From Pseudomonadota bacterium (GTDB lineage: Bacteria > Desulfobacterota > Binatia > Binatales > Binataceae): DNA of 64,000 bases. The first letter of the stretch is position 1; each line of letters opens with the position of its first letter. Both the position numbers and the translations under genes were made by a program. Under the pieces are notes generated by a model. It had not been told where the DNA came from. It worked only from the letters and a program-made list of their open reading frames with translations, and made no database searches. Below are positions 1 through 64,000 of the stretch, piece by piece. The stretch covers positions 96,344-160,343 of the forward strand of contig JAJPIG010000006.1 of NCBI GenBank assembly GCA_021324855.1. Direction: 5' to 3'.

Positions 1-291
1 CGGTTCCCAAGTGCGTAGCGCTGCACCCCCAGACCGCGAGTAGAGCCGAGACCAGCGCGGCGAGGAGCGATGGCGACAAATTTCTCATCAAGCGCGGAAT
101 TCCACGAAACCGATCAAAGATCACGACTAACACAGCGGTTCCCCGGCTTCAATCTTTGCGTTGATGGCCGGAGAACTTGGACTTCCTCCGACAACTAGTT
201 TTGCGCTTGCAAAGCCCCCGGCGCAACCCCGTTCGCGGCGGCGTTCCTTTTGCATGCATGCGACAAACGTGCTCGGTTACAGCCGCGCAGG

Positions 292-1691
292 ATATGGAGC
301 AGCTAACGACACGATTTAGGGAGGCGTCCTCTTTGATCTTCGGTCCGATTCCGGATCGACCCGGGTCGCCATTTGCCGGTTCCGCGCGGCAACGACTGCG
401 ACTCGGCGCGCTGGTCTGCGTCATGTATCTCACGGTCAGCGGCGGCGCCTACGGCTTCGAGGATGCGGTCCGGATCGCGGGTCCGCGCCTTGCAATCATC
501 CTATGCCTGATCGTGCCAATGATGTTGAGCCTGCCGACTGCGCTGATGGCCGCCGAGTTGACCGCACTCATTCCAGCTCAGGGCGGTTTCTACGTCTGGG
601 TCAAGGAAGCGTTCGGTCCGTTTGCCGGATTCGCTGAGGCTTACCTGACCATCCTTTACACCGCCGTCGATATGGCAATTTATCCGGTGCTGTTCGCAGC
701 CTATCTTTCGTTTCTGATTCCGCTGGGAACCGTTGAGCAAGCCGCGTTCGGAATCGCGCTGGTGTGGATCTCTGGCGCGCTTAACCTGATGGGCGTGCGG
801 CCGGTCGGCCGCGCCTCGATCGCGCTGACGATCGGAATCCTGCTGCCGTTCGTCGCGATGGTCCTGATCGGCACGCCGCGCCTGCTTCATTGGCGTCCTC
901 CCGCCGCACCGACGATTAGCCCCGGCTTCCTTGGCGCGCTCGGCGGCGGGTTGAGCGTAGTTATCTGGAATTTCTGCGGATGGGAAAACCTGAGCGTAGT
1001 CGCCGGCGAGATTGAAAATCCGCAACGCAACTACCCGCGCGCGATCGCGATCGCGCTGCCGATCGTAGTCGCTGGCTATCTCCTGCCGTTGCTCGTCGCG
1101 CTTGACGGAGCGCGTAGCGGCGCGGGATGGGAGACCGGCTCATTCGCGCGTGTTGGCACGGCGATCGGCGGACCGTGGCTCGGCGGCGCGATCGGAATCG
1201 GCGGCGCGTTGGGATCGTTCGCGATATTCGAGGCAGCGATGCTGTGGGTCTCGCGGATGCCGTTCGTGCTGGCCTGCGACAACTACCTGCCTCGGCCGCT
1301 GGCCGAAATATGGTGGGGACGCGCCACGCCCGCCCGATCGATCGTCGTCTGCTGCGTCGTCTTCACCATTCTGGTTCCGCTCGGTTTCGTGACGCTGGTC
1401 GTGCTCGACGTCTTCTTCTACATGGGTGCGCTGATGCTCGAGATGGGCGCGCTGGTTAGGCTCCGCGCTCTCCATCCGAAACGCGATGGGCTGTTCGTGA
1501 TCGGCGGCGGACGGGTTGGGCTCGCCGCGGCGGTGACTGCTCCGATCCTGCTCTGGATCGCGACCTTCGGGATGGTTCTGAGCAAGGCGCCCGGCCATGC
1601 CGAATTCCTGACCGCGATCGTGCTGGCCGCCGCGGTCTGGCCGGTATATCGATTATGCTGCCGAAGTTACGGCGGACCTGCTAGCGATTAG
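292..1691 (+). CDS. APC-family amino acid permease
   Basis: ORF 177..1691; hydrophobic multi-TM protein with YLTVSGGAYGFEDAV and AALTALIPAQGGFYVWVKEAFGPFAGF-like APC motifs. Start placed at the internal Met (MEQLTTRF); upstream start possible. Confidence 0.85.
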
Positions 1692-2259
1692 CGGCTAAGC
1701 GCAGGTGAAGATTCTTGCGTTTGTAGAGCTCATAAAAGGCAAAGCCTGCGATTACCAGTGCGTGAGTAATCTTGCCCGACGCGATTAAGTCGCCGACCTC
1801 CTTCTCGGGAATCATCACGACTTCGGTCTCTTCGTCCGGCTCCGGCTCGGGCTTGCCTGCGAGTTGCGCATTGAGCGCGAGGAAGGTGTAGCACCAGTTT
1901 GGCTGGATGGCTGGATTCGGATGCACGCGGCCAAGCGCGAGGATTCGCTTCGAGTCGTAACCGCTCTCCTCGCGCATCTCGCGGCGCGCCGCGGCCTTGG
2001 GATTTTCTCCCGGCTCGACCATCCCGCCCGGGATCTCCAGCGTCCGATCGCTGATGCCATGCCGCCATTGCCGGACGAAAACGATCCGGCCATCGGCGGT
2101 CAGTGGGATGATGTTTACCCAGGTCGGCGCGTCGAGCACGTAAAATTCGCGGATGCCGCGGCTCGCGTGGCGTGAACGACGGCGCCGAAGCTCGAAAATC
2201 GGCGTAGTGACGAGACTCTCGTTCTTTAGGATGTCCCACTTGCCGACCTTCACGCGCAC
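1681..2259 (-). CDS. NUDIX hydrolase (ADP-ribose pyrophosphatase-like)
   Basis: Nudix box GGMVEPGENPKAAARREMREESGY. Confidence 0.9.
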   Translation of the reverse strand: MRVKVGKWDILKNESLVTTPIFELRRRRSRHASRGIREFYVLDAPTWVNIIPLTADGRIVFVRQWRHGISDRTLEIPGGMVEPGENPKAAARREMREESGYDSKRILALGRVHPNPAIQPNWCYTFLALNAQLAGKPEPEPDEETEVVMIPEKEVGDLIASGKITHALVIAGFAFYELYKRKNLHLRLAANR

Positions 2260-2263
2260 CTCG

Positions 2264-2704
2264 TCATTGGAACAGGCGCCGGTACTCGATCGCGGGACAG
2301 CGATCCATCACGACCTTGATGCCCGCCGCTTGCGCGGTCCGCGCCGCATCGAGGTTGATGACACCGAGCTGGCACCAGAGGATGCGCGCGCGTTTGCGAA
2401 TCGCCGCATCGACGATCGCCGGCAAGTGCACCGGCTGGCGGAAGACATCGACGACCTCGACCGGGTCCGGAATCGAAAGCAAATCCGGATAAGCGCGCTC
2501 GCCGAGCACCTCGATAAGCGCGTCGGGCTTGAGGATCGGGTTTACCGGTATCACGCGGAAACCCTTGTCGCGCAGCAGTTTCGCGATCATCAGACCGTCG
2601 CGCCCCGGGTTGTCCGAACATCCGACTACGGCGACGGTCGTGGGATGCGACAAGATGGCGCGAATCTCGTCGTCGGTCGGATTAACGAACTCGTTCCCCG
2701 TCAT
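2264..2704 (-). CDS. CoA-binding domain protein (YccU-like)
   Basis: TVAVVGCSDNPGRDGLMIAKLLRDKGFRVIPVNP and WCQLGVIN motifs. Confidence 0.85.
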   Translation of the reverse strand: MTGNEFVNPTDDEIRAILSHPTTVAVVGCSDNPGRDGLMIAKLLRDKGFRVIPVNPILKPDALIEVLGERAYPDLLSIPDPVEVVDVFRQPVHLPAIVDAAIRKRARILWCQLGVINLDAARTAQAAGIKVVMDRCPAIEYRRLFQ

Positions 2705-3228
2705 TGATCGCCATTCAATATACGATTGACGACCATCGGCACCAGCCGCTTGATCTCTTCGCAGCAGCTCGTAAACGCTTCATGACCTTGCTCGACAGGG
2801 TCGGCGATGTCGCCGCTCTCGCCGGCGAAGCTCTTGAAGGTCTCGAGTCTGGGAATCCGGACTTCCGTAAAGCGCGCGCGCAAATCGCCCGCCTGCGCAG
2901 CGGTCATCGCCAATACCAGGTCGGCATTTTCGAGAAGTTCCGGATGGCGCTTCAGATCGGTCGAGGTGAGTTCGTCGTGCACCGCGATACCTTCGCTGCG
3001 CAGCACCATGCGCGTATCCAGTGAGACCAGCGCGCCATCGCGCGCGTAGGCAGCGATGCCCGCCGAGCGCACCACAATCCGATCATCGGCGCCGCGAGCG
3101 CGCAATTCGCGAATCAGCAAATGCTCGGCCATCACGCTGCGGGCCGTATTGGCGGCGCAGATCAGGAGGACGGAGCGGAAAGGCGGTGCGGCACGTTCCG
3201 CACCGCCGGCATCGTTCGGGGCGGCCAC
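2701..3228 (-). CDS. low-molecular-weight protein-tyrosine phosphatase family protein
   Basis: P-loop-like CAANTARSVMAEHLL near the N-terminus. Confidence 0.8.
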   Translation of the reverse strand: MAAPNDAGGAERAAPPFRSVLLICAANTARSVMAEHLLIRELRARGADDRIVVRSAGIAAYARDGALVSLDTRMVLRSEGIAVHDELTSTDLKRHPELLENADLVLAMTAAQAGDLRARFTEVRIPRLETFKSFAGESGDIADPVEQGHEAFTSCCEEIKRLVPMVVNRILNGDQ

Positions 3229-3232
3229 AAGC

Positions 3233-4180
3233 CTAACGGGATTCCGTGGCTCCCTCGGCCATTACTTCGGCCATGCTCTCTTTCTTGGTCAGGCCCTTGG
3301 CGAGTTCTTCCTTGAGCCGCGCGCCCAGCGCCACCGGATCCCATATTGCGCCGCGCTGTTGCACCTTCGCGACCGAATGCCATCCCTTCATCAGCCACAC
3401 CGTGCCGATTCCCGCGCGGAACACCTCGCCGTGGACGTCCTTGGCGTCGTCGCTCGCGAGCCAGCAGACCACCGGCGCGACATGCGCCGGACTGTGCGGA
3501 TCAAGCTGGTTCGGCTTCACTTCGCCCATCGCGGCTCCGATCGCAGGCGTCGCCTCCACGGTCATCCGGGTGCGCGCGAGCGGCGCGACCGCGTTACACG
3601 TCACGCCATAGCGATAGAGCTCGCGGTCGAGGATGATCGCCATCGCCGCGAGCGCCGCCTTTGCCGCGCCATAGTTCACCTGGCCGGCGTTGCCCAACAG
3701 ACCGGAATCGGAACTGGTGTTGATGATGCGGCCGTTCAGCAAATTGCCGTTCTTGTGCTGCTCGCGCCAGTACGCCGAGGCGTGGCGCGCCATGTTGAAC
3801 GAACCCTTCAGATGGACGGCGATAACCGCATCGAAATCTTCCTCGCTCATGTTGAAGATCATGCGGTCGCGCAGGATGCCCGCGTTGTTGACCACGATAT
3901 TGAGCTTGCCGAAGTTGTCGAGCGCGCACTCCATGATGCGTTTGGCGGCTTTGAAATCAGCCACGCTCTCGTAATTCGCGACCGCCTCGCCGCCGGCGTT
4001 GCGAATCTCCTTGACCACTTCCTCGGCCGGGGAGCGCGACTGTCCGGTGCCGTCGAAATGGCCGCCGAGATCGTTGACCACGACCTTCGCGCCCTGCCTA
4101 GCCATCAGGAGCGCCTCTTCGCGGCCGATACCGCGTCCCGCGCCGGTGATAATCGCAACTTTTCCGTCCAGTAGTGCCAT
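3233..4180 (-). CDS. SDR family oxidoreductase (hydroxyacyl/hydroxysteroid dehydrogenase-like)
   Basis: TGAGRGIGREEA, NNAGILRDRM, YGAAKAAL motifs. Confidence 0.88.
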   Translation of the reverse strand: MALLDGKVAIITGAGRGIGREEALLMARQGAKVVVNDLGGHFDGTGQSRSPAEEVVKEIRNAGGEAVANYESVADFKAAKRIMECALDNFGKLNIVVNNAGILRDRMIFNMSEEDFDAVIAVHLKGSFNMARHASAYWREQHKNGNLLNGRIINTSSDSGLLGNAGQVNYGAAKAALAAMAIILDRELYRYGVTCNAVAPLARTRMTVEATPAIGAAMGEVKPNQLDPHSPAHVAPVVCWLASDDAKDVHGEVFRAGIGTVWLMKGWHSVAKVQQRGAIWDPVALGARLKEELAKGLTKKESMAEVMAEGATESR

Positions 4181-4300
4181 CGCTTTGGCTTCCTTTTGTC
4201 GATTTTAGAGTTCGGCTATTAATGCATCTAATCAAATTCTGGATAGGCTTGCCGGGCCTCCCAAGTCAAGGCAACGAAGTGCGGATTCACTGCGGCGCCA

Positions 4301-5758
4301 TCAGGCCTGCCGCGCGGCGGGCGTGTCGGCCTGGGTCTTGCGCGCCTCTGCGGCGACCCGGCTGTGATAGCGCCCGTAGCCGAAGTAGATCACGAACCCG
4401 ATTCCCATCCAAATGAAGAATCGAATCCAGGTGACGGTCGGCAAACTCGACATCAGGTAGCCGCAAAAGAGCGCGCCGAGGATCGGCACCAGCGGCACCA
4501 ACGGCGTGCGAAATGGCCGTACAAGACCCGGCTCGGCGTACCGCAGGATCCAGACGCCAAGGCAGACCAGCACAAAAGCGAACAAAGTGCCGATGTTGGT
4601 CAGTTCCGCGATTTCCTGGATTGGCAGCAGCGCCGCTGCGACACCCACCGCAATCCCGGTCAGGATCGTCGGGATATACGGCGTCTGGAAGCGCGGATGG
4701 ACGCGGCTGAATGCCGGCGGAAGCAGGCCGTCGCGCGAAATCGCGTAGAAAATGCGCGATTGTCCGAGCAGCAGCACCAGCAACACCGAGGTCAGCCCTG
4801 CAACCGCGCCAATGGAGATGATTCCTGAGACTGCGCGAAGCCCGCGGATCACGAATGCCGACGCGAGCGGCGCGTTGATGTCGAGCATCCGCGCCGGCAC
4901 CATCCCAGTGACCACTGCCGCCACCAGCACATAGAGCGCCGTGCAGACAAACAGCGATACCAGGATTCCGATCGGCAGGTCGCGATTCGGCTCGACGACC
5001 TCCTCGGCGGCCGTCGAGACCGCATCGAACCCGATGTACGCGAAGAAGATTACCGCCGCGCCCTTCATCACCCCGTTCCATCCAAAGGGCGCGAACGGAT
5101 TCCAGTTGGCGGGCCGCACATAGAACGCACCGACTACGATCACGACGCCAATCACAATCAGCTTGACCGCGACGATCAGCGAATTGAACCGCGCACTCTC
5201 CGAAATTCCGATGTAGAGGATGCCCGAGATCAGCAGGACAATTAGCAGCGCCGGCAGATCGATGATCGCGCCCGGCATTGACCCGGGGGCGTGCGTCAGC
5301 GCGACCGGCAGGTGAATCCCCACGCCTTCGAGAATCACGCGCAGATAGCCGGACCATCCGACGGCAACGGCCGCCGCTCCAACCGCGTACTCGAGCACCA
5401 GGTCCCATCCGATGATCCAGCCGATCAGTTCGCCCATCGTGGCGTAGGCGTACGAATAGGCGCTGCCCGCAACCGGTATCATCGCGGCGAACTCCGCGTA
5501 GCAGAGCGCTGCCATCGCACAGGCGAACCCGGAGACACAGAACGAAAGCACCACGGCGGGGCCGGCATACTTCTCGGCGGCGACTCCGGTCAGCACGAAA
5601 ATTCCGGCGCCGACGATCGCTCCGATTCCGAGCAGCGTGAGGTCCAGCGCTCTGAGCGCCCGTTTCAACCCGCCCGCGGTCGCCGACTCGCTCATCAGCA
5701 TCGCGGCGGGCTTGCGCCGCAGAAGCTGCGCCGTCAATTCGTGCGTTGCGTTACTCAT
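4301..5758 (-). CDS. cationic amino acid/APC permease (YfnA-like)
   Basis: 12-TM pattern; LTLLGIGAIVGAGIFVLTGVAAEKYAGPAVVLSF motif. Confidence 0.9.
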   Translation of the reverse strand: MSNATHELTAQLLRRKPAAMLMSESATAGGLKRALRALDLTLLGIGAIVGAGIFVLTGVAAEKYAGPAVVLSFCVSGFACAMAALCYAEFAAMIPVAGSAYSYAYATMGELIGWIIGWDLVLEYAVGAAAVAVGWSGYLRVILEGVGIHLPVALTHAPGSMPGAIIDLPALLIVLLISGILYIGISESARFNSLIVAVKLIVIGVVIVVGAFYVRPANWNPFAPFGWNGVMKGAAVIFFAYIGFDAVSTAAEEVVEPNRDLPIGILVSLFVCTALYVLVAAVVTGMVPARMLDINAPLASAFVIRGLRAVSGIISIGAVAGLTSVLLVLLLGQSRIFYAISRDGLLPPAFSRVHPRFQTPYIPTILTGIAVGVAAALLPIQEIAELTNIGTLFAFVLVCLGVWILRYAEPGLVRPFRTPLVPLVPILGALFCGYLMSSLPTVTWIRFFIWMGIGFVIYFGYGRYHSRVAAEARKTQADTPAARQA

Positions 5759-5844
5759 CGAACAGTCCGTGAGCCTTAGCGAACCGGTGCGGGCCGTTCA
5801 ACCGCGATATGAAAGATTTAGGAACTGATCGACGGGCGCTTTCG

Positions 5845-6675
5845 CTACCAGGCCTGATAACCGCCGTCAACCGCGATCGTCGAGCCGGTCACGTAGCTCG
5901 CCGCCGGAGCGGCAAGGAAAATCACTGCGCCGCGAATTTCTTCGGGCTTGCCCAGCCGCGCCATCGGCGTGAAGGTCTCCATCCGCTCGCGCCATTTCGG
6001 CTTGGCGATTCCGCCGGCCGTGGCTTCGGTCGGAATCCATCCGGGCGCGATTGCATTGACGAGAATTCCATAACGCGCCCACTCGATCGCGAGCTGGCGG
6101 GTGAGATTCGCGAGCGCGCCCTTCGTCGCGGTGTACGACGACAGGCGGTAGACCGCGCTGCCATGAGCGGCGAGCACCGACGTGATGTTGATAATCCTGC
6201 CCGGGCGCCCAAGTTCGATCAGCCGCGCCGCGACCTTCTGCGACAGCACCATCGGCGCGGTCAGATTGGTCGCGATCGTCGCGTCCCAGTCCTTGCGCGG
6301 AAATTTCTCGGCCGGGCCGGTCGGCGAGATGCCGGCATTGTTGACGAGAATATCGATTTCGCCCAGTTCTGCGCGGATCGACGCAAGTGCGCGATCGATC
6401 GCGGCATCGTCGGTGACATCGCAGGCAGTCGCATAGGTGTGAACGCCGTATTTTTTCTTGAGCTCGGCGGCCAGCTTTTCGATTCGGTCGGCGCGCCGCG
6501 CAACCAGGGCCACATCGGCGCCGCCGATCGCAAGCGCGTGGGCGCATTCGACGCCCAGCCCCGACGATGCGCCGGTTACGAGCCCCCGATGACCGCGGAG
6601 CGAAAAGAGCGCGTCAAGCGAATCCATCGCAGGCTCAAGCCGCCAGCGTTTCAGCGGCTGCCGCCCGCGCCGCAT
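5845..6675 (-). CDS. SDR family oxidoreductase
   Basis: TGASSGLGVECA, NNAGISPTGPA, YTATKGAL, C-terminal VDGGYQAW. Confidence 0.9.
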   Translation of the reverse strand: MRRGRQPLKRWRLEPAMDSLDALFSLRGHRGLVTGASSGLGVECAHALAIGGADVALVARRADRIEKLAAELKKKYGVHTYATACDVTDDAAIDRALASIRAELGEIDILVNNAGISPTGPAEKFPRKDWDATIATNLTAPMVLSQKVAARLIELGRPGRIINITSVLAAHGSAVYRLSSYTATKGALANLTRQLAIEWARYGILVNAIAPGWIPTEATAGGIAKPKWRERMETFTPMARLGKPEEIRGAVIFLAAPAASYVTGSTIAVDGGYQAW

Positions 6676-7681
6676 CGATCGCCCGGCCGATATCGGCGGA
6701 ATCGATTCCGTAATGAGTGACGGCGCGGAAGACGGTCAAGTAGCGCGGCGAGATCAGTACGCCGCGCGCCTTGAGCGCCGCTTCGAACCGCGACGCCTGC
6801 GCGGCGCTGCCGATGACCTCGAAGAACACCATGTTCGTGCGCCGGCGCGCGCGCTGCACGCGCAGGCCTGCGATTCCCGCCAGCCCGCGGGCGAGGGTCT
6901 CGGCGTTGCGATGATCGTCGGCGAGCCGCTCGACCATGGTTTGCATCGCGACAATCCCCGCCGCCGCGATGATCCCCGCCTGGCGCATCCCGCCGCCGAG
7001 CGTTTTCCGAATCCGGCGTGCGCGCTCGATGAACGCGCGGCTGCCGCAGAGGAGCGATCCGACCGGCGCCGCAAGTCCCTTCGAGAGACAGAACGAAACC
7101 GTATCGGCATGCTCCGCGATCGCCCGCGGCGTGGTTTCGAGCGCCAGCGCCGCATCGAAGATCCGCGCCCCATCGAGAAACACCGGCAGCCCTCGGCGAT
7201 GGGCCAGCTCCGCAACGTCCGCCATATGCGCTACCGGCACTGCCTCGCCGCCGCATCGATTGTGCGTATTCTCGACCGCCACGACGGCGGGCTCTGCAAA
7301 ATGCGGATCGTCGGGAAGCTCCAGTTCGGCCCGGAGCGCATCGAGATCCAGCTCGCCCTCCGGCGTATTGGGAACCGGCGTCAGCACCACTCCGCCCAGC
7401 GCGGAAGCGCCGCCGCCTTCGTAGAGATAACTATGTGAGAGCGCGCCGACGATCGCCTTGGCGCCGCGCGGGCAATGCGCGAGCAGTGCGATCAGGTTCC
7501 CCATCGTGCCGCTCGCGACCAGCATCGCCGCTTCCTTGCCGACAGTCTCGGCGGCCATCGCTTCGAGCCGATTGACGGTCGGGTCCTCGCCGAAAACGTC
7601 GTCGCCCAGCTCGGCACGCGCGATCGCCTCGCGCATCGCGGGCGTCGGCAGCGTGACTGTATCACTTCTGAGATCGATCAT
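6635..7681 (-). CDS. low-specificity L-threonine aldolase
   Basis: IDLRSDTVTLPTPAMREAI start, ENTHNRCGG, SFCLSKGLAAPVGS PLP-lysine region. Confidence 0.9.
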   Translation of the reverse strand: MIDLRSDTVTLPTPAMREAIARAELGDDVFGEDPTVNRLEAMAAETVGKEAAMLVASGTMGNLIALLAHCPRGAKAIVGALSHSYLYEGGGASALGGVVLTPVPNTPEGELDLDALRAELELPDDPHFAEPAVVAVENTHNRCGGEAVPVAHMADVAELAHRRGLPVFLDGARIFDAALALETTPRAIAEHADTVSFCLSKGLAAPVGSLLCGSRAFIERARRIRKTLGGGMRQAGIIAAAGIVAMQTMVERLADDHRNAETLARGLAGIAGLRVQRARRRTNMVFFEVIGSAAQASRFEAALKARGVLISPRYLTVFRAVTHYGIDSADIGRAIDAARAAAAETLAA

Positions 7682-7706
7682 GGCCGGCGATGTTATTCTG
7701 AATGCG

Positions 7707-8579
7707 TCAGGCGGGGAAAATCGCCTTGACGACCTCGTCGATCGCGCGCTTGCTCTCGGCCTCGTCGGTGAGCGACCAGGTGACGGCGACCGTCGCCGCG
7801 CGCTGCGGTGAGATCCCGTGGCGAATCAGCTCGCCGGCGTAAATCAGAAGCCGGGTCGAGACGCCCTCTTCGAGACCCGAGGCTTTCAGGTTGCGCACCT
7901 TCTCGCCGAGCAGCGCGAGCTGTCCCGCCGTGTCGGCATCGACACCCGACTCGTGCGCGATGATCTCGGTCTCCTTGTCGGCCGGCGGATAGTTGAATTC
8001 GAACGTCACGAAGCGCTGGCGCGTGGAATGCTTCAGGTTCTTCTGGATGCTTTGGTAGCCGGGGTTGTACGAGATGCAGAGCAGGAAGCCGGGATGGGCC
8101 TGCAGGGTCTCGCCGCGCTTTTCGATCGGCAGGATGCGCCGATGGTCCGAGAGCGGATGAATCAGGACCGTGGTATCTTTCCGCGCCTCGACCACCTCGT
8201 CGAGATAGCAAATCGCGCCGCGGCGCACGGCCTGCGTAAGCGGCCCGTCGACCCAGACGGTTTCATCGGCCTGGATCAGGAAGCGTCCGACCAGATCGCT
8301 GCCGGTCAGGTCTTCATGGCACGCCACGGTGATCAGCTCGGTGGGGCCGTCACTCTCCTCGGCGAGCTTGTGCGCCATGTGCTCGACGAAACGCGTCTTC
8401 CCGCATCCGGTCGGCCCCTTGAGCAGCACCGGCAGGCGGGCGCGATAAGCGGCGGTGAAAATCTCGACCTCATCGCCGACCGGCAGATAATAGGGTGCGT
8501 TCTCGGGACTAAGATGGCGCACTTCTGGCGTCTCGTGCGTGCCGAGGCGGGAGTCGAAACTCTTGAGATGAATAGGCAT
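7707..8579 (-). CDS. CbbQ/NirQ/NorQ-type AAA+ ATPase
   Basis: Walker [14 protein letters not shown]; Walker [12 protein letters not shown]; family-typical [16 protein letters not shown]. Confidence 0.88.
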
Positions 8580-8650
8580 GGTCGCTTTGCGGGATCCTTA
8601 TTGGAATTTTAGAAAAGCTCGCTACCTTGTATCAAGCGAGGTCCAGCATC

Positions 8651-10111
8651 TCACGGATTCCTGCGAGGCGCGATCGTCGATCCGCCCGGAATATCTTTGA
8701 CCTCGTATCCTCTGCTGAAAAGCTCTTTGCGCAATGCGTCAGCGCGGTTGAAATCGCGCTCCGCCCTTGCCTGATCGCGTTTTTTTTGAAGCTCTAAAAT
8801 CTCCGCAGGGAATTGTGCGTGTGCCGCAAGGCGCCTTTCGTCCAGCTTTAATCCGAGCACGGAGTCCAACTTGTGAAGTGCACTCCAGATGCTCTTGTCG
8901 TTTCTCGTATATGCTTCGTGCACCAATTCCAAAGCGACCGCCAGCGCGCGCGGAGTGTTGAGATCGTCTGCGAGCTCTGCGGAAAACCTTTCCAGGTATC
9001 CCGCTGTCCACTCCGAATCAGGACCGGCGACCGCCTCATCGGGTACGTTGCTCGCGAACTCGGAAAAATAATTGAGATTCGTCTGCGCCGCGCGGAGCGC
9101 ATCCAGGCTGAACACCAGCTCCGATCTATACTTCGCGCCGAAGCAGAAGAGCCGAAACGCAAGCGGATCAACACCTTGGGCAACCAGGTCGGCGACCAGC
9201 GGGAACTTGCCGGCGCTCTTGCTGATCTTCGCGCCTTCCATCCCGACCAGAAACGCGTTGTGAACAAAGTAGCGCGCGAACGGATGGCCGGTCGCACTCT
9301 CGGACTGCGCGATCTCGTTCTCGTGATGAATCGGAATATGGTCGAGGCCGCCGGTATGGATGTCGAGCGTCTCACCCAGGTACTTCATCGACATCGCGGA
9401 GCACTCGATATGCCAGCCGGGATAGCCGCGTCCCCACGGACTGTCCCATTGCATCAGATGGCCCGGCTGATTCAGCACCCACAGCGCGAAATCGTGCGGG
9501 CTCTTCTTGTCCGGCGAATGCTCCAGGCGCTGGCCGGCGTGCTGCTCATCGAGGCTCTGACGCGAGAGCCGTCCAACGCGCGCTGCGCCGCGCCATTTCT
9601 CGACGTCGAAGTAGACGCCGCTCGCGGCGACATAGGCATAACCGTGCGCGATGATTCGTTCGATCAGCGCGATCATCGCACCGATGTTTTCCGTCGCGCG
9701 GCATAGCACGCTCTGCGGCGGACTCACATGGTCAGTGCTATCCGCGTCGGGCGGCAGCTCGATATTGAGCGCGGCGCAATCGCGCTTGAACTGCGCGATG
9801 TAGAAATCGGCGACTTCCCGCGGCGACTTGCCCTCGGCGCGCGCGGTCTTCTCGACCTTGTCCTCGCCGGCGTCCTCGTCGGACGTCATATGGCCGACGT
9901 CCGTGATGTTCATCACGTGGCGGACATCGTAGCCGTGGAAGCGAAGCGCGCGCTTGAGCGTGTCGACGAACAGATAAGCGCGCATGTTGCCGAGATGCTG
10001 CGGCAGGTAGACGGTCGGACCGCAGGAGTAAAGCGTCACCGTCGGCGGCTTAAGCGGCTCGAAGCGCTCGACCTTGCGGCTGAGCGTGTTGAAAATGCTG
10101 AACGGCTTCAT
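8651..10111 (-). CDS. cysS: cysteinyl-tRNA synthetase
   Basis: [13 protein letters not shown] (HIGH-like), [24 protein letters not shown] (KMSKS-like). Start set to Met at 10111, trimming 51 aa of the ORF. Confidence 0.93.
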
Positions 10112-10152
10112 CGGCACGCGCTCATTCAGGATGAGCGATGAGCGCAGGGCGT

Positions 10153-10572
10153 TCAATCCACCCGTGACGGCTCCGCAGCGCGTTTGGGCTGAAAGCGGTA
10201 GCGCGAGGCCGCGATCCGCTTGTATTGCCGATCGGCAAGCCACGCATAGCCGGGGACGTACCACAGATAGGCGAGCAACCCGACTACCCCGCCCTGATGA
10301 CGCAGAATTTCGTTGACGGCGCGTGCGCCACGGAAAATCCGCCCGCGATCATCGACCGCGTGCAGCGCTTCCATCAGATGCTCGCGCTCGAGCCCCGGAA
10401 AGCGGGCTCGCACTGCAGGATCATGTAGATCGAGCGCATCGATCCGGCTGGAATTATCGAAATGGCGCACCGCCTCGAGCATCGAGCGGCAGACCTCGCA
10501 CGCGCCATCATAGAGCACGGCCAGCCGTCCCGGCGCCGCGCGACCGGATGTTTCAGCCGCCGAAGAAGACAT
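10153..10572 (-). CDS. DUF393/DCC family thiol-disulfide-like protein
   Basis: VLYDGACEVCRSM (DxxCxxC) plus VDDRGRIFRGARAVNEI. Confidence 0.82.
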   Translation of the reverse strand: MSSSAAETSGRAAPGRLAVLYDGACEVCRSMLEAVRHFDNSSRIDALDLHDPAVRARFPGLEREHLMEALHAVDDRGRIFRGARAVNEILRHQGGVVGLLAYLWYVPGYAWLADRQYKRIAASRYRFQPKRAAEPSRVD

Positions 10573-10588
10573 GAGACGATCCGCGCGA

Positions 10589-11104
10589 TCAGCGCCGCGA
10601 CAGGCGCGGGTTGCCGACTTCCCGCTTGTGCCTGAGATTTTCGTTCGCGATCCGCCATTCGTAGCCGTCGATCAGCGAGCGCCATCCGGCTTCGACCGAG
10701 TTGGTCGAGGTGGCAAGCGTGGTCCATGAGAGCTGGCCGTCGGAAAACTTCTTGATCGAAACGACCTCGGCCTCGGTCGATTCGCCGGCCGCATGCGTAT
10801 AGGTCTCGGTCACGCGCACGCTTTCGAGATAGGGAAAGTACTTGAGCAGGGCCTTGCGCAGCGCGAGATCGAGTGCATGCACGACGCCGACGCCGCGGGC
10901 CGCACCGGTCTCCTCGGCGCCGCCGGTGCGAATCACGACCGTTGCGTCGATGGTCATGCGGCCCTCGTAGTAATCGTCGATCACGCGGCGGCGCACCACC
11001 TCGAATGGCGGCACGTAGTCAGCCGCGGTGCGCAGCTCTTGGAGTTCGCGGGAGGCCTGCGGCGCTTCGGCCTCGTGAAAAATCGACTCGTGTTCCGATG
11101 CCAT
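10589..11104 (-). CDS. stand-alone LeuA/CimA-type allosteric (dimerisation) domain protein
   Basis: GVVHALDLALRKALLKYFPYLESVRVTETYTH...STNSVEAGWRSLIDGYEWRI matches the C-terminal regulatory domain of citramalate/isopropylmalate synthases; no TIM-barrel part. Confidence 0.75.
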   Translation of the reverse strand: MASEHESIFHEAEAPQASRELQELRTAADYVPPFEVVRRRVIDDYYEGRMTIDATVVIRTGGAEETGAARGVGVVHALDLALRKALLKYFPYLESVRVTETYTHAAGESTEAEVVSIKKFSDGQLSWTTLATSTNSVEAGWRSLIDGYEWRIANENLRHKREVGNPRLSRR

Positions 11105-11219
11105 CGCGATTACCCGGCAGCCCGATCGATTATCATAGCCGGTGGTGGTGCATTCAAGGCGACGCTTCGCGATCCACGCGCGAGGCGGGGACAATTGTGG
11201 ACGAATGTCAAGAGCTGAA

Positions 11220-11978
11220 CTACATCGCGAGTCCGCCGTCGATCTGGATCACCGCGCCGGTGATATATGCGGCGGCGTCCGAGAGCATGAAGGCCGCCAT
11301 CGGCGCGACGTCCTCGATACGGCCGAAACGGCCGAGCGGAATCATGTTGAGCGCGGCCGCGCGATTTTCCTCCGGCAGGGCGGCCGTCATGTCGGTCTCG
11401 ATGAAGCCCAGCGCGAGCGCGTTCACGCGCACCCCGTGGCGGCCGACCTCCTTCGCCAGCGCCTTGGTCATCCCGATGAGACCCGCCTTTGACGCCGAAT
11501 AGTTGACCTGCCCGGCCATCCCGACCAGGCCGCTGATCGAACTGATGTTGAGAATCGCGCCGCGCTTGGCCTTCATCATGTTGAAGACGGCGGCGCGCGA
11601 GAAATTGAACGCGCCGGTCAGGTTGATGCGGATGACCTCCGACCAGTCCTCTTCGGACATCATCATCACCAGCTTGTCGCGCGTGATGCCGGCGTTGTTC
11701 ACGAGGGCGTCGATCCTGCCGAAGCTGCGCTTGACCTCGTTGACCATCTCGCGCACGACCTTGAGATCGCCCGCATCGGCCTTGAACGCGAGCGCATTCA
11801 CGCCCAAGGCTTCGAGGTCGTTCTTCAACTGATTAGCTGCCTCATCGCTATGGAGATAATTGAAAGCGACGTGGCCACCGCGGCGGGCGATCTCGAGCGC
11901 GATCGCGCGGCCGATGCCGCGGCTCGCGCCGGTTACGATCGTGCCGGTCCCCTCGAGATACTTCACGGTTGGTTCCAC
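11220..11978 (-). CDS. fabG: 3-oxoacyl-ACP reductase-type SDR
   Basis: TGASRGIGRAIA, NNAGITRDKLVMMMSEEDW, YSASKAGLIGMTKALAKE, ITGAVIQIDGGLAM. Confidence 0.88.
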   Translation of the reverse strand: MEPTVKYLEGTGTIVTGASRGIGRAIALEIARRGGHVAFNYLHSDEAANQLKNDLEALGVNALAFKADAGDLKVVREMVNEVKRSFGRIDALVNNAGITRDKLVMMMSEEDWSEVIRINLTGAFNFSRAAVFNMMKAKRGAILNISSISGLVGMAGQVNYSASKAGLIGMTKALAKEVGRHGVRVNALALGFIETDMTAALPEENRAAALNMIPLGRFGRIEDVAPMAAFMLSDAAAYITGAVIQIDGGLAM

Positions 11979-12017
11979 CGGCGCGACCGGCGAAGGTGTT
12001 GTGATTGAGTCAGCGAT

Positions 12018-12392
12018 TCAGGCGCTGAACGACGAGCCGCATCCGCAGACCCGGCTCGCCCGCGGATTATCGAAGCGGAAGCCCGCGTTGTGCAGCCCCT
12101 CGACATAATCGAGCGTGGTGCCCGCGATGTACGGGAGCGAGAGTTCATCGACTAACACCCGGATGCCGTCGAGGGTGGTAACGCTATCGCCCTCTTTTTG
12201 GCTGTCGAAGTTAAGCGTGTACTGAAAGCCGGAGCATCCGCCGCCGACCACGCCCACGCGGAGACCCTGATCGGGTCCGAGACCCTCTTTCGCGGCCATC
12301 GCGCGGACGCGCTCCAGCGCCCGGGGCGTGAGCTCGATGCCCGGTGATGTGGATTCGTGCGTCGGTTGCGAATTGACAGTCTGCTCTGCCAT
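12018..12392 (-). CDS. HesB/IscA/ErpA family iron-sulfur cluster carrier
   Basis: GCSGFQYTLNFD and C-terminal CGCGSSFSA. Confidence 0.92.
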   Translation of the reverse strand: MAEQTVNSQPTHESTSPGIELTPRALERVRAMAAKEGLGPDQGLRVGVVGGGCSGFQYTLNFDSQKEGDSVTTLDGIRVLVDELSLPYIAGTTLDYVEGLHNAGFRFDNPRASRVCGCGSSFSA

Positions 12393-12520
12393 CGGAAGCC
12401 TCCGAAAACGGCTGAACCGCTCGGTCAGCCGCATGATCAGGATAGCCAGCGCAAGATCGGGAAATCAAGCCGCATGGCGCGAGGCAATCGCTACGTCGCG
12501 ATGCTATCATCGCGGTCACC

Positions 12521-13687
12521 GTGGATCGCCTTTCCGATCAAATCGTGTCCGCTGCGCGTGCGCAGGGTTTTCTGATGGTCGGATTCGCGGCGCTGCATCG
12601 GCTCGATGATCGCGGGCCGTTTTTTCGGGCCTGGCTCGACGAGGGCCGCGCCGGCGAGATGGGATATCTCGCGCGCGATCCCGAACGCCGCCTCGATCCG
12701 AGGACTCTCGACCCGCGGCTCCGCTCGGTTATCAGCCTTGCGTATCCGTATGCCGCCCCCGCTCGGCCGAGCTTTCGATGGCCTGAAGAGCTGCGCGGCC
12801 GGATCGCTTCGTACGCGCTCGGACCCGATTATCACGACACCGTACTGGCGCGCACTCGCGCGGTCGCCGATGCGCTCATCGCAGAGCGGCCCCAAGCGAT
12901 CATGCGCATCTACATCGATACCGGGCCGGTGCTCGAGCGCGAGTGGGCTTCAGAAGCAGGACTCGGATGGTTCGGGCGCAACACCAACCTGCTCAACGTT
13001 CATCACGGTTCCTATTTTTTCCTGAGCGAGATTTTCACCGACCTCGAATTTGACGCCGAGCCGCGGCGCCCCCGCAACCATTGCGGGCGATGCCGCCGAT
13101 GCCTCGACCTCTGCCCAACCAATGCGCTCGCCGAAGGCTACGTGATCGAACCGCGCCGCTGCATCTCGTACCTGACCATCGAGCATCGCGGGCCGATTCC
13201 GATCGATCTGCGCGCCGGCCTCGGCAACTGGATCTTCGGCTGCGACATCTGCCAGGAAGTCTGTCCCTGGAACGAAAGTTCGCAGACCGCTGAGCCCGAG
13301 CTTGCGCCATCGCTGCCCGAATTGATGGCCCTTGATGACGACGGCTTCCGCCGCCGCTACGGCAAGAGCGCAATTCGACGGACCAAGCGGCGTGGACTGC
13401 TGCGGAACGTCGCGGTCGCGCTCGGCAACAGCCGCAACCCCGCCGCGATCGATTCGCTCGCGCTCGCGCTCTCGTCCGATCCTGAGCCGCTGGTGCGCTC
13501 GCATTCGGCATGGGCGCTCGGCCGGATCGGCGGACGCCGCGCCGGTGACATTTTGGAGCGTGCAGCCCTGCGCGAAACCGCTCCGTCAATCGGCGCCGAA
13601 ATTCGCGCCGCGCTCGATGCGATGCACGGTGCTTGCGTGTCGGACGTCATCCGTCAAGACTCATCGATGATGAGGTCGATCGGATGA
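12521..13687 (+). CDS. queG: epoxyqueuosine reductase
   Basis: GWFGRNTNLL, two 4Fe-4S motifs (CGRCRRCLDLCPT, CDICQEVCPWN), C-terminal HEAT-like region. Confidence 0.92.
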   Translation: MDRLSDQIVSAARAQGFLMVGFAALHRLDDRGPFFRAWLDEGRAGEMGYLARDPERRLDPRTLDPRLRSVISLAYPYAAPARPSFRWPEELRGRIASYALGPDYHDTVLARTRAVADALIAERPQAIMRIYIDTGPVLEREWASEAGLGWFGRNTNLLNVHHGSYFFLSEIFTDLEFDAEPRRPRNHCGRCRRCLDLCPTNALAEGYVIEPRRCISYLTIEHRGPIPIDLRAGLGNWIFGCDICQEVCPWNESSQTAEPELAPSLPELMALDDDGFRRRYGKSAIRRTKRRGLLRNVAVALGNSRNPAAIDSLALALSSDPEPLVRSHSAWALGRIGGRRAGDILERAALRETAPSIGAEIRAALDAMHGACVSDVIRQDSSMMRSIG

Positions 13688-14508
13688 ACGCGGCGCGAAG
13701 TGAATTCGCCAAACTGGCGGCGCGCGAGCCAATCCCACTCACCCGCGGCGCGCTGGTGATCGCAAAGGAGGAGTACCCCGGCCTCGACGTCGATCACTAC
13801 CTCGAGCGCTTGAACGCGCTCGCGAGCCGGGCCGAGCCGACCGTGCGCGACGGCGCGGACACCGTCGAGCGCATCCAGTTGCTCTCGGACTTTCTGTTCA
13901 ACGCGCAGGGCTTCGCCGGGAATCGCGAAGAGTACAGCGATCCGCGCAACTCGTTCCTCAATGAAGTGATCGAGCGCCGCCTTGGCATCCCGATCACACT
14001 CTCGGTGATCTATCTCGAGATCGGCCGCCGCCTCGGACTCAATCTCTACGGCGTTTCATTTCCGGCGCATTTCCTGGTCAAGGCGGTCGATGAGCGCGGC
14101 GAGCTGATCATCGATCCCTTCAACGGTGGGACGATTCTCAATCTCGAAGATTTGAACGAGCGCCTGGCCCAGATCTACGGACGGCCCGTGCCGCTCGATC
14201 CCGCGATGCTGCGCGCGGTTGGCAGCCGTCATATCCTCGTGCGGATGCTGCGCAACCTTAAGAACATCTACATGACCGCCGGCGATTCGAGCCGCACGCT
14301 CGCCGCGCTGGATCGAATCCTGATGCTCGACGCGCGTGCCGCCGAGGAGCTTTTGGAGCGTGCGATGCTGTACGAACGCCTGGAATGCTTCAAGGCGGCG
14401 CTGGACGATTACCAGGGGTTCTTAAGCCAGGCGCCGGAGCATCGCGGCGCCGAGCGGGCCCGCGAATCCGTAATGCGCCTGATGGCGCAGGTCGCGCGCA
14501 TCAACTGA
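13684..14508 (+). CDS. SirB1/transglutaminase-like family protein
   Basis: YSDPRNSFLNEVIERRLGIPITLSVIYLEIGRRLGL; ATGA overlap with queG stop. Confidence 0.88.
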   Translation: MNAARSEFAKLAAREPIPLTRGALVIAKEEYPGLDVDHYLERLNALASRAEPTVRDGADTVERIQLLSDFLFNAQGFAGNREEYSDPRNSFLNEVIERRLGIPITLSVIYLEIGRRLGLNLYGVSFPAHFLVKAVDERGELIIDPFNGGTILNLEDLNERLAQIYGRPVPLDPAMLRAVGSRHILVRMLRNLKNIYMTAGDSSRTLAALDRILMLDARAAEELLERAMLYERLECFKAALDDYQGFLSQAPEHRGAERARESVMRLMAQVARIN

Positions 14509-14540
14509 GCGAGCATCAACTGAGATGGTTCCGACCCCCG

Positions 14541-15959
14541 ATGGCTTCGACGCATAACAATTTCGATTTCTTTGCCGCGAGCGAAAAGGCGATCGGCGAC
14601 ACCGAGCTGCGCCGCAAGCTCGCTAATGCCAGCGGCCATCATCTGGATGCCGCCGCACGCACGCGCGCCGAATTCCCGCGCTACGACGAGGAACGCGAAG
14701 CCGCGCGGCGCATCAAGGCGGAAGCCATCGGGCGGCTCGACGAACTGCTGCTGCAGCTAAAGCAACGGTTGGAAACCAACGGCTGCCAAGTTTTCTTCGC
14801 CGCCGATGCCGCCGCGGCGCGCAACTACATCGTGGGGATAGCGAAGCGCAACGGCCTCAAGCGCGCGGTCAAAGGCAAGTCGATGACCACCGAGGAGATC
14901 GAGCTCAACCCGGCGCTCGAGCGCGCCGGCGTCGAAGTGTTCGAGACTGATCTCGGCGAATACATCGTGCAGCTTCGCCACGAGCGGCCTTCCCACATCC
15001 TGACACCCGCGATTCATCTGTCGAAAGAAGATGTCGGCACGCTGTTCCATGAGCGCTTCGGGATGACCTACACCAACGAGCCCGAGCGTCTCACCGCGGT
15101 CGCGCGCGATAATCTGCGCTCGATCTTCATGACTGCCGATCTCGGGATTACCGGCGTCAATTTCGCGATCGCCGAGACCGGGACGCTGGTGCTGGTCGAG
15201 AACGAAGGGAACGGGCGCTTCTCGAGCACGTTGCCCGACACCTTCATCGCCGTGATGGGAATCGAGAAGGTGATTCCGCGGCTCGCCGACCTGAGTCATT
15301 TTCTCGAAATTCTTGCGCGTGCTGGCACCGGTCAGAAAATCACCACTTACACGAACTTCATCACATGCCCGCGTGGCCACTCCGAGCTTGACGGGCCGCG
15401 CGAGATTCACGTGGTCATCCTCGACAACGGGCGGAGCGCGATGCTCGCCGATCCAGTGATGCGTGAGGCGCTCTACTGTCTCCGCTGCGGCGCGTGCCTC
15501 AACGCCTGTCCGGTCTACCGGCGAATCGGAGGCCATGCGTACGGTTATCCGTACCAGGGGCCGATCGGATCGATCCTTAGCCCGAATCTGTTCGGGAGCG
15601 GCGCGGGCTTTCTGCCGTTTGCCTCGACCCTGTGCGGCGCGTGCCGCGAGATCTGTCCGGTCAAGATCGATATCCCGAAAATGCTGCTGCACATGCGCGC
15701 AAAGGAAAACCGCAACCACCTCAAGTGGCCCCGCGGCGCGTCGCGGGCGCGCCGCGCGGTGGCGCGCTTCGCGCGGTTAGCGAAGCGGCCGCGGACGGTG
15801 AGGACGCTTTCGCGCATCGCCGCCTGGATGATTCGTCCGGTAGTGCGCGATGGCTACGTCCGGTGGATGCCGCCGCCGTTCAGCGCCTGGACCCGCACGC
15901 GCGACTTTCCGGCCCCGAAATCCGCTCCGCGACGCAAACCGAAATCGGGCGGAGTCTGA
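14541..15959 (+). CDS. lutB: LutB-type iron-sulfur protein (lactate utilization)
   Basis: MTTEEIELNPALERAGVEVFETDLGEYIVQL; CLRCGACLNACPVYRRIGGHAYG and CGACREICPVKIDIPKML. Confidence 0.92.
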   Translation: MASTHNNFDFFAASEKAIGDTELRRKLANASGHHLDAAARTRAEFPRYDEEREAARRIKAEAIGRLDELLLQLKQRLETNGCQVFFAADAAAARNYIVGIAKRNGLKRAVKGKSMTTEEIELNPALERAGVEVFETDLGEYIVQLRHERPSHILTPAIHLSKEDVGTLFHERFGMTYTNEPERLTAVARDNLRSIFMTADLGITGVNFAIAETGTLVLVENEGNGRFSSTLPDTFIAVMGIEKVIPRLADLSHFLEILARAGTGQKITTYTNFITCPRGHSELDGPREIHVVILDNGRSAMLADPVMREALYCLRCGACLNACPVYRRIGGHAYGYPYQGPIGSILSPNLFGSGAGFLPFASTLCGACREICPVKIDIPKMLLHMRAKENRNHLKWPRGASRARRAVARFARLAKRPRTVRTLSRIAAWMIRPVVRDGYVRWMPPPFSAWTRTRDFPAPKSAPRRKPKSGGV

Positions 15960-16666
15960 TGGGCGCGTTCGTCAGGGTCCTGGCCTCGGTCAAAACGGCG
16001 CTCGAAGGCGGAGCGCATCGCGAGCCGAATGCGCATCCGGGCGCGCGGGTTATGCCGTCCGCGCCTGTGGTCGCGCCCGCCGCGAACCGCGCCGCGCTGG
16101 TTTCGTCGTTCGCGCGCGAGCTGGAAGCGGTGGGCGGTCATTTCACCGGGTCGGCCACGCCGGAGGGCCTTTCCGCGCAAATCATTGAAATCAGCGATCG
16201 CGTCGGCGCGCTCACCGTGGCCATTGGTGGCGACGGTTCGTTCGATTCGGAGCCGGTTGCAGGCGCGCTCGAACAGAGCGGACGCGACGTGATTCGATGC
16301 GGCGTCACGGCCGACGAGGCCGCGCGCCGCGCGCTGATCGAACGCATTGCACGCGCCGACCTCGCGATCGTCGAGGCGCAATGCGCGATCGCCTCGACCG
16401 GCACGCTGGTGGTCACGGCCACGCCTGCGCGTCCGAGCGCGCTCACGCTGATACCGCAGGCCCTGCTTGCGATCGTGCGTGCCGACCGGATCAGAGCCGA
16501 TGCCGCCGAGGCGATCGTCGCGCTTGGCGCGGAGACCATCGCGAACCATCGCGTCGCCTTCATCACCGGTCCGAGTCGCACCGCCGACATCGAAAAGCTG
16601 ATTGTCGTTGGCGTGCATGGTCCCAAACAACTTCACGCGCTCGTGCTGTGGCCTGCGGATGACTGA
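15959..16666 (+). CDS. lutC: LutC-type (LUD domain) protein
   Basis: LUD-like AIVEAQCAIASTGTLVV and FITGPSRTADIEKLIVVGVHGPKQLHALVL; start overlaps lutB stop (TGATG). Confidence 0.88.
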   Translation: MGAFVRVLASVKTALEGGAHREPNAHPGARVMPSAPVVAPAANRAALVSSFARELEAVGGHFTGSATPEGLSAQIIEISDRVGALTVAIGGDGSFDSEPVAGALEQSGRDVIRCGVTADEAARRALIERIARADLAIVEAQCAIASTGTLVVTATPARPSALTLIPQALLAIVRADRIRADAAEAIVALGAETIANHRVAFITGPSRTADIEKLIVVGVHGPKQLHALVLWPADD

Positions 16667-17381
16667 AGTTCGGCTGTTCAGCACCTGCCTTGCGGAGCAG
16701 TTTTTTCCGGCGGTCCCGCACGCCGCCGCCGCGGTGCTCGAAGGATTGCGCGTCAGGGTGCGTCCGGTTCGTCGCGCCTTCTGTTGCGGACAGGCGCCGT
16801 TCAACGAGGGACTTCGCGATGAGGCGCTCGCGCTCGCGCGTCGCTTCCTGAAATCGTGCGAGCCGGGTGTGCCGATCGTAATCCCCTCGGGCTCCTGCAC
16901 CAGCATGATCCGAAATTTCTATCCGCATCTGCTCGCCGGCCATCCGAAGCTCGCGGCACGCGCCGAGGCGATTCGTCCGTGGGTCCACGAATTTTCGCAA
17001 TTCCTGGTCAAGGTGCTTGGGGTCAAGTACGTCGGCGCGCATTACGAGCGCGGAGTGGCGTATCACGCGTCATGTCATCTGCTGCGCGAGCTCGGCGTGA
17101 TCGATGAGCCGCGCATCCTGCTGAGCGCGGTCAACGGGATTCGGATTTTCGAGCTGCGCGATGCGGCCGAATGCTGCGGATTCGGCGGTCTCTTCTCGGT
17201 CAAGTTTCCACACATCTCGACCGCGATGCTTTCCGACAAGCTGGCGCGAATTCATCAGAGCGGCGCCGAGACGCTGGTCTCGAACGACTGCGGATGCCTG
17301 ATGCAGATCGGCGGCGGACTGCATCGCGAAGGCAGCGGGATCGAAACGCGTCATTTGGCGGAGATTCTCGCGAGCCGCTGA
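16659..17381 (+). CDS. lutA: LutA-type (CCG domain) protein
   Basis: YHASCHLLRELGV and CCGFGGLFSVKFPHIS CCG motifs. Confidence 0.9.
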   Translation: MTEVRLFSTCLAEQFFPAVPHAAAAVLEGLRVRVRPVRRAFCCGQAPFNEGLRDEALALARRFLKSCEPGVPIVIPSGSCTSMIRNFYPHLLAGHPKLAARAEAIRPWVHEFSQFLVKVLGVKYVGAHYERGVAYHASCHLLRELGVIDEPRILLSAVNGIRIFELRDAAECCGFGGLFSVKFPHISTAMLSDKLARIHQSGAETLVSNDCGCLMQIGGGLHREGSGIETRHLAEILASR

Positions 17382-17396
17382 TCCGAAAACGGGGGA

Positions 17397-17740
17397 GGAG
17401 GGGGTGTGGGCGCGAACATCGCTTCGAAGATTTCGGCCCGCGTCGCGGCCGCGCCGTCGGCGCCGCGCGCGAGCGGTGCGCGCCGCCGATCCCGATCGGG
17501 CGTTACGCGGCGTTCTATTTCGACCAGCCGGGCGGGGCGAAGCTGCTTGGTGAATACCGGCACGATTTCGTGATGCTGCGGCGGTCGTCGCCGACGACGA
17601 CATTAATGAACTCGCAGCCGGGCTGGAAGCTGATCTATCGCGATGACGCGGTCTGCCTGTATGCGCCGCGGGACTCCGCGGCAGCGCGGATCGCGAACGC
17701 ACCGGTTGCGGGCGTGAACCTGCCGACGGCATTTCCATAG
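17397..17740 (+). pseudogene. C-terminal relic of a polytopic membrane protein (glycosyltransferase-like tail)
   Basis: Frame of ORF 17171..17740: HDFVMLRRSSPTTTLMNSQPGWKLIYRDDAVCLYAPR resembles C-terminal tails of membrane glycosyltransferase-like proteins; no N-terminal domain. Confidence 0.45.
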
Positions 17741-17828
17741 CGTTGACAGTCGCCCGCTGCGCGGCTTAGTTTCGGTTCAGAATACGGACGATTGTTCGCT
17801 ATACGAACACAAGGAGGCTTGTAACTCC

Positions 17829-18425
17829 ATGGCGATCAAAACCAAGGGCGTGCATCACATGGCCTTCCTGTCCCGTGACATGGACGAGACCGTGCGCTTT
17901 TACACCGACGTGATGAATTTTCCGGTGGTCGTTACCCTGCAGCTTCCCGATCCCGATCCGTTTCCGGGCGCGGTGCCGGGCGACCTCGGAGGCGCGAAGC
18001 ATTATTTCTTCGATATCGGCAACGGCGATCGGCTGGCGTTTTTCTGGTGCCCCAAGGACGAGCTGGTTCCGACCTTCGCCAAGATCGGCGCGGGCAACCA
18101 TATCGCGTTCGCCGTCGAATCGGGCGCGGAACTGGAGGCCGCCAAGCGCCATCTGATCGCCAAGGGCGTCCCGATCAAGTCGGAAATCGATCACACGTTC
18201 TGCCGCTCGATCTATTTCGAGGACCCCAATGGCATCACGCTCGAGCTCTCGGTTTACCAGCATCCATGTACGCCCGAGCAGCCATTCCTCCAGGATCCGG
18301 AGCCGACGCCGGCGACGCGCAAGCATCTCGGCGACAAGCAGGAGAAATTCCTGCTGCGCTTCGGCGAACGGGGAAACGCGACGGTGCTTAGCGGCGGGAA
18401 TGCGGCCGAGCGCGCCAACATCTAG
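17829..18425 (+). CDS. VOC (glyoxalase/dioxygenase) family protein
   Basis: GVHHMAFLSRDMDETVRFYTDVMNFPVV; FEDPNGITLELSVY; RBS aaggagg upstream. Confidence 0.88.
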   Translation: MAIKTKGVHHMAFLSRDMDETVRFYTDVMNFPVVVTLQLPDPDPFPGAVPGDLGGAKHYFFDIGNGDRLAFFWCPKDELVPTFAKIGAGNHIAFAVESGAELEAAKRHLIAKGVPIKSEIDHTFCRSIYFEDPNGITLELSVYQHPCTPEQPFLQDPEPTPATRKHLGDKQEKFLLRFGERGNATVLSGGNAAERANI

Positions 18426-18443
18426 CGGGCGCGCCGCGCTCCG

Positions 18444-18683
18444 TCAATTGGAGGTCCAGGCTCGTTCCTGGGCCACTGAATCCGCGATGACCTGAATCCG
18501 CTTGTCGAGCTTCAAAAGCTCGTCGCTGATCTCGACCAGGCGATTTTCGAGCGCTTCGACGCGTGAGGTCACGTCCTTCACCAGGACACGTTTGCGCCGC
18601 GGTTTGCCCTGAAATTCGCTTGTGACGTGGTATTCAAGCGTCTCGGGCGCGTCGTTGGACCCGTTCGATCCGTGTTCATCCAT
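18444..18683 (-). CDS. small coiled-coil (SlyX-like) hypothetical protein
   Basis: 79 aa; heptad-like VLVKDVTSRVEALENRLVEISDELLKLDKRIQVIAD. Confidence 0.6.
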   Translation of the reverse strand: MDEHGSNGSNDAPETLEYHVTSEFQGKPRRKRVLVKDVTSRVEALENRLVEISDELLKLDKRIQVIADSVAQERAWTSN

Positions 18684-18798
18684 CCGTCCACCTCCCCCGG
18701 CCGGCCGTTCCTCCCTCCCACACGGCAGGCATCGGAAAACGTCCGTATGCTATGCGGCGGTCAAAGGCGAGCATAGGTCGCTGGCAGCAGGGACCAGT

Positions 18799-19839
18799 TT
18801 AGCCTAAAAGCTCCAGTCCGCGCTCAAACAGGCGCGGCCCGGAAAGCGCGATCGTCTCCCACATCGGATCGGGGCGCTTGCCGCGCCGATGCAGCATCAA
18901 GTTGAACGCGGTGATGACGCCGAAGCGATAGCCCGCGAACGCGCGGAACCAACCGACGTCGCCGCGCTCGATCTGATCGCCGAGTGCCCGCTCGTATTCA
19001 TCAACGATTTCATCGGGAAGCGGGCACGCGGCCGGCAGCAAATCGTCCGTCGCCCAACTCTCGCGATCGGAAAACATGCAGAGCCATCCGATGTCGATGA
19101 GGACCGCGCCAGTCTGCGCGAGTTCCCAGTCGATCAGCGCGACCAGGCGATGATCACGGAAGAGACAGTTGGACCATTGGAAATCGCCATGAACACATCC
19201 GAGGCGGATCCGCTGTGGCATTGTGGCGATCAGTCGAGCGCGGAGCTGCGGGGCGCGCGCAATCAATCGCTGCTCGAGGGTTGGCCGGTCGAGGAGGCGG
19301 GCGAGCCGGTCGAGCTCGCCGGCGAGCTCGACCGGCTCGCCAAAGACGTGGCGCCATGCGCGCCAGTCGAGCCGATGCAGCGCGGCGGCGGCGCTCGCCG
19401 CCGCCGCGCTGCATCGGCGCATCTCGTCGGCGGAGAACCGGCGTTCGCCGAGCGCCGGCTTATCGCCGGCGATGAACTCCGCTACGAAGAACGGCCGTCC
19501 AAACCATCGGGGATCATCGTCGTACCACAGGATCGGCGGAACCGGGACGCCGCTCGGTGACGTCCCCGTTCCGGCGGCGCCGCCGAGCATCGCCATGATC
19601 CGCCCCTGGCGCGCCACGTCGTTGGGACCGGTGGCCGGCGCGCCCGCAGGGGCGAGCCGTAGTACGAGGGGGGCGGCGCGGGCATCGCCCGCGCCGCCCC
19701 CCTCGTACGTGAAACGATAGCTCACCCCCGCATGCCCCGGCAGCGGCTCGATGCCGCTGATCCGGGCATGCGGATCACCGATGCACTCCCGGAACAGCGT
19801 CGTCAGCCGCGCGGTGAGATCGATCAGCTCCGGATTCAT
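18799..19839 (-). CDS. phosphotransferase (APH) family protein
   Basis: CVHGDFQWSNCLF and ALIDWELAQTG kinase motifs. Confidence 0.88.
   Translation of the reverse strand: MNPELIDLTARLTTLFRECIGDPHARISGIEPLPGHAGVSYRFTYEGGGAGDARAAPLVLRLAPAGAPATGPNDVARQGRIMAMLGGAAGTGTSPSGVPVPPILWYDDDPRWFGRPFFVAEFIAGDKPALGERRFSADEMRRCSAAAASAAAALHRLDWRAWRHVFGEPVELAGELDRLARLLDRPTLEQRLIARAPQLRARLIATMPQRIRLGCVHGDFQWSNCLFRDHRLVALIDWELAQTGAVLIDIGWLCMFSDRESWATDDLLPAACPLPDEIVDEYERALGDQIERGDVGWFRAFAGYRFGVITAFNLMLHRRGKRPDPMWETIALSGPRLFERGLELLG
19300..19341. repeat. 42-bp perfect palindrome inside CDS
   Basis: ggcgagccggtcgagctcgcc|ggcgagctcgaccggctcgcc, no loop. Confidence 0.95.
19375..19414. repeat. 19-bp perfect inverted repeat, 2-nt loop, inside CDS
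   Basis: atgcagcgcggcggcggcg ct cgccgccgccgcgctgcat. Confidence 0.95.
19662..19708. repeat. 22-bp perfect inverted repeat, 3-nt loop, inside CDS
   Basis: gtacgaggggggcggcgcgggc atc gcccgcgccgcccccctcgtac. Confidence 0.95.
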
Positions 19840-19862
19840 CGGCGCATCGGTTTGGGAGCCCG

Positions 19863-20513
19863 TTAGCCCTTGACCTTAATCGTCTCCCACGCCGGATGGA
19901 GACTCGCTTTCGCGCTCGGCCGCGAATCGATCCGCTTGAACCACGCGCTCAGATTCCCGCACGATGCGGGTATCGTCTGGCCGACGGTCGCGCCGAAATC
20001 GGTGGCGCAGTACAGGATGATGTCGGCGATGGTGAAGCGGTTCGGCACGATGAAGTCGCGTCCGGCGATCAGCTTGTCGAGCCACGCCATCCGGTCTTGC
20101 GCGATGGCTTTCAACCCCGGCGACGCCTCGGGCCGCACCATGATCCGCGACTTGAACATCTCGACGCCTTCGCCAAAACGAAAACCGGCGTAGAGGTTCT
20201 CTGTAATGTTCAGCTCGACGCGCCGCTGCCACATCCGGGTCTCTGCGCGTTCCTCCGGCGAGGTTCCGATTAACGCCGGCTTCGGATGCTTCTCTTCCAG
20301 ATACTCCCAGATTGCGACGGTCTCCGCGATCACGCGGCCGTCGTCGAGCTGAAGGGCCGGTAACTGCCCGGCCGGGTTCGCCATCAGATAGTCGCCCTGC
20401 CGGTTCTCGGCATGCTGGATATCCATCTCGCGCTGCGGAATCGTGAGCCCCTTCTCGAGCAGGAACATCCGCGTGGCGCGCGGGTTGGGTCCGAAAGAGT
20501 TGAACAGCAGCAT
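19863..20513 (-). CDS. glutathione S-transferase family protein
   Basis: N-terminal thioredoxin-like fold NPAGQLPALQLDDGRVIAETVAIWEYLEE; C-terminal helical domain NRFTIADIIL. Confidence 0.9.
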   Translation of the reverse strand: MLLFNSFGPNPRATRMFLLEKGLTIPQREMDIQHAENRQGDYLMANPAGQLPALQLDDGRVIAETVAIWEYLEEKHPKPALIGTSPEERAETRMWQRRVELNITENLYAGFRFGEGVEMFKSRIMVRPEASPGLKAIAQDRMAWLDKLIAGRDFIVPNRFTIADIILYCATDFGATVGQTIPASCGNLSAWFKRIDSRPSAKASLHPAWETIKVKG

Positions 20514-20636
20514 TGGAATCGCTCCTTGTGCGGATTTCGATGCGATTTACATCATGCGCTGAACTTCCCGGCAAGCCGGACCCGAGGCCCTTCGCGCAAG
20601 TTGCCGCCGCAATCAGCGTGGGATAGGACTTTTGAC

Positions 20637-22118
20637 ATGCGTTTTTGTCCACAGTGCGGCGCTGAGCTTGTGCCCGAGGCGAAATTCTGCGTCGAATGCG
20701 GCGAGCGAGTGGCGCCTGCGGCCCAGGCGCGCGCGCCGGTTCCGACCGTCTTCATCGCGGTGATCGCCGGACTTGCCGTTACCGGGCTCGCTGCCGCCGC
20801 TCTTATCCTGCGCAATCTTCCTGCGCACGAGCGCGCTGTCGCCCGGTTTGCCGACGCCGATGCTCCCGACAACTCCGGGATGCCGCCGAATCATCCGCCG
20901 ATCAAGATTCCCCAGAAGGCCATCGATTTCATCAACGATCTCGAGCGTCGCGCCGAGGCCAAGCCGAATGATCTCCCATTATGGGACCAGCTTGGCGATG
21001 TCACCAGCCGCGCCGCCCTGTTCGATCCTGCCTACCGCAGCCGCTCGCTCGCCGCTTACGATCATGTGCTTAAGCTTTCGCCTGATGATCCGGCCGCGCT
21101 GCGCGGCGTCGGCAATATCAATTACGATCTCCGCCACTACGATGAAGCCATCGCGGCGTACGAGCATTACCTGAAGGAGAGGCCCGGCGATCCCGAGGTG
21201 CTGACCGACCTCGGCACGATGTACCTCTCGAGCGGAAATCCCGATCAGGCCGTCTTGCAATACAAGCAGGCGCTGCTCACCAACCCGAAGTTTTTCCAGG
21301 CGTACTACAATCTCGGTGTCGCGTATGGCCAGGAGAACCAGATGGCGCAGGCGCGCGCGAGCTTCGAGCGGGCGCTGGAGCTTGCGCCTGATGAGAAGAC
21401 GCGCGGCGAGATCAAGCAGATGATGGCGTCGATCGAGGGCGCCGGAAGCGCTTCCGCTCCGAATATTGAGCCTGTGGCTGCGACGACTTTCCAGGGGTCG
21501 GTCGAGCAGATGATCCACGCGCTGCCGATCGCGGGTAACAAGGTGACGTCGGTCCAGTGGCCGACCGACTCGCATGCGCGCGTGATGTTCCAGGACTTCC
21601 CGATGGACTCGATGCCGCCGTTTGCGAAGATGAAGTTCCTCGCCAACCTGCGCTCAGTGGTCCTTGCCAACATGCAGCAATATCGCGTGGGCGGCCCGGT
21701 GATAGTCGATCTGATCGACGCGGCGAGCGGCAAGGTGATGGATTCGGTTGCGGTCACCGCGGCGATTCACAGCGGCGGCGCGCCGTCGGCCGCGAATCCC
21801 GCGCCGGCCGTGGCGGCATCGAACGCCGAGGCGCCGACGCCAGCCGATTTCCAGGGTGCAGTCGACCAGATGATGCGGCAATTGCCGATCGCAGGCGTCA
21901 AGGTCCAGGCGCTCAAATGGTCAGCGCCGACGCGCGCCACCGTGCTGATGGACAACTTTCCGATGGATTCGATGCCGGCGTTTGTCCGCGCGCGATTCCT
22001 CGATCACGTCAAGTCGGGGCTCGAGAATGTAAAACGCGCGCACAACGTCTCGGAAACCGTGCAACTCGACATCGCTGACGCCGCGAGCGGTCGCGTGATG
22101 GAGTCGGTGTCGGAATGA
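20637..22118 (+). CDS. zinc-ribbon + TM + TPR protein with tandem C-terminal domain duplication
   Basis: MRFCPQCGAELVPEAKFCVECGERV; TPRs; repeated ~85-aa unit FQG(S/A)V(E/D)QM...FPMDSMP...AASG(K/R)VM(D/E)SV. Confidence 0.85.
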   Translation: MRFCPQCGAELVPEAKFCVECGERVAPAAQARAPVPTVFIAVIAGLAVTGLAAAALILRNLPAHERAVARFADADAPDNSGMPPNHPPIKIPQKAIDFINDLERRAEAKPNDLPLWDQLGDVTSRAALFDPAYRSRSLAAYDHVLKLSPDDPAALRGVGNINYDLRHYDEAIAAYEHYLKERPGDPEVLTDLGTMYLSSGNPDQAVLQYKQALLTNPKFFQAYYNLGVAYGQENQMAQARASFERALELAPDEKTRGEIKQMMASIEGAGSASAPNIEPVAATTFQGSVEQMIHALPIAGNKVTSVQWPTDSHARVMFQDFPMDSMPPFAKMKFLANLRSVVLANMQQYRVGGPVIVDLIDAASGKVMDSVAVTAAIHSGGAPSAANPAPAVAASNAEAPTPADFQGAVDQMMRQLPIAGVKVQALKWSAPTRATVLMDNFPMDSMPAFVRARFLDHVKSGLENVKRAHNVSETVQLDIADAASGRVMESVSE

Positions 22119-22140
22119 GCCGGCGGGCGAAAGGACAATC

Positions 22141-23568
22141 ATGCTGAAAAGCGGGGCGGAGCATCTCGAAAGCCTGCGCGACGGCCGGCGCGTCTTCATC
22201 GGCAGCGAGCAGGTCGCCGACGTCACCAACCATCCGGCGTTCCGCAATGCGGCGCGCACGGTCGCATCGATCTACGATCTGAAAGCGGCGCCGGAAAATC
22301 GCGACACCATGACTTTCGAGGAGGACGGTCATCGCTACAGCGGCTATTTTCTCCGCGCGCGCTCGCGCGGCGATCTCGAACTGCGCACCGGAACGCATCG
22401 CAAGATCGCCGACCTGACCTACGGGATGCTCGGGCGCTCGCCCGATCACGTGGCGAGCTTCGTTACCGGGATGGCGATGAATCCCGCCGTGTTCGGCAAG
22501 TACGCCGAGAACATCGTCGCTTACTACCATCACATGCGCGACCAAGACGTTTACGCCGCGTACGCGGTCTCGCCGCCCGCGGCGGCGCGCAATCCCGAGT
22601 TCTACCAGAAGGAGAACATCCCGGTGCCAACGCTCCGCGTAGTGCGTGAGGATGACGACGGCGTGGTGATCTCGGGCATGAAGATGCTCGCGACGGGCGC
22701 AATCCTCGCCAACGAAATCTGGATCGGCAACGTGCTGCCGCTCGCCGCGGAATTCCGCCGCGAAGCGATCACCTGCGCGATTCCATGCAACGCGCCCGGG
22801 CTGGTCCTGTGGTCGCGCAAACCGCTTGAGCCCTACGCGCGCAACGATTTCGACGCGCCGCTCACCGCGCGCTTTGACGAGACCGACAGCATGGTGCTGT
22901 GCGAGGACGTCAAGGTGCCGTGGGAGCGAGTCTTCGTTCACGACGATGCGATCCTCTCGCGGCGCATCTACACCGAAACCCCCGCGCACGCCTTCGGCAA
23001 CCATCAGTCGAACGTGCGCTTCGCCTCCAAGATGCGCCTGATCGTCGGCGTCGCGAGCCGCATCGCGCAATCATCGGGATCGGACCAGGTGCCTGCCGTG
23101 CGCGAGACGCTCGGCCGGCTCGCCGCGCTCGAGGCTGCCCTCGAAGGGATGATCGCGGGACAGCTCCATGCGGCCGAGTCGTGGCCGCCGGGCTACATGA
23201 CGTTCAATCGCCGCTACATGTATGCGGCGCTCAACTGGTGCACCGAAGGACATTCGGCGATTGTCGATTGCCTGCGCGAGCTGTGCGGCGGCGGCGTGTT
23301 GCAGATGCCGGCCGACGACTCGGTGATCGAAGAGCCTGCGATGCGCGAGCTGTTCGAGACCTACTGGAGCACGCCGCAGATGGACGCCGAGCGGCGGATG
23401 CGGCTGTTCAAGCTGGCCTGGGACCTGGTCGGCTCGGAGTTCGCCGGGCGCCATCAGCAGTACGAGAAATTCTACGCCGGCGCCTCGTTCATCGTGCGCA
23501 ACTACAGCTTCGTCAACGCGCCGTGGGACGAGTTCCACGCGCTGGTCGACGATCTTATCGGACGCTGA
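22141..23568 (+). CDS. HpaB family flavin-dependent (4-hydroxyphenylacetate 3-hydroxylase-like) protein
   Basis: MLKSGAEHLESLRDGRRVFIGSEQVADVTNHPAFRNAART; SGMKMLATGAILANE; GGGVLQMP. Confidence 0.88.
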   Translation: MLKSGAEHLESLRDGRRVFIGSEQVADVTNHPAFRNAARTVASIYDLKAAPENRDTMTFEEDGHRYSGYFLRARSRGDLELRTGTHRKIADLTYGMLGRSPDHVASFVTGMAMNPAVFGKYAENIVAYYHHMRDQDVYAAYAVSPPAAARNPEFYQKENIPVPTLRVVREDDDGVVISGMKMLATGAILANEIWIGNVLPLAAEFRREAITCAIPCNAPGLVLWSRKPLEPYARNDFDAPLTARFDETDSMVLCEDVKVPWERVFVHDDAILSRRIYTETPAHAFGNHQSNVRFASKMRLIVGVASRIAQSSGSDQVPAVRETLGRLAALEAALEGMIAGQLHAAESWPPGYMTFNRRYMYAALNWCTEGHSAIVDCLRELCGGGVLQMPADDSVIEEPAMRELFETYWSTPQMDAERRMRLFKLAWDLVGSEFAGRHQQYEKFYAGASFIVRNYSFVNAPWDEFHALVDDLIGR

Positions 23569-23763
23569 TCAAGCTTCGCGGCAGGCCGGGAAGCGGATCG
23601 TAATCGCGCGATCGATCAGCTCCGGCTGCCGGAACTCGCCGTGAATCGGACAGCGCGCGCGATAGGCCCGCATCAGCACCGCGGCGCTGTCGACCTGCGC
23701 CACCAATTGGGCTGCGACCTCGCGATCGCATCCCGCCTCCGGACATCGAATGGTTTCCCGCAT
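23569..23763 (-). CDS. small Cys-rich hypothetical protein
   Basis: 64 aa; CPEAGC...CPIHGEF Cys/His pattern. Confidence 0.5.
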   Translation of the reverse strand: MRETIRCPEAGCDREVAAQLVAQVDSAAVLMRAYRARCPIHGEFRQPELIDRAITIRFPACREA

Positions 23764-23955
23764 CGCCCCAACTCCTCCCCGTCACCACTAAAGGGGATTA
23801 TACCCCGATTGTGCGCTTTCCCAACCGGCGCTCGCGGGCGCTGTCGTCCCGCGCCGCCTCCGGCATCGCCAGGGAATGTCGATTGACGCCCGTATTCAAA
23901 ATGCTTCGGCATCCCGACGTTGATTTGGTGACCACCGGTAGCTACCATTGAAAAA

Positions 23956-24255
23956 ATGAAGTCCGTCGGCGTCAAGCAACTCAAATCGCGGCTTTCGGAA
24001 TACCTGCGGCTCGTGCGCCGCGGTGAAACCGTCCTGGTTACCGATCGCGATGAGGTGGTGGCGGAACTGCGTCCGACGCGCAGGCGGTCTGCTGCTGCCG
24101 ATTCGCTCGATGAACTGCTCGACTCGCTGGCCGAGCGCGGAGAGGTGACCCGGGCGGCCATCCCCAAGCGGCGATGGAAATGGAAGGCCGCCGGACTCGG
24201 CTTGGCCGCCGGTTCCGCTTCCGCTCTTCTGGACGAGATTCGCAGCGATCGATGA
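23956..24255 (+). CDS. Phd/YefM-type antitoxin
   Basis: MKSVGVKQLKSRLSEYLRLVRRGETVLVTDRDEVVAELRP. Confidence 0.88.
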   Translation: MKSVGVKQLKSRLSEYLRLVRRGETVLVTDRDEVVAELRPTRRRSAAADSLDELLDSLAERGEVTRAAIPKRRWKWKAAGLGLAAGSASALLDEIRSDR

Positions 24256-24674
24256 ACGCAGCCGCGCCGCCCTGCCTTTACCTGGATACTTCGGCGGTTC
24301 TGCGCGCGGTTCTGGAGAACGGCGCCGACCCGGACCTCGAAGCGCGGATCACCGCGGCCCCGGCGCTGATTACCTCGCGCCTGTCGATGGTTGAAGCCGC
24401 GCGCGCACTCCATCGTTTGCGCCAGGTCGGCCGGGTCAGTGAAATAAAAATCGCCGATGCCGAGCGCGAGATCGCCGCGGTGTGGGCGCGATGCGAAGTG
24501 TGGGAATTGACGCCTGCGGTGTGCGAAAGGGCTCGCCAGGTTGCCCCGGGAAAACCGCTGCGAACCCTCGATTCCCTTCATCTGGCGACTTTCGTTCTGG
24601 CCCGGGAAAGAATCGAGGGTCTCGAGCTGGTAACCGCCGACGAACGCCTGCGAGCGGCGGTCGAAACGGTCTAG
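24252..24674 (+). CDS. vapC: PIN-domain (VapC-type) toxin
   Basis: YLDTSAVLRAVL, TSRLSMVEAARAL, RTLDSLHLATF; ATGA overlap with antitoxin. Confidence 0.9.
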   Translation: MNAAAPPCLYLDTSAVLRAVLENGADPDLEARITAAPALITSRLSMVEAARALHRLRQVGRVSEIKIADAEREIAAVWARCEVWELTPAVCERARQVAPGKPLRTLDSLHLATFVLARERIEGLELVTADERLRAAVETV

Positions 24675-24705
24675 CCTTCAGGTCACGGGACGCGCGGCGG
24701 ACCAT

Positions 24706-24738
24706 GCGAGGTCCTTCACTTCGTTCAGGATGGCGAAA
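24706..24738 (-). repeat. dispersed intergenic repeat of the 'HPERSEG' type
   Basis: Minus strand ttcgccatcctgaacgaagtgaaggacctcgc; conceptual translation FRHPERSEGP, a string I recognise from spurious ORFs over a widespread bacterial repeat. Confidence 0.55.
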
Positions 24739-24812
24739 CAAAAAGGGTCGATAATTTACTCGGAGCGGATGGATAGCCGCACTCGGGATAGCAAGCGCGC
24801 CCCGTAAAATGA

Positions 24813-24836
24813 GGGGCCGGGATTGCTCCCGGCCCC
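24813..24836 (-). terminator. strong GC hairpin, possible terminator of minus-strand transcript
   Basis: ggggccggga gcaa tcccggcccc followed by tcatttt on minus strand. Confidence 0.45.
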
Positions 24837-24904
24837 CCGCCGCCTCATCCTCCGCCGCCCCACCACCACATCGATGAGCGGGCTGCTCGCGCCCGCCAGC
24901 CGTC

Positions 24905-25018
24905 AAAAAAAGCCCCGGAGGAATTTTTCACCGCCGCGCACGCGTTCAGCCGCCGACCGCCGCCCATCTCCCGCGTGAAACTCTTACGACCACCGCCGCC
25001 TTCGTATTCCTCCGGGGC
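24905..25018 (-). ncRNA. candidate structured RNA / long-loop terminator downstream of nrdJ
   Basis: Minus strand: 13-bp perfect stem gccccggaggaat/attcctccggggc closing internal acga/tcgt and tttcac/gtgaaa stems, then TTTTTTT. Confidence 0.4.
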
Positions 25019-25092
25019 GCCCACCGCCAAGCCGCCGCCACCCCCCAACTCCAACGGGCAGTTTGCCCGTTCAGTTCAATTTTCCGGTGCCG

Positions 25093-25245
25093 CTAGTTTT
25101 TCGGCACCACTTCGCGAAACGTAAACAAACCGTGATTTGGACAGAAACATCGATAGAGCCGCCACACCGCCGTCAGGCGCGGAATCACGCGCAACAGGTT
25201 CCCGACCGATGGCGACTGACATTTCGGACAATCCACCGTGCGCAT
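25093..25245 (-). CDS. 50-aa zinc-ribbon miniprotein (not in supplied ORF track)
   Basis: Manual translation MRTVDCPKCQSPSVGNLLRVIPRLTAVWRLYRCFCPNHGLFTFREVVPKN*, preceded by ggaggtggggcg-ATG. Confidence 0.7.
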   Translation of the reverse strand: MRTVDCPKCQSPSVGNLLRVIPRLTAVWRLYRCFCPNHGLFTFREVVPKN

Positions 25246-25258
25246 CGCCCCACCTCCA

Positions 25259-28039
25259 TCACGAGCATCCGCTCGTCGTGCCGCAATTCATGCATTTATA
25301 GCAGGCGCCGTTGCGCACCATGATGCATCCGCAGTCGGGGCACGGCGGCGCATCCGCCTGGTTGATGAAGGTCTGCCGCAGGCTCGTGTCCTTGCCCTCG
25401 ATCAGCGTCGCGACGGGTTTCGATGCCGCCGCCGGCGCGAGCGTGCCGCCGTTGCCGTTGCTCTCGGGCTGCGCGCCGATGATCCCGACCTCGCGCCGTG
25501 CCTCCTCGTCGAGGAACTTGGAGGCCATCCAGCGGAACAGGTAATCGACGATCGATTTCGCGTACGGAATCTGCGGGTTCTTGGTGAAGCCCGACGGCTC
25601 GAAGCGCATGTGCGCGAACTTGTCGACTAAAAACCGCAGCGGCACGCCATATTGCAGCGCATACGAAATCGCAGTCGCGAACGAGTCCATCAGGCCGGAG
25701 ATGGTCGAGCCCTGCTTCGACATCGAGACGAAAATTTCGCCCGGCGTCCCGTCCTCGTACATTCCGACCGTGATGTAGCCCTCGTGGCCGGCGATATCGA
25801 ATTTGTGCGTGATCGAGCGCCGCTCGTCGGGCAGCTTGCGGCGCAACGGCCTGAATTCATCGCCGGGAACCAGCGCCTGCGCGGCCACTGCCGCTGCCGG
25901 AGCTGCGGCCTTCGCGGTATTGAGCGGCTGCGTGCGCTTCGATCCATCGCGATAAATCGCAACCGCCTTCAAGCCGAGCCGCCACGCCGTCACGTACGCT
26001 TCCGCGATCTCATCGGGCGTCGCCTCATTCGGCATGTTGATGGTTTTCGAAATCGCGCCCGAGATGAACGGCTGCACCGCGCCCATCATCTTGAGATGGC
26101 CGAGGTAGTGAATCGTGCGCGAGCCCGAGCGCGGCTTGAACGCGCAATCGAAGATCGCGAGATGGGCGTCGCTCAGATGCGGCGCGCCTTCGATGGTCTC
26201 GTGCTCATCGAGATATTCAACGATCTCCTGGATCTCCTTTGAATCGTAGCCGATGCGTTTGAGCGCGCGTGGGACCGTGTTGTTGACGATCTTGAGCATC
26301 CCGCCGCCGACCAGCTTCTTGTACTTGATCAATGCGATATCGGGCTCGATGCCGGTGGTGTCGCAGTCCATCATGAAGGCGATCGTGCCGGTCGGCGCGA
26401 TCACCGTCGCCTGCGAGTTCCGGTAGCCGGCGCTCTGACCGAGCCGCAGCGCTTCATCCCAGGACTCGCGCGCGGCGCGCAACAGATCGAGCGGCACCAG
26501 CGCCGAGTCGAGTTTGTAGGCGTGCGAGCGATGACGCTCGATTACCTTGAGCATCGGCTCACGATTCGGCGGAAAGCCTGCGAATGGGCCCATCGCGGCT
26601 GCGATCCGCGCCGATTGCAGGTAGGCCTCGCCCGTCATCAGGGCAGTAATTGCGGCGGCGTAGCCGCGTCCCTGGTCCGAGTCATAAGGCATCCCGAGCG
26701 CCATCAGCAGCGCGCCGAGATTTGCGTAGCCCAACCCGAGCTCGCGGAAGTCGTGCGCGTTCCTAGTGATCTCCTCGGTCGGATAGGAAGAGTAATCGAC
26801 CACGATTTCCTGCGCCGTGATCATCACGTCCACCGCATGGCGGAACGCGCGCACGTCGAACTCGCCGCGCTCGTCGATGAACTTGAGCAGGTTGAGTGAG
26901 GCGAGATTGCAGGCCGAGTTGTCGAGATGCATGTACTCGCTGCATGGATTCGACGCGTTGATGCGCCCGCTCGCCGGGCAGGTGTGCCAGGTGTTGATGG
27001 TGGTATCGAACTGCATCCCGGGATCGCCGCAGGCATGCGTCGCCTCGGCGATCATCCTGAGCAGCTCGCGCGCCGGAAATTCGTCGGCCACCTCGCCGCT
27101 GCAAACCCATCGGGTTCGCCACATTGCGTCGTTGATCACCGCCTGCATGAACTCATCGGAGGCGCGGACCGAGTTATTGGCGTTCTGGAAGAAGACTGAG
27201 CCGTAGGCGTCGCCGTCGAGCGAGGCGTCGTAACCGGCTTCGATCAGGGCCCACGCCTTCTTCTCCTCGCTTTCCTTGCAGCGCACGAACTCCTTGATGT
27301 CCGGATGGTCGGCGTTCAGCACTACCATCTTGGCTGCGCGCCGCGTCTTGCCCCCTGACTTGATCACGCCCGCGGACGCATCGGCGGCCTTCATGAACGA
27401 AAGCGGACCGGATGCGGTGCCGCCCGCCGAAAGCTTTTCGCGGCGTGAGCGTACGGCCGAAAGATTGACGCCCGAGCCGGAACCGCCTTTGAAGATCATT
27501 CCTTCGTTGCGGTACCAGTTAAGGATCGAGTCCATGTTGTCCTCGACCTTCAGGATGAAGCAGGCCGAGCATTGCGGTTTGGGCTCGATGCCGACATTGA
27601 AATAGACCGGGCTGTTGAAAGCGGCCTTCTGATTGATCAGCAGATGGACGAGTTCGGAGCGGAACACATCGCGCTCGTCGGCGTTGACAAAATAGCCGCC
27701 GCGCTCGCCCCATCCGGTGATGGTGTCGACGACGCGCAGTACGAGTTGACGGACCGAAGTCTCGCGCCTCGGGGTGCCGATCTGGCCGCGGAAATACTTG
27801 GAGACCACCACGTTGGTGGCGGTCTGGGACCAGGAGCGCGGAACCTCGACGTCGGTCTGCTCGAAGACTACGCGGCCGTCCTCACCGGCGATTACGGCCG
27901 AGCGACGCTCCCATTCGACCTCGGTCATCGGATCGACACCGGGACGGGTAAAGAAACGCTCAAGGCGGACGCCGCCACCCTTGTGGATGGGCGCCGCGGT
28001 CTGAGCTATTTCGACAGGTTTTTTTTCCAATTCAGCCAT
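25259..28039 (-). CDS. nrdJ: class II (B12-dependent) ribonucleoside-diphosphate reductase
   Basis: 926 aa; NPCSEYMHLDNSACNLASLNL, VIAPTGTIAFMMDCDTTGIEPD, C-terminal zinc motif CPDCGCIMVRNGACYKCMNCGTTSGCS. Confidence 0.93.
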   Translation of the reverse strand: MAELEKKPVEIAQTAAPIHKGGGVRLERFFTRPGVDPMTEVEWERRSAVIAGEDGRVVFEQTDVEVPRSWSQTATNVVVSKYFRGQIGTPRRETSVRQLVLRVVDTITGWGERGGYFVNADERDVFRSELVHLLINQKAAFNSPVYFNVGIEPKPQCSACFILKVEDNMDSILNWYRNEGMIFKGGSGSGVNLSAVRSRREKLSAGGTASGPLSFMKAADASAGVIKSGGKTRRAAKMVVLNADHPDIKEFVRCKESEEKKAWALIEAGYDASLDGDAYGSVFFQNANNSVRASDEFMQAVINDAMWRTRWVCSGEVADEFPARELLRMIAEATHACGDPGMQFDTTINTWHTCPASGRINASNPCSEYMHLDNSACNLASLNLLKFIDERGEFDVRAFRHAVDVMITAQEIVVDYSSYPTEEITRNAHDFRELGLGYANLGALLMALGMPYDSDQGRGYAAAITALMTGEAYLQSARIAAAMGPFAGFPPNREPMLKVIERHRSHAYKLDSALVPLDLLRAARESWDEALRLGQSAGYRNSQATVIAPTGTIAFMMDCDTTGIEPDIALIKYKKLVGGGMLKIVNNTVPRALKRIGYDSKEIQEIVEYLDEHETIEGAPHLSDAHLAIFDCAFKPRSGSRTIHYLGHLKMMGAVQPFISGAISKTINMPNEATPDEIAEAYVTAWRLGLKAVAIYRDGSKRTQPLNTAKAAAPAAAVAAQALVPGDEFRPLRRKLPDERRSITHKFDIAGHEGYITVGMYEDGTPGEIFVSMSKQGSTISGLMDSFATAISYALQYGVPLRFLVDKFAHMRFEPSGFTKNPQIPYAKSIVDYLFRWMASKFLDEEARREVGIIGAQPESNGNGGTLAPAAASKPVATLIEGKDTSLRQTFINQADAPPCPDCGCIMVRNGACYKCMNCGTTSGCS

Positions 28040-28149
28040 CGCCTTCCCCCTCCGCCTCCGCCCCCCAACACCCCGCTAAATCCTTGCACTAGTTTGCTTT
28101 GGATTGGGCGATTTTAATCGCATGAAAGGGTTCCAATGTCAAGCTCGAA

Positions 28150-28197
28150 ACGCAACATATTGTGTGCACATCCCTGTGGAGAAACTATATATTAGGT
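28150..28197. promoter_or_regulatory. paired NrdR boxes upstream of nrdJ
   Basis: acgcaacatattgtgt (28150-28165) and aaactatatattaggt (28182-28197), 32 bp start to start; match ACACWATATNTWGTGT at 14/16 and 13/16. Confidence 0.7.
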
Positions 28198-28320
28198 TGT
28201 TGACAGGTCTTTGGCAAATTTTCGTTCAATAAGCGAATAAGAAATCCAGCTATCTAATGACATTAGTTGGACTTATTTAAAAACAGAGCGAATTGATACG
28301 CGCATCGCGTCTCGGATAAG

Positions 28321-28779
28321 GTGCGCATCGCGATGGAACCACGGCGGCGCAAGAGCCCGGAACCGATTGCGGCGACGCTCCAGCCGATTATCGAAAAGCT
28401 CGATGCCGAGGGTCATTTCGGACTCGTGCGCCTCGCGCAGATATGGCCCGAGACGGTAGGCGAAACGATCGCGCGGCGCACCGAAGTCGGCGGCCTCAAA
28501 TTCCATACCGCGGTCATCAAGGTGTCGACCGCGATGTGGATTCAGGAGCTGAACCTGCTGAAGAGCGAAATCCTCGCCCGGCTCCAGGCGCGGCTCGGCG
28601 CGGACGTGGTGCGCGATCTGCGCTTCGTCAAGGGGCATCTCAGTCGGCGCGAGCAGCCGCGGCTCAAGCCCGTCGCACGCGCGCCGCGCCGCGCGATCGA
28701 GCTGCCGGAGCTCAAAGATCCTGAATTGCGGCGCGCTTTCGAGAGCCTGATCGAAGCCTGGGGCCGCTCCGCGCGCTGA
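28321..28779 (+). CDS. DciA-like/DUF721 protein
   Basis: LAQIWPETVGETIARRTEV...LKFHTAVIKVSTAMWIQELNLLKSEILARLQARLG. Confidence 0.8.
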   Translation: MRIAMEPRRRKSPEPIAATLQPIIEKLDAEGHFGLVRLAQIWPETVGETIARRTEVGGLKFHTAVIKVSTAMWIQELNLLKSEILARLQARLGADVVRDLRFVKGHLSRREQPRLKPVARAPRRAIELPELKDPELRRAFESLIEAWGRSAR

Positions 28780-28855
28780 CATTTATGCTTCTCGGTCCGC
28801 TTCGCGGCGCGGCGTAAACGCAAATGTCTCTTCCCTCGTCTATTCAGACGAGCAG

Positions 28856-30388
28856 ATGATTCGCGTTGGGAACATTGCGGCTGCCGATCGCCCGTTGCAT
28901 GCTTTGAATCGAATCGCATTCGGGCCGCGTCCCGGCGATCTCGAGCGGGTGCGCGAGATCGGCGCCGAGCGCTACATCGCGGAGCAACTCAATCCCGAAT
29001 CGATACCGATTCCGCGCGAGCTGACGGCTCGCCTCGACGCGCTCCAGACCTTCCGGATGACGCCGATCGAGCTGTTTATGCGCTACCAGGCGCCGCTCAT
29101 GAACCTGCCCAAGGACGACCAGGCGGCGCGCAAGGCATATCAGCAGCAGGCGCGAATCGTCCCGATGGAAGCAATCAAGGCGCGCATCCTGCGCGCGCTC
29201 TACGGGCCGCGCCAACTCCAGGAGGTGATGACGGCCTTCTGGTTCAACCACTTCAACATCTTCGTCGGCAAGGGTCTCGATCGCATCTGGGTAGGCGCGT
29301 TCGAGAACCAGGCGATCAGGCCGCATACGATGGGCCGCTTCCGCGACTTGTTAAGCGCCACCGCGCATCATCCCGCGATGCTCTTTTATCTCGACAACTG
29401 GCAGAACAGCGCGCCGGGCGGCGCGGTCGGCAATCCGCGCTTCGGCGGGATCAACGAGAACTACGCGCGCGAGTTGATGGAACTGCATACGCTCGGCGTC
29501 AATGGCGGGTATACGCAAAACGACGTGATCGCGCTCGCGCACATCCTGACCGGATGGGGTCTGATCAGGCGCGAAGCGTTTCGTCCGATGCTGTGGCGGC
29601 GGCTGACGGCCGCCGGCGCGGTGACCGACGGCAACGGATTCTTCTTCGATCCGCGCCGGCATGATTTTTCCGACAAGACGCTCCTCGGCCGGCGCATCGC
29701 CGGCGGCGGCATCGGCGAGGGCGAGCAGGCGCTCGAGCTTCTCGCGAGCCATCCATCGACTGCCCATCATCTGAGCTTCGAGCTCGCGCAATATTTCGTT
29801 GCCGATGCGCCGCCGGGCGCGCTCGTCGATCGCATGGCGCGCCGCTATCTCGACACCGACGGTCATATCGGCGCGGTGCTCGAGACGCTCTTCACCAGTC
29901 CCGAGTTCTGGGATGAGCGTTATCGCGGGCGCAAGTTCAAGACGCCGTACGAATATGTGCTCTCCGCCGCGCGCGTGAGCGGCGTCAACGTGATCAACTT
30001 CCGTCCGCTGGCGGGCTGGATGCAGCAGATGGGAATGCCGGTCTACGGCCACGAAACTCCCAACGGATACAGCCAGACCGAAGAGGCATGGCTCAATCCC
30101 GACGGGATGATGATGCGGCTGAGCTTCGCCGTCGCGCTCGGGTCGGGGCACATGCCGCTCGATGCGCCTGATTTCGAGGAGACCGTCGCAGAGGACAGCG
30201 TGCGCAAGGTGGCGATAAGTGCGCCATCGGAAGCGATCCGCAGACCGGATGCGCCCCTCGACGGCGCCGCGGTCGCCGGCTCGCTCGGCTCGCGATTTTC
30301 CGTCCGCACCATCGAGGCGGTCACGCAGGCGCCGCCGCAATTGCGCGCGGCGCTAATCCTTGGCAGTCCCGAGTTCATGATGCGCTGA
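28856..30388 (+). CDS. DUF1800 family protein
   Basis: HALNRIAFGPRPGDLERVREIGAERYIAEQLNPE; GRFRDLLSATAHHPAMLFYLDNWQN; NENYARELMELHTLGVNGGYTQNDV. Confidence 0.92.
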   Translation: MIRVGNIAAADRPLHALNRIAFGPRPGDLERVREIGAERYIAEQLNPESIPIPRELTARLDALQTFRMTPIELFMRYQAPLMNLPKDDQAARKAYQQQARIVPMEAIKARILRALYGPRQLQEVMTAFWFNHFNIFVGKGLDRIWVGAFENQAIRPHTMGRFRDLLSATAHHPAMLFYLDNWQNSAPGGAVGNPRFGGINENYARELMELHTLGVNGGYTQNDVIALAHILTGWGLIRREAFRPMLWRRLTAAGAVTDGNGFFFDPRRHDFSDKTLLGRRIAGGGIGEGEQALELLASHPSTAHHLSFELAQYFVADAPPGALVDRMARRYLDTDGHIGAVLETLFTSPEFWDERYRGRKFKTPYEYVLSAARVSGVNVINFRPLAGWMQQMGMPVYGHETPNGYSQTEEAWLNPDGMMMRLSFAVALGSGHMPLDAPDFEETVAEDSVRKVAISAPSEAIRRPDAPLDGAAVAGSLGSRFSVRTIEAVTQAPPQLRAALILGSPEFMMR

Positions 30389-30405
30389 GCAGGGATGAGA
30401 TCTCG

Positions 30406-31689
30406 ATGATCGATGAAGCCGAAAAATGTTGCGCCCAACTTCCGACCGTCAGCCGCCGCGAGTTTCTGAGACGCGCCGCGATCCTCGGCGGCGCCGGTCT
30501 GATCGCAATCGGCACGGCAGGATGGGCCGCGCGCGCGATCGCAAGTGACGGCCACCGCCGCCGCCTGGTGGTTATTTTCCTGCGTGGCGCGGTCGATGGA
30601 CTGAACGTGGTCGTGCCGCACGGCGAGTCGGCCTACTACGACTATCGTCCGACCATAGCGATCGCGCGTGCCGGCGGCGATGGCGCGGTGATCAACCTCG
30701 ATGGCTTCTTCGGGCTCCATCCGGCGCTGGCTCCGATCGGGCCGCTGTGGAACGAAGGGTCGCTCGCCTTCATTCACGCCTGCGGCTCGCCCGATCCGAC
30801 GCGATCGCATTTCGATGCGCAGGATTACATGGAGAGCGGCACGCCGGGCGTGAAGCGCACGCCCGACGGCTGGATGAATCGCGTGCTGGCCGTGATGCCG
30901 GGGGCGCATCAGCCGACCGAGGCGCTGAGCGTCGGTCCGACTGTGCCGCGGATTCTGTCAGGCAAGATGGCGGTCGCGAATCTGCCGATGGGCAACAACG
31001 CCGCACGGCCGATTCCGATGGACCGTCCGGTGATCGAAACGGTTTTCGATCGCCTCTATGCCGGCGATGACGCGCTGAGCCGCGCCTATCGCGAGGGTCG
31101 CGAGGCGCGCGCCAGGCTGATGAGTGAACTCCAGCAGGACATGGCGGCGGCGAGCGCCGGCGCGCCGGGGCCGGCCGGCCTCAGCAACGATGCAACCCGC
31201 CTCGCAAAGCTCATCCGTCGCGACCCGACGATCCGGCTCGCGTTTCTCGCGCTCGGCGGATGGGATACTCATGTGAACCAGGGCGGCGCAAACGGCCAGC
31301 TCGCGAATCATCTGCGCCCGCTCGCGCAAGGTCTTGCAGATTTCAGGAGCGCGCTCGGCGATGCGTGGTCAGACACCGTCGTGCTGGTGATTTCCGAGTT
31401 TGGCCGCACGGCGCATCAGAACGGCGACGGCGGCACCGATCATGGCCATGCCAACGTGATGTGGGTGATGGGCGGTCCGATCCGCGGCCGAAAGGTTTAT
31501 GGGCGATGGCCGGGGCTCTCAACGGCCCAGCTCTATCAGCAGCGCGATCTCGCCGTCACCACCGATTTTCGCGAGCCGATCTCAACCGTGCTCGCGGGGC
31601 ATCTCGGGCTTGGTGCTGCTGAGATCGATCGCGTGTTCCCCGGTCGTCCCACGCCGTCGGGAAACGCAAGCGGCTTGCTGCGCGCATGA
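30406..31689 (+). CDS. DUF1501 family protein, Tat-exported
   Basis: SRREFLRRAAILGGAGLIAIG Tat-like signal; VVIFLRGAVDGLNVVVPHGE; SEFGRTAHQNGDGGTDHGHANVMWVMGG. Confidence 0.92.
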   Translation: MIDEAEKCCAQLPTVSRREFLRRAAILGGAGLIAIGTAGWAARAIASDGHRRRLVVIFLRGAVDGLNVVVPHGESAYYDYRPTIAIARAGGDGAVINLDGFFGLHPALAPIGPLWNEGSLAFIHACGSPDPTRSHFDAQDYMESGTPGVKRTPDGWMNRVLAVMPGAHQPTEALSVGPTVPRILSGKMAVANLPMGNNAARPIPMDRPVIETVFDRLYAGDDALSRAYREGREARARLMSELQQDMAAASAGAPGPAGLSNDATRLAKLIRRDPTIRLAFLALGGWDTHVNQGGANGQLANHLRPLAQGLADFRSALGDAWSDTVVLVISEFGRTAHQNGDGGTDHGHANVMWVMGGPIRGRKVYGRWPGLSTAQLYQQRDLAVTTDFREPISTVLAGHLGLGAAEIDRVFPGRPTPSGNASGLLRA

Positions 31690-31714
31690 TACGCCGCTTT
31701 GTGAATGGCGCGTG

Positions 31715-32479
31715 CTACCAGTTCTGTTCCTGGATTTTCTGATCGAGCTCGCGGATTTTCGCGAGCTTGTCGTAGGTCGGCTCCTCCTGCTTGTTGCGCT
31801 CGGCGGCAAGCTCTTCGCTGTGAACGCTCGGAATCTCGCCGTCGATCTTGGCGAGCGCCTCCTGTGCCAGCCGCCGCACCATCGGGCTCGGATCGTTGCC
31901 GACAATCTGCGTGAGCTTGTTGATTGCGGCCGGATCGCCGATCTCGCCGAGTGCGAATACCGCCGTGCCACGGGCGCGCGAGTCGGTCTGGTCCTGCAGA
32001 TAATTCATCACCGGCAGCATCCCGCTTTGAGCCCCTATGCGGCCGAGCGCCGCCACCAGGTGCAGCTTGACAATATCCGGCGTGTCGCGCAGGAACAGTT
32101 CCTGCGACATGACCGGTACGGCATCCTTGAACTGATGAGCGCCGAGCACGTCGATGGCCTTGACCTTGACCCGCAGGTCAGGGTCGTTGATCTCGCGCAT
32201 CAGGATCGCGTTCGCATCGGCATTGTTGGCGTACTGAAGCTCGTCGAGCGCAGCGACGCGGACGCGCGGATCGACGTCTTCGATTTTTTTCTTGGCGTCG
32301 CTGACCGCGTCCTCCGGCGTCTTGGCCTTCGGCCCCTGCTGCGTGCTTTGCATCGCCTGCTGAAAAATGTTGCCGTACCCGCCCATCGGGCCGATCTGCG
32401 CATGCGCAGGCCATGGAACGGCCATCAGCGCGATCACTGCCGCGAGCCCGAGGGTCAGGCGCTTGTTAAACATTTCCAC
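31715..32479 (-). CDS. HEAT-repeat protein with signal peptide
   Basis: Repeated HEAT-like units (AALGRIGAQSG..., FALGEIGDPAAINKL...). Confidence 0.82.
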   Translation of the reverse strand: MEMFNKRLTLGLAAVIALMAVPWPAHAQIGPMGGYGNIFQQAMQSTQQGPKAKTPEDAVSDAKKKIEDVDPRVRVAALDELQYANNADANAILMREINDPDLRVKVKAIDVLGAHQFKDAVPVMSQELFLRDTPDIVKLHLVAALGRIGAQSGMLPVMNYLQDQTDSRARGTAVFALGEIGDPAAINKLTQIVGNDPSPMVRRLAQEALAKIDGEIPSVHSEELAAERNKQEEPTYDKLAKIRELDQKIQEQNW

Positions 32480-32503
32480 AGCCTCCGCGGTTCGCCAAAA
32501 TGA

Positions 32504-33448
32504 TTGGCTAAAGTGCAGTCCATTGCAAGCACACCATGGCGGGGCGGGTCGAATTGGATCGCGCGCGTGCTGGCGCTTATCCTGGCGCTCGGGATCGCGC
32601 GTCTCCCGGCCGCATCAGCGGCGCGCGATAACGGCACCGATCCGGTCCATCCGCAGGCGCCGAAAATCCTCGCTCTGCCGCCCGGCATCCGGCTTCCCGC
32701 CTACACGCCTGGTCCGATGCCGTTTCGCGACGGCGAACGCCTGACGTATGTCGCATCGTGGCTCGGGATACCCGCGGCGCAGGCGCAAATCGAGCTGCAT
32801 CGTGCGCCCTACAATGCATCGGTATGGATCGGACAGGCGACACTCAGCACAAACAAGGCCGTCGACGTGATGTACAAGATGCGTGATTATTTGCAGGAGC
32901 GCTTTGCGGCCGATTCCTTCGAGCCGGTCCGGATGGACATTCTGCAGCGCGAGAAGCATCGTCACGACGACTACACGGTGATTTTCGATCGTGCGCAGGG
33001 CTCGGTTACGATGCGCAAGGCAGGCCCGCGCGGCATCCAGCTCAAGCGTTTCCGTGCCACCAATCCATGGGGCATGATGTCGGGCGCGGCGCTTGCGCTC
33101 TCGCAGCCGCTCCACGTCGGCGACGAGTTCATCCTCGACCTTTTCAGCGCGACCAATCGTTACGTCCTGAGCTTCAGGGTCGCGGGCCGCGACCATCTCC
33201 AGACTTCGCTCGGCGCGACCGACGCGCTCCGGATCGAGCCCGGCGTGGTCTACATGAGCGACAGCAAAATGCGCGGTGAGGCGACCGCGACCACGATTTG
33301 GATTTCCGATGACGCGCGCCGGCTGCCAATCAGAATCGAGTCCGCCACCTTCATCGGCACTGTCCGGATCGAGCTGGTTAAGGTCGATTATCCGAAGGCT
33401 GATTCGGCCGCGCGGAGTTCCGACAAAAGCGATGGCAGCGTTCGATAA
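32504..33448 (+). CDS. DUF3108 domain protein
   Basis: PFRDGERLTYVASWLGIPAAQAQIEL...MRDYLQERFAADSFEPVRM. Confidence 0.78.
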   Translation: MAKVQSIASTPWRGGSNWIARVLALILALGIARLPAASAARDNGTDPVHPQAPKILALPPGIRLPAYTPGPMPFRDGERLTYVASWLGIPAAQAQIELHRAPYNASVWIGQATLSTNKAVDVMYKMRDYLQERFAADSFEPVRMDILQREKHRHDDYTVIFDRAQGSVTMRKAGPRGIQLKRFRATNPWGMMSGAALALSQPLHVGDEFILDLFSATNRYVLSFRVAGRDHLQTSLGATDALRIEPGVVYMSDSKMRGEATATTIWISDDARRLPIRIESATFIGTVRIELVKVDYPKADSAARSSDKSDGSVR

Positions 33449-34031
33449 TCTTCCCGCCCGGATTCGTGCGTTTATCGCGATCGACGGCAACGCGGAGGCG
33501 GCGCGCGCCGTCGATGCGCTGATCAATGAGCTGCGCACGCCGCACGACGCGATCAACTGGATACACGGCGCGAATCTTCATCTGACCTTGCGCTTCCTTG
33601 GCGACGCGATCGATTCCGCGCTGGTTCCCGCGCTCGTGGCGCGCCTCGAACAAATCGCCGCGGGGACCGCGCCATTCGTAATCCGGATGCGGGGGACCGG
33701 CGCATTCCCGGGTCTTGAGCGTCCGCGCGTGCTCTGGGTCGGACTCGAGAGTCCCAAGTTGATGGCGCTCGCCGCCGACGTCGAGCGGGCGGCGGTTGCG
33801 GCCGGGTACGAACCAGAGCCCCGCCCCTACACGCCTCATCTGACGATCGGGCGAGTCCGCGCGCCGCATCGTTTTCGCGCGCTCCGCCCCGCCTTCGAAC
33901 GCACCGCCGATCGCGATTTCGGCGCGATCCATGCGGCGGCGATGACGCTCTACCGCAGCCAGTTGACGCCTGATGGGGCGAACCATCATGCGCTCGCGAC
34001 CTTCCACTTCCGCGCTGAGCCCGGGGGCTAG
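33432..34031 (+). CDS. thpR: RNA 2',3'-cyclic phosphodiesterase
   Basis: Two HxTx motifs: HLTLRFLG and HLTIGRVR. Confidence 0.9.
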
Positions 34032-34092
34032 CGATATTGCGGCCGGTTTATGTCAAGATGCGCTGCATAGCATAGCGGCGGCGGAGCGAGCG

Positions 34093-35169
<1,077 letters not shown>

Positions 35170-35176
35170 CGACGCA

Positions 35177-36337
35177 CTAGCGCCATAGCTCGGCGCTCGC
35201 GATTTCTGCGCCCTCCACCAATGAGCCGAGCTTGCGCCATGCGATGTCCGGATCGACCGCGCTAATGCCGGCGAACGTGCCGAAACCGCAATCCGTTCCC
35301 GCGATCACATTTTCGCGTCCGACTACGCGCGCCAGATTACAGATACGTTGGGCGACCAGTTCCGGATGCTCGATGAAGTTCGACACCGAGTCGATTACGC
35401 CCGGAATCAACACCTTGCCGTCGGGCAGCTTGTGCTCCTTGAAGACCGTCCATTCGTGCTCGTGACGCGGGTTCGACGCCTCGTACGAAATGCCTGCCGG
35501 CCTCGCCCGATAGACCGCATCGATGATCCTGCCGAGCGGGATGTCGCGATGATGCGGCCCCTCGTAATTTCCCCAGCATAGATGGAGCCGCGCGCGCTCC
35601 GGGGGCACGTTGGCAAGCGCATGATTGATCGCCTCGATATGCAGCTCAGGACGCTTGCGGAACGCGTCGATCCTCGCATCGCTGAATTGCACGTGATGGC
35701 CCGCGGCGAGGTCGGGGCAATCGATCTGCAGGATAAATCCGGCCTGCGTGATCGCTTCGTACTCAACCTTCATCGCCTCGGCGAGCGCGGCGAGGTAAGC
35801 CTCGTGGCTCGGGTAATAATTATTGCCCATGAAGAACGCGATCACGCCCGGCGATGCGGCGGTCATGAAGACCTCCTCCGCCGCGACGCCCGCGACGGCC
35901 TGCTTGAGATTCTTCAGGTCGCGCTCGAGTTCATCGCGATTGCGGTAAGCGATCGGCCCGTTGCATTGCGGGCGCTTGAGCCCGGTCACCGGCCTCCCCT
36001 GCGCGGTCAGGAAGGCGCGGATGAAACCGGGGAACTCGGCTACATCGGATTCCATCTGACCGCCGCCGGGCGCGAGCGGACCTTCGAATCCGCTCAGGCG
36101 AGTCTTCGGATAGAGCGAGTAGCCGACCTTGCCCATTTCGCCGTCATTGATGATGTCGATACCGATTTCAGCCTGGCGCCTGACCACCGCGGCGACCGCC
36201 GCCGCGGTCCGGGCATCGAACTGCGCGCGATCGACGGGCTTGCCGTCCTCGCGCGCGTCGATCATCGCGAGCAGATCGTCGGGACGGGGCAAGCTCCCGG
36301 TATGGGTGGTGAGAATGCGTTTGTCGCTGCGTTTCAT
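35177..36337 (-). CDS. MetE C-terminal-like (cobalamin-independent methionine synthase II) protein
   Basis: TTHTGSLPRPDDLL, LQIDCPDLA, HLCWGNYEGPHHRDIPL, GTDCGFGTF. Confidence 0.85.
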   Translation of the reverse strand: MKRSDKRILTTHTGSLPRPDDLLAMIDAREDGKPVDRAQFDARTAAAVAAVVRRQAEIGIDIINDGEMGKVGYSLYPKTRLSGFEGPLAPGGGQMESDVAEFPGFIRAFLTAQGRPVTGLKRPQCNGPIAYRNRDELERDLKNLKQAVAGVAAEEVFMTAASPGVIAFFMGNNYYPSHEAYLAALAEAMKVEYEAITQAGFILQIDCPDLAAGHHVQFSDARIDAFRKRPELHIEAINHALANVPPERARLHLCWGNYEGPHHRDIPLGRIIDAVYRARPAGISYEASNPRHEHEWTVFKEHKLPDGKVLIPGVIDSVSNFIEHPELVAQRICNLARVVGRENVIAGTDCGFGTFAGISAVDPDIAWRKLGSLVEGAEIASAELWR

Positions 36338-36449
36338 CCCATCTCTCCTGATGCTCAAATTCCGGCCCACGACGCATACAACGGCCCGCCCCGTTGACAC
36401 CAGCGCGGTGTGTTTTCGCCGCGCGGGTTTGGATTAAGATAGAAGCCAC

Positions 36450-39119
36450 ATGCGCTGGACTACCGACAAGATCCGTCAATCATTTCTCGATTTTTTTCGC
36501 GAACGGGGCCACAAGATCGTGCCCTCCGCCTCGTTGATTCCCAAGGGCGACCCGACGCTGCTCTTCACCAACGCCGGGATGGTCCCGTTCAAGGATTACT
36601 TTCTCGGCGTGCGGACGCCCGCTGATCGGCGCGTCGCGGATTGTCAGAAATGCCTGCGGATTTCGGGCAAGCACAATGATCTGGAGACGGTCGGCCGCGA
36701 TAGTTATCACCATACGTTCTTCGAGATGCTCGGGAACTGGTCGTTCGGCGACTACTACAAGCGCGAAGCGATCGAGTTTCATTGGGAGCTGATTACCAAG
36801 GTCTGGGAGATTCCCGCGGAGCGTCTGTGGGCGACGGTCTACCAGGACGACGACGAGGCCGAGCACGCATGGCTCGATCTTGGCTATCTCCCCCGCGAGC
36901 GCGTGCTGCGCTTCGGTGAGAAGGACAATTTCTGGGAGATGGGCGATGTCGGGCCGTGCGGTCCGTGCTCGGAAATCCATATCGATCGCGGTGAAGCGGC
37001 GGCGACGGCCTGCGACCATCGTGGGAAACCGTGCGGTGTGAACGTTGATGGATGCGCGCGCTTTATCGAGCTCGCGAACCTGGTGTTCATCCAGTACGAC
37101 CGCGACGCGGCGGGAAAGCTCACGCCGCTGCCGCTGAAGCACGTCGATACGGGGACGGGCTTGGAGCGGGTGGCGTCGGTATTGCAGAGCATCGAGACGG
37201 GGAGGCTGCTGGGGAATTACGACATCGATGTTTTTCGAGAAATCATTACGGCGATTGAGAAAACCTTCAAGCAGCTTAGCCATGAGCGACGAGTCTATGG
37301 TGCGAACCCTGAATGGGACATCTCGTTCAGAGCGATCGCTGACCACGCGCGAGCGATTTCGTTTCTGATTGCTGAAGGCCTTCAGCCAGGAAACACGGAC
37401 CGTGAGTATGTGCTGCGGCGCATAATGCGGCGCGCAATCCGGCACGGGCACAAGCTTGGAGTAGCCGCCGGCGGAGGAGCGCTCTCCGTCTTTTTGTACG
37501 ACGCCTGTAACGCAGTCGTGCAGGCGATGGGTGACGCCTATCCCGAGCTGCGTGAGAGCAAACTGCAAATCACCGCCGTATGCTCAGCCGAGGCGCTTCG
37601 ATTCGAGCAAACGTTGGGTCGAGGACTTGAACTACTGTCCGAATGGCGCGAACGCCAAAAAGCTATCAAGAGTAAACGCTTCCCTGGCGATGTAGCGTTC
37701 AAGCTCTACGACACCTACGGCTTTCCGCTCGATCTCACGCAGGACATCCTGCGCGATGAAGGAATCGAGGTCGATGTCGCCGAGTTCAACCGCCTGATGG
37801 CTGAGCAGCGCGAGCGTGCCCGCGCCGCCCGCAAGATCGAAGGCGCAGCGCCGGAATTGATCCTCGGCGCCGGAGCTGCCTCGCGATTTATCGGACACCA
37901 TCAATTGGAGGCCGAGTCGGAAATCGTCGCCAGCCGCGTAGACGGCGACGGTCTCGCAATCGCCGCCGCAGAGACGCCTTTCTATCCCGAAGGCGGCGGA
38001 CAGGTCGGCGATCGCGGCGTGATCGAAACCGCAAGCGGCGCGATCTTCGAGGTGACTGACACGCGCCGCCAAAACGGCGCGATCGTTCACGTCGGACGCC
38101 TCCTGCGCGGCGACCCGGCCGAGTTCGAGTCCGGCCGCCGCGTCATCCTGAAGGTCGATCGCGAGCGGCGGACCGCAGCGATGCTGAATCATTCCGCGAC
38201 TCATCTGCTGCATTACGCGCTTCGCGAAGTGCTCGGCGAAAGCGTGCATCAGGCCGGCTCGCTGGTCGAACCGGCGCGCCTGCGCTTCGATTTCGCACAC
38301 CAGGGCCGCGTCGCCGAGAGCGATCTCCTCACGATCGAGGAGGAGGTCAATGCGCGCATCCGCGAGAACGCTCCGGTCACGACCGAAGAGATGGCCTACG
38401 ACGACGCGATCAAGGCCGGCGCGCTGGCGTTCTTCGGCGACAAATATGGCGACCGCGTGCGGGTGGTCAGGATGGGCGACTTCTCGATCGAGCTCTGCGG
38501 CGGGACGCATACCGATCGCACCGGCGACGTTGGGATCTTCAAGCTCGAAGCCGAGTCGGCCGTGGCTGCAGGCGTCCGTCGCATCGAGGCAACTACTGGG
38601 CAGGGCGCGATCGAAGCGATTCGACGGCGCGAGCGAATTCTTGCCGAGATCGGCGAGCATCTCGGCGCGCGCGACGAGGCGGCGCTGGAACGAATCCAGC
38701 GGCTGCTCGCGCGCGAGAAAGAGATGGAAAAGAAATTCCGCGCGCTCGAGCAGAAGCTGGTTACGGGTGGAGCGGGCGGCGCGGATGAAACCGTCAGCGA
38801 TCGCGACGGCTTCAAAATCGTCACGCGCAGAGTCGCGGGCGTCGAGGCAGGCGCCTTGCGCGAGATGGCGGATCGCTTGCGCGCCAAATATCGCTCGGCG
38901 GTGGTCGCGATCGGCTCGGAACTCGACGGCAAGGTCGCGCTGGTCGTCGCCGTCACGCCCGACCTCGCCGGCCGTATCAAGGCGGGCGAAGTGATCAAGA
39001 AGATCGCGCCGATTGTCGGCGGCTCCGGCGGCGGGCGGGCCGATTTCGCGCAGGCCGGTGGCCGCGACGCGAAGAAACTCGACGATGCGCTCAAGGCTGT
39101 CGGCGAGGCCGTCGGTTGA
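36450..39119 (+). CDS. alaS: alanyl-tRNA synthetase
   Basis: RQSFLDFFRERGHKIVPSASLIPKGDPTLLFTNAGMVPFKDYFLG; HSATHLLHYALREVLG; ELCGGTHTDRTGDVG. Confidence 0.97.
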   Translation: MRWTTDKIRQSFLDFFRERGHKIVPSASLIPKGDPTLLFTNAGMVPFKDYFLGVRTPADRRVADCQKCLRISGKHNDLETVGRDSYHHTFFEMLGNWSFGDYYKREAIEFHWELITKVWEIPAERLWATVYQDDDEAEHAWLDLGYLPRERVLRFGEKDNFWEMGDVGPCGPCSEIHIDRGEAAATACDHRGKPCGVNVDGCARFIELANLVFIQYDRDAAGKLTPLPLKHVDTGTGLERVASVLQSIETGRLLGNYDIDVFREIITAIEKTFKQLSHERRVYGANPEWDISFRAIADHARAISFLIAEGLQPGNTDREYVLRRIMRRAIRHGHKLGVAAGGGALSVFLYDACNAVVQAMGDAYPELRESKLQITAVCSAEALRFEQTLGRGLELLSEWRERQKAIKSKRFPGDVAFKLYDTYGFPLDLTQDILRDEGIEVDVAEFNRLMAEQRERARAARKIEGAAPELILGAGAASRFIGHHQLEAESEIVASRVDGDGLAIAAAETPFYPEGGGQVGDRGVIETASGAIFEVTDTRRQNGAIVHVGRLLRGDPAEFESGRRVILKVDRERRTAAMLNHSATHLLHYALREVLGESVHQAGSLVEPARLRFDFAHQGRVAESDLLTIEEEVNARIRENAPVTTEEMAYDDAIKAGALAFFGDKYGDRVRVVRMGDFSIELCGGTHTDRTGDVGIFKLEAESAVAAGVRRIEATTGQGAIEAIRRRERILAEIGEHLGARDEAALERIQRLLAREKEMEKKFRALEQKLVTGGAGGADETVSDRDGFKIVTRRVAGVEAGALREMADRLRAKYRSAVVAIGSELDGKVALVVAVTPDLAGRIKAGEVIKKIAPIVGGSGGGRADFAQAGGRDAKKLDDALKAVGEAVG

Positions 39120-39230
39120 GTCGTTGGTTTGAGCGCCGGGAGTCAAGGCACGATCACGGCTCGGACGCCGACGTAAACCGCAGGCTTTAACTCCGGGGCA
39201 GAAAAGGTTTACGATAATCGAAATGCGCGG

Positions 39231-40283
<1,053 letters not shown>

Positions 40284-40291
40284 GTTGGCGC

Positions 40292-40801
40292 GTGCCGGTC
40301 GAGGTGCTATGCGAGAGCGCGGGGGCGCGCCGCTATGTCGAAGCTGTGCGGAAGGATGCGGCGGCGCTTCTGCGGGCGAGCGGAGTGGATAACTGCGAGT
40401 TATCGATTCTGATCGTGGACGATTCGCGGATGCGGGTGCTGAATCGCGATTTTCGAAACCGGGACCGGGCAACGGATGTACTCTCGTTTCCGCAGTTCGA
40501 CGGGATCCCGGGCCGAGCGGGAGCGGCGGCGCGGAACGCGCCGCCGCTCCCGCTCGGCGATGTAGTCATCTCGCTGGAGACCGCCCGCCGCCAGGCGGCG
40601 GCGGGCGGTCTCCAGACCGCGGGCCGCCTCCGCGCGCTGCTCGTCCACGGCTTTCTCCATTTGCTCGGGTACGATCACGAGCGCTCGCTCGCCGACGCGC
40701 GGCGGATGTTCGCGCGCGAGCGCGCACTCGGCGCGCTGCTCGAGGATAGCGCCCGGCGGCGGCGCGCGCCCGGCGCGCGCCGCCGCCGGGTATCGCGATG
40801 A
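40292..40801 (+). CDS. ybeY: endoribonuclease YbeY
   Basis: NRDFRNRDRATDVLSFPQ; LGDVVISLETARRQA; LLVHGFLHLLGYDHE. Confidence 0.93.
   Translation: MPVEVLCESAGARRYVEAVRKDAAALLRASGVDNCELSILIVDDSRMRVLNRDFRNRDRATDVLSFPQFDGIPGRAGAAARNAPPLPLGDVVISLETARRQAAAGGLQTAGRLRALLVHGFLHLLGYDHERSLADARRMFARERALGALLEDSARRRRAPGARRRRVSR
40512..40558. repeat. 22-bp perfect inverted repeat, 3-nt loop, inside ybeY
   Basis: gccgagcgggagcggcggcgcg gaa cgcgccgccgctcccgctcggc. Confidence 0.95.
40574..40615. repeat. 19-bp perfect inverted repeat, 4-nt loop, inside ybeY
   Basis: ctggagaccgcccgccgcc aggc ggcggcgggcggtctccag. Confidence 0.95.
40752..40790. repeat. 19-bp perfect inverted repeat, 1-nt loop, inside ybeY 3' end
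   Basis: cccggcggcggcgcgcgcc c ggcgcgcgccgccgccggg. Confidence 0.95.
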
Positions 40802-41352
40802 GCCCTCGGACCGCGCCGAGACTGCCCTCTGCGCCAATGCTGACGCATTTCACTCGCGCGTCGCGCGCCGGCAATGCATTCGACAATCTGTTGACGATTC
40901 TCGAGCAGCGCGCGATACGCGGGTCGACCCGGATGGTCCACGGAAAGCAGCCCGTGGTCTGTCTTTTCGATGCACCGCTCGGCGAGTTACGCAGCCTGCT
41001 GGATCGACGTAACCGCCGCCGTTACGAGCCATTCGGGATGGCGGTGAACAAACGGTATGCTTTTAGATTGGGCGCGCGCCCGGTTATCTATCTGCCGTGG
41101 GCTGAAGCACAGAAGGTGGTTGCTCACGAGGAGCTATGGCGCGTGGTGACCATCGACATGGAACGAACTCCTCCGATCGATTGGAGCTTTGAGCGCGAAT
41201 GGCGGCTCGCCGGGGATTTGCCGCTCGAGCCGCGCCAGGTTGTCGCATTGGTTGACAATTGGCGCGATGTCGACGAAGTCTTCGCCCGCTTCGATGGGCA
41301 TCCGCCGTGCGCGGGCGTGATTCCCCTGAGCGCCCTGTTCGAAACGCCATGA
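40798..41352 (+). CDS. AbiGi/DarT-like (DUF2971-like) protein
   Basis: LTHFTRAS...NLLTILEQRAI...VVCLFDAPL...YEPFGMAVNK...GARPVIYLP...DWSFEREWRLAGDL. Confidence 0.6.
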   Translation: MSPRTAPRLPSAPMLTHFTRASRAGNAFDNLLTILEQRAIRGSTRMVHGKQPVVCLFDAPLGELRSLLDRRNRRRYEPFGMAVNKRYAFRLGARPVIYLPWAEAQKVVAHEELWRVVTIDMERTPPIDWSFEREWRLAGDLPLEPRQVVALVDNWRDVDEVFARFDGHPPCAGVIPLSALFETP

Positions 41353-42974
41353 GCGTACGTTCGCAAACGATCGCGCGGATAGGCCTCAGCGTCCTGAGCG
41401 GGGTTGCGCTGGGACTCGCGTTTCCGAAGTTCGATCTCAATCTGCTCGCGTGGGTCGCCTTCATCCCGCTGCTTTATGCGATCGACGGAGAAAGCCTGCC
41501 GGCGACGTTCATCCACGGGTGGATCGCGGGTTTCGCCTGTTACATCGTCTCGCTCTACTGGATCACGATCACACTCAATACCTTCGCCGGCCTTCCGGTC
41601 GTGATCGCGATACTGCCGATGCTGCTGCTGTCGGGAATCCTCGCTATATACACGGGCGCCGCCTTGTGGGCGAGCGCGTTCGCTGCGGCGCGCACGCGGA
41701 TTCCGATGGTGGTTACGCTGCCCGTGATCTGGACAGGGATTGAATGGCTGCGAAGTTTTTTTCCGATCGGGTTCCCATGGAGCTACGTCGGTTATTCGCA
41801 ATATAGCAATCTCGAGCTGATCCAGTTTGCGGAGATTACCGGCGTCTACGGCATCTCGGCGTTGATCGTGTTCTTCAATGTGGTGCTCTATGCGGTCCTG
41901 TTCGGTCGTCATAGCCGGCGCTTTCAAGTTGCTGCGCTCGGCGCCCTCACTGCGCTTTTGATTGCAGCGGATATCTTTGGAACGGTGCGCATCCGGCAGC
42001 TCGAGCATGCGCCTGCAGCAGGAAAAATACGCGCCGCAATGGTGCAAGGCGACATCCCGCAATCCGTCAAATGGAGTCCGGATTTTCTCGAGACCTCGTT
42101 CGGTATCTACGTTGCGCAAAGCGAAAAAGCCGCACGCGAAGGCGCTCAGGTGATCATCTGGCCGGAAGCCGCTGCGGCGTTTCTGTTCCAACCCCAGGAT
42201 CGCTATCCCGTGCAACTCGCGGCCGATGCGAAATATCGCTCGCGCCTGCTCGATCTCGCCCGCGCGACCGACAAGCCGATTCTCTTCGGCGCACCGGCAC
42301 TGGGAGTCGAGGACGGCGAGCCGGGATTTTACAATCGCGCCTACCTGGTTTCGGGAAAAGGCGAGGTCGAGAGCTATTACGACAAGATGCAGCTTGTGCC
42401 GTTCGGCGAGTATATCCCGCTCAGACCGCTGCTCGGCAAATTCGTGCATCGGATCGTTGCCGGTTTCGGCGATATGTTCCCGGGCCGCGTGCAGACGATC
42501 TTCAACGTCGACGGCGCCCGAATGGCGGTGTTGATCTGCTACGAGAGCGTGTTTCCCGACCTGACGCGCCGCGCGGTCAAACGCGGCGCCGAGATCCTGG
42601 TTAACATCACCAATGACGCGTGGTACGGCGAAAGTTCGGCGCCGTATCAGTTGCTCGCGATGGCGGCGATGAGATCGGTCGAGACCAAGGTTCCGATGAT
42701 TCGGGTTGCGAATACCGGGATCAGTGCGGTGATTGCACCGACCGGACAAATCACCGCATCGACGCCCCTGTCGACGCGCACCATGGAGATCGAAACGGTC
42801 CGGTACCGCCCGGAACGAACGATCTACACGATCGTCGGCGACCTGTTCGCCGAGATCTGTTTTGCTCTAGGCGTCGCCTGGCTGCTCTGGGGCTTTTGCT
42901 GGCCGATCGCGCCACGCCGTCGCGATACGTCGCCGCCGGTCAATCGCGTTGTCGCCAACGGCCGTCCCAGCTAG
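41349..42974 (+). CDS. lnt: apolipoprotein N-acyltransferase
   Basis: Multi-TM N-terminus, nitrilase domain with VIIWPEAAAAF, DKMQLVPFGEYIPLR, VLICYESVFPDL. Confidence 0.93.
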   Translation: MSVRSQTIARIGLSVLSGVALGLAFPKFDLNLLAWVAFIPLLYAIDGESLPATFIHGWIAGFACYIVSLYWITITLNTFAGLPVVIAILPMLLLSGILAIYTGAALWASAFAAARTRIPMVVTLPVIWTGIEWLRSFFPIGFPWSYVGYSQYSNLELIQFAEITGVYGISALIVFFNVVLYAVLFGRHSRRFQVAALGALTALLIAADIFGTVRIRQLEHAPAAGKIRAAMVQGDIPQSVKWSPDFLETSFGIYVAQSEKAAREGAQVIIWPEAAAAFLFQPQDRYPVQLAADAKYRSRLLDLARATDKPILFGAPALGVEDGEPGFYNRAYLVSGKGEVESYYDKMQLVPFGEYIPLRPLLGKFVHRIVAGFGDMFPGRVQTIFNVDGARMAVLICYESVFPDLTRRAVKRGAEILVNITNDAWYGESSAPYQLLAMAAMRSVETKVPMIRVANTGISAVIAPTGQITASTPLSTRTMEIETVRYRPERTIYTIVGDLFAEICFALGVAWLLWGFCWPIAPRRRDTSPPVNRVVANGRPS

Positions 42975-43044
42975 ACGTCTTCATCAAACTTGATTTCGAC
43001 CTGCGATTATGCGACGCACGGCTTGAACGGTTCATCCGCCGCCG

Positions 43045-43455
43045 ATGGAAATCCATCTGTTCCACCTGATGCCGTGGCCGTATCTGCCGGCCGACTTTGA
43101 CGATCGCGAACGCTACCCGAGCACGTGGGTCACGCTGTCCAATACTCACTACGATCCGGAGCGCGGCCACGAGCTCTACAATCGCTACCTCGATGAGATG
43201 GAGTATGCCGAAGAGCTTGGTTTCGACGGCGTCTCCGTCAACGAGCATCATCAGAACGCCTACGGGCTGATGCCCGCGCCGAACATCATGGCGGCGGCGG
43301 TCGCACGGCGCACCCGGCGTATCAAGCTGCTGATTCTGGGCAACGGCTTGCCGCTGCGCGATCATCCGCTGCGCATCGCCGAGGAAGTCGCGATGCTGGA
43401 TGCGATGTCGGGCGGACGGGTTATCTCCGGGTTTGTCCGCGGCATCGGCGCTTGA
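43045..43455 (+). pseudogene. truncated luciferase-like (LLM) flavin-dependent oxidoreductase
   Basis: 136 aa colinear with the first ~136 aa of the adjacent 394-aa paralog; stops in SGGRVISGFVRGIGA*. Confidence 0.75.
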
Positions 43456-43553
43456 GTTGCCGCTGGACCCACGCTCATGCGATATAGTTTCGTGAGCGGG
43501 CCGTAAATGCAGCGCTGGGAACGGTAATTTTTTTCGACGGAGAATAGACGCTA

Positions 43554-44738
43554 ATGCAATGTCATCTGTTCCATCTGATGCCCTATCCGCATCTGCCGCC
43601 GGATTTCGACGACATGAAGAAGTACCCGACTTCGTGGGTAATCTTCTCGAACAAGCATTACGATCCGGTCAAGGGCGTCGAGATCTACAACCGCTACCTC
43701 GATGAACTGGAATGGGCTGAGGAGTTGGGCTTCGACGGCGTCTGTGTCAATGAGCATCATCAGAATGCCTACGGCACGATGCCGGCGCCGAACATCATGG
43801 CGGCGGCGCTCACCCGGCGCACCAAGCGCGTGAAGATCCTGGTGCTGGGCAATGGTCTGCCGCTTCGCGATCATCCGCTGCGCGTCGCCGAAGAGATCGC
43901 AATGCTCGACGTGATGTCGGGCGGGCGCATCGTCTCGGGGTTCGTGCGCGGCGTCGGCGTCGAGTATTTCTCGATGGGCGTCAATCCGACCTATTCGCGC
44001 GAGCGCTTTGCTGAAGCGCACGATCTGATCATTAAGTCGTGGACCGAACCCGGGCCGTTCGATTTCGAGGGCAAGCACTACCGCGTGCGCTACGTCAATG
44101 TATGGCCGCGGCCGCTCCAGAAGCCGCATCCGCCGATCTGGATTCCGAGCTTCGGCAGCCGCGACACCGGCGTCTGGTGCGCGCATCCGAGCCGCAAGTA
44201 TGCATTTCTCTCCACCTACCTGCCGGACAAGACCGTTAAGGGATTGTTCGACGCCTGCTTCGAAACCGCGCGCCAGCACAATTACGAACTGTCGCCTTAT
44301 CAGCTCGGCCGCTTGATGCCGATCTACGTCGCGGAGACCGACGAGCAGGCGCGCCGCGAGGGCAATCAGCACATCGCATGGCTGTTCCATCGCGGGCTGC
44401 GCTACATCCCCGAGATGCTGTTCCCGCCGGGCTATCTCTCTCCCTCGGCGGCGCTGTTCATGGCGAAGTCGTACCACGAGGTCGACTGGACCAAGCTCAG
44501 CGTCGATGAGATGAGCGAAGCCGGCTACTGCGTGGTCGGCAGCGTTGAGACGGTGAAGCGCCGGCTCGCCAATTCAATGAAAGAGATGGGCTGGGGAATC
44601 CTGATGCCGCTGCTGCAAATCGGCGACATGCCCGCCGATCGCACCCGCAAAAACATGAAGCTGTTCGCGACCGAGGTGATGCCTTACCTGCGGGCGGAAT
44701 TTGACAACCTGCATCCGATGATGGCGAAGTCGGCCTGA
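43554..44738 (+). CDS. LLM class flavin-dependent oxidoreductase
   Basis: VNEHHQNAYGTMPAPNIMAAAL; VLGNGLPLRDHPLRVAEEIAMLDVMSGGRIVSGFVRG. Confidence 0.9.
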   Translation: MQCHLFHLMPYPHLPPDFDDMKKYPTSWVIFSNKHYDPVKGVEIYNRYLDELEWAEELGFDGVCVNEHHQNAYGTMPAPNIMAAALTRRTKRVKILVLGNGLPLRDHPLRVAEEIAMLDVMSGGRIVSGFVRGVGVEYFSMGVNPTYSRERFAEAHDLIIKSWTEPGPFDFEGKHYRVRYVNVWPRPLQKPHPPIWIPSFGSRDTGVWCAHPSRKYAFLSTYLPDKTVKGLFDACFETARQHNYELSPYQLGRLMPIYVAETDEQARREGNQHIAWLFHRGLRYIPEMLFPPGYLSPSAALFMAKSYHEVDWTKLSVDEMSEAGYCVVGSVETVKRRLANSMKEMGWGILMPLLQIGDMPADRTRKNMKLFATEVMPYLRAEFDNLHPMMAKSA

Positions 44739-44762
44739 CGCGGGTCTCCAGGAGCATTTGGG

Positions 44763-45542
44763 ATGGCATTCAAGGAAGAGCTTATCGATATCCACGGCAG
44801 CCAGATTCAGCTCCTGAGCGACGGCTCGGGCGAACCGCTGCTCTACCTGCATAGCGCGGGCGGTGAAGTCGCGTGGCTGCCGTTCTTCGAGATGTTGAGC
44901 CGCGATTTCAAGGTCTATGTTCCGGCGCATCCGGGGTTCTCGAAATCGGGCGGCCTCGACAAGATCGACACGGTTCACGATCTGGTGTTTCACTACACCG
45001 ATCTCATGGATGCGCTCGGCCTGAAGACTGCTCTGGTTGCCGGCCTCTCGCTCGGCGGATGGATCGCGGCGGAACTCGCGGTGCATCATCCGGAGCGAAT
45101 CCGCAAGCTCGCACTGATGGGCGCGGTCGGCCTCTATTGGAAAGGCGCGCCGCCGATGCCCGACATCTTTGCCGCTTCGGGACCGCAAACGCGCGAGATC
45201 GTGTTCTTCGATCCGAATTCCGAGCTTGCACGGATGGTGATCCCCGACAATCCGACGGCCGAACAGCTCGAGGCCGTGCTCAAGGCGCGCGAGGCGACGG
45301 CACGGGTCGGATGGAACCCGTATCTCTACGATCCCCGGCTGATAGAACGGCTCTATCGCATCACGATGCCGACGCTGCTTATCTGGGGGGACTCCGATCG
45401 TCTGGTGTCGATCGAATACGGCAAGGCTTACCAGAAGGGCATCAAGGGCTCGCGCCTGATGACAATCGAGAAATGCGGTCATGCGCCGCCGATAGAGCGT
45501 CCGGAGCCGACCGCGAAGGCGCTCCGCGAATTCTTCAAATAG
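44763..45542 (+). CDS. alpha/beta hydrolase
   Basis: LYLHSAGGEVAWLPFFEML; nucleophile elbow AGLSLGGW; C-terminal CGHAPPIERPE. Confidence 0.9.
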   Translation: MAFKEELIDIHGSQIQLLSDGSGEPLLYLHSAGGEVAWLPFFEMLSRDFKVYVPAHPGFSKSGGLDKIDTVHDLVFHYTDLMDALGLKTALVAGLSLGGWIAAELAVHHPERIRKLALMGAVGLYWKGAPPMPDIFAASGPQTREIVFFDPNSELARMVIPDNPTAEQLEAVLKAREATARVGWNPYLYDPRLIERLYRITMPTLLIWGDSDRLVSIEYGKAYQKGIKGSRLMTIEKCGHAPPIERPEPTAKALREFFK

Positions 45543-45567
45543 CGGCGTTTCGACTCTTGGTCGGTTA

Positions 45568-45607
45568 AGCGGGCGCTTCGATCATCAAAGCTCCCGCTCT
45601 TTTTTTT
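45568..45607 (+). terminator. rho-independent terminator
   Basis: agcgggcgctt ... aaagctcccgct stem (1 mismatch) followed by 8 T. Confidence 0.8.
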
Positions 45608-45658
45608 GCGGCCTCCAGGGCCATTAAAGCCGCCGCGAAAAACTGACAGAATAGAGAC

Positions 45659-46787
45659 ATGTTGAGCGAAATGAGAGAGCAGCTCGCGGATTTCGAAGCG
45701 CGTACCGAAAAGCTCGGGAGGCGTCTTTGACGTCGCTCGCCTCCGGGCCCGCCACGACGAATTACTAAAGGAATCGACCAAGCCCGGCTTCTGGGATCGC
45801 CCCGATCAGGCCCAGGCGCTGGTCAAGGAACAGGATCGAGTCAAAGATCTGCTCGCCGGATACGAGCGGCTGAAGCACCTCGTCGAGGAGGCTCGCCTCT
45901 TTCTTTCGATGGCCGAGGAGGAGGGCAACGAAGAGTCCGAGGCCGCGACTGAAACGCAGCGCGCGCTCGATGCTGCGCGCGCGGAGATCGATCGCCAGGA
46001 ACTGGCCGTGATGCTGAGCGGCGAGTACGACCGGCTCGGCGCGATCGTTTCGATTCATCCGGGCACCGGCGGCCTCGAAGCGCAGGACTGGGCCGAGATG
46101 CTGCTCAGAATGTACCTCCGCTGGGCGGAGCGCCATGGCTACCAGACCGATCTCGCCGATCTGCAGCCCGGCGAAGGCGGCGGCATCAAGAGCGCGACCT
46201 TCACGGTCGAGGGCGATTACGCCTACGGCTACTTGAAGGCCGAGGCCGGCATCCATCGGCTGGTGCGGATTTCGCCGTTCGACGCGAATGCGCGGCGGCA
46301 TACCTCGTTTGCCTCGGTCTTCGTATTTCCGGCGATCGATGACAAGGTCGAGATCACGATCAACCCGGCCGACCTGCGCGTCGATACCTTTCGCGCGTCG
46401 GGCGCCGGCGGTCAGCACGTCAACAAGACCGACTCTGCGGTCCGTATGACGCACCTCCCGACCGGCATCGTGGTGAGCTGCCAGAACGAGCGCTCGCAGT
46501 ACAAGAACCGCTCGATGGCGATGAAGATCCTGCGCGCGCGGTTGTTCGAGCTGGAAGAGCGCAAGAAGCGCGAGCAGTTCGAACAGTTCAGCAAGGACAA
46601 GAAGGACATTACCTGGGGCAGCCAGATTCGCTCCTACGTGTTACAGCCCTACCAGATGGTCAAGGACCATCGCACCGGCGTCGAAATCGGCAACACCGGC
46701 GCGGTGCTCGACGGCGACATCGACGCGTTCATCCAGGCCTTCCTGATGGGCGTGCGCAAAGGCGACGCCGAGGCGGTCCCGGCGTAA
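45659..46787 (+). CDS. prfB: peptide chain release factor 2, with programmed +1 frameshift
   Basis: Frame 0 MLSEMREQLADFEARTEKLGRRL-TGA (stop 45728-45730) at ggGAGGcgtCTTTGAC; +1 frame continues DVARLRARHDELLKESTKPGFWDRPDQAQ; GAGGQHVNKTDSAVRM. Confidence 0.93.
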
Positions 46788-46895
46788 TCCGGCTCAGCGC
46801 GATGTGCTTGCGATTTCGCGCGAGGCGCGGCAGATTCTGACCTTGACCACTCCTCTATTCCCACGCCGCCGCTATCGGCGCGCAAGGAGAAGCTG

Positions 46896-47591
46896 ATGAT
46901 CGATCTCTATTTCTGGACGACTCCCAACGGCTACAAGATCACCATCATGTGCGAGGAAATCGGGCTTCCCTACAACGTGATCCCGATCAACATCCGCGCC
47001 GGCGATCAGTTCAAGCCCGAGTTCCTGAAGATTTCGCCGAACAACAAGATCCCCGCCATCGTCGACAGCGACGGACCCGGCGGCAAGCCAATTTCAATTT
47101 TCGAGTCGGGCGCGATTCTGATGTACCTGGCGGAAAAGACCGGCAAGCTGATGCCGTCCGAGACCCGCAAGCGCTACGACGTGATCCAATGGCTGATGTT
47201 CCAGATGGCGAGCGTGGGACCGATGTTCGGGCAGGCCAACCATTTCCGCCGCCAGGCGCCCGAGCAGATCAAATACGCAATCGAACGCTACACCAACGAG
47301 ATGCGGCGGCTGTACGGCGTGATGGACAAGCGACTGGGCGAGGTCGAGTACCTTGCGGGCGACTACTCGATCGCCGACATCGCGACCTTCCCGTGGACCG
47401 TGCGTTACGACTGGCACGACATCAGCCTCGATGAGTTCCCGAATTTCAAGCGCTGGTTCAAAGCAATCGAGGCGCGGCCGGCCGTGGTGCGCGGGCGCGC
47501 CGTGATGGCCGAGCAAGCCGCGCAGCCGCCGGCCTACGACCCCAAGGCGCAGGAGATCCTGTTCGGCAAAACCCAGTACCAGAAGCGCTAA
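46896..47591 (+). CDS. glutathione S-transferase (YfcG/Ure2-like)
   Basis: MIDLYFWTTPNGYKITIMCEEIGLPYNV; SPNNKIPAIVD; FESGAILMYLAEK. Confidence 0.92.
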   Translation: MIDLYFWTTPNGYKITIMCEEIGLPYNVIPINIRAGDQFKPEFLKISPNNKIPAIVDSDGPGGKPISIFESGAILMYLAEKTGKLMPSETRKRYDVIQWLMFQMASVGPMFGQANHFRRQAPEQIKYAIERYTNEMRRLYGVMDKRLGEVEYLAGDYSIADIATFPWTVRYDWHDISLDEFPNFKRWFKAIEARPAVVRGRAVMAEQAAQPPAYDPKAQEILFGKTQYQKR

Positions 47592-47611
47592 ATTTGTTTC
47601 GATTTCGTTTG

Positions 47612-47645
47612 AACGCGGCCGGCGCGATGCGCCGGCCGCGTTTTT
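47612..47645. terminator. terminator between convergent genes
   Basis: aacgcggccggcgc gat gcgccggccgcgtt + T-run. Confidence 0.85.
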
Positions 47646-48570
47646 ACGGCACGATCGATGCCGCCGGATCGCGCAGCTTGATCAAGGCATACAGCGCTTC
47701 GGTGATCGGCACTGGAATCCCATGGCGGCGCGCGGCGCGGACCACCGCGCCGTTGATCGCGTCGTACTCGAGCCGCCGGCCGCGCCGCAGATCCTGAAGC
47801 GTCGAGCTGTTGCTGTCGCGCAGATTTTTCGCCGTGAAGTCCATCACCTGCTCGATTCGGCCATCGGCGATCTTCGCCCCTTCGGCGCGCGCGACGCGGA
47901 GCCCTTCTTCAAACATGCGGCGCATCAGCCGGAACATATCCGGATCATCGTGCAGCGCGCCGTAATTGCGGCCGGTCAGGGTCGTCACGGCGTTGTAGAC
48001 GTTGTTCCCGATAAGCTTGTCCCAGCGCCGATCGAAGATGTTGGTGACGAGTTCGCCCAGGATACCGGCGCGCTCGAAAGCGTTCGCGTAATTTCGCGCG
48101 CGTTCCGTGATTCGCCCATCCAGCTCGCCGAACTCGATGAAGCCCGTGCCGGTGTGAACCACCCTTGCGGGCTCGGGCAGGTCGGCGAAGATTCGCGCAT
48201 TACCGCTCATCACGGCGTCGCGTCCGAGAATCGACTGCAACAGGCCTTCGTTTTCGACGCCGTTCTGAATCGTCAGAACCGCCGCGCCCGGCTTGAGACA
48301 TCCGGCGATCTGCCGCGCGGTTTCCTCGGTGTGGTACGACTTCACGCAGAACAGGATCAGATCGTAGGGCGCGAAGCGCGCGGGATCGTCGGTCGCGACG
48401 ACGGTGGGCAGCGAGAAGTCGCCCTTGATGCTCTTAATCTCGATCCCGCGCTCGCGCATCGCGCGGAGATTTTCGCCGCGGCCGCAGAACACCACCTCTT
48501 CGCCGGCCTGCTGCAAGCGCGCACCATAGTAGGCGCCGATCGTTCCCGCGCCCATCACGAGGATCTTCAT
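47644..48570 (-). CDS. 2-dehydropantoate 2-reductase (ApbA/PanE) family
   Basis: MKILVMGAGTIGAYYGARLQQAG; CVKSYHTEE; IQNGVENE. Confidence 0.9.
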   Translation of the reverse strand: MKILVMGAGTIGAYYGARLQQAGEEVVFCGRGENLRAMRERGIEIKSIKGDFSLPTVVATDDPARFAPYDLILFCVKSYHTEETARQIAGCLKPGAAVLTIQNGVENEGLLQSILGRDAVMSGNARIFADLPEPARVVHTGTGFIEFGELDGRITERARNYANAFERAGILGELVTNIFDRRWDKLIGNNVYNAVTTLTGRNYGALHDDPDMFRLMRRMFEEGLRVARAEGAKIADGRIEQVMDFTAKNLRDSNSSTLQDLRRGRRLEYDAINGAVVRAARRHGIPVPITEALYALIKLRDPAASIVP

Positions 48571-49535
48571 CGCGCCGCGCCTTCCGCCGCGAGCTTCCGC
48601 GACTGCTCGGCCGCGGCCTCATCGAACGCCGGATCGACCAGCTTGAGCAACGCGTACATCGCCTCGGTCACCGGCACTGATATTCCGTGGCGGCGCGCCG
48701 CCCGAATCACCGCACCGCTGATTGCGTCGTATTCGAGCCGCCTGCCGCGTTCCAGATCCTGGAACGTCGAGGGCCGGTTCTTGCGCAGCCGTTCGCGCGC
48801 ATGCTTGAGCGACGCGTCGATGAACGCCGGGTCGACCGGCGCGCCCTCGGCATGCGCAACCGTCAGCGCTTCGGTCATCAACGTGCGCATCAATTGCGCC
48901 GTATCAGGATCGTCGACCAGCGGACCGAGCGGACGCCGCGTCAGCGCCGACACGACATTGAAGCAGCAGTTGCCGAGCAGTTTCTCCCATCGCGCGACGC
49001 GGAAATTATCGACCACGCGGCCGAGGATGCCGGCGCGCTCGAAGACCCCTGCAAAACGCCGCAAACGCTCGGTATCGCGGCTGTCGAGCTCGCCAATATC
49101 GACGTAGCCCGTGCTGCTGTGATGCACCACGCCGGGAGCCTTGACCTCGGCGCCGATCCGCGAGTTGCCCGCCAGCACCCGCCCGGCGCCGAGAATCTTT
49201 TCAAGTCGATGCTCGTTCTCGATGCCGTTTTGCAGCGTGATTACCGCGCCATCGGAGCTGAGGCATCCTATCAGGCGACGGCCCGCCTCTTCAGTATCGT
49301 AAGACTTTACGCAGAACAGGATCAGATCATACGGCGCGTGATCGCGCGGCTCGTCGGTCGCGGTCACCGGGTTGATGGTGAACTCGGGGCGGATGCCGCT
49401 GATGGTCAGCCCGCGCTCGCGAAGCGCGCGAAGCATCGCGCCGCGCGCGCAGAACACCACCTCCTCGCCGGCGCGCGCGAGGTAGGCGCCGACAAACGCA
49501 CCAATCCCGCCCGTGCCCATCACCAAAATTTTCAT
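48567..49535 (-). CDS. 2-dehydropantoate 2-reductase family, tandem paralog
   Basis: MKILVMGTGGIGAFVGAYLARAG; CVKSYDTEE; LQNGIENE. Confidence 0.9.
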   Translation of the reverse strand: MKILVMGTGGIGAFVGAYLARAGEEVVFCARGAMLRALRERGLTISGIRPEFTINPVTATDEPRDHAPYDLILFCVKSYDTEEAGRRLIGCLSSDGAVITLQNGIENEHRLEKILGAGRVLAGNSRIGAEVKAPGVVHHSSTGYVDIGELDSRDTERLRRFAGVFERAGILGRVVDNFRVARWEKLLGNCCFNVVSALTRRPLGPLVDDPDTAQLMRTLMTEALTVAHAEGAPVDPAFIDASLKHARERLRKNRPSTFQDLERGRRLEYDAISGAVIRAARRHGISVPVTEAMYALLKLVDPAFDEAAAEQSRKLAAEGAAR

Positions 49536-50149
49536 GGTTTAGCCTCGCCCGATCTGCTGAGCGCCTGGCTGAACGCCGCCGCGGTCGTTTTCTCCAAGGC
49601 GTCGAACGTACCGTCGTTCTCGATCACGACCTTCGCCCATTTCCGCCGTTCGCTCTCCGGAAGTTGAGCGCGGATGCGCGCCTCGATTTGATCGCGAGCG
49701 AGTTTGCGATTGCGTTCGACGCGTTCGATGACATGCTCGCGCGAAGCGGTCACCAGCCAAATTTCATCGAACAGCTTCTGCCATCCCGCCTCGATCAGGA
49801 TCGCGGCCTCGATGACGATCGGGCGCCGCTCGCCCTGCGCGCGCGCTTCCCGCACCATCGCCGCCATCCGCTCGAAGATCCGCGGATGAACAATCGCGTT
49901 CAAGCGTTTCAAGGCATCGGGATCGGCGAAGACGATTCTGCCCAGCGCCTTGCGATCGATCCTGTCATCGGCGCCGACGATCGCCGGCCCGAAGGCCGCG
50001 ATCAGCTCCTCGCGCGCGGGCATCCCGGGCTCATAAACCGAATGCCCGATTACGTCGGCATCCCATACCACCGCGCCCAACGCGGCCAGCATTTTTGCGA
50101 CCGTGCTCTTGCCCGAACCGATTCCGCCGGTGAGTCCGATAGTCAACAT
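49532..50149 (-). CDS. coaE: dephospho-CoA kinase
   Basis: MLTIGLTGGIGSGKSTVAKMLAALGAVVWDADVIGH. Confidence 0.94.
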   Translation of the reverse strand: MLTIGLTGGIGSGKSTVAKMLAALGAVVWDADVIGHSVYEPGMPAREELIAAFGPAIVGADDRIDRKALGRIVFADPDALKRLNAIVHPRIFERMAAMVREARAQGERRPIVIEAAILIEAGWQKLFDEIWLVTASREHVIERVERNRKLARDQIEARIRAQLPESERRKWAKVVIENDGTFDALEKTTAAAFSQALSRSGEAKP

Positions 50150-50230
50150 CGCTTCCGGATCGTAACGCGCGACGATGGCCGATCATGCCGCGTACGCGCC
50201 CGCGATCGCAACGCGTGGCTGGTTGATTTC

Positions 50231-50965
50231 TCACACGACGGTGAGGATTCGATTCGCCTCCGCGCTGTAGACGCCCGGACGATCGTACATCACGAGCGGC
50301 GGCTCGATCGTCGCTTCGACACCGCCGCCCTTGCGCGCCTCGATCAGGATCGTTGACGCCGGGCGATCGCGGCGCGGATGGACGAAGCGGATTCGCTTCG
50401 GTTCGAGCGCATGGGCGCGGAGCGATGCGATCAGATCGATCGAGCGGTCGGCCGTGAAAACCATCGCAACGCGGGCTCCGGCGCGCGCGTAGCGTGCCGC
50501 CGCGGCGACGAAATCATCGAGCGTCCCGCTGGTTTCCGAACGTGCCGCGCGCCGTTCCGGATCGGGACTGGCGCGCCCGGAGAGCATCCGGCGATACGGC
50601 GGATTTGCGATTATCAGATCGAACGAGCGCGCCGCGACGCCGGGAATCGCGCGGTTTCTGAGATCGGCGCATATGGCGGTTATGTGCGCATGATTCGCCG
50701 CCGCATTCTCCGCGATCAGTTTCGCGAGCGCTGGCTGAAGCTCGACCGCAACGATCTCTTTCGGTTTCGACAGCGCGGCAAGGATCGTCGCGATCACGCC
50801 GCATCCCGCGCCCAACTCGAGTACGCGGTCGCCGGCGCGCACCGTTACAAAGCGGGCGAGCAGGATGGCGTCGACGGAGAACCGATAACCGCGGCACGGC
50901 TGGATCAAGGTGATCGCGCCGCCTAGGATCGAATCGACCGTATGGCCGGGAGGCGCGGAAATCAT
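50231..50965 (-). CDS. class I SAM methyltransferase (TrmN6-like)
   Basis: VLELGAGCGVIATIL; IIANPPYRRM motif. Confidence 0.85.
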   Translation of the reverse strand: MISAPPGHTVDSILGGAITLIQPCRGYRFSVDAILLARFVTVRAGDRVLELGAGCGVIATILAALSKPKEIVAVELQPALAKLIAENAAANHAHITAICADLRNRAIPGVAARSFDLIIANPPYRRMLSGRASPDPERRAARSETSGTLDDFVAAAARYARAGARVAMVFTADRSIDLIASLRAHALEPKRIRFVHPRRDRPASTILIEARKGGGVEATIEPPLVMYDRPGVYSAEANRILTVV

Positions 50966-51167
50966 GGACGCGGCGGAAAAAGGGCAGCGCTACGCGCGGA
51001 TTTTTCGCAAGGCCGGCACGCTGCTCGGCAAGGGCGAGATCGACCGCGCGATCGAGGCCTTGCGCGAGGGTGAGAAGCTTGCGGACGAGCTCGGCGATCG
51101 CGGGATGGCGCGCCGGTTCGCCGACGAGATCGCCCGCGTCGCAAAGCCCGAAAATCCCGCCCAATAG
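50964..51167 (+). CDS. small helical hypothetical protein
   Basis: 67 aa MDAAEKGQRYARIFRKAGTLLGKGEIDRAIEALREGEKLADELGDR; TPR-like. Confidence 0.55.
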   Translation: MDAAEKGQRYARIFRKAGTLLGKGEIDRAIEALREGEKLADELGDRGMARRFADEIARVAKPENPAQ

Positions 51168-51295
51168 TCAATTTTTTCGCGCATCTGGCAAAGCTGCCTT
51201 CCCGGGAGGCAGGGGCCCCCTGTCCTGTGGCGGCAGCGCGGACCCCCATAGTATTTCTTAATGCGATGAATTCGAAGAGAGATGATCGGGAGCCA

Positions 51296-51547
51296 ATGAC
51301 AACAGGACAGGGTTCCTACCACTATACGGTTTACTTTGAGCCGCAGACCGATGGCAGCTTCGCGGTGGTGTTTCCGACGTTCCCCGAGATCGTTACCTTC
51401 GGGCGGACGGTGGAGGAGGCGCGGGCGATGGCGCGCGACGCGCTGCGCTGTCACTTGAAGGGACTCCGCAAAGACGGCGAGGCGATTGCGCCGGAGACGG
51501 CGCCCGCCGGCCAACCGATTCGCGAAGAGGTTGTGGTAGCGATTTAA
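51296..51547 (+). CDS. hicB: HicB family antitoxin-like protein
   Basis: YTVYFEPQTDGSFAVVFPTFPEIVTFGRTVEEARAMARDALRCHLKGL. Confidence 0.8.
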   Translation: MTTGQGSYHYTVYFEPQTDGSFAVVFPTFPEIVTFGRTVEEARAMARDALRCHLKGLRKDGEAIAPETAPAGQPIREEVVVAI

Positions 51548-51555
51548 GCCCGGCG

Positions 51556-51774
51556 CTTCCGGTCCTCAAAGCGCGCGAGGTCGTAGCCGCGCTTGAGAGG
51601 GCCGGTTTCTTCATTCATCATTCGACCGGCAGCCACGTCCAGTTGAAACATCGCGACCGTCCCGAACTCCGGATAACCGTTCCCTATCATTCCGGCGACT
51701 TACCGCGCGGGACGCTCCGTTCGATTATTCGCCAGGCCGGCCTCACCGTCGAGCAATTCTCCGCGCTTCTTTAG
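51556..51774 (+). pseudogene. hicA: HicA-like toxin reading frame without a canonical start codon
   Basis: Manual translation LPVLKAREVVAALERAGFFIHHSTGSHVQLKHRDRPELRITVPYHSGDLPRGTLRSIIRQAGLTVEQFSALL*; no ATG/GTG/TTG in frame upstream to the preceding stop. Confidence 0.65.
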
Positions 51775-51843
51775 AACGTCGTCAGCCGTGCGGCGTCCAT
51801 GCGTTCCGGCGTGCCGTCTCTTAAACGGCGCGGCGGTAGAGTG

Positions 51844-52863
51844 TCACTGCGTCCACCAAGAGCTCGTTCGCTGAAAGTTGAAGAACTCTAAGTGACCGCA
51901 GTTGTCGCAGTGCATAACGTTAGCTGTAACGATCTGCCCCGCCAGTCCGCCCGAACGATTATCCCGCAATGTCACTGTTTTGTCCGTCACCTGTTTACCG
52001 ATCCGCTGATAAGTCCCGAGACCGCAGAACCTGCACTTGATGCCGATCGAAGGCTTGAGCGGCGCGTAATTCTCCATAACGAGACCTCGTACTTTTTGTA
52101 GTTCCTGACGAAAGCTCTTGAGGTCGAGGCGGCCGGACGGTTTATCGACGACCACCTTATCCAGCAGCATGTGCACGTGTTCCCAGCGCTGGTCGCCGAA
52201 AACTTGAGAGAGCGGCGTGACCCGATGCGCCTCTCGGGCGAAGATCGAACCGCCCGAAAGCATCCAATACAGAACCTTGCCGAGCGCGTACACATCCGTT
52301 CTTTCTGAGGGATCTCCCAAAGAACCGCGCATCCCCGACTCCATCTCGGGAGCGATATAGTTGATCGGCCCCATTGCTTCCTCGTGCAGCGTGATGGACT
52401 CGTTTTGATCGACATGGCAAATGCCGAAATCTGCAATTACTGGGGTGCGGTCGGCCCGCACGAGGATATTCGCAGGCTTAACATCCCGATGCACGATCCC
52501 AGCCTCATGCGCGGCGGCGAGGGCGTCGCAGATTGGGTCTAGAATTTCGACCGCCTTAGAAATATCGCCCTTGAACGCTCGCCCGCCGATCTTTTCGAGC
52601 GAGCCGCCTTCGCAATACTCCATCACATAGTAATGGGGCTTTTGGCTGATACAGGAATCCACGATCTGGATGATGTTGGGATGGTTTAGCTTGCCGACCG
52701 CGTCGATCTCTTGTTTGAACCTACCGATTCGCCTGTCGTCTTTAAGCTTCTTGAGGGCGAACTCGCCCGACTTCTCGCCGCCAGCGTCTGTAACGAGTTC
52801 GACTTGGCCTTGGCCGCCTCCTCCGATCGTTTTGCCCGCCACTTTCCAACGACCATATTGCAT
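51844..52863 (-). CDS. Ser/Thr protein kinase with C-terminal zinc ribbon
   Basis: GGGGQGQV, FALKKL, HRDVKPANIL, DFGIC, APE; C-terminal CRFCGLG...HCDNCGHLEFF. Confidence 0.9.
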   Translation of the reverse strand: MQYGRWKVAGKTIGGGGQGQVELVTDAGGEKSGEFALKKLKDDRRIGRFKQEIDAVGKLNHPNIIQIVDSCISQKPHYYVMEYCEGGSLEKIGGRAFKGDISKAVEILDPICDALAAAHEAGIVHRDVKPANILVRADRTPVIADFGICHVDQNESITLHEEAMGPINYIAPEMESGMRGSLGDPSERTDVYALGKVLYWMLSGGSIFAREAHRVTPLSQVFGDQRWEHVHMLLDKVVVDKPSGRLDLKSFRQELQKVRGLVMENYAPLKPSIGIKCRFCGLGTYQRIGKQVTDKTVTLRDNRSGGLAGQIVTANVMHCDNCGHLEFFNFQRTSSWWTQ

Positions 52864-53036
52864 AGCCGCTATTTCCCCGAGGCTGCTCGCCCCGAGCCTT
52901 CCGCATTTGTGGAATTTCTCATCGGCCTAGCTTTTTCCTCAGCGGATATCGCAAACGAGATCCAAATTAGGAGACTATCAGATCGCGGTACTCACTTGAC
53001 TACTCACCTTTCGTACTTAGGTTGAGTTCCAGCGAG

Positions 53037-53125
53037 ATTCCGAAGCGGCTCATCGGAGCAGGAGGTCCGTTTCGGAATGCGATTACGAACAAAAATTTGC
53101 GGCGACGCAAACTCTGTGAGGAGGT
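53037..53125 (+). promoter_or_regulatory. structured hsp20 leader (candidate RNA thermometer)
   Basis: attccgaagcgg/ccgtttcggaat stem; tttgcg-GCGA-cgcaaa GNRA-type hairpin just upstream of SD gaggagg. Confidence 0.35.
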
Positions 53126-53135
53126 TTGAGACGCG

Positions 53136-53555
53136 ATGGAACTGTGGTTTGAAACCAATCCGTTCGCCAATGGTTTTAATGGCCTGGATCGATTTTTCTC
53201 CGAAATGACCGGCGCGAAGAGCACGATCGTTCCGGCTGCCGATGTGATCGAGGACGAGGATGGCTACCGGTTCTACGTCGAGATGCCGGGCCTCGATGCG
53301 AACTCGGTCGAAGTTCATGCTGAAGAGGACTCGCTGGTGATTGAGGCGGAGCGCAAACGTCCCGAGTGGGCGAAGGAAGCGCGGATGCATCTGAACGAGC
53401 GCCACTACGGCAAACTGCGCCGGGCGTTTCGGCTGCCCGAGGATGCCGGCCAGGACGGGATCCGCGCGAGCTACAAGGATGGCGTGCTTGAAGTGAGCGT
53501 TCCCAAGCGGCCCGAATCCAAGCCGGTCCGCATCAAGGTCGAATATCAGAACTAA
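53136..53555 (+). CDS. Hsp20/alpha-crystallin family small heat-shock protein
   Basis: PAADVIEDEDGYRFYVEMPGLDANSVEVHAEEDSLVIEAERK; FRLPEDAGQDGIRASYKDGVLEVSVPK. Confidence 0.95.
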   Translation: MELWFETNPFANGFNGLDRFFSEMTGAKSTIVPAADVIEDEDGYRFYVEMPGLDANSVEVHAEEDSLVIEAERKRPEWAKEARMHLNERHYGKLRRAFRLPEDAGQDGIRASYKDGVLEVSVPKRPESKPVRIKVEYQN

Positions 53556-53697
53556 CTCGATCCCGCGCGATTCGTCGCGCGACGTTTCAAATCAAACCGG
53601 CTCGGCGGCGTCTCCCTCCTCGCCGCCGGGCCGGTGTCGTTATGATATTCTGCAAACAATTGTCGACGCCGCGTCGATAACCGAAAGGCGGTAGAGG

Positions 53698-54264
53698 ATG
53701 GGCCTTGCAATCGTCGTTATCATCGCCGTGATCGTGATCGCGGCTATCGCCGGCTACAACTCGCTCGTCAGTCTGCGCAACCAGGTGCAGAATGCATGGA
53801 GCCAGATCGACGTGCAGCTCAAGCGCCGCCACGATCTGATTCCGAACCTGATCGAGGCGGTCAAAGGCTACATGCAGTTCGAACGCGACACGCTCACACA
53901 GGTGGTCGAGGCGCGCGCCCGCGCGATCAGCGCTCCCGATCAGGCATCGCGAATCCAGGCCGAGAACCAATTGACCGGCGGCCTCGGACGGCTGCTCGCG
54001 GTGATGGAGAACTATCCGCAGCTCAAGTCCGATCAGAACGTCCTGCGCTTGCAGGAAGAGCTGACCACGACCGAGAACCAGATCAGCTTTGCGCGCCAGG
54101 CCTACAACGATCTTGTGATGCGCTTCAACACGCGCATCGAGGTGTTTCCGACCAACCTGATCGCGACCCAGTTCGGGTTCCATGAAGCCGAGCTGCTGAA
54201 AACCGCGCCCGAAGAGCAGGCGGCGCCGAAGGTCGATCTATCGCTCGGCGCGAAGCACGCCTGA
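53698..54264 (+). CDS. LemA family protein
   Basis: YNSLVSLRNQVQNAWSQIDVQLKRRHDLIPNLIEAVKGY; RFNTRIEVFPTNLIA. Confidence 0.95.
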   Translation: MGLAIVVIIAVIVIAAIAGYNSLVSLRNQVQNAWSQIDVQLKRRHDLIPNLIEAVKGYMQFERDTLTQVVEARARAISAPDQASRIQAENQLTGGLGRLLAVMENYPQLKSDQNVLRLQEELTTTENQISFARQAYNDLVMRFNTRIEVFPTNLIATQFGFHEAELLKTAPEEQAAPKVDLSLGAKHA

Positions 54265-54288
54265 TCGATCGCAGCCCGATCGATTTCC

Positions 54289-55308
54289 ATGGCCGCGACT
54301 GATTTCCGGGCGCTCGAGCGCACCAATCGGCGCGAGACCGCGCTTCTGGTCGCCGTGTTCCTGATGTTGTTCACGGCGCTGGGCTTCGGACTCGACCTGC
54401 TGATCGGCGATCTTTATCTCACCGATACGGGCGGTATCGGCGGGGTGCCGCTGCTTACCGTCGCCGCGCTGATTATCGGCATCATCCAGGCGCTGGCATC
54501 CTACTATGGCGGGTCCCGCCTCGTGCTCGCGTCGGTCCACGCGCGCGCGCTCACGCCCGACACGCCGCAGCATCAGATGGTGCTCAATGTCATTCAGGAG
54601 ATGGCGGTCGCGGCGCGGATGCCGCCGCCGCGCGCCTACCTGATGGACGATCCGGCGCCGAACGCATTCGCGACCGGGCGCGATCCCGAGCATTCGGTGA
54701 TCTGCGTCACGCAGGGGCTGGTCAACACGATGGACCGCGAGGAATTGCAGGGCGTGATCGGCCATGAGATGGCGCACATCCGCGACTACGACATCCGGAC
54801 CATGATGATGATCGCGGTGCTCGTCGGCGGCATCGCGATGCTCGCCGATTTCGTCTATCGCTGGATGTGGTTCGGCGGTCCATCGCAGCGTCGGCGGAGC
54901 AGCTCCGACAACGGCGGCGGCAATGCCGGCGCGCTGATTTTGGTCGTCGTGATGCTGCTCGCGGTGCTGGCGCCGATCTTTTCGCAGTTGCTCGCGATGG
55001 CGGTGTCGCGGCAGCGCGAGTACCTGGCCGACGCCGCCTCGGTCGAGTTCACGCGCAATCCGCGGGCGCTGTTGCGCGCGCTCCAGACGATCGCGAACGT
55101 CGAATCGCCGCTGCGCAATGCGTCGCGCGGCACGGCGCATCTGTTCATCGTGAATCCGCTCGAAGGCGCGCGCGATGACGACGAGGGCTTCCTCGACAAT
55201 CTGCTCTCGACGCATCCGCCGCTCAGCCGCAGAATCGCGCGTTTGCAGGCGCTGTTGGATCAACCGGCGACGGCCGCCGCATCGTCGATGCAGGCGTCCG
55301 GTCATTGA
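54289..55308 (+). CDS. M48 family metallopeptidase (HtpX-like)
   Basis: VIGHEMAHIRDYD (HExxH), multi-TM, REYLADAASVEFTRNP. Confidence 0.93.
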   Translation: MAATDFRALERTNRRETALLVAVFLMLFTALGFGLDLLIGDLYLTDTGGIGGVPLLTVAALIIGIIQALASYYGGSRLVLASVHARALTPDTPQHQMVLNVIQEMAVAARMPPPRAYLMDDPAPNAFATGRDPEHSVICVTQGLVNTMDREELQGVIGHEMAHIRDYDIRTMMMIAVLVGGIAMLADFVYRWMWFGGPSQRRRSSSDNGGGNAGALILVVVMLLAVLAPIFSQLLAMAVSRQREYLADAASVEFTRNPRALLRALQTIANVESPLRNASRGTAHLFIVNPLEGARDDDEGFLDNLLSTHPPLSRRIARLQALLDQPATAAASSMQASGH

Positions 55309-55314
55309 TCCAAC

Positions 55315-55800
55315 TTATCGATTTCTCGATTTCAGCATCCGTTCGATTTCGCGGCGGCTGGTCTTGCGCGCGATCGATTCGCGTTTGTCGTACATCCGCT
55401 TGCCCTTGGCGAGCGCGAGTTCGACCTTGGCGCGCCCGTTCTTGAAATAGAGTTTGAGCGGGACCAGCGAGTAGCCGCGCTCGCGCACCCGGCCCCATAG
55501 CCGATCGATCTCGCGCCGATGCATCAACAGTTTGCGCGGGCGCGTCTCGGCATGACTGAACTGGCCGGCCGGCGCATAGGCCGAGATGTGAACGCCGTGC
55601 AGGTACGCCTCGCCATCCTTGATGCGCGCGTAGCTGTCGCGCAGGTTCGCGCGATGACCGCGGAGCGACTTGACTTCGGTGCCGGTCAGCGCCAGCCCGC
55701 ATTCGAGCGTCTCCTCGACGAAGAAGTCATGGCGCGCCTTGCGATTGTCGACGATCAGCTCGTAGCCGTCGCGTTCGCGATTTTGCGCCTGGGAGGCCAT
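55315..55800 (-). CDS. smpB: SsrA-binding protein
   Basis: NRKARHDFFVEETLECGLALTGTEVKSLRGHRANLRDSYARI. Confidence 0.96.
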   Translation of the reverse strand: MASQAQNRERDGYELIVDNRKARHDFFVEETLECGLALTGTEVKSLRGHRANLRDSYARIKDGEAYLHGVHISAYAPAGQFSHAETRPRKLLMHRREIDRLWGRVRERGYSLVPLKLYFKNGRAKVELALAKGKRMYDKRESIARKTSRREIERMLKSRNR

Positions 55801-55835
55801 CGTAAATTGAGTCTAGCTGCGACGCCGCCGTGCGG

Positions 55836-56996
55836 CTAATCGACCGCGCGCCGGCGCAGCTCAAGTTCAGGCTCAGCGGCGGATGCGGGCGCGGGTTCCG
55901 CGGGTTCGACGACGCCATCGGTCCAGAGTTGGAGCAATCCGTGGCCGACGGCAAGCAGCGTCGGCCCGATGAAGATGCCGACGAAGCCGAAGGCGAGCGT
56001 ACCACCCAGCACGCCAAGCAGAATCAGGATGAGGGGAGTCGAGCCCGAACCGGCCATCAGGATCGGCCGCAGCAGATGCTCGAGCAGGCCGCCAATCATA
56101 AGTCCCCAGATGATAATGAAAATGCCCCAAGCCATTGCGCCTTCTTGAATCAGCCAGATTGCAGATGGAATCCAGATGATTGCAGTGCCGGCTGGTATAA
56201 AAGAAAGGATAAAGGTCGCGAAACCGAGTACGAAGGCCCCGGGGACGCCCGCGGTCAGGAAGCCGACGCCGAACAGGATGCCCTGAATAATCGACGTGCC
56301 AATCATCGCGTAGACGACGCCGCGCACGGTGAGTGCTGCTATTTCGACCAGACGTTCGGCCTCGCTACCGCAAATACGATAGACCGCGCCATAGAGCCGT
56401 CGCTCGACAGCGACGCCGTCGCGATAAAGGAAGAAGCAGATCACCAGGCTGACGCCGATCTCCAGCAAGCCCTGGCCGAGCAGCTTACCGAAATCGAGCG
56501 CAACTTTCGCAAACCATCCGATCACCTGCTCGAGTGCCGCCGACTGACTCGTGACATCCTGGCTGAATGCGATCCAGTATTCGCGGATGCGTTCACCAAC
56601 CATCGGAATCTTTCCGAGCCATTCGGGCGGCTGCGGTGGTCCTTCCGCGAGCGCATGATGAGCCGCGGCCACGACTGCGCGGACGTTGTCGACCAAATGC
56701 GAGCCGAGAATCGCGAACGGAACGATAATCACCGCCGCGAGCAGCATCACCATCGCGAGTGCGGAGATGGTCTTGCGCCCGCCGGTCAACCGGGTCATCG
56801 CGAGAAACACCGGCCAAGTCGAGAAACAGAGCACGGCAGCCAGGATCAGCGCCGAAACGAACGGCAGCAGGACTACTGCGCATCCCGCCACCAGCATCAG
56901 CAGGACGAACAAACCGACGGCTGCTTCAACCGGCGGACGACGCGGCTCGGGCAGGATGCTTTCGGGCGGCGTTTTCGGCTGTGCAGACGGCGGCAT
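55836..56996 (-). CDS. AI-2E family transporter
   Basis: Multi-TM; GFLTAGVPGAFVLGFATFILSFIPAGTAIIWIPSAIWL and GGTLAFGFVGIFIGPTLLAVGHGLLQLW. Confidence 0.92.
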   Translation of the reverse strand: MPPSAQPKTPPESILPEPRRPPVEAAVGLFVLLMLVAGCAVVLLPFVSALILAAVLCFSTWPVFLAMTRLTGGRKTISALAMVMLLAAVIIVPFAILGSHLVDNVRAVVAAAHHALAEGPPQPPEWLGKIPMVGERIREYWIAFSQDVTSQSAALEQVIGWFAKVALDFGKLLGQGLLEIGVSLVICFFLYRDGVAVERRLYGAVYRICGSEAERLVEIAALTVRGVVYAMIGTSIIQGILFGVGFLTAGVPGAFVLGFATFILSFIPAGTAIIWIPSAIWLIQEGAMAWGIFIIIWGLMIGGLLEHLLRPILMAGSGSTPLILILLGVLGGTLAFGFVGIFIGPTLLAVGHGLLQLWTDGVVEPAEPAPASAAEPELELRRRAVD

Positions 56997-57162
56997 CGGA
57001 TCACTCCCGCTTCCTCGAAGGGACCGGGCATCAGCCAGTCTACCCGGTCATAGACGTCGGTAATACCCTCGATTTCGGGCGCATCGGATGGAGCGGTTGT
57101 TTGGGGCGGATGACGTACCTATATTGGGTATATAACCGTCATCGATCCTCGCGAGTCGGCCT

Positions 57163-57522
57163 GGGGGCGAAACGGGTTCGACGGAGACAAGAGGGTTATG
57201 GTCGCACGCCGGGATGCTGTTGGCCCGTTAAACAAACAGAACTGCGAAATTTATCCGCAGACAATAACGGTTACCTTCTGGCGGCCTAACGGCCGCTGGC
57301 GTTCCGCCGCGATTCGCCCATGATCGCGGGCCGGGACGTCATTTAATGGGCTAGGTCCGCGCCGTTCGCCGGTTGGGCGCCGGATCGAAACTCAAACCGG
57401 ATTGCCCTTCGAAAGCCCGTCCGTGGGCGTTGGGAGGGCGAGCTAAAAATCGCGGACTAAGCGTGTAGTGGCCATGGCCGGAAGGTCTTCGGACGGGGGT
57501 TCAATTCCCCCCGCCTCCACCA
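57163..57522 (+). ncRNA. ssrA: tmRNA
   Basis: GGGGGCGAAACGGGTTCGACGG 5' end, GACGGGGGTTCAATTCCCCCCGCCTCCACCA 3' end; tag ORF gca gac aat aac ggt tac ctt ctg gcg gcc taa (ADNNGYLLAA*, 57257-57289). Confidence 0.96.
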
Positions 57523-57933
57523 AAATTCTCTAGGAAATTCCCGACTTTTTCCTAACACCCCCTTGTGGGGTCCGGTCAGGGGTCCGGTTTTTCCTCCTGC
57601 CACCGCCTCCGACGGCCCCTGCGGCCCGGCCGCAATCAGCGGTCCGAGGAAGTCCTTACGGATGTATACCCACGGAAGCATCGGGATTTCGCGGATCGAA
57701 CCCATCGTTCTGGGCGCGTTCTCCTCGCCAGCGTCGCTGCTGCGCGAAATCGAAACGATCCCCCGCTTCGGATCGATGTCTTTCCAGCGGCATGCGCCAC
57801 GGTTAGTCGGCCGCGCTGTGTCGTAAGGTTCAATTCGGCCCCCGAGTCAAAGCGGAGCTTCTAAATTGATCTAGGCGGCCATCAACGAAAAGGCTCCTGT
57901 AACCGGTCGTGAAGCCAAAAAAACGCTTTATTT

Positions 57934-58025
<92 letters not shown>

Positions 58026-58098
58026 GGCTGAGGCTCGGTCGGAATTTGATCACTATGCGCTCGGGCACCAGCGCGCAAGAGCGACCCGCGCCGTGCGT

Positions 58099-59691
58099 CT
58101 ATTGTGTCTGCACGACGCCGGCTGCGAACGCTACGGCCGCGGACGCGGTCAACAGCTCGGCCTTGGTGCGCACCAATGTATAACGCGCGTTGGCAAGGTC
58201 GCGCTCGGCCGTAAGCAATTCCACGATTGTGCTGAGCCCCTGCCGGTAGGTTTCGAGATTCGCATTGTAAGCCTCGGTCGTCGCCGCCATCAGGCTCTGC
58301 GCGTAATTGTATTTGCTGAGCGACGATTCGAATTCGTAATAGGCGCGCCATACCTCGGCGATTGCGTCGACTTCGAGCGTATGGAGATTGGCGCGCGCCG
58401 CGTCGCGCTCCGCTTCCGCCCGCCGTTCATCATTCATATGCCGGAAGCCCGTAAAAATATCCCAATGTAGGGTCAGCAGCGCCGAGTATTGAGGCTGACC
58501 GGTCTGGATGGTGCGTGGCTGGACGAAAGTGAAGTTCCATAAATCTTCGCCGTAGGCGCCGGACAGTCCGACAGTTGGAAAAAACTGGGCACGCGCCTCC
58601 GCAACCTGCGCCTCGCTCGCACGCAATTCGGCCATCCGGGCCGCGAGGTCGGGACGCCGTCGGCGCGCCTGGTCGATCAATCTATCGACGGCGCTGCCCA
58701 GCGACTTCGGCACCGCGAGGCGCTCGAGGGTTTCCAGATGCAAGTCGAAATTCGCCGGGACTCCAAGTGCGACCGCGAGCTCAGCCTGCGCATCATGAAC
58801 CAGCAGGCGCGCGTTAGCCAGGTCGAATTCCGATTGCGCAACGCGCTCCTTCGCGAGCAACAGTTCGGGTTCGGTAGCGAGCCCGAGAGCGACACGCTGG
58901 CGGACGGCATCGAAATCGGTTTGAGCCAGCTCAAGATTGCGTTCTGCGGCGGTGACCGACGCCAGCGCGCCATCGAGGCCGTAAAATGCGCTTTGCGTCT
59001 CGAACACGACCTCTTGGATCGTACGATTGAACGCATAGTTCGAAGCGATAAGACGTTCGCGCGCCGCATCCGCCGCCGAACGCCTGCGGCCGAAATCCAG
59101 CAGCACGTACATCACGTTCACCAGCGGCTCGGATTGCCACTGGTTAACCGCGCCGATCGACCCCGGGAGCTCGAACGGGAGCCTCGCATAGCCGCTGTCG
59201 GCTTCGGCGCTTGCCTGGGGATAATAGGGAGCCTGGGCGGCGCCAAACTCGGCGGCTGCCGCAACCGCCGAACTCCAGGCACTTCGTGTGCGCGGATTGT
59301 TGCGCAACGCGAGCGCTATTGCGGCATCGAGGTCGTAGGTCGGCGGACTGGGCGAAACGCCGCGCGGTGCGATGAGGTCGCTCTGCGCCGGCGTGTGCGC
59401 GGCGGCGATCGCCGGCCCCGCGGTCCATTCCTGCTCCGCGCTTGCAGGCGCCCATCGATCCGGATGAATCGCAGGCTGATCGGACAGGTCGGCGCATCCG
59501 ACTGCGAACAGCAGCGGCGCGAGTAGCACAGCGCACAGGCTCGCACGCACAAAGTCGATCACAGCCGTCGCGAGCTCCTGGGTTGGCTCGCAAGCCGAGT
59601 CGAGAGCAACACTCCGTCTTAGCGGCGTCCCCGAGTTTCGATTGTTCATATGAGTCCGAATGGTAGCGGCGCGAGGGCTGAAGCGCAGCAT
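58099..59691 (-). CDS. TolC family outer-membrane efflux protein
   Basis: Lipoprotein-like FAVGCADLS signal; DLDAAIALALRNNP; repeated TolC halves. Confidence 0.9.
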   Translation of the reverse strand: MLRFSPRAATIRTHMNNRNSGTPLRRSVALDSACEPTQELATAVIDFVRASLCAVLLAPLLFAVGCADLSDQPAIHPDRWAPASAEQEWTAGPAIAAAHTPAQSDLIAPRGVSPSPPTYDLDAAIALALRNNPRTRSAWSSAVAAAAEFGAAQAPYYPQASAEADSGYARLPFELPGSIGAVNQWQSEPLVNVMYVLLDFGRRRSAADAARERLIASNYAFNRTIQEVVFETQSAFYGLDGALASVTAAERNLELAQTDFDAVRQRVALGLATEPELLLAKERVAQSEFDLANARLLVHDAQAELAVALGVPANFDLHLETLERLAVPKSLGSAVDRLIDQARRRRPDLAARMAELRASEAQVAEARAQFFPTVGLSGAYGEDLWNFTFVQPRTIQTGQPQYSALLTLHWDIFTGFRHMNDERRAEAERDAARANLHTLEVDAIAEVWRAYYEFESSLSKYNYAQSLMAATTEAYNANLETYRQGLSTIVELLTAERDLANARYTLVRTKAELLTASAAVAFAAGVVQTQ

Positions 59692-59774
59692 TCGCGATAC
59701 ACGTGGTGTAACGGAATCGCACAGCCCTCAATTGATTCGGCGATCAGGCTTCGTCAAAATCGAGGCGCCGATCG

Positions 59775-60056
59775 ATGATGACAGGCAGGATACGGGGACT
59801 TGCGCAATTAAAGGCCGCCGCCCTTGTGGGGGTATTCGGACTCGACGGCTGTGATCCCGTGGTCAATATCGCGGGCGCCAACTTTCCCGCCTGGCTCCTT
59901 TGCGCGATTGCAGGCGCGCTGCTGACAGCCGCGGTTCGTCCACTCCTGATTGTAAGCCGGCTCGAACCTCATCTGGGTCCGCGCCCGCTGATCTATTCGA
60001 GCCTCGCGGTGCTGTTCGGCTGTACCGTCTGGCTGATTTTCTTCAACCGGATCTGA
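59775..60056 (+). CDS. YtcA-like small membrane protein
   Basis: CDPVVNIAGANFPAWLLCAIAGALLTA. Confidence 0.75.
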   Translation: MMTGRIRGLAQLKAAALVGVFGLDGCDPVVNIAGANFPAWLLCAIAGALLTAAVRPLLIVSRLEPHLGPRPLIYSSLAVLFGCTVWLIFFNRI

Positions 60057-60062
60057 CGCGGC

Positions 60063-61127
60063 GTGCCAGACGAGCCATCCGAGCAGGCGTCTGGTCCTAT
60101 TATCCGCATCGCGGGAGGACTTGTCGGCGCGCTGATCGTCATCGCCGCGATCGCGATCGCGATTTATGTCACGCGCCTCTACTATCTTTACCCGCGCACT
60201 GATGACGCCTACGTGCGCGCGAATGTAGTCGGGATTGCGCCTCATGTCAGCGGACCGATCGTCGACCTACCGGTGCATGATAATCAGCACGTCAGGCCCG
60301 GCGAGTTGCTGTTCGTAGTCGACCCGCGCCCGTACAAATCGGTTCTTGATCGCGCGGAGGCTGAACTCGCGTTGACCAACCTCCAGATCAAAGCGCTCGA
60401 GGATGCGATCCGTGCCGCCGAGGCGCGCCGCGCACAGCTTGCGGCCACGGCCGCCTACGACAAACAGTATCTCGATCGAATCGAACCGCTGCTGAATCGC
60501 CATTTCGTCACCGCCAACGACGTCTTCAACGCGCGGAGCAGGGTACGGGCCGATGAAGCCGCGATCGACAACGCGCGGAGCGAAGTGCGCCGGGCGCAGA
60601 ACGATCTCGGGCAATACGGCGATATCAACGCGCGCCGCAAAGCCGCCGAGGCAGCGGTCTACGACGCGAAACTGAATGTTGATTACTGTTACGTGCGTGC
60701 GCCCTTCGATGCCTACGTTACAAACCTCAATATCGCCGTCGGCCAGTATGCGAACGAGGGCCGGCAAGTTCTGAGCCTGGTCGACAACCGCACCTGGTAC
60801 GTGATGGCTAATTTTCGCGAGAACTTCCTCGCTCACATCCGGCCCGGGATGTCGGTCGACGTCTACCTGCTGAGTTATCCGAATCATCGCTTCCGCGGCG
60901 TGGTGCAGGGGGTCGGATGGGCGCTGTATCAAAACAACGGCGCCAGTATCGAAGGCCTGCCCAAGGTCGAACCGACGCTGAATTGGGTGCGGCTGTCGCA
61001 GCGATTTCCGGTCCGGATCATCCTTGAGGACCCCGATCCCGCCTATCCTTTCAGAATGGGCGCGACGGCAGTGGTTACCATTCAGGGTTTTCGCGGATCG
61101 GAACGGGTTCGCGGCTCCCAACACTGA
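60063..61127 (+). CDS. HlyD/EmrA family periplasmic adaptor
   Basis: TDDAYVRANVVGIAPHVSGPIVDLPVHDNQHVRPGELLFVVDPRPY; coiled-coil hairpin. Confidence 0.93.
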   Translation: MPDEPSEQASGPIIRIAGGLVGALIVIAAIAIAIYVTRLYYLYPRTDDAYVRANVVGIAPHVSGPIVDLPVHDNQHVRPGELLFVVDPRPYKSVLDRAEAELALTNLQIKALEDAIRAAEARRAQLAATAAYDKQYLDRIEPLLNRHFVTANDVFNARSRVRADEAAIDNARSEVRRAQNDLGQYGDINARRKAAEAAVYDAKLNVDYCYVRAPFDAYVTNLNIAVGQYANEGRQVLSLVDNRTWYVMANFRENFLAHIRPGMSVDVYLLSYPNHRFRGVVQGVGWALYQNNGASIEGLPKVEPTLNWVRLSQRFPVRIILEDPDPAYPFRMGATAVVTIQGFRGSERVRGSQH

Positions 61128-61131
61128 AACC

Positions 61132-63408
61132 ATGCCGCACGCCGAACGATGGTTTGATTGGCTGGTACGGCTCGCGATAGAGGAACTGGCGCCGCGGCCG
61201 CGCCGGTTCGCGACGGCGGTGCGCTTCGCGTTCATCGCGAGCGTCGCGACTGGAGTAATGGCGGCATGCCACGTCGACACGCCGCTCGGTCCCTACCTCA
61301 TTTGGCTGCTGCTCGGCGCTGTGCCGATGATGTCACTCGGCAGGGCGCTTGGTTTCCTCGTAGTGGAGGGCGCCGTCCTCGCCCTCTCCGTGCCGATTGC
61401 GGGAATACTGGTCGAGACGCCGTGGCTGATGCTGCCGGCGCTCGGCATCTTCGCCGCATCGATAACCCGCATCACAACCTGGTGGAAACTCGGCGCGCTC
61501 GGACTGGTGATCGAGGTGGTGACGCTCGACACCTTCTATGGCGCCACTTTCACGCCCGATAATTTCGGATGGTCAACCGCCGCGGTGTTCGGGGGCTCGG
61601 TGATCGCGCTTTTGATGCTGGCGGCATTTGACAGTTGGCTGTGGCCGACACCCGCTGAAGAGGTGCTGATAGAATCGCTGGCCGCTTCCGACGCTCGCAA
61701 GCGGGCGCGTTTGATCGATGCGATCGAGTACTACCTGGGAGATCAGCCGACGCGGCGGCCGCCCGAGCCTCCCGCATGGTCTGAAATGCCGCGACAGCTT
61801 GCGCTACTCGATCGAGCGACGGCCGAGGGGATCAGCGCCCGTCGGCGCGCCGTTCTGCTGGCCGCGATTACGCGCTCCGCGCGGATACACATCGAGATCG
61901 ATCGGCTGATTGTGGCGGTGCGCGAACCGGCGCCACGTTACGCACGCAGCATGATTGGCACCGAGATGCGGGTCGCGGCGCAGGCGATTGCCGAAGCGCT
62001 CGACGAGCTCGCGCGCGAGGGACAAATTCAAATTCGCACCGGGCCCGATGAGCCGCCCTCGCCCGCTGCGGCGCGCGTGCGCCCCGCGCTGGATGCGCTC
62101 GATGCGCGAATCCTGGCTGCGCGTCCCCACTACATCGATCGGGCGAGCATCAGCGAACTTTCGAATTTGAGCGCTATCGGCGAAAGCCTGGATGCGATGG
62201 GCCGGCTGCTCGAACGGCCGCTCGATGAACCGCCTCAATCGCAGGCAAGCGAAGCCCGGGCGGCGCCGGTTCGGCCGTCGAAGGACAATCCGGCGCTAAT
62301 CCGCTATTCGTGGAAGGTGGCGCTCTGCGTCATCGCCGGTTACGTTGCCGGTTTGATCAGTCAGCGCGCGGAGCTCACGGTTATTCTGACCACGATCATA
62401 ATCACGGCTCTTCCGACCTACGGCGCTGCGCTGCGCAAGATGATCCTGCGGATCGTTGGCACAGCGATCGGCGGCGTGATCGTGCTCGCCATAATCATCA
62501 TCGTGTCGCCCAATTTCGAGACGCTTCCGGTTTACATGCTCGCGGTGTTCATCGTGCTGCTCATCTCCGGCTACGCCGCGCTTGCGAGCGGGCGCACCGC
62601 GTATGCCGGCAAATCGATTGGCACCACGTTTTTGCTGGTGTTCGCAGGCCTGAGCCCATCGGTCGACATCTACGGACCGCTCTGGCGGTTGTGGGGAATT
62701 GCGCTCGGCACGCTGATCGTGACCGTGGTGTTTTTCATACTGTGGCCCGAATATGCCGGCGATTCGCTGCTGCCTCGGCTCGCGAAGGTACTGCGCGATA
62801 CGCTGGCGCTGACGCCCGACAGCTCAACCGCGCGCGATGAAGCGACGATCCACGCGGTCAGCACCGAGATCACCCATCTGCTGAGCGAGATCCTTGAAGT
62901 CGCCGACGATGCTCGGCTTGAGGGTCGTAAGAGTCTCATCAATCACGATGCGGTGGTGGAAGCGGCGGGAACATTGCGCCGGATCGCTCATCGCCTGGGC
63001 GCGATCGCCATCGGACGCCTCACGGAACCGACGCCACAACTCGACGCGGAATCCGAAGCGGCACGGAGCGCCGTCCTGGCGGGAATTCGCGCGCGGCTTG
63101 AAGCATGGCTCGAATTTTTCGAGAGCGGTCAGTCGTTCAGCCGCCGCGCCGCGCTCGCGGTCGCCGCCGCCTATTCGCGCGACGAAATTGCGCGACCGCT
63201 GGAAGTCTTCAGCCACCGCCTGGAAGCCGACAGCTTCGCCATCATCGGCGGATGGACGTTCCAACAGCGTCGGCAGCTATTGGCGGAACTCCAATCGCTG
63301 CGTCGTCTTGAATTCCTGATCAACGAGCTCGATGGCTACATCTCGCGGGTGCCCGGCGCAGCGCTCTCGCCGAGTTTCTCCGCCACTCTCCAGACCTCCA
63401 GCCCGTGA
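61132..63408 (+). CDS. FUSC family (AaeB-like) inner-membrane protein
   Basis: Two TM blocks separated by soluble domain; TTIIITALPTYGAALRKMILRIVGTAIGGVIVL. Confidence 0.9.
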   Translation: MPHAERWFDWLVRLAIEELAPRPRRFATAVRFAFIASVATGVMAACHVDTPLGPYLIWLLLGAVPMMSLGRALGFLVVEGAVLALSVPIAGILVETPWLMLPALGIFAASITRITTWWKLGALGLVIEVVTLDTFYGATFTPDNFGWSTAAVFGGSVIALLMLAAFDSWLWPTPAEEVLIESLAASDARKRARLIDAIEYYLGDQPTRRPPEPPAWSEMPRQLALLDRATAEGISARRRAVLLAAITRSARIHIEIDRLIVAVREPAPRYARSMIGTEMRVAAQAIAEALDELAREGQIQIRTGPDEPPSPAAARVRPALDALDARILAARPHYIDRASISELSNLSAIGESLDAMGRLLERPLDEPPQSQASEARAAPVRPSKDNPALIRYSWKVALCVIAGYVAGLISQRAELTVILTTIIITALPTYGAALRKMILRIVGTAIGGVIVLAIIIIVSPNFETLPVYMLAVFIVLLISGYAALASGRTAYAGKSIGTTFLLVFAGLSPSVDIYGPLWRLWGIALGTLIVTVVFFILWPEYAGDSLLPRLAKVLRDTLALTPDSSTARDEATIHAVSTEITHLLSEILEVADDARLEGRKSLINHDAVVEAAGTLRRIAHRLGAIAIGRLTEPTPQLDAESEAARSAVLAGIRARLEAWLEFFESGQSFSRRAALAVAAAYSRDEIARPLEVFSHRLEADSFAIIGGWTFQQRRQLLAELQSLRRLEFLINELDGYISRVPGAALSPSFSATLQTSSP

Positions 63409-63486
63409 TGATCGTCACTCTGTCTGCCAATTTCGCTTGCCGAGCTCCAGGCCGTGGCCTATTAGAGCGGTGAGGAGGTCCGTGCG

Positions 63487-64000
63487 ATGCTGGATCCTGT
63501 CAACAAGCAGATTCTCGACGAGCTCGCCGCGCTCGGCGCGCCGCCGATTCATCAGATGAACCCCGTCGACGCGCGCCGTGGCGATCTGATTCTTGCCGCC
63601 GCATGCCAGGGCGACGTCCCGCGCGAGCAGGTCGGAAGCATCGAGGACCGCAGCATTCCCGGCCCGGGCGGCGAAATTCCGGCGCGCATCTATCGGCCCA
63701 AGGCCGGCTCACCGTGCGGCGCCCTGATTTACCTGCATGGCGGCGGATGGGTCGTTGGCAGCATCGAGGGCCACGACGAGGTCTGCCGCCGCCTCAGTAA
63801 TCAGAGCGGCGCGGTTGTCGTCTCGGTCGATTACAGGCTCGCGCCAGAGCACAAATTTCCCGCCGGACTCGACGATTGCTACGCGGCGGTTAACTGGGTC
63901 AGCGCCAACGCTTCCGCACTCGATTATCCTGCCGGCCGCGTTGCGGTCGGCGGCGACAGTGCGGGCGGCAACCTTTCGGCTGCGGTCGCCCTGATGGCGC
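63487..64000 (+). CDS. alpha/beta hydrolase fold-3 (HSL-type esterase), truncated by window end
   Basis: Manual translation MLDPVNKQILDELAALGAPPIHQM...LIYLHGGGWVVGS...GGDSAGGNLSAAVALMA; not in ORF track because it runs off the window. Confidence 0.88.
   Translation, partial: MLDPVNKQILDELAALGAPPIHQMNPVDARRGDLILAAACQGDVPREQVGSIEDRSIPGPGGEIPARIYRPKAGSPCGALIYLHGGGWVVGSIEGHDEVCRRLSNQSGAVVVSVDYRLAPEHKFPAGLDDCYAAVNWVSANASALDYPAGRVAVGGDSAGGNLSAAVALMA

What the first reader, a model, noticed from the sequence alone, without database searches (positions are those of the whole stretch)
40512..40790. Three perfect long palindromes inside the 510-bp ybeY gene
Inverted repeats with 22-, 19- and 19-bp perfect arms and loops of only 3, 4 and 1 nt fall in the coding sequence (40512-40558, 40574-40615, 40752-40790). 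Arm sequences differ from one another, so they are not copies of one conserved element; each looks generated locally, e.g. by templated snap-back synthesis. All are in frame. The first encodes an extra loop (FPQFDGIPGRAGAAARNAPPLPLGD) and the last encodes an Arg-rich tail (SARRRRAPGARRRRVSR) past the HGFLHLLGYDHE core. Perfect arms under codon constraint imply recent origin, active correction, or selection for the hairpin.
Basis: partly seen in the sequence, partly recalled or inferred. Interest (0 to 1): 0.7.

Follow-up and report, generated by a model that had tools for sequence, protein, structure and literature searches.

The report
Perfect hairpin palindromes inside bacterial genes
This bacterium carries a distinct set of flawless DNA hairpins (17-26 base pairs per arm) inside ordinary protein-coding genes such as ybeY, probably made and kept perfect by DNA polymerase briefly copying its own new strand; this resembles the 'coding palindromes' known from hairworm mitochondria, which I know of in no bacterial chromosome.

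Summary
In detail: three perfect inverted repeats (22/19/19 bp arms, loops 3/4/1) lie at exactly the stated places in ybeY. They are not isolated. An APH-family gene 20 kb away has three more (21-23 bp). In 1.41 Mb of predicted coding sequence from this genome there are 21 perfect hairpins with arms >=15 bp in 12 genes, against 0.24 expected from synonymous-codon shuffles. Arm lengths form a separate hump at 17-26 bp above a chance-level background at 10-14 bp, and the hairpins cluster within genes.

Nor are all three recent. Hairpin 2 is mostly paired in the other sampled species of the genus, with two compensatory changes. Hairpin 1 arose in this lineage by rewriting the 5' arm to match a conserved 3' arm.

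Best explanation: template switching at quasipalindromes, running on to perfection and then homogenising the arms, in a lineage with no detectable hairpin nuclease SbcCD. Mismatches in the relative show no RNA-wobble bias (26 G.T, 25 A.C), so selection on mRNA structure is not supported. The mechanism is inferred, not shown. Closest precedent: coding palindromes of nematomorph mitochondria. New variant of a known kind.

The parts
40292..40801 (+). ybeY (endoribonuclease YbeY, 169 aa, GTG start), carrier of three perfect coding palindromes
40512..40558 (.). Hairpin 1: 22-bp perfect arms, loop GAA; lies in the variable linker before LGDVVIS; 3' arm ancestral, 5' arm rewritten
40574..40615 (.). 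Hairpin 2: 19-bp perfect arms, loop AGGC; codes LETARRQAAAGGLQ; mostly paired also in genus-mate G001
40752..40790 (.). Hairpin 3: 19-bp perfect arms, loop C; in the variable basic C-terminal tail; origin not resolvable
18799..19839 (-). APH-family phosphotransferase gene carrying a second set of three perfect coding palindromes
19300..19341 (.). 21-bp perfect arms, loop 0; quasipalindrome 57-71% paired in five relatives of other genera
19371..19418 (.). 23-bp perfect arms, loop 2
19662..19708 (.). 22-bp perfect arms, loop 3; 16/22 paired in G001, three compensatory pairs

Best explanation
The hairpins are coding palindromes made by template switching at quasipalindromes. GC-rich coding sequence contains imperfect inverted repeats by chance. 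When one passes a threshold, the nascent strand (or lagging-strand template) folds back during replication and the polymerase copies one arm from the other, in frame and mostly without change of length; the switch repeats until the stem is perfect over about 17-26 bp. Later mismatches are corrected the same way, so arms evolve together and stems are nearly all-or-none. They survive where the protein tolerates the change (linkers, ends of helices, tails). This lineage has no detectable SbcCD, the nuclease that cleaves DNA hairpins, which would let hairpin intermediates live longer. SHOWN: the discrete population, perfection, clustering, no insertion (apart from one codon in one RNase HI arm), and one-arm rewriting in some cases. 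INFERRED: the polymerase mechanism, the threshold, and the role of SbcCD loss.
For: Arms of 10-14 bp occur at codon-shuffle expectation (35 observed, 35 expected) but 19 arms of 17-26 bp at about 0 expected. For 18-bp stems in 1.55 Mb: 16 perfect against 0 in Markov copies, and few internal mismatches; most '1-mismatch' cases are shorter perfect stems with a terminal mismatch. 9 adjacent pairs within 500 bp, random mean 0.16. Alignments of ybeY, APH, murF, RNase HI and ArnT-like genes show the hairpins in pre-existing, mostly equal-length sequence. G001 pairs 60% of the same columns (shifted controls about 30%) at unaccelerated divergence (69% identity in arms, 66% outside). ybeY hairpin 1: 7 own-lineage changes in the 5' arm, none in the 3' arm. 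G.T = 26, A.C = 25 mismatches in G001, so no RNA wobble preference. SbcD above cut-off in 1 of 40 family genomes; own SbcC hit is only a 58-residue SMC-like stretch. The switching mechanism is established in E. coli (PMC7202029).
Against: No template-switch event was caught between close strains; the nearest available genome is only 60-74% identical in protein. Clustering within genes is not fully explained by local GC (murF and the ArnT-like gene are ordinary in GC). SbcCD is also missing in genus-mate G001 and many class relatives with few such hairpins, so its loss cannot be sufficient. The excess of double compensatory pairs is not significant overall (18 against 13.6 expected, p=0.09). 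Polarity of changes uses distant outgroups and is noisy.
Confidence: 0.6

Rival explanations
1. Selection for strong mRNA (or DNA) hairpins with a function, such as mRNA stability, ribosome pausing or nuclease targeting, keeps the stems.
For: ybeY mRNA folds far better than dinucleotide shuffles (z=-7.7) and hairpin 2 still folds in G001. Several hairpins per gene. Two hairpins also lie in ybeY of another genus, G025, in the linker and near hairpin 2.
Against: Stems are flawless rather than tolerating G.U; decayed pairs in G001 show no G.T excess over A.C (26 against 25). Carrier genes are unrelated in function. Hairpins are absent from most orthologs. No Rfam family matches the region.
Confidence: 0.17
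2. Assembly or library artefact: foldback reads or graph collapse turned imperfect repeats into perfect ones in this assembly.
For: The assembly is fragmented (38 contigs) and read data are not available here; near-binary perfection is what a collapse would give.
Against: Frames stay open, and arms are as similar to G001 as the rest of the genes (69% against 66%). Many arms are shorter than 21 bases, the smallest assembly word I know to be in common use. Similar coding hairpins occur in other assemblies (G025 ybeY 17 bp, G013 murF 19 bp, L056 17 bp).
Confidence: 0.1
3. Composition alone: GC-rich, Arg/Ala/Pro/Gly-rich genes give such palindromes by chance.
For: 9 of 12 carrier genes lie in the top sixth of genes by GC even without the hairpins; ybeY shuffles occasionally reach 14-19 bp.
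Against: Codon shuffles keeping protein and codon usage give 0.24 arms >=15 bp against 21 observed, and none >=17 against 19. Relatives of equal or higher GC lack them: G041 at 68% GC and G007 at 64.5% GC have no coding arm >=15 bp in the 100-120 kb sampled.
Confidence: 0.05
4. A family of mobile palindromic inserts in genes, like the Rickettsia palindromic elements.
For: Intragenic, in frame, several per genome.
Against: Arms are unrelated to one another and have no other copies in the genome. Alignments show no insertions of hairpin size.
Confidence: 0.02

Closest known systems
Coding palindromes in mitochondrial genes of Nematomorpha (Mikhailov et al. 2019, PMC6649704)
   Same: Perfect inverted repeats inside functional protein-coding genes, both arms coding for protein; near-binary perfect/absent pattern; gained and lost between species; arm conversion proposed.
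   Different: There up to 284 bp in animal mitochondria; here arms of 17-26 bp in a bacterial chromosome, with no bias towards the least constraining codon phase (9 phase 2, 7 phase 3, 5 phase 1).
Quasipalindrome template-switch mutation in E. coli (PMC7202029)
   Same: Imperfect inverted repeats become perfect by the polymerase copying the nascent strand.
   Different: Known mainly as mutational hotspots; here a standing population of long perfect stems in many genes.
[quoted passage not shown]
   Same: Excess of close inverted repeats in CDS attributed to template switching.
   Different: That excess concerns 6-9 bp repeats and is small; here 10-14 bp is at chance and the excess sits only at 17-26 bp.
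Rickettsia palindromic elements
   Same: Palindromes inside bacterial genes, in frame.
   Different: Those are related insertions (my own knowledge) that lose arm identity with time (as described in PMC6649704); here unrelated in sequence, not inserted, and perfect.

Membership tests
Coding palindromes (nematomorph type) | Perfect inverted repeats within protein-coding genes, above codon-shuffled expectation | tested here: met
   21 against 0.24 for arms >=15 bp
Coding palindromes (nematomorph type) | Both arms encode conserved protein sequence, no insertion needed | tested here: met
   Alignments of ybeY, APH, murF, RNase HI and ArnT-like genes; the PcnB and hairpin-3 tails and DUF4838 hairpins are in poorly conserved parts; one codon inserted in RNase HI
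Coding palindromes (nematomorph type) | Binary identity: long repeats perfect, no excess of imperfect ones | tested here: met
   mismatched long stems are few and partly terminators
Coding palindromes (nematomorph type) | Concerted evolution of arms between close individuals | not testable with these tools
   No genome closer than 60-74% protein identity was available
Coding palindromes (nematomorph type) | Mitochondrial location | tested here: not met
   Bacterial chromosome of 3.75 Mb in 38 contigs; hence 'works like', a bacterial variant, rather than a member
Quasipalindrome template-switch products | Imperfect ancestor made perfect by copying one arm | tested here: inconclusive
   ybeY hairpin 1: 7 own-lineage changes all in one arm; other hairpins mixed; distant outgroups
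Rickettsia palindromic elements / mobile palindromes | Related copies dispersed in the genome | tested here: not met
   The ybeY DNA search of the own genome finds only itself and its own reverse arms, plus one 39-bp weak match outside the hairpins
Rickettsia palindromic elements / mobile palindromes | Insertion relative to orthologs | tested here: not met
Intrinsic terminators / known structured RNAs | Terminal U-run outside CDS, or Rfam match | tested here: not met
   Inside conserved CDS; no Rfam hit in 18500-41500

The most novel reading that the evidence does not exclude
This lineage has a dedicated or unusually active arm-conversion process, beyond generic template switching, that builds and maintains 17-26 bp perfect palindromes in coding genes as quasi-parasitic sequence, with a definite size and several events per gene.
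Probability: 0.15. Interest if true: 0.8.

Novelty: new variant of a known kind. Interest (0 to 1): 0.52.

Why it matters
Quasipalindrome correction is known mainly as a mutational hotspot. A bacterial chromosome with a discrete, countable population of perfect coding palindromes in core genes (ybeY, murF, RNase HI) would let the creation, perfection and decay of hairpins be followed, and would show that templated multi-base changes reshape proteins. It gives a free-living counterpart to the unexplained nematomorph mitochondrial palindromes and suggests a testable link to loss of the hairpin nuclease SbcCD.

Tried and rejected
Mobile palindromic element (no copies, no insertions). Terminators or Rfam RNAs. 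RNA-wobble selection: G.T equals A.C. Recent wholesale rewriting of all hairpins: arms are not accelerated in this lineage (own-derived to G001-derived 43:78 inside, 535:657 outside). Overall covariation with G001: double changes 18 against 13.6 expected, not significant. SbcCD loss as a sufficient cause: also missing in G001 and much of the class. Loss of exonuclease VII: xseA present in all 40 family genomes. A preferred 3-nt loop (ATC/GAT/CAT) looked promising in the first few hairpins, but loops run from 0 to 9 nt.

Full report
OBSERVATION. The three inverted repeats are present at the stated coordinates with perfect arms of 22, 19 and 19 bp and loops of 3, 4 and 1 nt. They lie in a 169-residue YbeY. 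A scan of the whole window found six perfect arms of 19-23 bp in two groups: the three in ybeY and three in an APH-family phosphotransferase gene at 18799-19839, minus strand. Order-3 Markov copies of the window never exceeded 14 bp.

GENOME-WIDE. The window lies in a 3.75 Mb assembly of 38 contigs. I fetched 1.55 Mb of it (plus the window). In 1.41 Mb of predicted coding sequence (my own ORF caller, so approximate) arms of 10, 11, 12, 13 and 14 bp occur 27, 3, 3, 1 and 1 times; synonymous-codon shuffles give 23.4, 8.5, 1.8, 1.3 and 0.4. But 19 arms of 17-26 bp occur where the shuffles give none. This is a separate population, not the tail of a chance distribution. Hairpins with arms >=15 bp lie in 12 genes: ybeY (3), APH (3), murF (3), DUF4838 (2), ArnT-like (2), RNase HI (2), and one each in pcnB, an ABC-F gene, a lipoyl-domain acyltransferase, a sensor kinase and two others (names not covered are my reading of the sequence). 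Nine adjacent pairs are under 500 bp apart; random placement gives 0.16 on average. For 18-bp stems there are 16 perfect ones in this genome, none in 1.06 Mb of relatives, and 5 in 1.29 Mb of diverse bacteria, where no arm >=18 bp fell inside a predicted gene.

ANATOMY AND ORTHOLOGS. An alignment of YbeY with 29 relatives shows that the segment called an extra loop is a linker that relatives also have, often longer, and that most relatives have a basic C-terminal tail. The hairpins are therefore rewritten coding sequence, not insertions. The same holds for murF, APH, RNase HI (one codon inserted) and the ArnT-like gene. In murF, KVTGRIPAGMRPVTFG carries a 26-bp perfect palindrome, while genus-mate G001 has KVTARIPAGLRTITFG with 19 of 26 pairs. 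Across 15 hairpins G001 keeps 60% of the pairs, where shifted controls give about 30%. Divergence inside arms is ordinary: 69% identity to G001 inside, 66% outside. Reconstructing the own/G001 ancestor with outgroups gives 86% of resolved pairs already paired, and 33 of the 35 others fixed by one change in this lineage. This figure leans upwards, because the stems were chosen for being perfect here.

INDIVIDUAL HISTORIES. ybeY hairpin 1 is young: 8/22 pairs in G001, 3' arm 95% identical to G020, and all seven own-lineage changes in the 5' arm, as expected if the 5' arm was copied from the 3' arm. ybeY hairpin 2 is older: G001 has 15/19 pairs plus two G.T, two pairs changed on both sides, and its mRNA still folds there. 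Hairpin 3 lies in an unalignable tail. One APH hairpin (19300-19341) sits on a quasipalindrome that is 57-71% paired in five relatives of other genera, where conserved protein motifs happen to be complementary. ybeY of G025, in another genus, has a 17-bp and a 12-bp perfect hairpin, one in the linker and one close to hairpin 2; murF of G013 has a 19-bp one.

MECHANISM. Perfection without G.U tolerance, near absence of mismatched long stems, one-arm rewriting, and equal numbers of G.T and A.C mismatches in the relative (26 and 25) point to DNA-level templating, not to selection on RNA. In E. coli, polymerase stalled at a quasipalindrome switches to the nascent strand and makes the repeat more perfect (PMC7202029). 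A threshold beyond which switching runs to completion and then corrects later mismatches would give the observed two-class distribution; this step is inference. The hairpin nuclease SbcD is above its cut-off in 1 of 40 family genomes and 23 of 98 class genomes; this genome has neither SbcD nor a full SbcC. In the three sampled genomes with SbcD (G004, G041, G050; 340 kb) there is no perfect arm >=13 bp at all, while each sampled genome without a detected SbcD has some. G007 has a contig-end SbcC and may belong with the first group. This correlation is suggestive only: samples are small, GC differs, and G001 also lacks SbcCD. That SbcCD cleaves DNA hairpins is established knowledge, not tested here.

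RIVALS. Artefact of assembly cannot be closed without reads, but open frames, normal conservation of the arms and independent examples in other assemblies speak against it. Selection for a hairpin function is not excluded for hairpin 2, but nothing positive supports it for the set. Composition contributes raw material (most carrier genes are GC-rich) but fails quantitatively.

COMPARISON WITH THE KNOWN. The closest precedent is the coding palindromes of nematomorph mitochondria, whose authors also stress binary perfection and propose arm conversion. [quoted passage not shown] A limited search of open papers found no description of a discrete 17-26 bp class in bacterial genes; absence there is weak evidence. 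I class this as a new variant of a known kind.

ORGANISM. Not named by the tools. Related YbeY sequences come from bins labelled Deltaproteobacteria and Candidatus Binatia, so a Binatia-like lineage is possible but not established.

Noticed in passing
window 18799-19839 (-): APH-family phosphotransferase gene with three perfect palindromes (21, 23, 22 bp arms), not mentioned in the finding.
   Followed up: yes
window 47612-47642: Isolated 14-bp perfect inverted repeat, loop 3, outside the predicted genes.
   Followed up: no
L148 (G000:C14) 2639-2679 and 5928-5984: Two hairpins sharing the arm AGCAGCGGCCCGGA..., apparently a dispersed palindromic repeat, unlike the unrelated coding hairpins.
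   Followed up: no
L236 (G000:C17) 6316-6354 and L274: The 18-bp hairpin at the start of the ArnT-like ORF is 17/18 paired in G001 with identical encoded peptide TGTALKLDLSAVPD: the best conserved of all, perhaps a 5' regulatory hairpin upstream of the true start.
   Followed up: partly
G000 and family f1: SbcCD appears to be missing in nearly the whole family (SbcD above cut-off only in G004), while exonuclease VII is universal.
   Followed up: partly
window 40798-41352 (+): An ORF of 184 aa overlaps the ybeY stop (ATGA) and lies between ybeY and an apolipoprotein N-acyltransferase-like gene; function not examined.
   Followed up: no
L148 ORF near 4464-5936 (-): Protein with repeated HPEWWGD-type tryptophan/histidine-rich units.
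   Followed up: no
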